From Lytechinus variegatus (taxonomy: Eukaryota; Echinodermata; Echinoidea; Temnopleuroida; Toxopneustidae), in the NCBI RefSeq assembly GCF_018143015.1, contig NC_054746.1:41482201-41546200 (forward strand): a DNA stretch of 64,000 nt, given 5' to 3'. The notes under the pieces were generated by a model. It was not told the origin of the DNA and did no database searches. It saw only the letters and a program-made list of their open reading frames with translations. Shown piece by piece: positions 1 through 64,000 of this stretch. The first letter of the stretch is position 1. Every line of letters begins with the position of its first letter. The translations under genes and the position numbers were made by a program.

Positions 1-1186
1 AATTGGTATTCTGAGAACCATTTTATCTTCATTTTATCTCTGTAAGACACACCTACTTTTTAATCAATATCCAATTAGAAACGCGCTTTTATAGCTCTTT
101 CGTGTCAGTCAACCAATGGAAATCCATTAGGTGTGGCAAAGGGGTGAGATTGCGTTAATTTTTGACTTCAAATACGCTTGCACTATTCGCTCGCGCGTCT
201 TTACAGAGATTTCTTTTTAACAAATACCGTGTTTACACATGACTCGGCTCGAGTGTTGAATCCTCAAGCAGGGTCGAACGCTGCGAAGAGGGCATGCTGT
301 GATCGCGTTTATACGTACATATAAAAAGGCGAGTTCAACACGGCTCGCGGATCTCGAACGGAAGAAGAATTATGACGTCGCAAATTAAAGGCGGGAAATT
401 CACCGCCGGAATCGAATCTTGTCCGTGCGAACAACAACAATGCCAAAAGTGAAAGCGCGCGCAGTGACCTAGGTCAAGAGGGTTCGACACGGCTTTCTGT
501 TTACACACGAAAAAATTGCCGAGTCTGACTCGGCTCGCGGGTTGAAACCTACGACTTTGGCGGATCAAAAAAGCCGTGTTCGACACGGCTCGCGGATCAC
601 AGTGATCGCGTTTACACAGCATAAAATTGCCGTGTTCGACACGGCTCGCGTGTCGAACCCCCGAGCCGTGTCCCTGTGTAAACACGGTAAAAAAGGACTA
701 TGCTCTCATCTTTTTTCGAGTTCTGTATCGCATCTTTTCAAGCATCATTTCAAAGACAATATTAGTAAAGACAAGTCTTCTGAAATACTTTCTTAATGTA
801 CAGGAATAACGTTAAGGTGTTATTCTTAATAAATATATAATTTTTCTTCATTTTCATGTCAACATTTGGGGTTAATTCACCTAGAAATATTGGTGAAATC
901 AACGTCGCGGAGATAAAATAGCCCCTACCCTCTTTTAAGTTTATTTCATTTTTTTCTTCAAACTATCTTGGGCGCAAGCACATCTGCGTTGCAATACCCA
1001 GATATACGCGATGCCTTTGTCTACGCAGGCACTGTTTTGTTGCGTATCATTAAAAGTTACGCAAGATAAAATTTATACGCAAGATAAAATTGTAAATTTA
1101 TCTGAGATATAAATGTCATCTCAGAATACCAATTTCATTTTAAGAGATAAAATAAAATATTTTAAAGATAAAATGACCTCAGAATA
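1..1186. mobile_element. Inverted-repeat DNA element with GGTATTCTGAG ends, interrupted
   Basis: GGTATTCTGAG followed by ATTTTATCTT...ATTTTATCTC near position 5 is mirrored by GAGATAAAAT...GATAAAATGACCTCAGAATACC ending near 1186. A second inner copy of the CTCAGAATACC end lies near 1122. There is no transposase frame. It resembles a MITE; its left edge may lie outside the window. Confidence 0.6.
226..688. mobile_element. MITE-like element nested in the previous one (ACCGTGTTTACACA ends)
   Basis: The left end ACCGTGTTTACACATGACTC is mirrored by the right end whose reverse complement starts ACCGTGTTTACACAGGGACA. Over about 36 bp the ends match well. The interior repeats GTTCGACACGGCTCGCG several times in both orientations. 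No target duplication is clear. Confidence 0.65.
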
Positions 1187-1395
1187 CCACCCCAGGGCAC
1201 TGGGAATGATTTTTAAGAGGGGTGCTGGGGAGTGTTTCATGAAAGGACTTGTCAGACGTTCTATCCGACAAGTCTTTGTCTTATCCGACAGTTACCATAC
1301 AAACAGTAATCCTCAACTAATCAAAATCAAGGAATGTTGTAAGATCTCGTCGGATGGAAATGTTGATGAACTTTGCGATACATGTATGATGGGGT

Positions 1396-2015
1396 GTCCA
1401 AACTTCGCGCACTTTTCAAAAATATTCATCAGGCTTAATTTTGTCCACAAATTATTCATAATTTATACAAAACCAATTCAAGAAATAGTTACCACATTGA
1501 CGGCAAGATTGTAAACTATAAAATCATGGACGAAAATGTAAAGTAGGTCACGGGGTTTCGCCGGTATCGCGATCTCAAAATTCTATTCCGATCGGCGAAT
1601 GCGGGCTGTGCTGGAAAACCGTTCAGAAAAAGTGTGACCTAACTTCGCGCACCAAAGCTTTTGTGGAGATTCAAACAAAGACTCAAGCTCAAAAAAAGAA
1701 ATATTTATATCAGATTGATGGCAAAATGCTATGGAATAGGTTAGTACCAAATTTAACTCACATTTTTTATGATTTCTGCTTGTAAAATGGTGATATCGTG
1801 ATGCTTGTTGCTTTCTTCAAAACGGGCGCTAACGGTGACAAATTTGCCGATCTTTTGCCAATATTTTCATGACTACTGGACTAATCCTAAAGAAACTTTC
1901 AGCGAAGGGTAATTTTAGGTCGCTTTTCACATTGATGATGTCAGATTTTAAGGATATTGGCTAGTTTTGGAGATAATGACCGTCCGCGAAGTTTGGACAC
2001 GCGCGAAGTTTGGAC
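1396..2015. mobile_element. MITE-like element with GTCCAAACTTCGCGC ends
   Basis: GTCCAAACTTCGCGC at 1396-1410 is inverted exactly at 2001-2015, and an extra inner GCGAAGTTTGGAC lies just before the right end. About 620 bp with no coding frame. It sits about 530 bp upstream of the IYD start. Confidence 0.6.
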
Positions 2016-2548
2016 TCACTGCCATACTCCCATGGGTTTTGCTCCAAATGTCAAATGAAGGTGATTTGCGTTAATTTTCTACTTTTTAGCACATTTACCA
2101 TATTTCCAGTGGGTGCTTGAATGGGCAGACAAATCTTGGGGGTCAGTGATTCAGCACCCCTGCTTCCCAGAGGCATGCGATGTTCGACAACTTATTTGCA
2201 CCCGAATCGATGCCCTGACTCGATTTCATCGCTAAGATTACAGCTCTTCTGATGTAGCTTACGTCATAGTAGTACCGAGTCAATAACGTGCTCCGTAAAT
2301 CCTATTGTTGCATGGGAGCATCAAAGGGCCAACGGATCTATCGTTCCGCTTGCTCTCAACAGACAATTTAGTTAAAACTACGTGGCTGTGCTACAGTCGA
2401 CATTTTGGCGTGTGCATTATTTTATTTCACAAAGTACGACCCGGGTATACAACATCTTCGCTTTATTACCTCCATCAACTTTACGATTATTCGAGATTCC
2501 GTCTGGGAGCTGATTATTTTTGCCAGTTTTCGTCTCATGATTGACACC
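2016..2548. other. IYD upstream region and presumed 5' UTR
   Basis: No repeat is recognised. It contains CTTACGTCAT (ATF/CREB-like) near 2258-2267. A promoter is expected here but no TATA box is convincing. Confidence 0.3.
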
Positions 2549-2822
2549 ATGTTTGACACATACGCGCCATTCCTGTCGGCCTATTGGTCGCATATACTCG
2601 CCATCATCATTGGATTCGTCGTCGCGAGCTTTGTTCATGTAATCCGTGATCGAGATGGGTCCCGATCAGCCAAACAATTGGGAAAGAACCGTGATCACAC
2701 TGTCAAAGAAAATAACAATGTTGCTGAATTACGCTCTGTTGCGAATGGAGACATCGATCGCCTTGTCGATGCACAAACGAAACTTGAATCGTGCGAACCA
2801 ACCGATGTTGACGACACTGGAG
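2549..2822 (+). CDS. IYD: IYD coding exon 1 (membrane anchor and linker)
   Basis: It encodes [15 protein letters not shown] followed by a run of Ile/Val/Phe/Ala that makes one membrane segment, then a charged, poorly conserved linker. It ends in phase 1 at an AG|GTAAGA donor. The following intron is about 8.6 kb and rich in repeats. No homology alone would prove this exon; the phase match with exon 2 and the anchor expected of IYD support it. Confidence 0.75.
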
Positions 2823-5800
2823 GTAAGACAACTCTTTACTAATCTCATGATTTTTAGAAAGAATACAAAAAATCGAGCAAATTTGAGACTCGCTTTGGTG
2901 AAATATTAAAAATTCATGATTACTGTATTTAGATGCTTGCGTAGGAGTGAGGGAACAAACCGGAGACCATCAATTCCTCCCCTCCTCGAGGCAACGTACG
3001 ACCTCCTTGCATCTCCTCACGACCTTCGTACGATTGCTAATAACCTCATTACGGCCTCTGTATGGCCTTGTCTTTGTCTCTTTTTAAGAGGCCTTACAAA
3101 TGAAAGCAGGTACGATAAATCGAGCTCGTAACCACCTCTAGATGTCCCCTACATCGCAGACTAAATTACATCGTAAGATGATCGTATAGAAGTGAAGATT
3201 AGCTATCATAAATTGCGATCAACCGTAGCCAAAGAAAGACAGATCGAGTTTTCTGGCTCCGAAGCAAAAAATACACTTTTAGAAAAAATTACTTATTAGA
3301 GCCTTCCTTTGTCCCGTATTTGGAACTTTTTTATAGGAACGAGAAAGGGTTCTGCAATGTTGGGCAACATACTCCACTTTATTGGGTAATGTATGTGGGT
3401 AAAAAATATAAATATTCTGGGCAATAATCCAATTGAGCATTACCCAATTATTAGTTTTTATTACCCAAGTTGGGCAGATTTAACAAAAGTTTTGTGGACC
3501 AGGGGCCGCAGAAGCGGGGGCTGGGTGGATTCAGCCCCCAATTTTTTCCAAAACCGTGTAAAAAAAACCCCGTAAAAATGACCATATGATTGTGATATTT
3601 TTGCATGGTCAGCCCCCCCCCCCGTTCCGCGGCCCCTGTGGACAGTATTTTGCCCAGTGATGGTTAAAAATTGGGCCTGTTTTTTTTTGCCCAACCTTTT
3701 TAAGAGTGTAAAATGTCCTTTAGAGCTTTTTTTGGTACTACAACCAATTTTGTATAGGTTCTTTACACCATCAAGAACCTATAAAGTGTATTAAGAACCC
3801 AAAGGGTTCCCTGTGAAATAACAACAACAATAATATTAATAACGGTATATTTACCCAGGGTAGCCACTTCAGTTCTGAAAACAGCTCTCCCACTGGGCCC
3901 TGCTATATATACCGGCTTTAGCTTGGCTACCTAGGCACTCGAGCGTTCGAGGAATTTATTCCTATCAGGTACTCATTCACCTCACCTGGGTTGAGTGCAG
4001 CACAACATTGAAATCTTAACCAAGGTTAAGTTTTTGAAATGTCATCATAACTTAAAAAGTGTGTAAACCTAGTTCATGAAACTTGGGTATAAGGGTAATC
4101 AGGTATTACTAAATATTCTGCCTGGGTTTCAGGTCACATGACCAAGGTCAGAGGTCATTTAGGGTCAATGAACCTAGACCATGTTGAGGGAATCAATATA
4201 AAAATCTTAACCAATATTAATTTTTTTAAATGATGTCATAACTTCAAAAGTATATAGACCTAGTTCATGAAACTTAAACATAAGGGTAATAGCGTATCAC
4301 TGAAGACCCTGCCTTAGTTTCAGGTCACATAATTGAGGTCAAAGGTCACCTAAGGTCAACAAAATTTGGCCATGTTGGGGTTATTTGAGGGATTGTCATC
4401 ATAACTTTGAAATTTTATGAATCTAGTTCATGAACCTTAAACATAAGAGCAATCAAGTATCTTTGAACATCCTGTGCGAGTTTCAGGTCACATGACCAAG
4501 TTCAAAGGTCATTTAGGATCAACAAACATTGGTAATGTTGGAGGTATTTGTGGAATTGTCATCATAACTCTAAAAGTTTATGGATCTAGTTCATGAAACC
4601 TGGACATAAGAGCAGCAATGCATCCCTGAATACCATGTGCGCGTTTCAGGAACATGGCCAAGATCGAAGGTCATTTAAAGGTCAATGAACACTGGTCATT
4701 TGAGGAGTACGTGTTGAATTGGCATCTAACTTAGAAAATTTATGGATCTTGCTCATGAAACATCGACATAAAGGTAATCAAGTATGAATGATTATTTTGC
4801 ACATGTCTTAGGTCACATGATTATGGTCAAAGGTCATTTTGGGTCAATGGACATGCTATTTTATTATCATATTAGTGTTTTCTTCTGTGAATATTTATTA
4901 ATTAGCTGTTTTCAAAGGCATCACTGCTGCTGCATCGAATTGCGTAATGCAGGTGAGACTGCTAGCGTTCCACTTGTGTGTTCATATCAGTCTAACTGGA
5001 ATTTATTTTGGTTTGGTACAAAATCTCATTTCAGATGCTATGTTTAGATTTAAAAATTCATAAGTTTTTAATTGATATTCAATATGCATGAAAATATGTC
5101 ATTAGTCATATTGTTTCCATCATTGATGCAATTATTTTTTACGACAGATGTCACGTTTGAATGATCATTGCGAAGTTTCTTGGCATACTGGAGTCCTTAC
5201 TTATAAACTTCAATGAAGGATAAGCTCCATGGTTTAACCTTCCACGATACATTTTTGCTCGCTCACGCCTTTGGACCCTCGTGACATAAATTTAGGAATT
5301 TATATTTGGGCCCCGTTTTATCATGGAAAAGTACATACACACCTCCAAGTATGTAAATAGTTTGATAAGATAATAGTTTCGTATAATAAAATGACAATTT
5401 GATGTGTACTCACAGAGAAATATGGATTCAAATTTGAACCTTAGGGGTTGGGGTGCTAATGAGTGCAATAATTTTATGCTCATTTATTATGCACCTTAAA
5501 AGATGAAAAGCTGCTCATTTTATGGTGCAAGATTACATCTTAAAAGGTTGGTAAAAGTTTCATTTACGGTTTTAAAAAGTCTTAGTATGCAGCGGAATAA
5601 TGCCCTTTAATGATCTTCTCACCAACTGGCGGATTTTAATTGTGCCTCTCAATGGGGGGGGGGGGGGCACGGGCTGGCTGTGCCCCCCCCCGTTAGAGGC
5701 ACAGTTAAAATTTGTTATGTAAAAAATGCCGTTAAAACGGATGTGTGCCCCCGCCCTCTTTTTTTATTATCTAATTTTTCCTAGAGAAAATGCCCCCCCT

Positions 5801-8800
5801 TTGCCCTTTGGACAATCCTGGATCCGCCCATGTTCTCACCTTGTAGGAAGTAAAAATGCTTATCATTTTTCGAATCCTTGTTCTTTACCTTGAATAATGT
5901 CAACCCCAAGCTTTTACTTTCATGAAATGTTGACCAAGCCACGCCACATACCTAGTTGATATGTTAATTATCAAATTTTCTTTTTACCTGTTATTGGGCA
6001 GATCAGATGCCAATGTCGTCGTTTTGCGTATAGACGGTGCATAAGAAAAATGAAAACTGCATCACCATTGGGAGTCTATTCAAAATAAGTTTCTTAATAT
6101 GCAGGGATATTTGAAACATTAATGAAGAACCGAAAGTTTCCTGTATCATATGGCATAAAATTACAAGTTTTCGTGTTTTTGTGAACAGAGACCACTTTTG
6201 TCGAACGTATGTTACGGTCTTAAAAGTTACCTGGACTTAACCTATGAAATGACTTGGATCAAAACGATGATTTGAGGAGGCGTACCAACAATCAAAACGA
6301 GCTGCTCCACTCTAAAAACTGAAACGTTAAATTAACAACTGAGAGGTTGTAAGAGTGGCAACCTTCTCCAAATGTTATATCCAACCTTGTATAAAGCTGA
6401 ATCCAACAATTTAAACGTTGGATCGATTCATTTAAAGTGGTAAATGCAACATATAAAAGGTTGTCACTCGTCCATACATTTAATTGTTGATTAACTGAAA
6501 CGTTAAAAACTGAAACGTTTCAGTTGATTAACTGAAACGTTAAATTAACAACTGAGAGGTTGTAAGAGTGGCAACCTTCTCCAAATGTTATATCCAACAT
6601 TGTATAAAGCTGAATCCAACAATTTAAACGTTGGATCGATTCATTTAAAGTGGTAAATGCAACATATAAAAGGTTGTCACTCGTCCATACATTTAATTGT
6701 TGATTAACTGAAACGTTAAAAACTGAAACGTTTCAGTTGATTAACTGAAACGTTAAATTAACAACTGAGAGGTTGTAAGAGTGGCAACCTTCTCCAAATG
6801 TTATATCCAACATTGTATAAAGCTGAATCCAACAATTTAAACGTTGGATCGATTCATTTAAAGTGGTAAATGCAACATATAAAAGGTTGTCACTCGTCCA
6901 TACATTTAATTGTTGATATAATATTTCGTGCTTTTTTTAGTTTTTGCCTGTGCTGTAAAACTATGTATGATTTATGTGCCTTTTGTTTATAATCTTTAAT
7001 TTGTATTTACATGAGGATTAATTATGTACACTAATAATGAGGATTTGACCATCATCAAGACCGTTATTAATTTTGTAACATTCTGGTTATGAATTGTCAG
7101 TGTTCGGTTAATATTTGTCTTTTTATGTCATCGGAAAGAGGAAAATTCATAACAACTCTCAAAACGAAAAATATATATATCTCCTAACGTGTAAAGTTTG
7201 TGTGTGATTGACGCCATTAGACCCTTGCCTGTGCGAACTTCTCATGATTCTGGCCGGAGGTTATGAAAGAAAACTACAACAATTTTCACACAAGTTGTTA
7301 TCCTTTGACGTGCCTTTACAATAGGAGTCTATAAAAAAAATAACATCGATAACACACCTTTTTATGTCAGTAATTGTTGCATCAACATTGAATTCACTTT
7401 TGTCCTCTGGAAGTTTCCGTAAACGATTGTGCTTATGGGAAATTTCTTGTTCTAGGTACTCATTTTAAAGTGAATACTTTTTATTGTTATTTTGAGAGTG
7501 TTATTTTGTGAATGAAGAGGTCAGAGCAATTCATTGTGTTAAAGAGAGCTAAACGTCAAATAATGCATCTAACTCAAACATCTACCACAAAATGCATACA
7601 TTCATGTTTCTATTTGCATGTTCTAAGAGTTCACTTATGTTTCATTTGGTTTGGAATAACTCAAATCATTTGACAGATGAATTAATTTTTTTTCGACTGC
7701 CGATTGCTTAATCAAACTTACTTTGTACTTTGTTCACATTGAAATGGATATTAGTATATTATTTACAATGAAGGATTGTCCTATCATTCAGACATTAAAA
7801 GCAGACGATCGTTGATTTGATCTTTGCTCTGTACTATACATAAATCACATGTACATTGTACATTGACGCACATTCCACGCAGAAATTTTTACCCCCCCCC
7901 CCCTTTATGCTATTGTCAAAAACTCCAATTACGTGGCATACTAAGAAACTGAAATACTAACACTAACTGATTTCATACAATATCTATTCATAGATGAACA
8001 TTATAATCGACTCAACAAACGTAAAAAACCCAAGAATTATTATACTGTTTTTCATGTGCTAGTGTTACTCAGAATTCGTATGTTAATCAAATGGCTTCGA
8101 GTCACACTTCGTTGGTCATCATTCATGATCTCATTGTGAACTTCTCGTCTCACTTATTGTTACGGAACCATGGTTTCATATTGAATAATCTAATATTCAT
8201 TGACTTGTGGGTTTAAACGAGATTGAATAATGGAGCATTTTTAATTAGATTCCAATTCATTTACCCGATGCGTCTATGCCCAGGAGGGCCCTGCATCGTA
8301 CACATTCAGATCCAGATCCAATGATCAGCAGTGTTCCAAAGATTTACAAACCTTATATACCAAACTTTGACACCCAGGCCCGATCCACCCCACAGGGGTT
8401 TATGGGTACATCCTTCTTCCAGACCAAAGTTGTACACCAATACTTATGCCCCATTATTGTGTCCCCTTTAGCATGTTTAGTAATGAGGAAGGAATGTGTA
8501 CTGAACACCTTATATATTGCAACATTTTTAAACCAGTCAATTTTCAAACCGTACTAGAAAAGGGATGTGCTTTGCTCAGATGCTACATGAATGTAGAACC
8601 TGTGGAACAACATCCCAAAAGTTCTTACATGACCATGATAACCAACCGATACCATCGGGCTTTGATTTCTACTATCTCCGACCATAAATCTGAATTAAAA
8701 AAAAAACACTTTTTAGACATTCGAATCACAGATGGTTATCCTGACTAAATAATATAATATTGACCTTGATCATGTTTTAAAGGCAATGATTCATCAATAC

Positions 8801-11800
8801 TCCTCGTCTATCAGGACTAGGTTATGTACCTATGTCTGTACATACATGCCAACATGAATTCACCTTTCATGTCCCAAGGCCTAATGCCAAAGTAACACGG
8901 GTAAAATCGAGACTTGGGCCCCGTAACACAAAGGCCAGCGATTAATCGTTAAATGAATTGGCCTACCAAGATCATCGTTGTATGCGCATTTTGTTCCGTG
9001 GACTGACTAAGAACCAATCGGAATGGTTGTTTTAAATTAGCAATATCGCTAACCTTTGGTTACGGAGTCCAGACCGATCAAAACTATACACTGTCACCTA
9101 TGAGATACAATCAGTCTGTTTGAAGTGGTGTGACTGTAGCCTGTTGATCAGGTGATACATCACATGACCCGAGCAATATTCGTACCCATGGCAAACTCAT
9201 TAATCACGACATAATAGATAGCTGTCATTTAATGTGTTGTGACAGCATTAGATAGTTACAGCATATGAGTAAGCTCTGAACTCACGGCCTTGGGAAGAGG
9301 GGTACCCCCAATGATCTGTCTGGAAATAAGGTTGGTATGCTATGTAGAAATTTGAGACCAATTTTTTCTCAATTTTTATGATAAAAAAACACCTTCACTT
9401 TGGAATAAAACCCTTTTTTCTCCTTGTCCAGGGGCCGCGGAAGCGGGGGGCGGGGGGCTTCAGCCCCCCCCCCACTTTTTCCCAAAACCGTGTACAAAAA
9501 CGCAAATATGACCATATACGATCGTGATTTTTTGCATGGTCAGCCCCCCCCACTTTGAAAATCATTCCTATGCCCCTGTATGTACTTGTAGTAATGCCAA
9601 AAACATGGAATAGAAATTAACTAAAGAAACAATGAGGGGTGTGAACATTGAAATAACATCTGAACATAAACATAAATTAAAAAGAAAAAAAAGAATGTGA
9701 CTTTTGTACTGATACAAAACATTAAACTACGAATGCTATGTACAGGAATTACGTATGCCACTGTTTGACTAAATATTTCCTGTCATTGATGATTTCAGAT
9801 CTGATGCATAGAAAGAATTGACAATCCGTCTGTCTATTCTTATGAGTACAAAACATATATTTTTAGAGTTTGGGAGCTGAAATGGAAACACAATTTCCTC
9901 TTTTACAAAGCATCATTAAAGGGGAAGTTCACCCTGAAGAAAACTTTGTTGTAAAAATAGCAGAAAAAATAGTAAAAAATATTGGTGAAGGTTTGAGGAA
10001 AATCCGTTCAAGAGTAAGAAAGTTATTAGAGTTCAAAATTTGGGATTTGTGACGTCATAAACGAGCAGCTGCCACATGTGTTATGTAATATAAAATGTAT
10101 GAATTTCAAATTTTGTATGGTTCCTGATGACTTTATTTTGTTTTCTTTTCATGATCGGGTGTGAAATGATTTGTCTATTGATATACAAAAGTTACATTGA
10201 AAACCATTTTCAATTTTCTGAGAAAATGACATTTCATTGATTTTTTACCATTCGCTTTGTAGAAATGCTGCTCGCATATGACGTCACAAATCAAATAATT
10301 GAAATTCTAATAACTTTTTAATTATTTGATGAATTTTTCTCAAACCTTCGGCAATATTTGTTATTATTTTTTCTGCTATTTTTACAATAAACTTTTTGTC
10401 AGGGTGAACTTCCCCTTTAAGACAGTCAAGTGACAAAATTAATGTTCGCATCCAAATACAAATTCCAATAGCACAGTGCCGTCAATAGAACATTGCTACC
10501 AAAGGCGTACCATGGGTCGCAGCATGGGGAGGGGCCAGGGGCGGATCCAGGATTTTCCAAGGGTGGTGGCATTTTTATACAGAAAAAAAATAACAAGCCC
10601 TCACCCCCGCAAAAAATAGGTCACTCCCAATCAATAGTGATCTTTGTCAATAAAAATTTGACGAGCAAAAACAAACAAAAATGAGCCTCACTTGCGTATG
10701 CACGACATATTCCCCTAACAATCTAACAATCATTAATTTTTGTTGAAGGGAGGGGGGGGAGCACAGGCCGGATATGCTCCTACATTGATTCACCACTGGG
10801 TGGAGCCACAAAATATAAAATGTGAGTCATTCGGTATCCAGGTATATTGGCATGAAGAACTGGAAATTTCAAAGGACTGTCGTAGAAATTCATGATAGGA
10901 AACGCATCTCAATAACGTGAGCGCGAAAATTGTTGATTATTCATTCCTGAACACAATTTGAGAACTTATTTTAATAATGTCACTTTTCTCATAAAAAAAT
11001 GTTTATTATTATTTCCATGTAATATTGACACAAAATAGGAAGGTTTTAAGCGCTGTTAGACATACAGAGAAATGATAAAGAGGATACGTTCATGTATATC
11101 TCCGAACAAAAATAATAAAGAAACGCGAGCGCAAACCGCATATATACGATTAAAATCTTCTGATATTTAGACCTAAAAGACAAGAATTATTTTTGTAATC
11201 ATTAGCAAATATCAAATATTGCGTGAGCGATATGCGAACTTAAATTTGTTATATATGTAAACCTATATATAAGGGGACATTTTAAATATTGTATTTTGCT
11301 TTATATTTTGACCTGAAGAGCATACAAATCTTATCAATCAAATAATTTTTATCGTCATTTCATCCTCCTATGTATCTTGATTTTCAACTCGTCTAATCCA
11401 GATAATGACGTGGACGTTGACTGGGAAGCACTGGCCTCAGGAGGGCGTCACATACCGTATGGTTTACCGCGTTACAGTGACGAAGAAATGACACAGCGGT
11501 CGGAGAAATTTTACCACGACATGAATCAACGGCGTTCCGTACGAATGTTCTCTACGGATCCAGTACCAGCAGCGGTCATCGGGAATCTTATAAGGACTGC
11601 AGGTATGTAGGCCTATACAGTGCGTATCAAAAAAAAGTTTACACTTACAAAAATTCCTGTAAAATTATATGTTTGTAATATTCTGACGATTTTTCCACAT
11701 TTTAGCTTTGGTACAGATCCATTTAAGCAAATGACGATATAACTCTCGAAAAATATTTCCGCTTGAGCGAGCACCACTTACTTTTGAATAGTCAGTGAAA

Positions 11801-14800
11801 AATGATTTGCGCAGAACTTTGAAATAGTTATGCGAATAAAAGTAGACCTTAATCATGAAGAACACGTGGAATTTAGCTAGTAAAATTGATTTGAAGATAT
11901 CTTCGACCTTGTTTGACTTGTTTACTTGCCCAAAACACTTCGAAGAGTGCATTGCACCCCACCCCACTCCCCCACAAACTGAGGCCATCGTGACGATATT
12001 TGCTTTACACTGAGTTGTGATTTACATGAAATGGCTTAGGCTTGATTTCCATTTTTTTAATCATTATCAAGCTTGGGAAAAGTGTGAAGAAACAAGTATT
12101 AAATGAAAAATGAAATGTAAACCCACTTTAAATGATAAAAACTTAGTGAAAGATGCTGGAGATGTCTGATATAAAATTTTGTTCAGATTCAGTTATGTCC
12201 TCAGATTCAGCTGGCACAAAAGGGTAAAGGTTGTGCTTACTAAATGTTGAAAATTGTCACAAAATGCTTGAATATATCCGTTTTATTTCGTTTGGCTAAA
12301 GGTGCTTGGGAAATTTATGAGAAATGCTTCACAGGGTGAGTTTGATTTCGCCCTTTCCCCTTGACACAGCGTGAAAACAAGCATTTCTGCGCAAACAGAT
12401 TTCTGCGAGCTTTACAAAAACGAACAGTGCTCACTCAAGTGTAACATTCTGTCAAAACTTTTACTTTCATTGGATAGATGAGACCCAAACCAAAGATTAT
12501 ATGTGAAAAAATTACCCACATGTTGTATATTTTTAAATTCCCAGGGCTTTTTCAAAGTGTAAACTTTTTTTTGATACGCACTGTATAAATGCATATTATA
12601 AAAGGGTTTTGGCAGAACATGCAATTTGCATTAACGATCCGGTCAATGATTTTCAGAGGAGTTTGATATATGCCCATGCAGAGACAAATTCAAGAATTAC
12701 TATAATAGTAATTCTTGAATAATTGTGTCACATGTTAATAAGAGGTAGTAGAAGTGCATGTGCAAGTGGAAACAATACCAATATCAGAGTGTAAATAGCA
12801 GTGGTAGTAGTAATAGCAGAAATATTGATGATATAAATAAATATTGAACTCACTATCGTTACTATCAAGTTACAGATGACTGGAGATCTTTTATTTTCTC
12901 ATGCTAAATGATATACTCAGAATTTCATAATTTGAATGAGTGTTCTATAATTAAAATGAAATACTGACAAATAACAAAGCAGCATTCGAACGCTTGTTAA
13001 CAATGTTTCTTTTATTCTAAAAAGATTCGACTTTAGCTGTTAGTTGATGGGAATATAATTTATTGAGAATCTACTTAAGCGCAAAAAAAGTTTACCAGTC
13101 CCGTGTATGTTGTGCGTAACTGACAAACAGCTCTGCATACAGGCACGATCTGGACATTCACGGCTAACTACCCCCCCCCCCCACCCCTCCACATCCTACA
13201 TCCGATTCGCCTATTATAGTTTGTCCATCATATATTCACCAGCAGTAGTATAATGAGTAAACAAAATTTGAGGGGGCTAGATACGGCGTATCAGGCAAAA
13301 GTAATCAAAAAATTGCGAGCGTAGCGAGCGAGCAAAAATTTCGACGTTTTTTTTTTTTTAAACATGAAATTTTGTGGTAGATTTTTGGAATAATATTTAC
13401 AAAAATAATATCACATCTCCCTCTTTTGTCTTCCCTTTTCTCTACTTTTTTATATCTTGGTCGTGAAAGATTTGGGGGCTCAAGAGCCACAAGCCCCCGA
13501 GTCTGTACGCCACTGCTTACTTATTATTTTCATAATCATGATCGTCACCATGCATGATGCACATCTTTACTTTTTTTCAGGAACTGGTCCTAGTGGGGCG
13601 CACACTGAACCATGGACCTTCGTGGCTGTGAAAGATACAGACCTCAAAGAACAGATAGCGACGATCATTGAAGCAGAAGAAAAGATTAATTACGAGAAAA
13701 GAATGGGTCAAACCTGGCTTGATGATCTCAAAAGCGTAGGAACTTCATGGAGAAAGCCATATCTAAAGACTGCTCCTTATCTCATTGTTGTCTTCAAACA
13801 GGTAAGTTATAGAAAGAGCTAGGTAAAAACTGTCAAAATTAATAGAAGGCATCATGTGAAGGTAGGTCCTAATGTAAAAAACCGGGAATAATTAGGGTTA
13901 AAGTGCTAAGTTTTAAAGTACTGTAGACAAGATGCATCTTGGACTGAGAATATCACCCTTGGTCATGTTGGTGGTGTTTCATAAAGCTGTTCGTAAGATA
14001 CGACTGGTGATCCTTTCTCGTGCTATGTGATATGCTTTATGCTTAATGAACACACACCTGTTCGTTCTCATAAAATACAGGAGTAAGTTGTGACGGATAG
14101 TGTAAGTAGATTTTAAGCGGGATTTTTAGCCAATGACCGATCCACGTTTTTAGGAATTCAGAAGAGTTGGCCAATCGAAGAATTTCCTTGGTGATGTAGG
14201 CCAAGGTCTACTGTCTGATTAAAATAACGACAATGATCTATTATTAATTTCCCTCTTCTATACCTTTGTTTGTTTTAACAGTCATATGGGTTTCGAGTTG
14301 ATGGAAGAAGAAAAACGCATTATTACCATGAGACGAGTGTGGGAATATCTGTGGGACTCCTACTCGCTGCTATTCAGGTAAAATGTTTCCACCAAAGAAA
14401 ATCGGGAGTGATTCTGATTATGTATACCTATGTAATTTTGTAATTTACTGTCCTTTTCTCACTGCCAGTGTTATCGAAATGATAACCATATTGATGTTCA
14501 GGATTGCCTTGATGTCCATGCTCTTGAATGTCCCCCAAAGACTGAAAAACCCATTTCTTTGTCAGGGGCGGCGTCATCGTTATTTAGATAGGAAATCTTT
14601 CAATCTGATTGGCTGAAAACCATATTTTATATGTAATTTGACCATCAAAATGTTTCTCATGAATATTTTGTTTTCTCCCCAGAATGCTGGTTTGGTTACT
14701 CTAACAAGCACCCCGATGAATGCTGGACCCAAACTGCGTGCTCTACTACACAGACCAGTTAACGAAAAGGTGCTACTACTTCTACCCGTTGGCTACCCTG

Positions 14801-14865
14801 CTAAAGATGCTACCGTTCCTGATTTTAAACGCAAACCATTGGATCAAATTCTCATCGTCAAATGA
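2549..14865 (+). CDS. IYD: Iodotyrosine deiodinase, five coding exons, complete
   Basis: Exons 2549-2822, 11402-11602, 13581-13801, 14282-14377 and 14683-14865 join in frame (phases 1,1,0,0) at GT-AG sites to give 324 residues; human IYD has 289. Seen: a hydrophobic anchor at about residues 15-32, an acidic linker to about 110, then a nitroreductase-fold domain. FMN-contact motifs are RRSVR (135-139) and GPSGAH (161-166). The residues that clamp the substrate zwitterion in vertebrate IYD (human E157, Y161, K182) align with E192, Y196 and K217. The C-terminus has [23 protein letters not shown], split here as [13 protein letters not shown] and [10 protein letters not shown]. Known of the family: a membrane-bound flavoprotein that reductively removes iodide from mono- and diiodotyrosine using NADPH-derived electrons. 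I chose the ATG at 2549 because its context is ACC-ATG and the anchor follows at once; an in-frame ATG at 2537 would add four residues. The linker is longer than in mammals. Promoter and poly-A site are unproven. The family call is near certain. Confidence 0.96.
3350..3709. mobile_element. TA-type MITE with GGGCAA motifs, carrying an insertion
   Basis: The right end reads GCCCAACCTTTTTAAGAGTG then TA. The body repeats TTGGGCAA and TTACCCAA motifs like the cleaner copy at 17247-17497. The left end is unclear. A 139-bp element is inserted at 3500. Confidence 0.45.
3500..3638. mobile_element. 139-bp hAT-like MITE with 5-bp TSD
   Basis: CAGGGGCCGC at the left end and GCGGCCCCTG at the right end are perfect inverted ends. 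TGGAC flanks both sides (3495-3499 and 3639-3643), a 5-bp target duplication. The interior carries CATGGTCAGCCCCC. CAGGGG ends with a 5-bp duplication fit the hAT5 group; that placement is inferred. Confidence 0.75.
3822..4014 (-). repeat. SINE fragment lacking its tRNA-like head
   Basis: It matches the body of the SINE at 46858-47138 in the same orientation: TGCAGCACAA, a CACCTCACCTGGG block, CTCGAGCGTTCGAGG and the AAT-rich tail at 3822-3840. It ends where the tRNA-related part would begin. Confidence 0.65.
4020..4860. repeat. Minisatellite, about 163-bp units with DR1-like motifs
   Basis: Five diverged units, each with ATCATAACTT...TAGTTCATGAAACTT...CAGGTCACATGACC and an AGGTCA-type direct repeat. 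The direct repeats start at 4145, 4336, 4499, 4661 and 4824 (spacing 191, 163, 162, 163). The copy at 4336-4348 is AGGTCAAAGGTCA, the consensus DR1 nuclear-receptor site. Function is not implied by this alone. Confidence 0.8.
5645..5835 (-). repeat. GGCGGATCCAGGATT-type dispersed repeat
   Basis: On the - strand it starts with GGGCGGATCCAGGATTGTCC and runs through G/C-rich blocks to a long poly-G tract. It is the same family as 10528-10800, in the opposite orientation. Confidence 0.55.
6313..6916. repeat. 213-bp tandem repeat, about 2.8 copies
   Basis: ATTAACAACTGAGAGGTTG starts at 6331, 6544 and 6757, exactly 213 bp apart, and the copies are almost identical. Joints carry an AACGTTT palindrome flanked by inverted CAGTTGATTAACTGAAACG motifs. 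The first unit begins CCACTCTAAAAAC, like the TA-type MITE ends elsewhere in the window, so the array may have grown from such an element. Confidence 0.9.
6917..9428. other. IYD intron 1, no recognised feature
   Basis: AT-rich unique-looking DNA. Open frames up to 100 codons at 8276-8748 overlap in different phases and resemble no family. A C-run lies at 7892-7904. Confidence 0.4.
9429..9578. mobile_element. Second copy of the CAGGGGCCGC hAT-like MITE
   Basis: It starts CAGGGGCCGCGGAAGCGGGG and shares AAAACCGTGTA, ACCATATACGATCGTGA and TTTGCATGGTCAGCCC with the 3500 copy. It ends GCCCCTG, but the right end is diverged and no target duplication is left, so it is probably older. Confidence 0.65.
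9916..10420. mobile_element. TTAA-flanked MITE (AGGGGAAGTTCACCCTGA ends)
   Basis: TTAA at 9916-9919 and 10417-10420. The first 18 bp (AGGGGAAGTTCACCCTGA) are a perfect inverted match at the other end, and similarity continues through GTAAAAATAGCAGAAAAAAT. A TTAA target and AGGG ends fit piggyBac- or Kolobok-like non-autonomous elements. No transposase. Confidence 0.8.
10528..10800 (+). repeat. GGCGGATCCAGGATT-type dispersed repeat
   Basis: It starts GGGGCGGATCCAGGATTTTC and continues with G- and A-rich tracts to GATTCACCACTGGGTGG near 10800. Sister of the 5645-5835 copy. Confidence 0.55.
10801..11401. other. End of IYD intron 1
   Basis: AT-rich; no feature beyond the exon 2 acceptor region. 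Confidence 0.4.
11402..11602 (+). CDS. IYD: IYD coding exon 2 (first FMN-binding motif)
   Basis: It begins after TCTAATCCAG and ends at GCAG|GTATGT, phase 1 on both sides. It encodes residues 92-158, including the family-typical stretch [15 protein letters not shown] and the helix ending NLIRTAG. RRSVR is the arginine-rich FMN phosphate contact. Confidence 0.95.
11618..12583. mobile_element. 966-bp Tc1/mariner-like non-autonomous element in IYD intron 2
   Basis: CAGTGCGTATCAAAAAAAAG with TTTACACTT at the left end is inverted at the right end; TA flanks both sides (11616-11617, 12584-12585). A TA target and CAGTG ends fit Tc1/mariner. A 107-codon frame inside on the - strand resembles no transposase. 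It starts 16 nt after the exon 2 splice junction. Confidence 0.8.
13254..13515. repeat. GCGAGC-type dispersed repeat, copy 1 (IYD intron 2)
   Basis: It shares, in the same order as 14907-15165, a TTTGAGGGGGC block, ATTGCGAGCG...GAGCG, a poly-T run, a pyrimidine-rich middle and the end TCTGTACGCCACTG. This end block is common to many dispersed marine repeats. The family name is not known to me. Confidence 0.6.
13581..13801 (+). CDS. IYD: IYD coding exon 3 (FMN loop and active-site lid)
   Basis: Acceptor CTTTTTTTCAG, donor CAG|GTAAGT. It encodes [13 protein letters not shown] (human has [13 protein letters not shown]) and the lid INYEKRMG with Tyr196, Glu192 just upstream and Lys217 downstream. 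All three positions that grip the amino-acid end of iodotyrosine lie in this exon. Confidence 0.97.
13802..14281. other. IYD intron 3
   Basis: 480 bp; a usual pyrimidine tract precedes exon 4. No repeat recognised. Confidence 0.5.
14282..14377 (+). CDS. IYD: IYD coding exon 4
   Basis: Acceptor GTTTTAACAG, donor CAG|GTAAAA, phase 0 on both sides, 32 codons. It encodes the [20 protein letters not shown] helix, matching human [20 protein letters not shown]. Confidence 0.95.
14683..14865 (+). CDS. IYD: IYD coding exon 5, with stop
   Basis: Acceptor TTTTCTCCCCAG. It encodes [16 protein letters not shown] through the C-terminal [12 protein letters not shown] and a TGA at 14863-14865. A repeat copy begins about 40 bp after the stop, so the 3' UTR either runs through it or ends very early; AATAAA-like signals occur near 15167 and 16503. 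Confidence 0.97.
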
Positions 14866-14906
14866 AGAGCATTTATACAGTCTTCATACAGTGTTACAGA
14901 AGTGTA

Positions 14907-15165
14907 ATGAGCAAACAATTTTGAGGGGGCATGCAGACTTGGCGTTTCGGGGGGGGAACCCTTTAAAAATTGCGAGCGAGCTATTTTTTTTTTATTACAA
15001 ACACCTAATATTGTTACAGATTTTGGCATATTACCATTCGGAAAGTTGTATAGTTTCTCACCATTTCCGTTCCCTTTTCTTTCTTTTTATCACTTTTTTT
15101 TCCTTTTCATAATTTTTTTGGCCGGCCCTCAAGCCCCCCCCCCACACACACACATCTGTATGCCA
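14907..15165. repeat. GCGAGC-type dispersed repeat, copy 2 (just after the IYD stop)
   Basis: Same block order as 13254-13515, ending AAGCCCCCCCCCC, an ACACAC run and ATCTGTATGCCAATA. It lies within the likely IYD 3' UTR. Confidence 0.6.
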
Positions 15166-16699
15166 ATAAATAAATAGGTTATGTTAAAAGTGTGTAGCGA
15201 CCGTAATGATAGGTCTCATCGTTTGGATGTTGCCAAATATGTTTGCTAACTTTGACGGTTTTACATTTTTAGGATCTTTTCGAATTAGATGGTATAACAC
15301 TGTCCAGTAATGGTTGCCTTGTTAATGTAAACGGCCGAATTTGCCAAAGTTGTGATCGAAAGCCGGCGGAAAGTGGTTCTTAACTAGAGCTACAACTTTA
15401 ATGTTTAAAGACTTTATATTGGCAATCAATTTCATTGACAAATTCAGAGGTGACGGACGGGCCTTAATCTATTTATTATACAAGAAAAATGTACTTTGCG
15501 TTCGTACTATAGGATGTTGATTTTAAGAGTTTGATGAGCATGCACCTAACATGTAATTATTTTATGAAGTTAAATAGCAAAAATTTATAATATCTGCTTA
15601 ATTCTGTATTCCATTATACTGCCCCCATCGGTAAAATGTTAGAGAATGCAGTATGCCACCTATCCATGGTTCTCAATGACAGGTCATGATTATTACCAGG
15701 AAATTCGATGTTAGTGCTGAGATTTAAATCTTGACGTGAATCTGATCGTATTCGTAGTTTGGTCGCTAAGTTGACAAAGTTGGCTGATATCCTCAATGTA
15801 AGTGACCAGGTAACATCCCATAACATTTTAAAATTTAGGAATATATTTTGTAAAAATTTGAACACAATATTATGAATATGAATGTTTGTCTCATGATAAA
15901 ACAGAAAGGAATGCGTCTTTGAATTTCAGATAGTCAGATTCTTTATTGTAGTATCATAAATAGGACAGATAATTTATACCATCTACCTCTTTCAAGCTGA
16001 AATGTTATTAGACTCATCGTTGAATATGATGGGTAGCTACGGCTTATTTTATTTATCCATAAAAAATGTTGTATTGTTGCTTCTTAGGACTATTTTCAAA
16101 AGGCTATTCAGATTTATTCAAAATAACATGACTATTCTAGATTTATTACCAGATAGGCATATGCATCTTATTAAAATGTACGGAGTTCTCATACCCTTTC
16201 TTTAAATTGTAAATAACAGCTCTTTTCTTATCACAATGTGGGTTGCTGTCATCTTATAATTTTTAATGTATGTCATGTCCAAATAGGCTTGCTGAGGAAG
16301 TTTTTCATTGTATGGTAAATGCAATGTATGGCTTTCAACCCAGTAAATAAGATCGCATTTATCAATCTATCTTTTTTTTTAGATCGATCAATGCGATCAT
16401 ACGGATTGAAAGCTTTGTATTTACAATATAATGTTGAAATAGTTTTAAAATTTGTCTTTATAGTTGTTTAAAGATGAGTGTGAATATTTTAGAACATAAT
16501 TGAAATAAATACTAGTATACTAAATAAACATAAAAATAGGCTTAATCATGGTATATTATTGGTGATCTTGAGTACATCATTATTTTTTAGATTTTAATCA
16601 ACACGAGTGACGACATGTTATGTAGTATCATAACTAAATTCAGCATTTAAAAAATACTGCCGATATAACAAATTCCTGAATTGGATTGCTAAGACGACC
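15166..16699. other. IYD 3' flank, no gene seen
   Basis: AT-rich and mostly unique-looking. AATAAA-like motifs near 15167 and 16503 could end the IYD transcript. No coding signal. Confidence 0.4.
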
Positions 16700-16992
16700 C
16701 ATATTTCTTTCTATTCGGTCAAAGTTGAGTGTAGCCATATTGACTTCCAAATTCGACTTTCAGTTAACATAACAAAATAATGAATAAAATGACAATCTGG
16801 TCTGAAAATCGCTTTGATGCAAGCTAAAAAGTCCAACTCAGACACTTTTATTTGAATAAAAATAGGACAGTCAAATAAATTCTCAAAATCGGATGTACAA
16901 AATGAAAGTTGTGACAATTTCCGTATTCTTTGGTCTACGTACAAAATGAGGGAACCGATGCTGTCATCCACGCAATATTTTCTTCTGTATTC
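16700..16992. mobile_element. Diverged fragment of the AAGGACAAGTCCACC-type MITE
   Basis: AATCGGATGTA-AAATGA-AAGTTGTGACA and AAATGAGGGAA...GATGCTGTCATC align with 49383-49500 of the intact copy. It is cut off near 16993 by the long inverted repeat element. Confidence 0.45.
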
Positions 16993-17815
16993 AACAGGCG
17001 CAGATCCAGGGGGGGGGAGCGAGCCGGCCGCCGCGAAATTATTTGTCCCACCGCAGTTCTGGAACAAAATATGAATATTCATGACTTGCGTCTTCGGAAT
17101 GCAAGTACGCATGTGCGTGGACTCCACATCTTTACATCAGCTGCAGGCAATATAATATTGACAGGTATTGACATATCATTACAAAATTAATTCACTCAGT
17201 GGTCCGTTAGTGCAACGAATGAATCAGCAATCTCAGAATACCGGTACACTGTAAAAAATATTGGGCAAAATTTTAACCAGCACGAGGGTAATTATGTATC
17301 CAACCAATTTTGGGCAGTATTTTACACAATGCGGGAAGCATATTGTCCAGTATGGTTAAAAAATAAGCAGAAATTACTTTAGAATGAGCAAATTTTCATC
17401 ACACTGGATAAATAATAATGCCCAAAAGAAATGCCCAATGTTGGTTGGATACATAATTACCATCATGGAGCATTTTTACCTAATATTTTTAAGAGTGTAC
17501 CCTTTCCCTTACATTAGTTACATAGGCCTTATACATGTTATAGGCTTAGATCTATATCTACATTAGATCCAATATTCTTAAACACTTAATCAAACTGACA
17601 TTAATGTCAAAACAAAATGCTCGGCTATGGCTAGCCTAGACTAACTTTATCTCAAATCTGGACCTGCCAATATTATATTGCCTGCGGCTGATGTAAATTT
17701 GTATACGCGTATGCGTACTCTTATTCCGAAGACGCAAGTCATGAATATTCATATTTTGTTCCAGAACTACGGTGGGAAAAATAATTTCGCGAGCCGGCAC
17801 AGCACCCCCCCCCAT
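16993..17815. mobile_element. Long inverted repeat, about 148-bp arms around a 480-bp loop
   Basis: Arm 17018-17165 and the reverse complement of 17645-17800 share GCGAAATTATTT, CCACCG-AGTTCTGGAAC, AAAATATGAATATTCATGAC, TTGCGTCTTCGGAAT and GCAGGCAATATAATATTG. The outer ends are G- and C-run-rich (ATCCAGGGGGG, CCCCCCCATAT). The loop contains the TA-type MITE 17247-17497. No coding frame. Confidence 0.75.
17247..17497. mobile_element. TA-type MITE (CACTGTAAAAAATATTGGG ends)
   Basis: The left end CACTGTAAAAAATATTGGGC matches the reverse complement of the right end, CACTCTTAAAAATATTAGGT. TA lies on both sides. The body has GGGCAAAATTTTAACC motifs shared with 3350-3709. Confidence 0.7.
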
Positions 17816-17917
17816 ATTTTGAGCAACCTGCAGAAAAAAAGTGCATTTTTAACTTGAGAGAAACGCTTAAAAACAGAAAGAAAGGTGAAATTGGAGGTAT
17901 TATACCCATGTCTAATT

Positions 17918-17971
17918 TAGGCCTATATGGCGGTCGAACCGGCCGGCCGGTTCGACCGCCATATAGGCCTA
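17918..17971. repeat. Perfect 54-bp palindrome
   Basis: Every base of TAGGCCTATATGGCGGTCGA, ACCGGC and the rest pairs with its mirror about the centre GGCCGGCC at 17941-17948; there is no spacer. The flanking bases (T before, T after) no longer pair. Confidence 0.97.
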
Positions 17972-18539
17972 TATACTCGCAGTGGCACTGCATTCTGTTC
18001 ACGCAAATCACGCTACCGCAACTGCGCGCCCATCAAAGACAATCTCCTACACATGATTTTCCTTTGTTCTAAATTTCAATTTAACTTAGGCCATGTTCTA
18101 AAAATGCGAATATTATGTTGCAACCTTCTTACGTTTACCGTGCTCTTTCCTCGTGCTAAAATGTTAAAGGCCAGGGCCCGTATTCCATAAACGAGATAAG
18201 CATGCTTAAGTCAAAAAATCTAAGCATTTTGTCTTATTTTCTGTCTAAGATAAAATTCTTAGCCAAAACGCGTATTCCTTAAAGAATTGGCTAAGAATTT
18301 TGTCTTAGAATTTGGCTAAGAGGTTTTGCGCAACTAAGACAGATATAGGATGAATGGCTAAGTAACTTTTCTTAAAAATGCAGATTCTGTATTTCATAAA
18401 TACAACATGGCTAAGAATTTAGCCCTAACTTTAAGACAGCTGTGAGTTGTCTTAATTGTATTAGTTTCAAGGTAATTCAGCCAACAAAATTTTAGAATTT
18501 ATACCTATATTGCATTTCGAGCTCCTGCCTCATTTTTTA

Positions 18540-19340
18540 AACCGATTTTCATGAAATTTTGAACACACATTGGTTTTAAGGTAAGGAGGTGGAAGATGTT
18601 TTTCTTTTTCAGAAATTGTGTTGCCATGGTAACAATATATTATGGCCAAAATTTCGCCGTTTAAAATGCTTCATTAATTTTCTACCAATTCTCATGAAAG
18701 TTGGCTCACACATTGGATTTGAGGAAAAGATGTGCAAGACACATTTATGCAAGTGTCGGAAATTGTGTTGCCATGGTTACGGTATATTTTGGCAAAAATT
18801 GTGTATAAATCTTTCTGTTCTATTTCCTCAGTTTTTAACAAATTTTCATTAAATGTACGTGGCACAAACATTAGTCTTGATGTGAAGATGTGCAAAACAT
18901 ATTTTATGCCTACATAAAAAATTGTGTTGCCATGGTAACAAAAAAAAATACCAAAAATAAATGAAAATCTTGTGATTGAATTACTATATCAGTTTTCAAC
19001 TGGTCTGTTCTCCTAAAACTTGGCATACACATTAGTCTTGAGTTGAAGCTGTCTAAGACATATTTTTGCCTGTATCAAAAATCGTGTTGCCATGGTAACG
19101 AAATATTATTTAACGAATATCTTGTAGTTCAAACTCCTTCATCTTTTTCAACCGATGCTCATGAAATTTGGACACACATCAGTCTTGAGTTGAAAATGGG
19201 CAAGAATATTTTTTGTCTGTATCAGAAATCGTGTTGCCAAGGTAACAACATATTATATAATGAAATTAGGTGAAAATCTTGTGGTCTGAAACCCTTTTTA
19301 GTTTTCAACCAATTCTTATAAAAGTTGGCTCACACATTGA
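18540..19340. repeat. Tandem array, 147-160-bp units, each with an X-box-like motif
   Basis: Five diverged units. Each has TTTTCAACC-ATTCTCATGAAA-TTGG-ACACACATT-GTCTTGAG, a GATGTGCAAGACAT block and GTGTTGCCATGGTAAC. The last motif starts at 18620, 18767, 18926, 19086 and 19233 and is kept in every unit while the surrounding sequence drifts. Confidence 0.85.
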
Positions 19341-19375
19341 TTTTGAGGTATAGATCTGCAAGACATAGTCATAGT

Positions 19376-19670
19376 CTATATTGGAAAATTTGTTACGTGA
19401 ACCAATTTTTCTGTGGCCGGTCGAGACAAGTATTTCCCAATAAAACCAATATTTCGCAATTGGTAGCGAACTGATCTACAAATAAAAGAAATGTGATTAG
19501 ACATGTGAGAATCAAAAACTATACCGAGATTGCGACAAGAACTTGACAGATTTACAGTGAGGCCAGAAAATGAGATTGAGTCGATGTGGATTTTACTAAG
19601 ATGTACCGGTACTTTGGGGCTAAAAAGAAGAAATTCACATTTGGCTAAATTCAACTTATTGCTGGATCCC
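19376..19670 (-). mobile_element. LINE (CR1/L2-like) reverse-transcriptase fragment
   Basis: A 92-codon frame reads LAKCEFLLFSPK...SCRNLGIVFDSHMS-HI...ICRSVRYQLRNIGFIGKYLSRPATEKLVH, the C-terminal reverse-transcriptase and thumb region typical of CR1/L2/Jockey-type non-LTR elements (NLGVVFDS, CRS...LRNI-KIRKYLS). It is a short, dead fragment without endonuclease or ends. Confidence 0.85.
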
Positions 19671-19674
19671 TAGC

Positions 19675-21170
19675 CTGCTTCCTTTTTCAGGCCTAGGGCC
19701 TACTGTAAGATGAATAGATCTAGACTAGCCTACATACATTTACTATTTTTAAGAACTAGAATCTATATTTTGATAGAGCCTACAAGTCTCTATTTTAGAT
19801 CTCGATCTATAACTATTAACACCTAGATTGTAGTTCTACTTCTACTAGGCCTAGATCTAGATAGGGTCTAGCTTTTAGTCTTATTTTTCGTCTAGATCTA
19901 GGCCTACGTTAGAGATTATAGATCAAACAGTAGACTAGTCTGACTAGTCTGACTAGATCAGCCAGTCCTATCGTTAGGGCTACCGGCTAGGCTAGAAATA
20001 GAATCTAGAATGAATAGAAGAAAGTATAGCCATAATACTATAGGCTAGGCCGCCTAGACCTAAAGTAAATTTTTATATAAATGTAGGCCCCAGTCTAGAC
20101 TGAGCTGTTGGTCTAGGCTTTACTTTAGGCCTGTTTTCTAGAAACCTAGATCTAAACAAACTCCCCAAAATGTATAAATTAAAAACTCCAAACAAACATA
20201 TGGACCTAAAAGAGAAGTAGACCTAGATCTACTTAGAATCTACATAGACTTAGATGTCTAGGTCAGGACTAGGCCTAGAACTAAGTTTAGGCGTAGGCCT
20301 AGTTGGCAAGCAATGCATAGCGATAGGCCTAGCAGTAGCACTGTAGACAGGAATAACTGTCGTTTCTGGGAATTTATTTAAAAGTTTCTGACATTTACTG
20401 TCATATCACATTGGTGAGATTAGGGTCTAGTCCAATGTAATGTTGTTAGACTGTCGAGTGTCATACTCGTAGTTTAGCAGAAAAACCAAAATACAGTCGG
20501 AGACAGAAGCTTTTGGTCTAGGGCTAGATCTAGGCCTAACTCTAAGTCAGATCTATTCTAGTCCTACATGTAGGATGGGGGTCGGGTGTCCGGACACTTA
20601 ATCTTTTTGAAGCCTTCTTTTTGTCTGTGGATTACACTAAAAATATGAATTTATTACTTGTAATCATTATTGATTTTGTTCTTTATAATATTTCCTAACA
20701 TTTTGTACAAAAAATGATGAAACTTCGCTTGTAAATTTTACCAAATGACATTCTAAGATTGATCGTCCGGACACACAACCCGTCCGGATACACAACAACT
20801 GGGTATAAATCTATTCCTGTCCTAAGACAAAGGCTAAGCCAGGCTAAGTCCTGAATGTTGTTCTAGGCCTAGAGTCTAGACCAATACTAATATAGGTCTA
20901 TATGATGTATTAATATAGGCCTACTATTATATAGCTTCAGTCTCGGTTGCTCGATCCACTATGGCATGCCACTAGCCTACTAGACTAACAAAGTTACGTT
21001 TTGCAGCCTTCATGAAACTACTACTAGGCCTAGGCCTAAAAAAGTAAAAAAACAATGTTTAATACTCCTGCAAACAGAGACAAATATTATAGATCTAATT
21101 GGGCCTAGGCTAGATCTAGGCCTAATGTTAGACCCAAGACTAAACTCAAAAGTTTTCCCTTAGGGGGCCT
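19675..21170. repeat. CTAG/AGGCCT-rich low-complexity island
   Basis: About 45 CTAG tetramers counted by eye, with very many AGGCCTAG and TCTAGATCTAGG words in no fixed period. A base composition of this kind would give about five. A less dense form continues at 17500-17650. Confidence 0.8.
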
Positions 21171-21680
21171 ACGTCTACTGAAACTGAAGTTAGAGTAAAG
21201 TGTCGAGAGGAATATATTCAATTTATATTTTGACAAACAATACATGAAAAGTAATATATGGGACTGATACACAAAAAACTGCAAGTCACTCGGTTTGGGA
21301 TTGAAATGTTTTGGTAATTAACAAAATTATAGATAAGTTGAATTAAAAATTCTTACCATATATGTGTGATGAATGCTCTTCTCTTACTATAATAGTTGTA
21401 ATTAGTTTCAATAAAATCCAATTTTTTAAGAAAAAACAACTTTAGTCACATTTTTGCAAGTTTGTTGCAGTGACCTCTGCAGCAATTTATCATTAAGAAG
21501 GTCACTGAAGGTCATAGAATTTGAGACTTTGGCTTAGCCAAATCGCCTGACTTGAGACAAATGTCTTAAAGTTTATAGAATATCGTTAGGGAAGATTTCT
21601 TAGACAAGCAAAATGCTAAGACAAACTGCTAAGACTTAAGCAAAAAGCTTATCTTGTTTATGGAATACGGGCCCTGGGGC

Positions 21681-23161
21681 GGTATTCTGAAAGCTCAATT
21701 AGCATTTTGGTATTCTGAAAAGTCACTTAAGTGCCCCTTTCCTTATTTGGCAGGGTTGCGTTGCGCGCACTTGCAATACTACGCGTTATGACCGCGCGAA
21801 GACTTAATTGAGTAGTTACGAGACTTTTGGTATTCTGAAAAGTCTCATAGCGCTCAATTAGCGGACTTTCCAGTGGGGAAAGATAATGGTGATAACAGGT
21901 CCATTAAGTCTCACCATATGTTGCTAAATGTTGCTTTCATTTCGTATAAATATCATCAAATCGGTTTAATACTAGGATGAAGGAAGAGGATAAAGGAGAG
22001 AGCTAAAAAGGGAATAGAATAAGGGGGAAAATGTGGTGTATAGAAACAAGTAAAATAATGAATAGGGCCTAGGGACTATATTTGGTAATAAATAAATTAG
22101 AAAAAGGGGAAAAAGGAGACAGAAATATTTGTGTACTTATAGGGAAAACATGACTATTATTTTTCTATATTTTCTTTTATTATTAGCATCATAAACTATT
22201 TTGTTTTTGCACACTTTTTTTGACAATAATGAAATTGCCAAATTACGGCAGATGCAGCAATGTGCAGGAGTGAATTAAACCTTGTTTCTGACAATGAAAA
22301 AATAAGCATAGACCCCTTTAGTATTGAAACGAATATAGAATAAAATACAAAAGAAAAAATAGTGAAGTGATGCCATCGTTTTCTCCACCTATAAAAACCT
22401 TTGTCATAACGTTTGTACATAAAATTTCAATAAAATTTCGGCTTTTTTAAAATTATGATTGTTTGATTTTTAAAATATGTTTATTCAAATTTTGTTGGAG
22501 AAGATTTCTCATATAAATGAAAAGTATGTAGTTTTTAGAATAAGTAGGAATTAAGTTAAAGAAGAACCCCCCCCCCATCATGGCCCCAAGACAGAGGCAA
22601 ATAAAATATTGTAAAAAAAAAAGAAAAGAAAAAGAAAGAAAGCTACAAATGGATTCAATGGAAAGGGGGTTGTGAAAATCAGAACGCGTTCGAAAAAAAG
22701 AGAAAAGCACAAAGGTACAATAAATGAGAGAGAAAGGGAAAAGACAACAGTTAATTTCAACAACATAACGAACCTTTAATCTCCGATGCAAATATGCTTA
22801 AGCATTATTTTTCAGCAAAAATTCTTTGTATCAAGATCGTGGTGCAGTGCACCTGCAGCAGCCGGGCGGTGCGCTGCAAGGCAGCACATTGAAGAGACAC
22901 TGCGCGCTAGGAGAAAAATTTACGTTGTAATCAAATGCGCTCTTACAACGTAAGAGCGCAATTAACCAATCAAATGCGCTCTTACGTTGTAAGAGCGCAT
23001 TTGATTGGTTAATTCGGCTCAGTAGGGGAGTGGCCTAAAGGGACTAAATTGAGCGCTAATAGAGTTTTCAGAATACGAATTTGGAGGTACATTAGCGCTC
23101 CATTAAATGGGTAACTTAAAAGGATATTTAAGTGGAAACTTAAGAGACTTTTCAGAATACC
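21681..23161. mobile_element. Element with GGTATTCTGAAAA ends
   Basis: GGTATTCTGAAAGCTCAATTAGC at the left is mirrored by ATTAGCGCTC...ACTTTTCAGAATACC at the right. Each end carries a second nested copy (GGTATTCTGAAAAGTC near 21710 and 21830; GAGTTTTCAGAATACG near 23065). No coding frame. Related in its end motif to 1-1186. Confidence 0.65.
22960..23014. repeat. Hairpin, 25-bp perfect arms and 5-nt loop
   Basis: AATTAACCAATCAAATGCGC plus TCTTA, loop CGTTG, then the exact inverse. A partial second copy of the same arm (CAAATGCGCTCTTAC) lies at 22932. Confidence 0.9.
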
Positions 23162-23165
23162 CCCC

Positions 23166-24707
23166 GGAACTTTGCTGGAGCGTTCCTGGAGCGCCCGGGG
23201 GGGGGGGGGCCACTTACATTGACGAGTGGATACCATGCGCGACCAAAAAAAAACACGTAAAAAGGATGTCCTTTTCACGATAGGGCACGTTACGTACGTA
23301 ACGTGAAAAAGGTGTCAAAAACACAAAAATAATGAAAAAAGGGTATCTATTTCGCTAGTAAAATTACGTGTTTAGGGTCGAATCAGCGTGGATGATAAAA
23401 CAAAATTAAAATGTTTTATAAAGGATGTCCTTTTTGCCCCAACACTACGTGTTTAGAGTCCGATTTGCGCGAGGTGTAGAAGGTGGGGTCGTACTAAACC
23501 AAATAAGGTAAAGCCGACAACCAAAGGACCCGTAACAATAAAACATTCCTGTACTTGTTTAGGGGTTCATTTCAGGGAATATTTGCCAAGAGTATCGTTT
23601 TGTTTCCAATACTTGTTAAGGGTAGGGTTTCACCCGCCAATACTTGTTAAGGGGTGCATTTTCAGAATATTGAAATTACGTGTTTAGGGTGCTTTTCGAG
23701 ACCCCATGGTCGCGCATGGTATCCACTCGTGAATGGAAGTGGCTCCCCCGGGCTGGAGCGGTGAAAAAAATATCATCACCACTCGTTACCGTTCATCACC
23801 GTTTGACAGAGGTTAGTCCCCTTTAAGGCAACGCCGTATATGCTCGGCCACCGCTGATAGTCCCTCCTACCGCAGTACCGCTCTGAAAGATTTGAGCTGC
23901 ACTAAATATTACTAGCGTTGAGGAGCTGGTAATTTCCCGCTCCGGCAAAGTTCACCACCGCTCCAACAATGCCCAGTCAAAGTTTGGCACCGCTAGACGC
24001 AAGTTCGTGGACGCTTGAGTCCGCTAGGCCAACGCATAAATTTTGAACGCTGGACCACTACTGCTTCGCCAGCTTTGCCCGGGCGGTGATTAAACGTTGC
24101 ACAAGCTTTGGTGGAGCGGTTGTAATCGTTCTACGACCGGAAATAGGATTGCTGGAACGGTGTCGGGCCTTGAAGCAGCGCTCTGTTGCGGTGATGAACT
24201 TTGGTTTGGGGTTCAGGGTATGGAGGTGACGGAGCGGACAAGAATTTGGCAATAAATGCGGGGAGAAATTGACCAGGAGCCCATTTGGAATCCATCTGCC
24301 GTTGAGTGCAGTCCTCATTTGTATCAAATTTGCTAAAACTGTACTGCCATGGACTAGTCCAGCAGCAAAATCAGCTGCTGCCTTTCGTTCTCCAGCCTTC
24401 CTCTTCTTTTGGCCACGTGCATGATGAACTTCAACTATCGACTTCTCTCAAAATCTATCAGAACGTCTATCAAAGCGATCCATTCAGTTCCGTAGTCAAA
24501 AGCGGTATGCCGCTAAACCAAGTTTAAACCCCCGTCGAGCCAACACCCTCCTGCGCAGAACGCCGCTCTATCAGCGCTCGCGTCACCGCTAAACCAACGC
24601 TCGCTACCGCTAGCTATCGTTGTGCGCGGTGACGAGCGTTGTCGAAATTTTGCCCCCTCTCCGTTCAATGAACGTTCCAACAAAGTTCGCGCGGTGTGAC
24701 CGAGCCT
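23166..24707. mobile_element. Element with GAACTTTGYTGGARCGTTC ends, interrupted
   Basis: GAACTTTGCTGGAGCGTTC at 23167-23185 is inverted at 24670-24688, followed there by GCGCGGTGTGACCGAGCCTT. The interior is rich in CCGCTCC/GAGCGGT words in both orientations. The left outer end (the GGCTCGGTCACACC part) is missing. A 559-bp element is inserted at 23194. Confidence 0.6.
23194..23752. mobile_element. 559-bp hAT-like MITE with 8-bp TSD
   Basis: CTGGAGCG at 23186-23193 and at 23753-23760 is an exact 8-bp target duplication. Inverted ends share CCCGGGGG...CCACTT...CACGAGTGGATACCATGCGCGACC (in parts: GAGTGGATACCATGCGCGACC minus one base is 20 long and perfect). The interior repeats TACGTGTTTAG and ATACTTGTTAAGG. 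An 8-bp duplication fits hAT. Confidence 0.85.
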
Positions 24708-24719
24708 TAAATACAGATT

Positions 24720-27700
24720 ATTCATTGTTCTAGGACAATTATGAATTATATGAGTTAAATGAGGTGATAAATTTAAACTGTACTGTCAGATATTTGTGTA
24801 ACAATTGATTATCCATAGTTAAACCACAAATTTAGACCAGAGTTTAAATCAAACTAATGTTCAGAATACGAGCCATTAACACACACACCATATACATGTC
24901 AACTTCCTTATCTTTTTTTTTTACTTCCGGTTTCGATCGTGTTTGCAGTGTTATGCTTGTTTATGTTTTCTCTTTATATTCAAATATACTTCTTCTGTGG
25001 GTGGATTTCCAATTTAATATGTTTAAACAGACTTGTTTGTAGTTTATGAGGATGGTGACGATTAGAATTCACATAATTTCATACTCCGGCAATCCTATAC
25101 ACGTGACTCCTATCCTCTCTTTATCCCTCCTCTCTTCTCATTTTCTTTGATTCTTTATCCAATATATTTTATTCCTATTCGTTTCAACCCCGCTGCATGA
25201 AACTAGGAATAGACACAACACAAGACAATATATATAATTCAGATTTCCCTCCATTATAATAGCATTTTGTATGGGGAATTTTCCTACTGGGTGTTGCAGG
25301 CTATACGGTGCTAAAATTGATTCATGTACGTCTGACCAATAAGAAGATGCATGGGCTTGAATGTATACATTAGATGACAGCGCCCCCCTACCCCCGCAAA
25401 AAAGTTATCGAGAGAGTTATAAAATTATGTGTAATTTCAAATTCGATGGGTCTGTACGTCAGTGCATCATATAGGAGGACCCCCCATGTTTATGCCAATG
25501 CCGATCAAGAGCGCCATCTTCTGACTAAGATAGGTATTCACTCTACTTGTTTTCATCGTCTCCACTTTTGACGGAACACAAGTCACTCTCTTCAGAAGAG
25601 AACCACTCCAAGAATAATAAAAAATATGATTTAAATCTTCTCACTTGGAAATTTTCAAGATGACAATGGGTCGATGTGAAAGCAAATAACGATGCGATGG
25701 ATAAATTCGTGAAAAAAAACGAGAACATCCGATTTGTAAGTAGGTTTAGAATTTTCTTATCAAACATTGTGCCATGCACAGTGAATAACTCTTCTCATTG
25801 TATTACAAAAAAAGTATAAAGTACTCACATCTTTTAATCGCATTCGGGTTCCTTAAAAATCATCATTCAAGACCAGAGCAAGACCTTATCTGTATTAAAT
25901 TTTTATTTCCTTCTTTTAAAGATATATACACCTAAAACGTCAATGAAAATCCTTTATACCTACATTTTTAGATGTATATTTTCATCCTGTATTGTACACT
26001 TAACTGCAGGATTCCACGCTAATTGCAAAATAATTAAAACGCATTTAAAGCCCAAATTAAGGATTACCTAGGTGCAATACATTCGTCTTATTTATATGTT
26101 TGTGTGGGATATGCCCGTCAGCCAGTGTTCTATATTGGACCAGAAAATATACCATGTTTAAGTATTTGTTTTTCTTTCCAAATCCGTATGAATATTGTAT
26201 TTCAGCATATTATCATTCCATTAATTTTACATAAATCTATAGCAAAATAGGCCCATGTGTAAAAATACAGTCATGACAGATAAATGCTGAAAAAAAATCG
26301 GTTGTTGATGAAAAAAATGATCTCCATGTATTTTTTTTATAGAGACCCACAACCATTAGACAGATACTTTTGAAGATCTAGAGGTTTGTTCTAACAACGA
26401 AAGTTCTTTTTTTTTTGGGGGGGGACCAGATAAGAGTTAGAACAAGCAAACAATCATATACAAGTGTCAATTACGCAGATTTTGTTAAAAGATATAAACC
26501 GGAATAAGAACACCTCTCCAGATGAATAAACTTAATAGTGTTTCACAGCAGACTGATAGTTCTCTTCTAACGATCTTTGGTTAATGCATTTATTGTCCTC
26601 TATTTATTAAAAGTTTTAAAGTAATATATGACACACGATTTTCTATTCGACGCCACGATATTTTCGACTATCGTCATCTTTTCTTACAAGTTATTAACAG
26701 GAACACCCTGGCGCCTATATTCAAGCCATAATCGTTTCCTAAACATACATGCCTCCAGTGAAGTTGATCTATCTGATAATGTTACCTTTTCATGTATCAT
26801 TGTTATAGGATAATTAAGGCCAGACTTATAAGAGTGAGTGGAAAGGCGCCATGTTCCACGCCTTACAATCTGTAAAACTGTTTATGAATGTGGCTGAGCC
26901 AAGGATTTTCACACCTTTGGGTAATTGAGAGGATAGCGATACCCCTACCTATACCACTCACCATTCCATATAGAGAGGGTGGGGGGTATGACTAGAATCT
27001 AGGACCAATAATAGGGGGTCGGAGAAGTCATCGGATTCAAATTAAAAAAAATAAATGTGGTATATAGAAATTCATCATTTATCGGAAAAAAAATGATCGG
27101 AAAGAAATTAAAATCTCTGGTATTTTTCGTTAACGGAGATATTAGGCCATTTTGTTGCTTTTTTTCTTTTACGTATTTGTCGATGTCTATTTTCCATTAA
27201 TATCTTGGTCACCCTGACCTTGTCACAAAAATGGAATATCTGTAACGATTCACTTTGGATAGTTCCTTTCCAATGTGAACGATGATATTAGTCAGACCAA
27301 CGAAATCTACCCTAAACTTGACCGATGGTGTATCATTGGTAATAACGTAGTAGATTTGATCGGGCTTGAATCGGTTGCGCCGTTGTGACTGTCGTTTGTG
27401 GGGGAGGGGGGGGGGCGATCCCCCATCCATTCCATCTGATACCTTCTGATATACAGGTGGTTTATAATGGCGTTAAAACCTGGCTCATCCGCTTCCTATC
27501 AACAGATGCTGGGACTACAATTACCAGTGTAACCACAATTAAGCCGATGATTGCAATAGGTAATTTTTGGTTAATCAAACTGCCTTTGAAAAAAAAGTTA
27601 TTCTTACTTGACACGGATACAAAGCATAACTCAGTCAAAAAGCAAGAAGCGTCGAAGGTAACTTCAATGTAATGTGTCCAATCGAAGTGAAGTCATCAAA

Positions 27701-30450
27701 ATGTTATTTACTTTGTATCGCTTTCATTGGTTCACTTTAATGATTGGTCCAACTTAGGCAGTCTGTTTCACGCCTCTAGCCCACATATCTGATAATAGTC
27801 ATTAATTCAACAATCGCCCATCGCTTGTCATTTTTTTTCTCTTTGGTATACTATGTATGTTGATCTGCAAGCCATCCTCTAATGATTCTTTAATTATCAC
27901 TTGACAAGGAGGTTGGATACTAGTTACAATGACCGATTTTCTTTTCGTTTTGTGGTTCTTTTTCTAGATATAAAACCTCTTCGCCAGAGACCTCCCACAC
28001 TAAATAGTGTTTGGGAGGATCCACTGAATAGTGACAGGTTAAGTGGTCTAAAGATTGACACCAGATACTGTCTTTTTCTCATCGTATGATACTCTGACAA
28101 AAGAATCGAGAAAGAGATTCCGAAAGACCTTTTAATAACATCTCCGAAATCATCCTCACCAAATTGTACTGGCTTATATCCCAGACAATAAACTCTCCTC
28201 CTTATTCCCTTCTCCCTCTGATTTTTCTTTGAGAAATAGCTTTTTCCCCTCTCACTATAGAGAAAACGTCTCCCAACTGATAATCGATAAGCTATTATAG
28301 TTGTTGTAGGTAAAGTGTATTACGGAGTCTGGTTAATAAGTGAATAAAGGAGTGAAGATCTTCCACTGAATGAAGTCCGGAGGAATGGTAGGTTGGCTGG
28401 TGATTAGTACCATTGCGGGGTTCTATTCAACTCTCATCCATTTCAAAAGGTTTGTATTATCGTTGAATTGACCAGCCACGCTATACCCATTCTCCTCGCC
28501 ACGTCCATCATGATAGCTTTAATTAGCCTTCCTTCTAAATTGGGGGATAACATTTGTTCATTTGGCAGCCAGCTTGGGGATGAGACGTGTTACGTAGCGA
28601 AAAGAGTTTGTGAAAAACAGACAGTGACAGATTAGCTAGTAACAAACCAAGTGCAAGTCTGATCATGGAGAGAGGCAGATAAACTCTTTATTTGAATGTA
28701 CCATCAAATGGTCTGTTCCAACATCACACCTTCAATTTGACAACTTCAACTCAACATCAAGTTAGTTGTAATAATAGGTTAAGAAGGAAAAAACAAAATC
28801 ATAAATGATATCTAAATATCGGCAAAATCCGAAGTATACCAAGGGAGTTAGGGAAGTAAAACATCCCAAGTTTCACAGTACAGTAAGTGGGTGTACATGT
28901 TAATAACAGCATGAACAAAGTTCCGAATGGCCTGGTATTCCTGTTTTGTTTTGAAATATGAGATGTCTTTAGATTTCAATATTAGTGGATTTGTTGATAA
29001 AAACGTCTTAAGTTTGTCCTTTACCCACTTTGCTCGCTCTTTCGTTAACTACACTATATTTAAAAAAAATAGTATAGAGTCCCCGAGTTTTGCTCATTTG
29101 AAAAAAGTGTTCAAAATGTTATTAAATTGTGGTTTAAAGAGGCAAAGGGGAGGTACGTTATACGATAAGAAATTTAGATTAATTTTGACACATTGATAAA
29201 AAAGAGACATGTATTTTTATATTTTCAGTGTTGTATCTCGCGGATGTTTTCGGAGTTAAAACCTTGGATATTTGTATCAGTGCATGCTTTTATTTTGTTG
29301 TTATTGAAGTACTACAGATTAAGACAAGAAAAAAAAAGGATCAATGGCAAAAGTCGTAAATGACGGGGTGCGAAACGGGGTGGAAGCTGACCATGAAACA
29401 AAAAAATCACAATCATCATGATCATTATATATTTTACGTTTTTGTACGTACTTGCTGTAAAAGATCATAAATAAGAATATATAGTGAACATGCTATTTCA
29501 TTTTTCATATTACAGGTTGCAGCTTTCAGTAAATTCTGTTTTGTGAATGCTATTCAAGTTCAATATTCAATCAGCGTCAATGTTTTCAATTCGGAAAGAT
29601 TGCAAGATCTGCCAGATTGTGATTTAATATGAAAAGGTCTCTGTTATTATATACCCTCCTCCACCCCGCCTCCTGTTTCTCTATTTATCTCTCTCACACA
29701 CCCTCACCCACACGCAACCCTCCCGCACATACACTCTTATTAGGATATTGCGGGCTTTTTACACTTCAAAATGTGCTAAGTTCCTTATACCGTCCTTTCC
29801 ATTTACAACTTTTTACCCTTTATTCATTTAAGTTTTCTTTTGCAAAATAGTGAAGCATTCATGAATGACTAGAAAATACTGGGCAGAAAGGCAAAAAAAA
29901 AAAAACATGATACAAATGATACAAAGAACTCCCTGGATTAAAGATAGTTAAGGATTAATGCGTGGCTGCTGAGAAGATAATTAATGGATAAACAGATTTT
30001 TATTATACTTTTAAAAATACTTTTGTTAAATTCAACAATGTCAACAATCATTTCTTAGTGGAAATTATTTTTTTAGCAAGTTGACTCATTAATTCTTACA
30101 GATATTTTGAATAAATTCCAATTCGAATCGATGTGAGTGCCTATTCGAAAGGGCACTCAGTAGATCATGATACAAAAATAAATGAGTGGATTGAATTAAA
30201 GCAGCAACCGGCAATCTGGTTGTTTTGTGAATGCAGCAATTTCTTTCATTCGTTGTTTGTTCACTTTTTTGTATTTTGATTTGTATTCCATTTTGTGGAG
30301 ATGAGAGTTCAAGAAGCTTATGCCTTTATTCGCTAACGCGACCTACTCCTGTTATTTTTCTTAAGATATAGGATGAGGTTAAGGGTCATGATATTGTTTT
30401 TGGTTTTGATTTACATTTATGTGTGGCTCTTATGTGAGCATCTAAATTAG
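24720..30450. other. Intergenic region, no gene seen
   Basis: AT-rich. A C/G run lies at 27398-27425 and a G-run at 26418-26425. A degraded copy of the CAGGGGCC MITE is visible near 29370-29460 (reverse orientation). Open frames here are short and resemble nothing. A GC-richer patch at 28360-28640 is noted under findings. Confidence 0.4.
29370..29460 (-). mobile_element. Degraded CAGGGGCC-type MITE copy
   Basis: CTGACCATGAAACAAAAAAATC, ACAATC and TTTTACGTTTTTGTACG correspond, inverted, to TTTTTGCATGGTCAG, GATCGTGA and GTACAAAAACG of the 9429 copy. Both ends are lost. Confidence 0.45.
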
Positions 30451-30489
30451 GAGCAAAATGTCGCAGGACCAAATGTCATGGAACCTTTA

Positions 30490-30513
30490 TTACAGTTTTT
30501 TTTTTTTTTTTTT
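30490..30513. repeat. Poly-T tract
   Basis: About 24 consecutive T, possibly an inverted poly-A tail of a retroposed sequence; no body is recognised. Confidence 0.6.
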
Positions 30514-30734
30514 TTTTACAGAAAATGATCCATATCCACTACCTTTTCTGCCCTTACGCCCTCAACGTTCCTTCATCTCAGATCTCATCATCTCAGATCT
30601 CACGTATTATATTAATACGTCATATAATCGTCACCAATGGTTTGACGTCGTATGGATCGCCTTTGCCGACGACGTCCTACTTACGAAAGCGACTGGCGCG
30701 TATAATCTGGAGAGATTGAAGAGCGCCATCATAT

Positions 30735-30825
30735 TCAACAACAACAACAACCTCCCACACTTTCTCCCCCCCCCCTCTCTCTCTCTCACACACACCCTCG
30801 CATCCACGCACACACATGCATAGCA
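30735..30825. repeat. Compound microsatellite (ACA, CT, CA)
   Basis: AACAACAACAAC followed by a CTCTCTCT run and CACACA runs. Confidence 0.8.
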
Positions 30826-31844
30826 AGCAATGATCTAAAAACAGGTGCAGACATACAATGTACATATCAACATACATTCCAACTCATAATCAATCGTTAT
30901 CCTACATAGCAATTATACTTCGATTTCATTGATTTAAAAAAACAACCTGTTTATATTAGTTATAGCACATAGAAATTAAATCGAATAACAACTACGCCAC
31001 AGAATAGCTTATTCCACTAAAGAATAAAAAGCAATTATGACGAGGAATCGAATTCAGTTTTAGTTATTAAAGAAGGGAAAAAACTGTATCTTGTTCTTCA
31101 CAATATAGAACACAGAACATAGGCAAATTCTATGAGTTTTATTTTTTTTTAATTGCATGCACCTTAAATGTGCACTTTCAATCCAATACATATGACATCA
31201 AACAAAAACGTCATGAATTTTCTTTTTGACAAGTCAAATCTTTATTTTCACTGCTTCATTGTGCACAACACATATGCAGAATATTGTAATATAGCTTACA
31301 TAATGAGGAATACATGTACGAAGAGAAATATCGATAGGCATTTTAACACTGCATTCTGTAAGAAAAATTAAATTGAAGTAAATTCCATCACTAGTCTGAA
31401 AAGAAGAGAAATGTTGAGATCTTCGGTATAAAATTTAAGAGTTAATCCATCTAAGCGAATGCTAAAAGGTCATGTTGGAGATGTTAAAAAATAAAATAAT
31501 TATATCGACGTATACAGAACGGAGAAGCAAATTTAAATGTTTTTACGACAGCGGAATGATTGAAATTATGAAAGTAAAGGAGATCGCAGGTAGGATTTAA
31601 AAAAGGAGTCGTTTTACAGAATAACAATCATACGCATATGAAAATGGATATATTTTCTGGAATATCAATCAGCAAGAAGATGTAGAACCTAAGGATTAAA
31701 TTTTTACTCTTAAAAGTTAAGCATTTCCACAATTGTATATTATAAGCATATTGTAAAGAATTATTTTGGCGGAATCGTGACGACAAAACGTGATATAATG
31801 TGAGTGGTCTTGGTAAACTCATCTTCAAAAACTAACTAACGAAA

Positions 31845-31935
31845 TAAATGAATAAATAAATAAATAAATAAACAAACAAATAAATAAATGAATAAATAAA
31901 TAAATAAATAAATAAATTAAATAAATAAATAAATG
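31845..31935. repeat. (AAAT)n microsatellite
   Basis: About 90 bp of TAAA/AAAT repeats with a few AAAC and AATG variants. Confidence 0.9.
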
Positions 31936-32584
31936 GTATAAATGACCAGTCAAATGACATAATGTAGCCAGGATATTTTAGTCAGACATGACGGTGTTGT
32001 AATAAAATACGATTAGAAAATAGACATATATTAACATACCGTTATAGTTGCCCTGCAGCTAACTCTGTCATCTTATTTATTTTTAAGAGACAACTTTCTT
32101 CAAATATTGCTAACTTAATTGCTGATTTAAAAACCGAACAAGTTGTGCTTTTTAAACCACCAGACTTATGGGGAGAAAATGGGGCTGTTTGCGACTATTA
32201 AGCATGTCCCCTTGGAAAATTATATAATACCTATCTATAATGTCACTGTCACAGAACGTAACGAAATTATTACATAATATATTGTATTTTGTTTATAATA
32301 CATTTCCTATTTACATTGTTTTATTTACACAGTGAGTGTGAATAATAAAGAGACAACACGCAAAATATAGTTCACACGGTATAAGTAAATAAATAAACTT
32401 TGAAAACACGCATTCATAAACGGCCACAAATTGAGTTCAAAGCACCCTTCAGAATATCAATTTCTCTTCATTTTGACTGTCGCTCAGACGCTCACAAACT
32501 TCCAAGTTATTGCTGTCCGTGATGCTGAATAAATTCAAATTAGATTGTTCTGTCACATTCTAACAACCTCCAGATATTTTTTTC

Positions 32585-32840
32585 CACCGCCATGTTGGTT
32601 CAATTGATTGAGCGCACGCCTCATGTTCAATCCCTCGCATGCTCAATCCCTGGCAGACACAATACCCTGGGAACGATTTTTTTTTACTGGGGGTGCTGAA
32701 GTTAATTTGAAAAGGACCCCCCCAAAAAAAAAAAAAAAAAAAAACCCACAAAATGAAGGTCATTTTGGTTACACTTCTCCATTTTCCACACATTTAAAAA
32801 ATCCAGAGACTCCGGTCATGGACCCAATTTGGTCTTAGAT
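32585..32840 (+). repeat. Possible tRNA-derived retroposon with poly-A and GGGGG repeat
   Basis: TGGTTCAATTGATTGAGCGC resembles a tRNA A box, and TGTTCAATCCCTC about 20 bp later a B box. A GGGGGTGCTGAAG block and a run of about 20 A (32725-32744) follow. The spacing is short and the match loose. Confidence 0.3.
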
Positions 32841-33381
32841 CTGCTTGGTATTTTAGATTGGAAAAAGGCAATACTATTATTTAGTATGGCAAACCTGGTG
32901 AAGAACCAATGGGTTATTAAGAGTATTATTTATTATTATTTTTCCCTGACTGACATAAAATTAATCATAAAGTGTAAATTAAAGTACCAATATTCATCCA
33001 ACATCTATATGGAAATGATATTCATTTGGCATGAAGATAGAAATGGGTTACAGAGGAATTTGAGTTCGTTTTATTTCTTTCACATGAATTCTCCAGAGAA
33101 CACCATCATTCCATTTAAAATGGTGGTTATTATAAGCATAAGCTATATGTAGCTCATAATTCATTGTCAAAAACCTTATCTCAGCTGAATTTTAAAGAAA
33201 TGAAATAAAACGAAACTGCATCCGCTTTCACATACCAGCTCCAAAATAATGCTCGACTAAATCAACGCAATTTTAACATCTCCATCCCCGGAAAACTCCT
33301 TAAGAGTTTGAATTAATAATTCTTATGCTTTTTCTTTTAAAATCTTAATATTCACGTCCATGCAAATAAATATATCTTAGG

Positions 33382-33387
33382 TTTATT
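33382..33387 (-). terminator. Candidate poly-A signal for Msxlx
   Basis: AATAAA on the - strand (TTTATT on the + strand), about 56 bp past the stop codon. It would give a very short 3' UTR; other AATAAA copies lie further downstream, so use of this one is uncertain. Confidence 0.3.
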
Positions 33388-33442
33388 TAAAGAGGTGATA
33401 AAAGGGCAAGAATCGAATTTAAGTAAGATGGAAAATCAATTG

Positions 33443-33913
33443 CTATTTCAAGTAGGGAGATACAGGAGTGAACGCTGATGCCGTGCCTTGATCAGCCGAG
33501 GAAACAGAGATGTGATGAAGCGGTGGTTGACACAACGAAATCTGAGAATTCTCCGTCATCATCCCGCTATGATGCGACGTCGATGACAACGGCGATGACG
33601 AAACATGAGAGAAATGTGATGGAGATGCAGCATCGATTGATGATCGCGGTGACGATAAACGAGGCATCATCCCCGCAGTCATTGACGTCGAAGGTGGAGA
33701 AGCAAATGGCGATATCGCGATCATTGACGAGGTGGATGAAGACGAGGATGGCGACGATGACGAAAGTGGACTGATGGGTGTGTGAGGAGAATGAGAGAGT
33801 GAAGCAGGAGATGGAGGTAGGAGATTTGATGTCGATGATGACGGTAGTTTTTGATCGATACCTTCTTTATCACGTCGCTCACGTGCTCGCCGATTTTGAA
33901 ACCAAATCTTGAC
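33443..33913 (-). CDS. Msxlx: Msxlx coding exon 3 (recognition helix and Ser/Pro tail)
   Basis: Acceptor TCATTGTCCAG. It opens with VKIWFQNRRARERRDKEG, the recognition helix, and continues 138 residues of Ser/Pro/Thr/His-rich low-complexity sequence ending VSPYLK and TAG at 33445-33443. An AATAAA lies about 60 bp after the stop. Confidence 0.96.
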   Translation of the reverse strand, partial: VKIWFQNRRARERRDKEGIDQKLPSSSTSNLLPPSPASLSHSPHTPISPLSSSSPSSSSSTSSMIAISPFASPPSTSMTAGMMPRLSSPRSSIDAASPSHFSHVSSSPLSSTSHHSGMMTENSQISLCQPPLHHISVSSADQGTASAFTPVSPYLK

Positions 33914-36900
33914 CTGGACAATGAAAAGAACAAGGTAACAAAAGTATGATTATTTGTTCAAAGCGTTTTCCTTTTATTTAGACCCCTTTGCAAACACTGG
34001 AATAAGGAAATTCGAATAACACACGAAATAAGAAATTTCTACTTTTTGTAAAGCAAACAAAATGTTATATATTTGTTGTGATCTTGCGATGTCAAAATGA
34101 ATGTTATAATAGAAAAAAAAAATCGGTATATAATTTCAGAAAATACGTGGAATTAGGGAAAAGAGCATCAATGAATTCCCTGTTCATTTGTCGATCAATA
34201 AGAAACACTGGGTTAATAAATCCATTTTTTGAAGTCACTCATCTCCACTTTCTCTTTATCTGTCGATAAAGGCACTTAACCGATACATTTTCGTTATCCC
34301 AATGAAAGAAAAATGTGAACAAAACATCTTGTTGCGTCACTCGATATTTCGATTGTGAGAATTGTACATTGCAAAAGTTTTAGGTGAGGGTATTTCAGTA
34401 GCCTTACATGGTTTATTTTCCATGAATGGTTTTCATTAAAGTCATTGTACATAAAGGTTTCGTTTGCATCCGTTTAAACTGCGGCGCTAGCAGAGTGGAA
34501 ATATGTTGAATGCTTTAAATGAAACAATTTCACAACGATTATCGGAAATCAATGTTAAAGGCAAGAAAATGTCATCAACCTCGCATTTGCTTGTCAATGA
34601 GAACGTTGAATATGGGAAGAATCAATGCGTTAAAAATCGAAGGATCATTATCAGATTTTCGAGAATCTAGGGGTAAACTCATTCCTGTCTATTAAAAAAA
34701 AGTTTGAAATTGACTTAGGTACCGCAAGATGGCGCAATTTCAAAATTAGAATCTCTTCATTTTGATCTTGATGAATATTCTATAACGTTTGCAATCAAAT
34801 TAGTGAATTAATGATAAAATTATTCATTTTGGTCAATTAAATCTATTAAATGTTAAATGTTTAAAAGGTTTAAAAGAGGGGCGGCAAATGTAAAATAACA
34901 TTTGACGGGAATTGTTTTTATTATTATTATTATTATTATTATCATTATTATCATGTTATAATAATCATTTACTAATAGTAGTAGTAGTTTTTTTGAAGAT
35001 ATCGATGTTGTGCTTATAGTTGGGAGTCATCATTTTTCTAAACCAGACCAAATTCAATGGAATAATCAAACGGAATATCCATATAGTTCAGAGGTGAACA
35101 ACTGATTAATCAATCGCAACTCTGACAGGAAATAAAAGTGGACATTGCCAAACAGCAGGATATCTCGACTAGTAATTGGAACGATAACATTACTTCTTGA
35201 TCACTGTGTGTTAATCACGAGATATACGTGGTGAATAATAAAAGGGGCAGTAGGAAAGAAGTTAATAAACATTGCTGTGTTTTAATTAGACGAATGTGCT
35301 CGTCCGATCACCGCTGTGACGAGGTGTTATCGTTATTGGATAATTAAGCGACGCAAGCTAATGAGGGCCAGGCAATAGATAACATGGTGGCCTTTTGACG
35401 TCTGAACTAATCTTATGTTGATTCAAATGGTTCGAGTAAGAAAAGAAACGTACAGGAGAAAATGATTTCAAATGGGTAACAGTCTTAGAAAGGAAGAGAA
35501 ATAGAGAAGATGAGAGAGAGAGGGAAGGAGAACGATTAATAAATGAGTAAGAAATTGAATTAACTTTTCGAATGAAGATTGGCAGTGCTCTAGAGCGCCG
35601 AAGGGGCCGCCGGAGTCAGAATGGATAATATTGATTTCGAATTTTCAGCGGGTAAATTGCATAGCAGTGGCTCGTAATGAAACGTGTAATTTTCATATCT
35701 ATTCTAAAATCAATACCAGAACAACCTTATCATGAAATCCGTTGCATAAACGCACCTGTCAGGCACATATGCCTTTCTGCCCATTTCCAGTAAAAACATG
35801 TAATGACTAAAATACATCGCAATTCGGCCTTAGCCGCGATGATGTCTTGATTTTTATTAATAAACCATTTATCTATCTATCTATCTAAAAGAATAAGATG
35901 AATAATTTCAAATTTGGGTGAATGGAATGGTGAAGGAACATCTTATATAAGAAATAAATGAAAAAAACAAACATGTGATATCATCCTCAAACATCAATTT
36001 CTTAAAATGAAATTACAAAAAGGATTAACATTCATCATCATAAAATATCTAATTACAACCGGTGTAGAAAAAAAGTTAATCATTTATTATTTTCATTCTC
36101 TAAATTATGCACGAATCTTTCTAATTGATTCTTCTTGATTGATTTTAATACTATTGTTTTATAGGCGTTTAAATCTATGTATAAATATATATATATGGTT
36201 ACTGTCCTTCCATGCACTAGGCAACATCATAATACATCATAGATACAGTTGATTTCAATTATCATTTTTTGTTCAATTTTTTTTTTCAAAATACTTATTA
36301 AAAAAATCAAATCATAAAACTATAAAGTTATACATTTCAATGAAATTGGACGAAGTATGCTATATGTATAAGCAAATATTTTCCCTGGCGCTCTGAAATA
36401 TTGAGGCGTTTTGGTAATCAAGTTGATAAAAACCATGCAATGTTCATAATCTATTTCCGGATACACCATGTCTGGCAATAAATCTGGGTTAAGACCAAGA
36501 CAAGGGTTTTTTATGAGCTTTATGTCACTTCACTTCCTCTCCTACATGACAGTTTCAAGAAATGGGTTTATTGGCTGTCAAAAAACGTGAAGAAAAACTG
36601 ATAAACAAACAATATCAGACAATTTTTGTACCAGTTTTGTAAAGCTCCTATAAGTCTTGGTCTACATTCAGATAGAAATAAAGTACTGACCAATATCACT
36701 CGGGTATTTACTCAGTCTTCGTCACTTTCTCAGTCCTATTTAAGCTTTATGTTATTTGTAACTGTTTCCAATGTACGATTAAAGAGAAGGGAGCAGCAAA
36801 TCCCTGAAAAGGTTTCTTTTTTCTATTGTGTTTTCGATTTGATTGATTACCATATTGCTGGCAAACAATGGAACTATAATGAACGACTAAAATAAAATTA

Positions 36901-39900
36901 AGTTCAAATATAAATCGTTTTCCCTGTTTTTCAATCAAAAGATGATAGCGTGTTTTTTAAATTCATTTTACATTCGACGACATCTTGGATAGGCTAGGAA
37001 CCATGATAAAACCTCTTCCAGGAAAAAAGATAAACAGTTTAAAACTTTTACTTTTTACTTGGGTGATTATGTCACTTTTTTAGATAATGAAACTTTAATC
37101 TACATCCGTCCTATTGACTATGTATAAGAAAAGAAACTTTCTAGGAATCATTTCATTGATTGTTTCTTCGATTTAAGAATAAAACTAAATGAGTCACACT
37201 AAGTATTGTTACATCTCACTATAAAAGATATTCAGTGTTTCTTATGTGGATACGATTGAGTTTACTTGTGACCAAAAAGCCACAGGTAATTTTTTTATAT
37301 ACTTTTTGTTTTTTTGAAGAATGGATGACGTTTTTGGTCTTTATGATTCTACCTACTATATCATAGGAAACAACAGGTTTTTTCCCTGAAAGATTCATCG
37401 TTAACTAATCTCAATAGATCAATTTTAAATGTATCTGTCTCTCCGTTGAGGGATATATACATGAACCAATACAGAAAGACAAAAAAAAAAAATTCTTATA
37501 TTTCGATCGCTTGTAACCAGCCTTAATAGTGAATCGATGTTTGTTACAAATGTTTTGTTGTAAATTATTCTTGGTTTCTCTTTCTTTCAAATGATTTTCA
37601 AATCATATACACATTTTATTCATCTCTCCATGTAAACATCGTTTAGCAATTGTTTTATTTGGGTTAATTAAGTGACCGTATGATGTTGAGTTTGTTGATT
37701 TTTTTTATTTTCTTTAAAGTCAAACTTTTCCAGATGTCAGCGGGATAATGAATAGTTCCGATGAAACATAAATTGAACACTAATTAGTTAGTGTGCAAAG
37801 ACTTCAATTTAATCATGCAAAATGATAAAGATATATGGCCTTCAATGACGACGGGATCGACAACAGTTAGTCTATTCACTGAAGATATAACATCGTGGTT
37901 CAACTTGTAACGAGTGTCGATTATGATAAAATAAAAATTGAACAGGAAAATGATTTAGATGTATAAATCTAATATAGACTAACCCGATTCTCGGAGAGGT
38001 TAAGGGCGGCTGACAGTTCAGCAACATCGATACTGCTCAGATAGTGTGTACAGCGAAATTTCTGTTCCAACGTAGCTACCTGTGTTGGTGAGAAAGGTAC
38101 CCGAGGGTTACGGCCCAGTTTACGTTTCTTCGCACCGTCCTTTCTCTTTGTACCTGCAAGAGTTCAAAAGAAAAGGAATCGAACATAATCATATTGGTAT
38201 ACCTTCAGTTTTGCAGAGTGTCATGATGAATTCGTAAGTTACGCGTTTTAAACTCTCATGAATAGGTATTGGTTAGTAGATAATCTTCATGTTCTTGTTA
38301 CTTTTCTTGTCAAATATGCCTGACACTATTTTTGTTTAACTTGTTATGTAAGAAAAGCTAATAAAACGACAGTACAACCATCCCCAACAAAAAAAAATTA
38401 TTATGAATCTACAAGATGAAGCAGATAAATATTGATAAAACAACAATGCATTTTCTTTCATGCATATTTTTAATTAGGCCAGTACAATTTGTATAAACTA
38501 TCTTTAAAATCATTTACGTGTATATAAGATTGAAAATACGCTATACAAATCTTCCGTATTATTATTATATAGATGTTATGCTATCAAATTATAGTAATAG
38601 CCATAATGAAAAAAAATAAAAATGTCCAATGACAAATGTTGCACCTATACAGTGCGATCGAGACTTTCTTTTTTAATCGTGCCTATTAACGTTTGTAGAG
38701 ATATTTCGGTTTCCATGGTTATTGATAGGGTACTTGACTTATTTAGTACAATCAGCCAACAACATCAAAATAAATAAGTTCATAATACATATACAAACGT
38801 ATTGATACATTCTAAATTTATATCAAGGAAACTATCATTGTTTTTTTTTTCAAGCGCAGATCTAAAAACACAAATATTATGCAAACGAACATCTTTGTTA
38901 TAAATCAAGAAAGAGTACTTTGCTCCAATAATCTCAGCAATTTTCATCATTCCTGTCAGAGCCAATAGAGACGTCAATCCAATTTGAAAAGTTGACCGAA
39001 GCTATGATAATGATCACAACTTTAGGGGCAATTTAGTTGATTGTTAGTGTAACAAGTGATAAGAGAAAACAAACCAGACACGCTGTCCCAATTAATGAAT
39101 GCACGCGTGCACATACGACAAACATGGATTATTATACGAGTGGTTGAGGAGGCGCCCCGCCTTGTCTACTGGCTTGGTCTACGTACGATGAAAGGAGAGT
39201 TAAGAGACATCACGTAAATAAACTACCCCACGCCAGCAGCGATATGCTTTGGGTTGTCAAGGGACGCTTTTTTCCTTTTTCTAAAGTGGGAAACAAATGA
39301 TCTTATAAAGACTCTGAAAACAATTACCCCTTTTTCTTTTTAATAGTTTATCAAAGTATATTTAATAGCCTGAGCTTCATGCATGATTCATAGAGAATTT
39401 TATTGTTGCAAAATTTTCTACCAATCTTCTCTACCAAATGATCATATAAAGACTTTGACAACAATAACCACATTTTCTTCTTAATAATTTATCAAAGTAT
39501 TTTTAATAGCCTAAGCTTCATGCATGATTTATAGATAATTTCAAGTTGTTGCTTGGTGTTCTACCAATAGGCCACTACATGATTGTCCTGTATGTTAAAA
39601 ACGAACTTATTAAAATTGTAGCTGAATTTGCTTGTCAGGATTATTTACTCATATTTAGATGATCATTATTGATAAATGGGTTTTTTGTGAAATCTTCCAG
39701 TTTTGCAATTGATATCACTCACTATAATGCAAATGATGCAAACATTCCATCTGTCATCATGCATTAAAGTTTAAAACACCTTGAAAATGTTTCAAAGTTA
39801 AGATGTGTCGGCCTAGATCAGTTATAGCTAATCCATGGTTTTAAGGTTTGGTAAGAGTTTTCTGAAGTAAAATACAGACATATGACATTATACTACAAAC

Positions 39901-42900
39901 ACATATGTGATAATGATGCTCATAATTAAAATTAAAGACTCAATGTTACCTGGAATTTACATTCAAAACAATTAAATTTTCGTAATGACAGTTTTTACAT
40001 TTTCATATATCTAAAGGTATGTTGGGACCATTAATTATGAAGCAAAATGATTTTCCAATTGAGATGCATTTTTATACCAAATTTATTTCTAATTATCCGT
40101 ATTGACATATCGTGGCAATTAAGCTTCTATTACTAGTATTATGAATGTATGAATGATCTTGGAGCCTACATCATTGTGATATTTATGTTTAATGTAAGTT
40201 ATACAACAATGGGTTATGGATGTATATAAGAATTTTATAAACAAATCCCTCTCAAGTATAGTTTTCAATTTTGAAATCAAAATTCCCAGAGCTTGGCATT
40301 CGATCATTTTCGAGAGAAATGAAACGCCAGACAATTTTATCAAGACATAGTTCAGCCATTGACATGATGGATGAGCTATCGATTCTACTGTTATCATAAC
40401 CAAACATTAACTTTTCCCCTTTTTTCAGAAGAACTTATGCTATGTACGTTCGGTTGTTGGTACTTCCACATGAATTCCTTTCAAAAGACATTTGACATAG
40501 GTCGTCTAACATCAAGCTTGACGACCCAATGTAGTTTATTTGAAGCATAGAATAGTCTGTCCATACCCAACAAAAGCCGCTTGCTTTAAATCAAGGACAT
40601 TTTTGTCATGCAAATCAATTAAATGAGCAGAGTTACAATGATATCGCAATAGTACCATTTGCAGTTTCAAAGCATAGGCTAGTATTATGTATGCGGTAGG
40701 ATTATGCCACATACTACGATATGATTCGATTTGAAATTTATTTGTTCTTTGTTCTTCTGGTTTTAGGCTGATTATTTGATGATTTGAGAAGAGAAATTAT
40801 AATGTAATATTCGTTATTTTGCCACTTATGGTCATTCTCGTTCAAAATAACAATATCAAAAGAATTAAGCATACCTGTTTATGTTACTACAGGATATACA
40901 AACAGACAATTTAATCGAAGATTGTGTTTGTACTTATTGAAGTACTTCAGATGATTGATAGACAATGCATTTAGATAGTGATGTAGACTTGTGGTTGTAC
41001 AAGCGATTTTAAACATATAAACCGAAGAATATTATAACAAAATTATTTCATCTACATTTGTCAGATATATAATTTCGTAACAATTATTGTCCTATATAAA
41101 GAAGGTTTTGTTATTATTGTTGTTGTTATTTTATCTTGCAATTACAAATATAGCTCAAAGAAAACAGAGTCATGATAGTTGCATATTTCAATTATATGTA
41201 CATGTATTTACACTGTAATTTGTAAAATAATGTCATAAACTTGCTTCTCATCAAAATCAATTAGTAGAAGCTCGCCAGTATAAACTTCTTACTTTCTTTT
41301 CATCCTTGCCGATGTGACGAAAACAAACGAATGGTTCACATCAAATTAATCAATGGACACAAATATTTTAAAAGCCTAGTGTGAAGTATGCAACGTTATA
41401 ACTTAGTACTTTGTTAAATCTTAAAAAAAAATGTTTTAAGCACGATTAATTAAAAGTCAATGGAAACTCAAATGACATCTGATAAAGATGAAATGTTTCC
41501 AGCGGGTATAAAATGTGGCCTGAAGAAAGTAATTTGATGGTTTTTTATAAATAAAGCAACTTAAAATCAATAGAAACTCTTCTTTTATCAGAAACAATAA
41601 TTGAAATGCAACGTTTGCTTATTACTATCATAAAAAAAAACCCACGTTGATAAAGCACATCTTTTGAAGTTGGAACATGTTTAAGTAGTTTCTTGTTTAT
41701 CGTCTAATAACATAATATCAAATCAACTTTGTGATATCCATTATTATTTTTTGTTATTATTGAAATATTATTGATCTTCACATAATAATGGAATAATAAT
41801 AATAATGACTTTACGCGAGTGGTATATTGAATAGTACACTCATAGCCAAAAAAAAATCAGGTAGGAATTAGATCCCTTTAGTCCCGTATTTGGAGCCCCT
41901 CGAGAAAAAGGGTCCCAAAAAGGTTCTTTACGTGCTAAAGAACTTGCAATCTTTTTTTCTTGTTAATTCTAAATGCGTGTTTTCTCAATAACAACTCTGT
42001 CGCTTTTGCCTATCACTAGAACATGTAGGATTTGACATTTAAAGATTACTTAACATCAGGTTTTAATTAATCTTATCAGTACATTGGTCAGTTTGGTCAT
42101 TAATTTGATAGTGTAATTGTCTTTTTTCAATAAACCACAGTAGATGGCAGGTTCGAATCCCATGGTTCCAATATTTTCTGACTTATGATTTTCATTACAG
42201 ATCGAGCATACCGATCGTAAACAAATAGGAGCAATGCCGAAAATTTGTAAACAAATTATAATTTTCTCCTATTCTTTCATGCTTGTAGTATATAAAGTAG
42301 AAAGTAAACACATTTAACATAAGCGATGAGAATTCCTCTTGAGTAAATAGCGTAATCAAATTTCTTTTATTGCAATTCTCAAAATTATCAATACTGACTA
42401 TTGTTAAATTACTGATTAAGTCTTAAATTCTTAAATAAGTTAAATAAATCTTTGGTCTACATACACAAGTTCTCTTAAAGACATATGCCATGTACATGAT
42501 GTATGTAATTCAGCATAAATTGAACACCATGTAGTTGATTCATGATTGGAAACAAATACCGATGGATGTATATCGTGAAAAATGTGGTACACAAAAAAGT
42601 GTACTTCAAATAACATTTCATATGATGAGGACTTGTGAAACAGTCAAGGAATCTAAAAAGAATGTCTAGAAATTAAACTATATGATGTATTACCAATTAA
42701 AGTGTTTATTAAAAGAATAGTATTATCATGATTATATGAAAAAAGGATGAAGAAAACGTTGACAAGACTGACAGAACACCTAAAAATAGTTATTTGTTGA
42801 AGTATTAATATCATAGCACCCTCAATTTTAATCATCATGGTTTAGGTATAATATTTCATGACTGAATTTAGAAACTATTTTAACAAACATAAACGGTGGC

Positions 42901-43866
42901 TTATGATGATGTTAGATTAATACACAAATTTTCGGATATACCATGTTTACTGTATTTGCATGACTGCGTCGACAAATCTTAATATAGGTATAAACTTGGA
43001 AAAAATAAATCAAATGTCGCACACGTTAAAGGCCAATTATTCCCTCTTTAAAAGTATATAAATAATGTAAATTTTGAATTGCTATATGCTATTGCAATTG
43101 ATTTTTTTTACAATACGATATGTGCAAAGGGTTAGTCAGTTAGTCCAATGCCAATAACCCTATTCAATCCACGCAAACTTCTTTTTGAAATAAATATTAT
43201 TTTCCTTTAAATATACTTTGAAAAATGATAACAATGATACTCACGTGGAAGTCTCGGTGGTTTATATCTTGTACATTGAAGCCATGAAAACCTTGTCATT
43301 GGGTTATCTGAAGAATCATTATCTGTCTTTGAGTCTTGACAATCTCCTTCATCATCATCAATCAGTTTGGGTGACGTTGCTTCTTGACTATCATCAATGC
43401 ATTCTCGTGGTGAATGGAAATGTTTCTCTTGAAAAGAGACGCCATTTTTGTTGTGTAATGTTAGTTTATGCTTGGCTCTGATACTTTCTAGACGGCTCGA
43501 AGTCGACGAATCCCCGTCCTTCTTACCCAAGATACCTTCTATGCTGAAGTCGGTAACACCGGGCCTTTTGTCGCCAAGGCTGCCCGGAGAGACAGCACCA
43601 CTGCTAGGTAATGGTCTCAATCCTTGCGCCACCCGTAGGTTCTCCATGCTGAACGAGGCAGCAGCAGCGATCGTTGCCGCTGATCCTCCGGGGAAGGTCG
43701 CAAGCTGGCCCATTGTAGTCGAGGATAGAGCTCCAAACGGTGGCTGCATTCTTAGCCCGACTAAAGAAAAGCCCGAATAGTTGGAGAGTGGCGCCGGGAA
43801 GACCCCGGCGGCGTAGAACCCCTGCTGGAGTGAATAAGCCGAGTTTAAGAGAGCCATCCTGAACAA
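33443..43866 (-). CDS. Msxlx: Msx-like homeobox transcription factor (Msxlx type), three coding exons, complete
   Basis: Exons 43866-43245, 38153-37984 and 33913-33443 join in frame to 420 residues. Seen: an eh1-like Groucho-binding motif FSIEGILG (107-114), a second weaker one FSMENL (72-77), an acidic stretch (about 157-190), the motif FSWLQCTRYKPPRLPR (193-208), the homeodomain at 221-280 and a Ser/Pro-rich tail. The homeodomain keeps Pro7, Phe8, Leu16, Phe20, Trp48, Gln50, Asn51 and Arg53; its Pro7-Phe8, LE-x-KFR and YLS match Msx proteins. The FSIEGIL and WLQ-x-TR-x-x-PPR motifs correspond in place and shape to Msx conserved motifs FSVEALM and PWMQ. Differences from true Msx, such as RARERR at the homeodomain end, favour the Msx-like class Msxlx. 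Inferred role: a nuclear, sequence-specific repressor in development. Other ANTP-class names such as Nedx are possible; membership of the Msx-related group is firm. Confidence 0.9.
34917..34960. repeat. (TTA)n microsatellite
   Basis: About 12 TTA units with ATC variants. Confidence 0.85.
35815..35890 (+). repeat. Retroposon 3' end with (ATCT)n tail
   Basis: AATTCGGCCTTAGCCGCG hairpin, then TTTTTATTAATAAACC and a short ATCT run; this layout is typical of LINE or SINE 3' ends with microsatellite tails. No body is recognised upstream. Confidence 0.35.
37984..38153 (-). CDS. Msxlx: Msxlx coding exon 2 (homeodomain helices 1-2)
   Basis: Acceptor CTCTTGCAG, donor CGG|GTTAGT. It encodes the basic linker TKRKDGAKKRKLGRN and homeodomain positions 1-44, ending NLSENR. 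The intron between homeodomain positions 44 and 45 is the classic site in many ANTP-class genes. Confidence 0.96.
38154..43244 (-). other. Msxlx intron 1 (5.09 kb)
   Basis: AT-rich, mostly unique-looking. Contains the 141-bp tandem duplication at 39295 and a fragment of a CCCGTATTTGGA repeat at 41875-41950 (also seen near 3312). A B-box-like GGTTCGAATCCC lies at 42151. Confidence 0.6.
39295..39576. repeat. Tandem duplication, two units of about 141 bp
   Basis: AAATGATCTTATAAAGACT at 39295 and AAATGATCATATAAAGACT at 39436 begin two units that both continue through TTTATCAAAGTAT, TTTAATAGCCT and AGCTTCATGCATGATT, at roughly 85% identity. Confidence 0.85.
43245..43866 (-). CDS. Msxlx: Msxlx coding exon 1
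   Basis: It encodes residues 1-207 plus the first base of Arg208, ending at a C|GTGAGT donor. It holds the eh1 motif and the pre-homeodomain FSWLQCTRY motif. It is visibly more GC-rich than the flanking DNA. A second in-frame Met at residue 4 could also be the start. Confidence 0.92.
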
Positions 43867-44374
43867 TAAATCGACTCGCTAATCCTGACTTTTTACTTTC
43901 GCTAGTTAGAAGAGATAGGATATAGAAGAGACCATATATTCTCTCAGCATTGAGTGAAGACGATGAACTCCAAGTTAGAAATGATCATCAGACATAAAGC
44001 AGAGCAATATAAACCCTCCTTGATTTCTAGATATACCACAAAAAAACAGTGAAAAGTGGTAAACACGTCAGTGACAGCGACCCTACGACTTTCTTTTATA
44101 AAAACCTTCCTCTCATCTTTGTCGAATGAAAAAAAAATTGTCATGAGATGGGCAGAAGTTCTGAAGAGAAAGCAGCGATAGGTGGTGTCTATTCACAAAT
44201 TCATTCCCACTTTGTTGGTATCAAAGTAGAAAGATTCAATTCGCAAACAAGTTTCTCTCATAATACCACCTTCCATCTACAATGAACACCACACATGAAA
44301 CGGCACCAACCTGTACTGCACATGCGCACAGATCGTGCTTTAATTGGCTTGACCTTCGAGGGGTCATAGAATGA

Positions 44375-44382
44375 TGACGTCA
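44375..44382. promoter_or_regulatory. Perfect CRE palindrome TGACGTCA upstream of Msxlx
   Basis: TGACGTCA is the consensus CREB/ATF site. It lies about 510 bp upstream of the Msxlx start codon in a GC-richer patch that also has GCACATGCGCAC (NRF1-like) near 44318-44330. Position and clustering suggest a promoter region; function is inferred. Confidence 0.4.
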
Positions 44383-44440
44383 CCTAGACGGTGGAGTCAA
44401 CTTCTCTTGTTACTTCTGGTTGAGTTTCGATGGCGTGAAG

Positions 44441-44450
44441 TATTTATAGT
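44441..44450 (-). promoter_or_regulatory. Possible TATA box for Msxlx
   Basis: ACTATAAATA on the - strand, about 575 bp upstream of the start codon. It would place a start site near 44415, leaving the CRE in the 5' UTR, so this is only tentative. Confidence 0.2.
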
Positions 44451-46857
44451 TATCTTGACTTGGTGCCCTTTTAGCGCCTGATTAGGCAAAGGGTATATTG
44501 GGAGAATGGACTAGATTATTGCTGACACCGTGGTGGGGTTAATGGGTGGATAGAAGAGGCGCCAATACAGAGAATGTGGTGAATAAATGACCGTGATGGT
44601 GGTGGTGAAAATTATCTATAAAGTTCTGATTTACAACGGAAAGAAAGAAATGGAAATTTTATTTTAGATAAAAGAAAACTTATTGAGTGACTTCTTAGAG
44701 GTAAACAGAGGTATTTTGATATATTCATCCTATAAAGTAAGCAAATAGTGTTTTAAGATGACATGTAACTATGTATTTAATAGTGATATTAATCGACAAT
44801 ATTTCTTATCGAGAAAACAAAATTGTCATAGTTTACGAAGCATCCATTGTTCCAGATTCTTTTTTTTAAGCACAGTCAGGGCCTCTGTGATTAATCTTGT
44901 AATAAAAAGGGAAATTGTGAGAAAAAGAGAGTTCATTTTGTTGATGACGATCCGTCGAATGCGAATGGATCTTTATGAGTACCCTCAAATGCATCGACAC
45001 TAACATTGTGTATATCATTTGAAAATGCTGATTTGAATTAACCGACAGTACTAAAACTTTATTGAATTTTGATTTGTGTGGATATTGATAAATAAAGAGC
45101 TGCTGTTCAAAGTGGGGCTGTTCTCTATTTCATAATATTAATATTAATCCATGGACCCCCCCCCCATCTCTCTTCCTGTGTCTTCCTCACATCCCCTATC
45201 TCTTCCATACATATTCTTTCTCATTCCTTCTTTTTTTTTCAAGATTTAATTTTACAAGGGAGATGCTCCATGATTTTACCATCAGACTCATTCGCAGACT
45301 AACTACCAATCATTGATATATGAGCTGCGATATGAGGAAGTATCATGATTGCCGTTCTGACGATGCCTAATATTTCATCATGGATTAATTTGGTGATTGA
45401 GCTACGGGAATGGACAAGTTTCTTTGGTAATAGCTCTTGCTATTTGCGTCAAAGCCTGCCATCCTATACGAACAACTCGAGGAACATTGGGACACATCGC
45501 CCTATAGAGAAGGTCTGAACCATACAGGCGTATGCCACAATCCCAAGTTCCTAATCCACAACTCGAAATCGTAAACCTATCATTAAGCACCATTTTCCAA
45601 TCAAGCAAATGAGAACCGAGAAACGAATGGTAGCGAGAAGTTAAACAGTAAGATGATGAATAACATGATGAAGATGATGGTAGATGATGACTCTTGCAGA
45701 CTGATTATGAAGTTATTAAAGGAAGAGAAGGAAAAAAAATGGTTTGGTCAATGATTGGTGATAGCCTTGTCAAGGAGAGATAAGCTGGTGGTAGTCGGCT
45801 TCGAGGAATCAATCGGACTAATTTTGAAGGAGATTGGAACGACAGCTGAAAAACATATATATGACGCGAATCGAGGGGAAAGTATTACATATATAGCTCT
45901 GCCGGGGGTCGTGGGTAATTAATTAGCTCGTTCTCCTTGATTGTTTTTCTTAGGGAGAATCAATCCAACAAAAGAGCAAGTGTATCAGAAGCAGGATATT
46001 AGGAACATGGAAACAGGCTGATTATCTTGTCTTGAGGACATAACGCAGAAAAGGGTCATTAGCAGAAATGTATCATGTTAATTATACATTATTGAAATAT
46101 TGGAACGGCACTACGGGCAAATTTGTCATCTAAACCTTTCAGTATTGAGCATAATGTGTTGGAATAAAATATATCAGATCGTTATGAATCCTCACAAAAA
46201 GTATCCACCCTATTGGGGCTACTTTAATGGTTAACAAATTATATTGCTAATTGAATTACATTATATGTCCCTCTTATTCCAATTATTCTAGTCACGAAGG
46301 GTCTTGACTGAACTTATACCTTAATTAATTAATTCATTTTTTGAGGGGTGGGTATTTTCATACTTTACTCTTTGAGTACTTGCCATTTCATGTCAGAGTT
46401 AAATACAACAGTCATTGATTTAAAACACCAATTTTCACACCCCATGTACGGAAACAACATGGCATGTTTGCATCAATTGATAATATGCTTTACCTCCATT
46501 ATCTTATCGACCTATCAACAAAGATTTTTGTCTCCTGCTAAATGACCATGTCGCCACCACAGTGCCAAATCGTTTAAGCGATGCAGTTGCAGAAAGAAAC
46601 AATGTTTGTTTACTAATGATGGTGTCATGAAATCATATATAGGCTAGCTTAAGAATCCACATGTTGAAAATTAGGTTGGATATTATAATTGTATTTGATG
46701 ACAGTATAAAATGAAAATATATAAAATACAATTTATGCTTATTGTTTGCATACAATACATATTATAGGAAAGTATACTCAGTATGCAATATGTATTCATT
46801 CATCATGTGTCCAATGTTCAAAAGTTGTATACCTTACAAAGCAAATCATGAGATTAT

Positions 46858-47138
46858 GATAATAATAATAATATAGGATTTGTATAGCACACGTATCTAC
46901 CTTGCTCGAGGTGCTCCTATATTACCCCGGCCGACCCCGGCTAAGCTAGTCTACCGATTCCGGCGCGCACAGCTTTTTGAGGAACTACTTCCCGTCGGTA
47001 CCCATTTACCTCAGCTTGGTTGAATGCAGCACAATGTGAGTAAATTTTGTGCTGAATGAAACACGCCATGGCTTGAAATCGAACCCACGTCCTTCATATT
47101 GAAAGACGAGTGTCTTAACCACTAGACCACGACGCCCC
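46858..47138 (-). repeat. tRNA-derived SINE, full-length looking
   Basis: On the - strand it opens GGGGCGTCGTGGTCTAGTGG. The A box TGGTCTAGTGG is at 47129-47119 and the B box GGTTCGATTTC at 47085-47075, 34 bp apart, as in tRNA promoters for RNA polymerase III; the A box is Glu/Asp-tRNA-like. A body with TTGTGCTGCATTCAACC and CCCCGG follows, ending in an ATT-repeat tail at 46858-46872. Transcription would be by polymerase III using the internal boxes. Confidence 0.85.
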
Positions 47139-49299
47139 ACATTCATAATTCATATCTTCTCTTCCACTGTTAATAATGGCTAAAAAAATGCAGCTTTATT
47201 ACTTTCAACTTTCGCATAAAATGTCGGTATAGTGGGAAAGCAGAAGTGAAACTAGAACAAAAAAGAAGTGAAACATGTTATGCTTTTGTCGTGTCGCTTG
47301 TCACTTAATTATAATGTGCAATCGATGCAATATGTTATTCAATATTAATTAGTTGAATAGGCATTCCAACAAATATGGAAGTGTAATCGCCAATTGTTAT
47401 TACAAGCTTTACGTCTGCTCTGGGAATTACAACTGATTTTTGCCCCCATGCAATTATCTGACATATAGCTGGTCCCAACATGGGGTCATTGGCCAGGGAA
47501 ACATTTTGCATAGAGATTGAATAAACCGGAATGATTTTCATCGATTCGCACATGTATTTTAATAATGCTATTTGTTTAAGTTTTGTCAAATAACTAATCC
47601 AATAAGGAATATAATCGGCAGATATAGATCGCTTAATTGTTAGAAAGTTATCGATTTGCTCGCAGACGAGGTCAACAACTTTTATTCTAATAGAAATATG
47701 ATAATGATCGTCGTGTATTATTGCGTAATTATGATTGATGGTAACCCACGATAACACATGGAGAGGTTATTTCTAAAGGGCGATAAATCCACTTTTGATC
47801 ATTTTGGCTGAGAAAATCGCAATTTGGCACGGACAGGAAAAATATATAAAGGAAAGATGATTTTAATAATTCCTCTTTTTCGGGGTATAGTCTATGCAAA
47901 GACAGATAAGGAGGGGGAACACGTCTTCAAGACCTCAAAGCAGTTTTAGCATGGAATGTGGATTTTAAGAGTTCTTAAAAAATTCTCATTTTTTCTGGTT
48001 TACCTAAAAATACTAGTTGGTGTTTATTATTGAAAGTAATTAGTTGTTCATGTTGATTAGAATTTTAAAAAGATGATCACAATGATAAGTATTAATGTTC
48101 AAGATTATTGGATGCCGACGATGTTGACGGCGATAAAACTCCGTTTTTTAGATTATGCTATTTGAATATACAAATCAATTGCTTATTTTGTACACACAGA
48201 TGACGAATCTCAAATAAAAGCCAATAGTTTCCGTACATGGTAGTAAATTGTCAAATTCATATTTACATTCTAACGGTGATGATCTGGAACTATAGTGTGT
48301 TGATCAACCACACTAAATTTCCAACAGAATGTCAAGCCTTTGTATTAACTTTACCCTTTCTAGTCTCTGCGAGTATTGAAAAAAAAGAGATTTAGTAAAA
48401 ATTTGATTGGATGTCAATAAATATCAATAGTAATAAATCAAGCATATATCTAGTATGTAGAAAATAGTATCACATGGTACTAGGTAATAGCTAAGGCTAT
48501 CTTAACTATTTTTCGTGAAATGCCCCGGGACAAATTAAAAGCTTTCCACAGAGGAAAGTTACAAGCGCTTCGCTCAAAGCATGGACATGCTCAAAGGAAT
48601 CACCTCTTTGTCAAAACTAGCCCGTTATATGGCGCTCAGAAAGCCATTATCATTAGGCTTAATACTATAAGTGACTTAAGGCAAGGATTAAAGAGGACGG
48701 GCCTCTTGTGCCCCTTCACCATAAACTTCAATGTGCCCCTCCCAGACTATTAGCTTCCCTTCAGATAACAAACAATCTGCTGTGTCAGGTAATTATCTCA
48801 TCATTTTAGAAGTTAATGGCGGTCTGAACGGGGGTCAACTGGAGGTGGACGAGATTCAGAGGGGTCTTTTATCAATGGAACTAATACAATGGCAATGGTT
48901 CCTTAAGCCTGACAGAACTAGAATTCAATTATTCATTGCATCATCCATTCTTAGTGTTTTATACGTAGTTTCGGTTTTACAATTCGGTGGTCCCTCTTCG
49001 ATTTCTCATTCGATGATATTAAAATCAAATCGAAGTAGGGTGAATGACAGCAGGGTTGAAGATGATTGTCGTGTCTATCACACCTTATCTAACCATGGAT
49101 ATTACTAGTTAAAACCATACCGTCTATCTGGTTCTCGTCTCCAGAAAGTTTGGTTCTAGAATGCTTGATGTTATTTAAAATTTATATTACTTTGCATTTA
49201 AATAATCACCTTCGTTTAATCATGAAATTAAATTTTATTTAACAGTCGTTAATTTTCGCCGTCATCAACTAGCGAAGTTAGCCTAAATGGCTAAAGTGC
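47139..49299. other. Intergenic region, no certain gene
   Basis: A 140-codon open frame on the - strand (47757-47335) shows no recognised domain. A GC-richer patch at 48520-49090 has two overlapping open frames of 77 and 125 codons, also without resemblance. Confidence 0.35.
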
Positions 49300-49906
49300 T
49301 TAAAGGACAAGTCCACCCCAACAAAAACTTGATTTGAATAAAAAGAGAAAAATTCAATAAGCATAACACTGAAAATTTCATCAAACTCGGATGTAAAATA
49401 AGAAAGTTATGACATTTTTAGGTTTCGCTTAATTTCACAAAACAGTTATATGCACATCTCGGTTGGTATGCAAATGAGGGAAGTGATGACATCACTCACT
49501 CACTATTTATTTTGTATTTTATTGTATGAAATATGAAATATTTTGATTTTCTCGTCATTGTCATGTGAAATGAAGTTTCATTCCTCCCTGAACACATGGA
49601 ATTCCATTATTTTAACATTTTGTGCTTTCGGCAAGGAGGTCCTAGTCATAAAATTCGTAAAAATTGAAATATTGTGTAATTCAAACAATAAAAAATAAAA
49701 GAAATAGTGAGTGACATCATCGACTCTCTCATTTGGATGTAACTGGCTCGTTCATATAACTATTTTGTTAGAAATGAGAGAAACTTTGAAATGTCATAAC
49801 TTTCTTATTTTACATCCGATTTTGATGAAATTTTCAGTATTGAGCTTGTCTGATTTTTCTCTATTGATTCAAATCAACATTTTTCTGAGGTGGACTTGAC
49901 CTTTAA
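49300..49906. mobile_element. TTAA-flanked MITE (AAGGACAAGTCCACC ends)
   Basis: TTAA at 49300-49303 and 49903-49906. AAGGACAAGTCCACCCC is mirrored by CTGAGGTGGACTTGACCT. The arms continue inwards through TCGGATGTAAAATAAGAAAG, TTATGACAT and GAGTGATGACATCAC, so it is nearly palindromic over its whole 600 bp. Confidence 0.85.
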
Positions 49907-50230
49907 GTAATATTCATAGATTTGTAACCAATTTCAATTATGTAGTAACGAAAGCAAGATTGGGAGAAAGAACGGTCAAATAATGATAATAACACTCTCA
50001 CAATTAATTCACCGAGTAGAGTCCGAGCGCAAATTAGATTGAAATCTCTTGAATGAACTCACTAAGCCAAGATACACATTCCCACTTTGAAATCATCCAG
50101 AATAAACCACCAACCTTCTATTGATTCTATCAACCTTTTTTTCTCATGATAAGTTAAACATAAGGCAGATTGATCAACTTGGCTTTTGCAAATCAGCACC
50201 ATCCCAACCCTGGCGGTGACAAGATATTTT

Positions 50231-50333
50231 CTCCGGCGACAATAGCTCCGGGTTAAGATGAATGGTTAGGGTTTATGGTAGGTTTAGGGTAGGGTATAGG
50301 GTGGAATTTAGAGCGGAGCAATTGTCGCCGGAG
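50231..50333. mobile_element. Short MITE with CTCCGGCGACAATWGCTCCG ends
   Basis: CTCCGGCGACAATAGCTCCG at 50231-50250 is inverted at 50314-50333 with one mismatch. The middle is a TAGGGT-rich stretch that looks telomere-like but is short and irregular. Confidence 0.75.
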
Positions 50334-53300
50334 CTAATGTCATGGAACCTGACGGGCGAAACAGTGGTAGATTGTGCATGTGTGAATGAAAGGAATGTAA
50401 TATTGTGATTCCTGGCCGGTATCAGTGTTGTTACTTTGAAACAAACTTTACCAATCAATATGCATACGATTTAAGCTTCCGCGTTTGTGAACGAATCAAA
50501 CAGGGTGTCGATTGTAAAAGGCGTGTCAGCCTTTGGGCCTTTTTTGTAGGCATGTTTGGGGAAGATTGAGTAGATCATGACAGTCTTATAGCAGCAAATA
50601 CGAACAAACAAATATGTTTCGTCTACCCTGCTTCTCAATGTATTTTGGTTCTTACACAGTCAAATGGTACGATCTTAAAATGACTATACAATTTCCAAAA
50701 GTAACATTAAGACTGTATTAAACTCGGAAATATAGGTTGATTGAGGAAAAGTGTTTTCATTTTGAATATACAGTGATCATGGTGGTGCTAAAAATTAATT
50801 AACTGCGCCAAAAATGAACGTATTTAATTGTGAATTCAGGTACATAGTAATAAAGTTTGTTTCTCCGGGCTTGCCGAGCACTGTACTGTTGTTTACAATC
50901 ATTCAATATTCAGCACGAAGGAGTGCATTTCGTGGTAGGGGTTCACTGAGTTATGAGCACAACTGTATATAATCACTTCTTGGCCAGTTTATAGTGATTT
51001 TTTAATGTAACTGTTTGGAGACTCTCCTTCCATAATGTATGTATGTAAATGTTTTTGTATTGATGTTGGTATAATGTCATGGTCTAATATAGAACCAATG
51101 TAATATATTTACAAAACGACTACGACGATGCAAATGAAGCGAGTCTCTGTGAGTTTAAAATCCCACAATTATGCTATTAATTATATTCAATGCAGTAGTT
51201 TGGATTTCTCACAAGTGTTTCTGTAGCTAATATACCCAGGGGGTTTTACTGTATAAAATAACCAAAAGGCTAGCGAACAGGGAGGGGAAAGTCCGAAATA
51301 ACAAGAAACGTTAAAAGCTTAAGGAAATCATCAAAACCGGTAATAGTTGTTTAGATTCCTCAGTGATATAAACACTTGGTATTCATGGGGGTAATGATTA
51401 CTTGAAAGACCAATTCATTATAAAGGAGGGGACCAAACAGTATTTGGATAAAAAAGAGAAAAGGGAATGACAGGATGATTATCTCGTGAGCCAGTGCGTA
51501 AACAACGATCGAAAATAAGTATTTCTTCAGGAGGACCAGGGCTGGAGGGGGTTGGTGGGTAAGAACTGGACTGTACAATAGCCAAGTTGGTCAGTTCATT
51601 AGGATGAGTGCCTAATTGGATAAGTAGTGGACATTGTGGACTTAAAAGAACTAAAGTAAAATCCCATTTGGGGAGGTACTGTTAGAAGGAGCTTGAAGAA
51701 AAGATCTATTGTTGGTGTGGGTAGGATGAATCGTAGAATGGGGCGCCATCTAATTATCTTTGTCAAGATCGCATAATGTCAGATGACACCTCCTCCCATT
51801 TTACGATGTTCTTTTCATATCTACCTCAATCTCTTTCTTATTCTTTTCACTTCGAATATCTTCGATGAAGAAGGCGGCGCCTCGCTCGAAGAACCTTTTT
51901 AAGTGAGGAGTGTCTTTATTGAACGGCCTCATCAGGGGGTATTCATACCTAACAATTGACACGTTAGTCAAGTAAGGCCACCGGCTTGGATTAAACCTAG
52001 ATAGAAAGAATAGTAGATGATCACTTCTATACCCAACAAGAAAAGATGAAACGAAAAATAGAACACAAAATGAACAAGGGTCTCTGCATGATATCTTTCA
52101 CTAACCGCTGTGCTTTCCTAAACTCTAATGTAGCATATTATAATGCACCTTTATTAAGCTCATTTGAAAAGTAAACACTTGATATTCAGTTCTGTATGGC
52201 TTTGATTTTTTTTCAACCTAGAGTAGTGGCGAAGAATGGAGAAGTAAGGGAGTGAAGTATTACAATGTTTTTAAGTAGACATAGTTATATTTTCTATTGT
52301 AAAGTGATATATCACGACGATTTATCGTTATGAGAAATAGCTACTTACTGACTTAAAAAAGTCGTTTAAATGGCTCTGATGGAAAGATCAATAGAATTAT
52401 CGGGATCCGTCGGAATCCTTTGATTAATCAACACACATCGATCAAGACATGAACATATCCTTGTGAAATTATAACGCTTGGATTAACGTTATCCATTAAA
52501 AAAAGATACCGCAAGAAATAGAGTGCTCATTTCAAGCCTCTCTCAATTTATTTAATCTTTGAACATCTTTTCGTGTAATAACATGAACAAGGGAACTGAG
52601 TACCGATTTTAGAATACGCTATATGGAATGGGAATCACCGTTCTGATGAATTTAAAATCATAAATTGGGAACATTTTCAAATATCATGCGATTTTTTTCA
52701 ATCATATTTTTATGCTTCTCGGACCTGTCAATACGATAGTTGTATCAGTAAGTAAATGTTGGTAACACGACATATATATCCCTTCCCTTCATCCTACGCA
52801 TTAACACCTAAGTTTGATATTCCAGCTATTTTGCAAGAATTCACTTCGGTAAATTGAGACAATATTCAATGATATTTGAAGATTTTCTTGTACAGGAGCT
52901 GCAGGAAAGTTTAGCTCTCTTTTTTATGCACTATATAGGTGAAGGAAAAAGATAAAACAATAATTTAAAGTTATTGTTTCCTCCCGTCTATTAATGATAT
53001 AAACACATCATAACTGGAATGGACATACTAGATCTATACATTCTAATCTCTATTCCTCCGACCTCAAAGGCCGTTCACCTCTGAAACAACAAATAAAATC
53101 GCAAAATTAAATTCATTAACTGTCATGGCCATGGTGATGAGGATGGTGATAAAATCATTTTCATCTTTAATATTATGACTAACTGGCCTTCAGATGTGCA
53201 CTAATTAAGTTCTTTTTTTTCGCCGACAGTTTGCTCATCGGCAAGGCTGGGGTGCCGAACAATTCACGAAAAAGAGACGCGTTTCTTTTACTTGTTGGCA

Positions 53301-55466
53301 ACTACTTCAATTCATTATGTCATCAAAACTCGACTATGGATTTTTCATTTACAAAGTTTCATCTTTAAGATGTTCCGAGACAGATAATACCATTAGATAT
53401 GCCTTGTGGATGCCGCCGTATCCCGCCATAAATGCCTTGAGTATGCCGCTAGTTGGCCGTATCATAGTGTTGAACTACTCTAGCCGGATCAAGATTATTC
53501 ACCATCTCAGCAGGGTGTAGCCCTTTGATATACCCCTCACATTTTAAGGTCAATTAGGGACTATTGTCGAACATCAATCTTATAATCAAGAGCGGCATCT
53601 CAAGACAATTGTTGCTTTTACAATGGCGCCCGCCCTCTCAAACCAATACACTCTATCAAAACTTTTCAAGATGAAAATTTCGTAGATTTAGAGAAACCAG
53701 ATTCACCGTGTTGACATAAAGGTTTTCATGAATTATTATTCGACAATTCTGTAATCATTTGTTATATTTTTTCTTTTTGTATTGTGTTATTAAACCTGTA
53801 TAATAAAGGTTTCTTTTAAATTGTGTTACATCACATTACATCAAAGTTTGTTACAATAAAAATTGTCCTTGAAAAGTTCAAAGTTGAAATTGTCATTCTT
53901 TGTCCCCCCCCAAAAAAAAATCCTTTATCTAGTTCATTTTCAACGATTCCATCAGACCGTATACCGTCTTTATCAACTTAAAAAACCCCTATGGAAACGT
54001 TTAAAAGTTGTGTAGTAGATTAAATAAATTTGTTGGAAAAGCATGGCAGTTTTAAGCTTGTTGACTTTCTCTTAATACTAATCAAAACATGGACTATTAA
54101 TAGATTCATATCAATTTGCAGATCTGGCAGTAAAAGTTTTGCTTCACTCTTTTATCTTAACAATGCTAAAATGAAACACAATTTCCAAGAAAGGGAGAGA
54201 GGTCATTTTATAAAAACGTGTAAAGTCTATATAAATTTACCTTCATAATTTTCACTTTCTGCATGTCAGCAAAAAAAAAAGATGGCCGATGTGAGACATC
54301 ACGTGATTTTGTAGTTTACAATAATCACGAAGAGAGACAAAATAATGTAATGAGCAATACTGCATCGAATTTATTATCACTTTTGTTTTAAGAATAGAAT
54401 ATTCGAATTATAATAATTTGGAGTTAAGCACAAAAGTATAGATAGACATTTACAAAATGAATCTGGTTAACATTCATAGGACGGAGGTCACAGTTCGCAG
54501 GTGCAGGTGAAATCAGTAAATTGCACAATGTCATAATAAGTATTTCAACACGAAAACAATAAACATTAAACATTTACATCAACATGCATTAAACAAGAGA
54601 TATAAGACTTGTCCTTAATGAGGTAATGGTTAATACACCTCAGATACAATCATGGTCTTATAAGCAATGGCCTTCACAATATGTTCTTATGGTTATCAAT
54701 TACAGTAGGTCCATTTGTAAATGACACTGTTTAATGTTGGAACCTTTAAACCTGTAAACTGACTCTTTACAATTAAATTGATAAAGTTTACTTCAAATTT
54801 CAACATAAAGATTACAAACTGGATCCTCTGCCAACACCATAATCATGATGAATAAAGTTGGATATTATTTTAATCTCAATATATCACGAACACCAACAGT
54901 TTACATAGTCAATGTGAACCGGATTAAAGGCCATGAGAAGACGACTGCACAAATTATGCAAATGTTGAAGCAACATCACTGGAACAGTACTCATTACATA
55001 AAACTTCAATGTAAAGTTCGTTAAGTTGACATAGAGAAATAAGTGTTTATATTTTGACAAATTAAATCTAAACTCTCCCAATACAGAGATGAGATGTGTA
55101 TCATTTGCTGAAATCTAAACTAGATATTAATTCATTTCAGTATCATAATGATTGTGACTCAAAATATATTTTCCCCATGAGAAATCCGTACTTAAACTTG
55201 ACATTTATAGCGTGTTTATAGATGGAACTGACACTTGCTTTTGGACACTTTGTTTGTTGGTATTTTGACCGAATAGTAAGTTCAGTGAGGCAAAACATAA
55301 TGAAACTGAGACCAACTGCACACAAGATGAATAGAGCACCCAAAATATTGTACCCAAATCCTTTATGCTCTTAAGAGTATCAAGAAAAATAGCCCAAACT
55401 GGAGGGCACATTGCCCGCTGGTGCACATCGTTCGTTTTATCCAAATTCATATTTGCTCGATCCACA
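50334..55466. other. Intergenic region between the homeobox and coiled-coil genes
   Basis: No gene is seen. GC-richer patches at 51640-51990 and 53210-53640 stand out from AT-rich DNA. A C-run/A-run lies at 53903-53920. Confidence 0.4.
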
Positions 55467-55658
55467 TTGTGCTGCACTCGACCCAGGTGAGGTGAATGGG
55501 TACCCGGTAGGATTTTTCCTTGAACGCTTTAGCGCCTATTAATATGGCGGCTCAGCTACAGCCGGGGTAATAATATGATACCAAGTATCAAAGCGCAGTT
55601 GAGTATATGCACATAGTAACTGCGCTATATAAATGGACATATTATTATTATTATTATC
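55467..55658 (+). repeat. SINE fragment lacking its tRNA-like head
   Basis: TGTGCTGCACTCGACCCAGG, GAATGGGTACCCGGTAGGA and CGCTTTAGCGCC match the body of the 46858 copy and 3822 copy; it ends CTGCGCTATATAAATGG and an ATT-repeat tail. Confidence 0.7.
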
Positions 55659-56502
55659 TGATTGAAAATACCCAAATATATTTTATTTGATTTTAGACAG
55701 TAAATAATAATGTTCCATCAAATTGTAATTCATTTTTATTGATATCTTAATCGCTCTATGAAATTAAAGTATCGTAAGTTTAGACTTTTCCAATCCTATT
55801 GCAAAAGAGAGGTCCCTAAAATGTATTTTAGACTGACAATCTACATCTATACTACCCTTTAGGGCATTCGAATATCCAAAGAACTATAATAAATGTTATC
55901 CTTAAAATGATTTTCGGCAGACATTTGGATTAAAAAAAATGTTTTCATCTAATCAGAGACTGTCAACTCTGACCTAATGAATAGAATGACAAGAAGGTGT
56001 TTCAAAATGATTTCATAAAAATAATAATACCACAATATCTGATATCTGCAGGAATAAACACTTAAATGAATACACATTACTACCGATATTGTTGAATATA
56101 TTAAGATGGCAAAGTGATAAGCGATTGTCACCTAATTTGTAGACCAGAAGGAAATATGTGATTAAACATCAAAGTTTTTTAGTAAGTATAAATTCATGAA
56201 GTCGCTTTGTTTTTAACTGGAACCGGTTAATCACTAAACAAGACGTGATCGTTATTGTGTTAGTATTTTGGCACTTATCAGAGGGCACCTAATTCGACAA
56301 CTAGTTTTAAATGATTTTACTTTTGATATCTGCTTTTATGTTTGCACCTTTTAACTGAAAGTGTATTTGTATACGAACATTCAACTAAAGATTGAGGAAA
56401 GTCTATTTGACATTACAATGGTGAACTTCTAAAAATTATTCCTCCCGTTTTGTGCATCATCATACATGTATTTATAAGCTTTAAAAAATTATTAAAATTC
56501 AA
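55659..56502. other. 3' flank of the coiled-coil gene
   Basis: AT-rich, nothing recognised. Confidence 0.4.
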
Positions 56503-56508
56503 TTTATT
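56503..56508 (-). terminator. Candidate poly-A signal for the coiled-coil gene
   Basis: AATAAA on the - strand about 70 bp past the stop codon. Use is unproven. Confidence 0.3.
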
Positions 56509-56576
56509 TAAAAAAGAATGTTCAAATAACATGTAGAATGAATATTTTAAATGTGAGTGGGAAGAATGATAAATAT

Positions 56577-57179
56577 TCAGAAGTCACTGTCAATTGAGTT
56601 ATCACTATAACATGATGCATCAGTAAGATCAGCTGACATCCTACTGGAATCGAGATAACTACGAGATGATAAATCACTTTTCTCTGATAATAACTCTCTT
56701 CCAAGTCTTGCTGCTTCCTCTTCTAGTCCATCATCACTATAGATACCATTGCCATTACCAACGAAACCAATCAATTGATACTCAGACGGCTCTTGTTGCA
56801 TAACCCCATTCAGGCAAATACCGGGAACGGTTATAGTTCTCGTTCTCCCGTTTAGTGTTCTCCCGTTCCCGCTGTTTAAGGATCCCGACTTTTCTTCAGA
56901 TGAAAGTGTAATAAGGATCCTCGGACCACTGTCTTCTGCATCAAAACTGGCCCAAACGCTTGAAGAATCATTATCACTGCTTTCAACACTTCCACCATGT
57001 CTTAAGTTTTTAAATGCCAAGCGGCCTAGGTTCATTCGTGTATGGTGGTTACCATTTACACGCCCGAAATGTCCGTGGTGTAATTTTCCCGCCACGCGAC
57101 TTTCAAGTTCGCTGATTCGTCGAAGAGCGCGCTTCAACTCTGCGTCACGTTCCTCAAGCTGCGTCTTTAAGTCATCACA
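56577..57179 (-). CDS. Coiled-coil gene last exon, with stop
   Basis: Acceptor TTTTCTCAG, 200 codons and TGA. The start CDDLKTQLEERDAELKRALRR-ISELESRV is a strong coiled coil; the rest is Ser/Asp/Glu/Gly-rich with two short conserved-looking cores, GPRILITLSSEEK and EYQLIGFVGNGNGIYSDD. The open frame is unusually long for this AT-rich DNA. Confidence 0.85.
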   Translation of the reverse strand, partial: CDDLKTQLEERDAELKRALRRISELESRVAGKLHHGHFGRVNGNHHTRMNLGRLAFKNLRHGGSVESSDNDSSSVWASFDAEDSGPRILITLSSEEKSGSLNSGNGRTLNGRTRTITVPGICLNGVMQQEPSEYQLIGFVGNGNGIYSDDGLEEEAARLGRELLSEKSDLSSRSYLDSSRMSADLTDASCYSDNSIDSDF

Positions 57180-60100
57180 CTGAGAAAAGAAAGAAGAGAA
57201 AACAACGAGACAGTAAAACAAGTGAAACCAATATCAGGGTAAAGTGGAAATTGAAAGAAAATTGGCCTGATTGCAGACAGGGGTTGTTATGAGAAGATTT
57301 TAAAATGAGCTCCTCCAAAATCTCCCTCGACTTTCATCAAGTTGATTGGTTTGGGATCGAAGCTGTTTTTATTCGACATTGGACTCGGAGATCGTCTGCG
57401 TGTGAAACTTGAGAAGTCTAGCACGGGCGCTCGTTCCAAGTGCAATTAAAATAGAACGCCGGGAAATACGTTTAATGTAGATAGGCAATCACTCGCTAGG
57501 GGTTAGGAAGGATAGGTGATGTATGCTCGGAAATCGCTTTTCTATTAGGAAAATGGAACATCGACGAGATGCGATGGCACTTTCTATCTGCTGATAGCGG
57601 CCATGATGAATGAAAACCAAGACGTTTTATCCATTGCGATGCTTCGTCTAAACAGGCAAAGAATTAATCAAGACAGCGAAAAGGCTCTACACCTATACAG
57701 CAAGTGATGGGTAGATGAACGTGATTCAAAAGAATGGTGTGTTTTTCAACTTGTGTGCTCGTGTATTCATCAGAACATTAACAGTTGCAAAGAGTATTGT
57801 TTTAACTGTACTTAAGATGGAGAAAAACCAAAAAGAAAATCTTACCCGTTTAGAAAGCTCTGTGACCTTTTGCTTAGTTGCCTAGAACGAAATAAAAGAA
57901 TGAAAATAAAACACATTGCCAATAAATTTCTGGCAAGCTGCCATGGTAAAATGAAAATTAAACTTTTCCTAATGGTAGCATAATGAGCCACATATTTTGA
58001 GGGAGTCAAACATGTTGAATGGAGCAATATCTCTCTTTTTTTTAATTGAAACCGAGCAAAACGACCGAGAACCTTTTCTTTTTTGTAATGTACTTATTTG
58101 CTGGTACTGATTTTTGTTATGATTATTTATTATCTATTTATTTATTTATTTTTTTTTTTTTTTTTTATTTATTTTTTTTTTCGGGGGGGGGGGCATGATC
58201 CGAAGCCCGCTCCATTTATACGCCAATGGTTTCAATTAGTTTAAAGGTAATGTTATCAAATATCGGGAGTATCTTATCATTGTGGCAGGGCTATTGTGGT
58301 GCATTGTCAATTTGTACATATCTAACATAAAGGTACCCTAAATTAGTGTAGTGATTAGTATATACTCACAAGACTATCAAATTTTCGAAGCTCGTTTATG
58401 ATATGTCTCAGCTCACTTGTCTCTTTTGCTATAAAGAAATAAAATATAAATTTCAAAAATGGTTTCAGTAGAATATAAGAATAGGCTTACCAGTACCACT
58501 AAGATTATTCCTCTATACAGCACATATTTTACTCATTAGATAGTAGTACGGAACCATTGGCAGAGAGAATCAGATCATCTCATATCAGGAGAATGAACCT
58601 TACAACATTCAATTAAAATCATCATCTATGAATCAATAATGGAATTTCAAAACTACAAACAACCCCATTGTTTAAAACTAAACTTAACGATGATAACCTT
58701 CAACACAATGCAGTCTGACAAATTACACCATGTTAATGTTCATTCCCTCATCGATTGTGTGCTAACCTAACACCCACCTAATCAGAAAACACGAACGTGT
58801 GCAGAACGGTCGATGACTCATTTTTTATTTGATCTTTTACGGCGACCGTATATGATTCAGACTAGAGGATTTATCGAAAAACAATTAGCACAGTGATGAG
58901 GGATGGATTGATACCACGTTGCCTCGTTTAATTATTGTATAATATCATAAAAAGGACGAAGAAACTATGCTTGCCACTATACAAGGGATATAACAGTATA
59001 AGAGATATCACTTTCAAAAGGAGGAGCAGCAAATGAGGGGGCACGAACGGGATGAATCAGGGCTGGAAATACCATTATTTTGGTTATACATCGAATTTCT
59101 TAATTTATTATTTTTGTGAAATGGCATGATGGATGGGAATTAGACAGAACATGGAAAATGGTCTACGTTTGTTTTTGCATCGGTTTATTGAACGAATATC
59201 AACAGAGGAACGGTGTAAAATAACAATACAGATACTAGATAAGAGAGAGCCTAGAACACAGCCACGTTACCAGCTCATGTAGGACCAGATGAACATAAAG
59301 AGCAACATAATGATACAAAAAAAGAATAACCAAGGGGATAACCTTGCGAGAGAGCAAAGGGAGGGAGAACGAGAAAAACAGAGAAAGTGCAAGAAATCGA
59401 AGAATGGGAAAAACAATAATTGATATGAAGGAAGAGAGAAATAAGAGGAAGACACGGCGATGGAGAGGGGATGATCGTCATGAATTAGAGAATCAATCAA
59501 GCTACCAAAGATTTGACTTATCTGTCTTTTTGTTAAACATGGCTAATTTCCTACCCATCCGGAAACAAGAGACAGACTTTATTGTTACTTCGAAATTAAA
59601 GGATTAGGTCAAGACGAAAGATTTAAATAACATACAATGCTTGAAATGAGCTTCCAATAATTGATTGTTGGTGAATGTTATGGAGAATCTAATTGAAAAG
59701 AATATCGCTAGCCCCCTAAAGTTGAAAATGGACAGAATAGCGATTGAATTGCCTACAATTATCAGATTTAAAAACCTTCATTTCCAATGGCCAGATCTTT
59801 ATTGATTGTTAAACGCTGGTCCGAGAAATAAGACTTTTGGAATCAAAAGACATACCAATTTGCACATTGGTGTCTGTAATCAGCCAGAACTAAGCGTAGC
59901 ATTGTGGGTAGAAAGGGAATAAATTCAATATAATAATGAAATGTCAATCAGACGAATTTGCAGAAGTTTTCATCGAAGAGTTAATTTGTAACAAGCAAGA
60001 CGTGTGAAATCTCATTTTGGTAGGAGGATTATATTTAAAAGAACCTCACGAAGTTAAATGCTTATCAGATGAAGATTGGATTAGTTAGATTTAACAGATT

Positions 60101-62672
60101 TCCATAAAGACAGTGTCTATTCAGAATTAGCTTATAATGCCGCGAGTTCAATTATTGGTAAATATACTTTCACACCTTAGGCCTATGGTTTAATCTAAGA
60201 CTAATTGCAAACGCTCTTTACATCCAAATGCATGAATTTAAATACATTGTATCTAAAGTGAGTTGATTCAGTTTCTTTACTACAGACAGTATTTCTTATG
60301 GGGAGGATGGTTCGGGTTCCAACATTTGTTAGACAAAGATTTCTTGCAGCTGGAATAATATTCGTTTTCATATCTTTCTTACCCCCTGTTGCACCCACAA
60401 ATGTAATAACACTTTACCCACAAATGTAATAACGCCCACAAATGTAATAACACTTTACCCACAAATGTAATAATTTTTGATCGCCCACAAATGTAATAAT
60501 GACTTTACCCACAAATGTAATAAATTTGAAGGGATTTTTGGCGAATCCGTTCTAAACTAAAATCCTATAGTAATGCGTTCATATAGCACAAAAGTGCAGT
60601 CTTTTTTTCAGACCGGGTTAATAAAACATCAAAGTACAATTCCAAAGTCTTTTTTCCAGACCCGGTTGTTAAAAAAAATTATAATATAAATCCAAAGTCT
60701 TTTTTCCAGACCCGGTTGTTTAAAAAAATATATTAAAAGTCCAAAGTCTTTTTTCCAGACCCGGTTGTATCAAAAATTATAATATAAATCCAAAGTTTTT
60801 TTTTCCAGACCGGTTGTTTCAAGAATTTTAATAAGTCCAAAGTCTTTTTCCAGACCCAGTTATTTCAAAATTTATAATATAAGTCCAAACTAAGATACGA
60901 TAATGATATTCCTGTGGAAAAATGGGAATCGAGCTTAGTCTTATCTCCAGACCCATTTAATTAAAACTGGTGGAATTAATGTCTTTGTTGTTGTTTCAAC
61001 TTATACGGTGTATATTGTGAATATATGCACTAAGATTAAATTGAGAATCAAGCGTAGTCTTTTCTCCAGACCCGGTTACCTGTTATTTAAACATTATGAA
61101 TAACAGTTTAAAAACAGTATAAAGACCCCATAATCTTATTAATGCAAGATATAGCGTAGTCTTTCAGCCCGACCATTTTTTTCTTAAAAAAAATGCTAAT
61201 AGTAAGAATTAAAAAAAAAAAATCAAAGTCTAAGACCAAACAAACCTTCAACCTAAGAACCTGTTTTAAAAGAGGTTTAGAGTGTTGTCTTTATTCCAGA
61301 CCTAAAACAGTTACGAAAAAAATCTTCTAACATAAGACCTTATATTCTTATTCTCGTGGAATAACACGAGTTTTAAAACGTACATGTACTCTTTCCTCCA
61401 GACCCGGCTATTAAAAGCAGACATCGTTTCTCCAGACTTGGTTACTATTTGAAAAATAAAATAATTTTTACAAATATTCTAAAACGAATACCCAATAATC
61501 TAATTACTGTGGAACAACATGAAGACCGATTGTCGAAGATCGACTTTCCTCCAGACACAATTATTTCAGGAATAAAAAATCAATAACACTCAACCCCCAA
61601 CAACGAATCTAAGAACCAACAATCCTCCAAATTAAGACCATGCATGTAGAAAAGCACATGTTTAGAGCGTTGTCTTTATTCCAGACCCGGTGATTTAAAA
61701 ATGATTTAAACAATCCTAAAAACAAAAGACTCATATTCTTATTCTTGTGGAATAACACGAGTATTATGCTTAGTCTTTCGTCTGGACCCGGTTATTTAAA
61801 AGATAAAGAAATATTGAAAAAAAATGACAACTGAGACCAATCTTCAAAATTAAACCCACTTAAAATGCTTGGGCTTAGAGTGTTGTCTTTACCCCTCATC
61901 GACGTATATTATAACTTTTGAAACGACCGGGTCTGAAAAAAAGACCTTGGACTTGCATTATAATTTTTGAATTAACCGGGTCTGGAAAAAAGACTTTGGA
62001 CGTATATTAAAATTTTGAAACAACCGGGTCTGGTAAAAATACTTTGGACGTATATTATAATTTTGAAAAACCGGGTCTGGAAAAAGACTTGGACTTGTAC
62101 TGTAATATTTCATTAACCGGGTCTGGAAAAAAGACTTTGAACTTTTGTGCTCTTTGAACGCATTACTATAGGATATTAGTTTAGAATGAATTCGCCAAAA
62201 ATCACTTCAAATTTATTACATTTGTGGGTAAAGTCATTATTACATTTGTGGGTAAAGTGCATTATTACATTTGTGGGTAAAGTGTTATTACATTTGTGGG
62301 CGTTATTACATTTGTGGGTAAAGTGTTATTACATTTGTGGGCGATATCAAAATTATTACATTTGTGGGTAAAGTGTTATTACATTTGTGGGTAAAGTGTT
62401 ATTACATTTGTGGGCGATTATTACATTTGTGGGTGTAACACCCCCCCCCATCACATATTAATTTCTTGAGAGCATTCTTACTTTTATCTATCATCCTGGT
62501 GAGTATACCAGTAACTGCTGTTTGCTTGATGGTTTGGTCTTTACTACCACCACCTGTTCCTGTAGTGGTACCCGGGTTATCATTGGTTCCATCACCATCT
62601 TTGCTACCTTCTTCAAGGAGTTTTGAAGCATCAGGAACCTGAAGGGTAGCCTCTGATTTCCTCCGCTGCATT
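56577..62672 (-). CDS. Coiled-coil protein of unknown family, last four exons (gene partial in window)
   Basis: Exons 62672-62482, 58428-58370, 57881-57846 and 57179-56577 are phase-compatible (in with phase 2, then 1, 0, 0) and give about 296 C-terminal residues. Seen: a Lys/Arg start QRRKSEATLQVPDASKLLEE, a Gly/Thr/Asp-rich linker, then a continuous heptad-like helix spread over the four exons (TAVTGILTRMIDKTKE, ELRHIINELRKFDSL, ATKQKVTELSKR, CDDLKTQLEERDAELKRAL), which is the best evidence that they belong together. The long last exon then has a His/Gly/Asn segment, acidic Ser-rich stretches and the end NSIDSDF. I do not recognise the family. The coiled coil suggests oligomerisation; the acidic Ser-rich tail suggests phosphorylation. 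The 5' exons lie past position 64000. Confidence 0.75.
57180..57845 (-). other. Coiled-coil gene intron (last)
   Basis: Ordinary intron; no repeat recognised. Confidence 0.5.
57846..57881 (-). CDS. Coiled-coil gene micro-exon
   Basis: 36 nt, 12 codons, phase 0 on both sides, acceptor GTTCTAG, donor CGG|GTAAGA. It encodes ATKQKVTELSKR, which carries the heptad pattern on into the next exon. As a symmetric micro-exon it could be skipped without a frameshift. Confidence 0.65.
57882..58369 (-). other. Coiled-coil gene intron with T-rich and G tracts
   Basis: TTTATTTATTTATT-type tract and poly-T at 58130-58180 followed by about 11 G. Confidence 0.6.
58370..58428 (-). CDS. Coiled-coil gene short exon
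   Basis: 59 nt, acceptor TTTCTTTATAG, donor CTT|GTGAGT. It encodes KETSELRHIINELRKFDSL with hydrophobic residues at a/d heptad spacing. Too short to find by length; supported by phase, splice signals and heptad continuity. Confidence 0.7.
58429..60386 (-). other. Coiled-coil gene intron, part outside the foldback element
   Basis: AT-rich with a purine-rich stretch at 59340-59470; no repeat or gene recognised. Confidence 0.45.
60387..62440. mobile_element. Foldback element, 2.05 kb, with tandem-repeat inverted arms
   Basis: The ends TGTTGCACCC and GGGTGTAACA are inverted. Next come arrays of CCCACAAATGTAATAA: six copies on the left (60393-60521), ten inverted copies on the right (62212-62430). 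Then a near-identical single-copy arm (AAATTTGAAG, TTTTTGGCGAAT, TTCTAAACTAA, ATCCTATAGTAATGCGTTCA), then units carrying CTTTTTTCCAGACCCGG. There is no coding frame for a transposase. C-runs flank both sides, so any duplication is hidden. Structurally it resembles foldback elements, such as the modular TU elements described in sea urchins; identity with them is not shown. Confidence 0.85.
62482..62672 (-). CDS. Coiled-coil gene exon (first one in the window)
   Basis: Acceptor ATCAATGTTAG (a pyrimidine-rich tract lies further upstream), donor AAAA|GTAAGA. It encodes QRRKSEATLQVPDASKLLEE, a flexible Gly/Thr/Asp segment and TAVTGILTRMIDK. The foldback element starts 42 nt inside the following intron. 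Confidence 0.7.
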
Positions 62673-64000
62673 CTAACATTGATGGAGAGCGATGAGATGT
62701 AAGGGGGGGGGGGGGGGTGAAATGAAATTTAGTAGGGGTCTTGAATTAGATTTGGAAAGATAATGGTCAAGTTCATCGGTAGTTCCAGGGTTTATCAAGT
62801 GCCCTATATGTAAACCCATATGAGAGCACCCCCCCCCCCCACGTCGACCATGGCAGCAGAATTGGTCGATATTTTCCTCGTCGAAAATCTGATAAACTTT
62901 TTAAAAATTGAAACTAAGAGAAGGAAAATGAAATAGTAGTACAGTTCTTGTATAGTAAGGCACCAGCATCAGCAGAGTAAAAAGACTGGTATTGTGGCCT
63001 GTATTTCAAACACATTATTTTTCGAATTTCAAAATATATTTCAAAGTTATTAGAAAATTGATTTGGTCGCTGTTACGACACACTTTCGGTAAATAAGCAA
63101 AATGTGCAATCTACTAAAACGTGCAGTGACAGTCAAATGTCAATGTCAGATTCCAGATGACATCAACAAATTAAAAAGTGAATACACAATTAAATAGACT
63201 GAACATTGTAAAGCAGGAGATGCAATCCTACAAAATGCAGACTATATTTTGTAATTCAGATAAAAATCATATCGTAATTTCAATAACATTGTGTCATTAT
63301 GAGGAGAGGGTTAAAGGAATAATGTGTAATATTTTCACTTTGAAGTGAACATAGAAATGTGACACTAAACTCCCATTTAAAAAATCGTAAATAGCAACAA
63401 GATTCTTTGCACCATAGAGTTTTAATCAGTAATTCTTAAACATGTTTATGGGGCCAAAATTAATCATGCAATTCCACTTTCCAACACAATCTTTCTATTT
63501 CTCATTCATATATAATTGGAAACCACGCAATACTCATTGATATTATCACCACATCTCTCGACTTTGGCATACATCATTTGACTCTAATCACCGATCACTG
63601 ATTCACGTTTGTCACACACGACACAATACAAGAGTAGTTAATATCAATGTTTTCTCGACAGAAGAAAAACATCATGATTGGTTTGTGTTGAACGTGACAT
63701 TCACTCGATTGAATCTCTTCAATGCTTATGATGAATGTTATTTTGACATTTCAACCTTAATCTCAAACGATTTGTGTGGGATATACTACTTTATCAAGCA
63801 GTCAAAATAACGATCAGCGAAACTGTATCCTGTTATCTGTCTGTGCGTGCTGTGAAATGAATTTCCAAAAAGAAAGATTCTTTGAACAACTAGCGAGCAT
63901 CAAATGTCTATCAAGATAGATATTTGATGGATGAGAGTGCGACTGAACCTATTTTGATAATCAAGTTTGAAAACATACAAAATAAATATACGGAATAAAT
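62673..64000 (-). other. Coiled-coil gene upstream intron, running out of the window
   Basis: No exon could be supported here. A second C-run lies at 62829-62840. Confidence 0.4.
62703..62717. repeat. Poly-G tract
   Basis: About 15 G on the + strand. On the - strand it is a C-run just upstream of the exon acceptor at 62673 and may serve as part of its pyrimidine tract. Confidence 0.6.

What the first reader, a model, noticed from the sequence alone, without database searches (positions are those of the whole stretch)
60387..62440. Complete foldback element built wholly from satellite-like modules
Its inverted arms are made of two different tandem repeats in order: CCCACAAATGTAATAA arrays outside (6 against 10 copies), then units of about 50-60 bp with CCAGACCCGG inside. 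Spacers between outer copies alternate between ACACTTTA and CG types, so the array has its own syntax. No transposase is present. Copy-number difference between the arms shows that they expand or shrink independently.
Basis: partly seen in the sequence, partly recalled or inferred. Interest (0 to 1): 0.75.

Follow-up and report, generated by a model that had tools for sequence, protein, structure and literature searches.

The report
Mobile foldback element targeting G-runs
This is one copy of a large family of non-coding jumping DNA in an animal genome, built mostly of short repeats and inserted into runs of G or C; the family looks recently active, but the enzyme that moves it was not found.

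Summary
Window 60387-62440 is a complete insertion with ends TGTTGCA/TGTTACA, outer arrays of 6 and 10 exact 16-bp units, inner 48-49-bp arrays with CCAGACCCGG, and a 5-bp target duplication (CCCCC). It is not "wholly" satellite: about 1 kb of centre holds only sparse motifs. The window's own genome (869.6 Mb) holds 1,764 exact ends. Of 31 paired ends, 22 have an exact 5-bp duplication (control 10.5%); of 28 further pairs, 27 do (control 42%). Three copies sit at the same G-run of one host repeat, and all 40 scored copies of that repeat match across the site without the element. 940 of 1,764 ends follow five G/C bases. Copies read in full run from 1.25 to 9.3 kb; no transposase was found. I conclude it is a recently active, non-autonomous foldback DNA transposon family that prefers G/C runs. 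The 5-bp duplication argues against the sea-urchin TU family (8 bp, recalled) and Mutator. TGTTR...YAACA ends and 5-bp duplication recall integrase-type (Ginger2/TDD) transposases, as a guess. Novelty: new variant of a known kind.

The parts
60382..60386 (.). left copy of the 5-bp target duplication, CCCCC
   Evidence: exact 5-bp match to 62441-62445; such a match is exact in 22 of 31 paired ends
60387..60393 (+). terminal heptamer TGTTGCA (G-end)
60394..60523 (+). outer array, 6 exact 16-bp units CCCACAAATGTAATAA; proposed transposase-binding array (inferred)
   Evidence: spacer string acade
60524..60597 (+). unique linker between outer and inner arrays, recognisable in the copies compared
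60598..60889 (+). inner array, about 6 units of 49 bp with CCAGACCCGG
60890..61900 (.). centre, about 1 kb, sparse CCAGACC motifs, no ORF of 100 aa; mean 97% identity in 25 other copies
61901..62144 (-). inner array of the other arm, about 5 units of 48 bp
62145..62212 (-). linker of the other arm
62213..62433 (-). outer array, 10 exact units
62434..62440 (-). terminal heptamer, TGTTACA on the minus strand (A-end)
62441..62445 (.). right copy of the 5-bp target duplication, CCCCC, inside a C-run of 9

Best explanation
The element is a non-autonomous foldback DNA transposon. Shown: it is a discrete insertion with fixed but unlike ends (TGTTGCA at one, TGTTACA at the other), the family duplicates 5 bp on insertion, strongly prefers runs of G or C, inserts in both orientations at one target, uninterrupted targets exist, and 25 other copies are 94-98% like the window copy from end to end. 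Inferred: a transposase encoded elsewhere recognises the heptamer plus the adjoining array of 16-bp units (one bound protein per unit or per 41-bp pair of units), cuts the element out and joins it across a 5-bp stagger in a G/C run. The arrays grow and shrink by unequal exchange or slippage, each arm on its own; long inner arrays and nested insertions give the forms of 5 kb and more. The end sequence and stagger suggest an integrase-like DDE enzyme (Ginger2/TDD-like), as a guess (about 0.3).
For: 1,764 exact ends genome-wide, 0 for the reversed control. Exact 5-bp duplication in 22 of 31 paired ends against 10.5% of 930 mismatched pairs (one of the 31, L011, is a false pairing in a nested copy). 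28 of 29 further neighbouring end pairs match, control 338 of 812; one of the 29 is a mispairing, leaving 27 of 28. Insertions L014, L046 and L031 at the same G-run of the same host repeat, L014 and L046 in opposite orientation at the same junction; 40 of 40 scored matches (1,231 candidates) run across the junction at 96-99% with no element, and 6 of 6 read have the run without the element (one, L065, has a T within the run). 940 of 1,764 ends follow five G/C bases, against 1.2% of 5-mers in the rest of the window and 1.6% in remote flanks; all 22 exact duplications contain GGG or CCC. 25 copies 93.9-98.1% identical to the window copy. TGTNR ends and the 5-bp duplication of TDD-4/TDD-5: PMC2836005, passages.
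Against: No transposase was found: none of 52 ORFs of 70 aa or more from inner stretches of 9 long or one-armed loci (best hit of any kind DUF2170 at 3.9e-5), nor any of 8 further ORFs, matches a transposase family, so the coding partner cannot be named. 9 of 31 paired ends lack an exact 5-bp match: L011 is a false pairing, seven differ at one or two of the five positions, and L021 shows no match. Homopolymer targets make a match by chance easier, which is why the controls are 10.5% and 42%. Ginger2 is reported with 4-bp duplications at AT-rich targets, the opposite of what is seen here. Binding to the array is not tested.
Confidence: 0.88

Rival explanations
1. A satellite block or palindrome grown by local recombination, not a mobile unit.
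For: Arms consist of tandem repeats; 15,719 exact 16-bp units in the genome; one array has 11 copies of a mutated unit (L073).
Against: Fixed ends, target duplications, empty sites, and dispersed copies alike over the whole 2 kb.
Confidence: 0.02
2. A true member of the sea-urchin TU foldback family.
For: Outer domain of about 15-16-bp tandem units, inner domain, no coding (TU anatomy recalled, not read).
Against: TU duplications are 8 bp (recalled); here 5 bp, with 8-bp matches in 1 of 31. TU sequences could not be read.
Confidence: 0.1
3. Mobilised by the integrase of an LTR retrotransposon acting on TG...CA ends in inverted order.
For: TG...CA ends and a 5-bp duplication fit that enzyme class (established knowledge); rve domains in long open frames are abundant in this genome.
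Against: Ends are inverted, not direct repeats; retroviral-type integrases act on reverse-transcribed DNA, and excision of a chromosomal copy is not part of that cycle (established knowledge).
Confidence: 0.05
4. A Mutator-type foldback element, as most foldbacks are taken to be (PMC4079207, passage).
For: Tm1 of nematodes has unlike 7-bp ends outside the inverted repeat and about 14-bp redundant motifs in its arms (PMC3169594, passages).
Against: Tetris and Tm1, both assigned to Mutator, make 8-10-bp duplications, and Tm1 shows no target preference; here 5 bp and G/C runs.
Confidence: 0.03

Closest known systems
Tetris, foldback transposon of Drosophila virilis (PMC4079207; passages and section 10 read)
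   Same: Long inverted arms in ordered domains with tandem repeats of variable number, non-coding middle, no transposase found
   Different: 220-bp arm repeats, 8-10-bp duplications, Mutator assignment; here 16- and 49-bp repeats, 5-bp duplications in G/C runs
Tm1 Mutator/foldback elements of root-knot nematodes (PMC3169594; passages)
   Same: Unlike 7-bp ends A1/A2, about 14-bp redundant motif in the arms, variable copy number
   Different: 9-bp duplications, no target preference, members encoding a putative transposase known
Sea-urchin TU elements (recalled; papers not held)
   Same: Outer domain of about 15-bp tandem units, inner domain, non-coding
   Different: 8-bp duplications recalled; end sequence not compared
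Ginger2/TDD-4/TDD-5 DNA transposons (PMC2836005; passages)
   Same: TGTNR ends; 5-bp duplications in TDD-4/TDD-5
   Different: Ginger2 targets AT-rich RTATAY and makes 4-bp duplications; 50-180-bp TIRs; encodes an integrase-like transposase
Galileo, P-superfamily foldback of Drosophila (PMC3573991; passages)
   Same: Arm length varies by tandem-repeat expansion, each arm on its own; authors discuss several binding sites as an advantage
   Different: P-type transposase, other ends, 7-bp duplications (recalled)

Membership tests
Foldback-type non-autonomous TIR transposon (descriptive class) | Long inverted arms with internal tandem repeats | tested here: met
Foldback-type non-autonomous TIR transposon (descriptive class) | Discrete mobile unit: shared ends, target duplication, empty sites | tested here: met
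Foldback-type non-autonomous TIR transposon (descriptive class) | No transposase in the copy | tested here: met
   window copy; other copies read:
Sea-urchin TU elements | 8-bp target duplication (recalled) | tested here: not met
   5 bp in 22 of 31; 8-bp match in 1 of 31
Sea-urchin TU elements | Outer domain of about 15-bp tandem units (recalled) | tested here: met
   (16-bp units)
Sea-urchin TU elements | Sequence similarity to TU ends | not testable with these tools
   TU papers not held
Mutator superfamily | 8-10-bp target duplication | tested here: not met
Ginger2/TDD | TGTNR ends | tested here: met
Ginger2/TDD | 4-bp duplication at AT-rich target (Ginger2) or 5-bp duplication (TDD-4/5) | tested here: inconclusive
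   length fits TDD, target does not fit Ginger2
Ginger2/TDD | Encodes an integrase-like transposase in an autonomous partner | tested here: inconclusive
   no partner found; rve search swamped, 150 of 1,102 candidates scored
Ginger1 | 4-bp CCGG/CCGT duplication | tested here: not met
Transib/RAG-like | Ends begin CAC (recalled) | tested here: not met
   ends are TGTTRCA, although a 5-bp GC-rich duplication would fit (recalled)

The most novel reading that the evidence does not exclude
The family is moved by an undescribed transposase lineage, integrase-like in its TGTTR...YAACA ends and 5-bp stagger but specialised for homopolymeric G/C tracts, whose recognition site has been amplified into a satellite-like array, so that arms of up to 16 outer units and dozens of inner units travel as one unit of 9 kb or more.
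Probability: 0.25. Interest if true: 0.65.

Novelty: new variant of a known kind. Interest (0 to 1): 0.45.

Why it matters
Foldback elements have been described since the 1980s, and for some, such as Tetris, no transposase-coding copy is known. This family gives 1,764 exact ends, a strong G/C-run target preference, a 5-bp duplication, and copies young enough to compare unit by unit. That makes it possible to test whether satellite-like arrays inside transposons are amplified binding sites, and how transposons seed tandem repeats across a genome; the Tetris paper reports a precedent for that last step in Drosophila virilis (title and abstract start; section 10).

Tried and rejected
Search for the autonomous partner. 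Ends followed by an unusual base after the first unit were 8 and 21 cases. The 8 loci cut out (4 of 8 and 4 of 21) all carry an array, linker and inner repeat of this family. Long loci (L048, L049, L052, L053 whole; parts of L050, L051, L054) show no ORF of 140 aa and hold other repeats in the centre. Of 52 ORFs of 70 aa or more from inner stretches of 9 loci, none gave a transposase domain; for the one-armed loci L016 and L044 part of the stretch may lie outside the element. Eight further ORFs of 115-418 aa gave none either; one, 163 aa inside the short copy L037, looks like the tail of a LINE protein (my reading; Pfam gave only DIL, below its cut-off). The rve family search returned mostly hits in long open frames, probably retrotransposons, and was not useful. 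The family rva_4 (PF24764) gave 35 matches; the best, on C1 near 0.26 Mb, is 18 kb from the nearest listed exact end; a 1.5-kb piece beside it was fetched but not analysed. Ends with the same first 12 bases but a different 13th: 8 matches, control 1. All 8 were read: 6 are family members (L077 with a short degraded array running into a tRNA-like sequence) and 2 (L070, L072) look unrelated. Viral contigs: 0 matches. Rfam: 0 matches in 60300-62500. Paper searches for TU, foldback, sea urchin, Transib and poly-G targets listed no paper that I recognised as describing this family.

Considered and rejected: pure satellite block; Mutator; Ginger1; Transib; TU membership (see the membership test). 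Homogenisation of the two arms by each other was considered: one long copy (L049) has linkers 98% alike, but on average own arms are hardly closer than foreign arms (0.890 against 0.883).

Biases and dropped rows. The 39 copies were found with the 147-bp G-end arm, and only the best 40 of 969 candidates were scored, so constancy of that arm at 6 units is not evidence. In one search, 46 sources were read (window, L009-L053): 27 of the 40 short ones (window, L009-L047) and 4 of the 6 others gave a pair; the rest were dropped for want of two recognisable ends. L011 was dropped. The 29 pairs needed five G/C bases at both ends, because they come from the capped list. Checked, one of the 18 that fall in its range is a mispairing across another end, and it was the longest (11.8 kb), so I dropped it; the 11 pairs beyond that range could not be checked. 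One further 10.2-kb spacing in the list is two neighbouring elements (L054).

Full report
OBSERVATION. Left junction...TTTCTTACCCCC|TGTTGCACCCACAAATG...; right junction...TTTGTGGGTGTAACA|CCCCCCCCCATC.... Outer units: 6 on plus and 10 on minus, all exact. Inner arrays have period 48-49 bp. A linker of about 70 bp separates outer and inner arrays in each arm, and about 1 kb of centre carries only sparse motifs. There is no ORF of 100 aa inside the element other than one that runs in from its right flank.

A MOBILE UNIT. The window lies in an 869.6-Mb genome of 33 contigs. The end TGTTRCACCCACAAATGTAATAA occurs 869 + 895 = 1,764 times exactly; the reversed control occurs 0 times. I fetched 39 further copies and seven long loci. 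Of 31 pairs of ends, 22 are flanked by an exact 5-bp repeat, against 10.5% of 930 mismatched pairs; 6-bp matches fall to 6 and 8-bp matches to 1. From the capped list, 28 of 29 neighbouring end pairs match, control 338 of 812. One of the 29 spans another end and is a mispairing, leaving 27 of 28. In the 30 true pairs one end is TGTTGCA and the other TGTTACA. In the list, 29 of 32 neighbouring pairs have unlike ends and 3 have like ends.

SIZES. The 29 pairs fall into two groups, 1.25-3.2 kb (15) and 5.2 kb and above (14, one of them the mispairing). The shortest lies in L060. The longest read in full are L052 (9,260 bp, duplication GGGTT) and L053 (9,146 bp); a pair 11.5 kb apart with matching flanks (L050) was read only in part.

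EMPTY SITES. L014, L046 and L031 are inserted at the same G-run in three copies of one host repeat. L014 and L046 share the junction ...GGGTC but in opposite orientation; L031 uses ...GGGGT. Only one end of L046 was read. The joined flanks of L014 find 40 scored copies of the host repeat (of 1,231 candidates), all matching across the junction at 96-99%. Six were read; all have the G-run (9 to 14 long) without the element, one of them, L065, with a T within the run. So the run precedes the insertion, and the five bases are a duplication made by it.

TARGET. 940 of 1,764 ends follow five G/C bases. The background is 1.2% of 5-mers in the rest of the window and 1.6% in flanks more than 60 bp from copies. 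All 22 exact duplications contain GGG or CCC: GGGGG 9, GGGGT 3, GGGTC 2, GGGAC 2, GGGTG 2, GGGTT 2, GGGGC 1, AGGGG 1, strand-folded. Some targets are GC-rich without a long run, such as CGGCC. The window has 25 runs of seven or more G or C, one of them the C-run that flanks this element, so targets are plentiful.

AGE. 25 copies are 93.9-98.1% identical to the window copy over 1.6-2.0 kb, centre included; the best pair is 99.2%. This fits recent spread of one 2-kb form. Longer forms share ends, linker and inner units but have much longer inner arrays, for example 36 + 39 motifs in L052, and other repeats in the centre.

ARRAY GRAMMAR. Spacers between outer units fall into a small set; CACTTTA (135) and CG (127) are commonest among 525. 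They alternate far more than in shuffled arrays (86 against 50.5, 0 of 10,000), giving a 41-bp pair of units, which TRF also reports. In 26 short copies the A-end array has 6-16 units and the G-end array 6, the latter biased by how they were found. Among 85 distinct ends of all origins the G-end ranges from 3 to 10 and the A-end from 3 to 15, with a tokeniser that misses some mutated units. L073 has 11 head-to-tail copies of one mutated unit, a fresh local expansion. Own-arm linker identity (0.890) is hardly above foreign-arm identity (0.883), so the two arms mostly evolve as separate lineages carried together.

MECHANISM. Shown: insertion of a defined unit with a 5-bp duplication in G/C runs, in either orientation, with no transposase found in any copy read. 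Inferred: movement in trans by an unseen transposase; binding to the 16-bp arrays; array change by unequal exchange or slippage. Array expansion as gain of binding sites is discussed for Galileo by its authors (PMC3573991, passages).

WHAT IT IS NOT. Tetris and Tm1, assigned to Mutator, make 8-10-bp duplications (PMC4079207 and PMC3169594, passages). Ginger1 makes 4-bp CCGG/CCGT duplications, and Ginger2 targets AT-rich sites; TDD-4/5 make 5-bp duplications, and Ginger1 and Ginger2 have TGTNR ends (PMC2836005, passages). IS481EU has TG..CA ends but duplications of about 4, 15 or 25 bp (PMC10045372, passages). TU elements have 8-bp duplications (recalled). The nearest structural precedents are Tetris and Tm1; the latter also has unlike 7-bp ends and a 14-bp arm motif. 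I therefore file it only under the descriptive class of foldback transposons and leave the superfamily open.

NOVELTY. I recognised no paper describing this family in the listings of searches of the held library; that library lacks most subscription papers, and no repeat database was searched, so the family may be catalogued elsewhere.

Noticed in passing
window 62402-62728 (-): A 108-aa frame runs into the element's right end; its part outside the element (77 aa tested) looks like a possible exon close to the insertion; no Pfam match.
   Followed up: partly
window 4011-4785; L049 about 2770-3510; L050 2360-3301; L051 8380-9281: Tandem 163/190-bp repeats occur both in the window and in the centres of long foldback loci; possibly another repeat-bearing mobile element nested there.
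   Followed up: no
window 6317-6917: 2.8 copies of a 213-bp unit with 99% matches, a very recent tandem duplication.
   Followed up: no
G000 contig C1, first 30 Mb: 70 of the first 100 listed element ends lie in the first 4.3 Mb of C1 and 30 in the next 25 Mb: strong clustering, unexplained.
   Followed up: no
L073 (C6:10787806-10788136): Outer array with 11 regularly spaced copies (19 bp) of a mutated unit CACCTACAAATGTAATAAC, expanded one at a time and not as 41-bp pairs.
   Followed up: partly
G000:C1:427660-432881, and C1:3980540 / 29770421: Three of 32 neighbouring end pairs carry the same heptamer type at both ends; the first has matching 5-bp flanks. Could be an arm replacement or a mispairing.
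   Followed up: no
host repeat of L014, L031, L046: A repeat with a fixed G-run of about 9-14 serves as a repeated landing site; its identity was not determined.
   Followed up: partly
L057 1771-3024 (+): A reverse-transcriptase frame (PF00078, 1e-8) lies in the flank about 250 bp from an old, divergent copy's end.
   Followed up: no
window 33443-33949 (-): End of a homeodomain (PF00046, 24.5 bits) in an exon of a probable homeobox gene.
   Followed up: no
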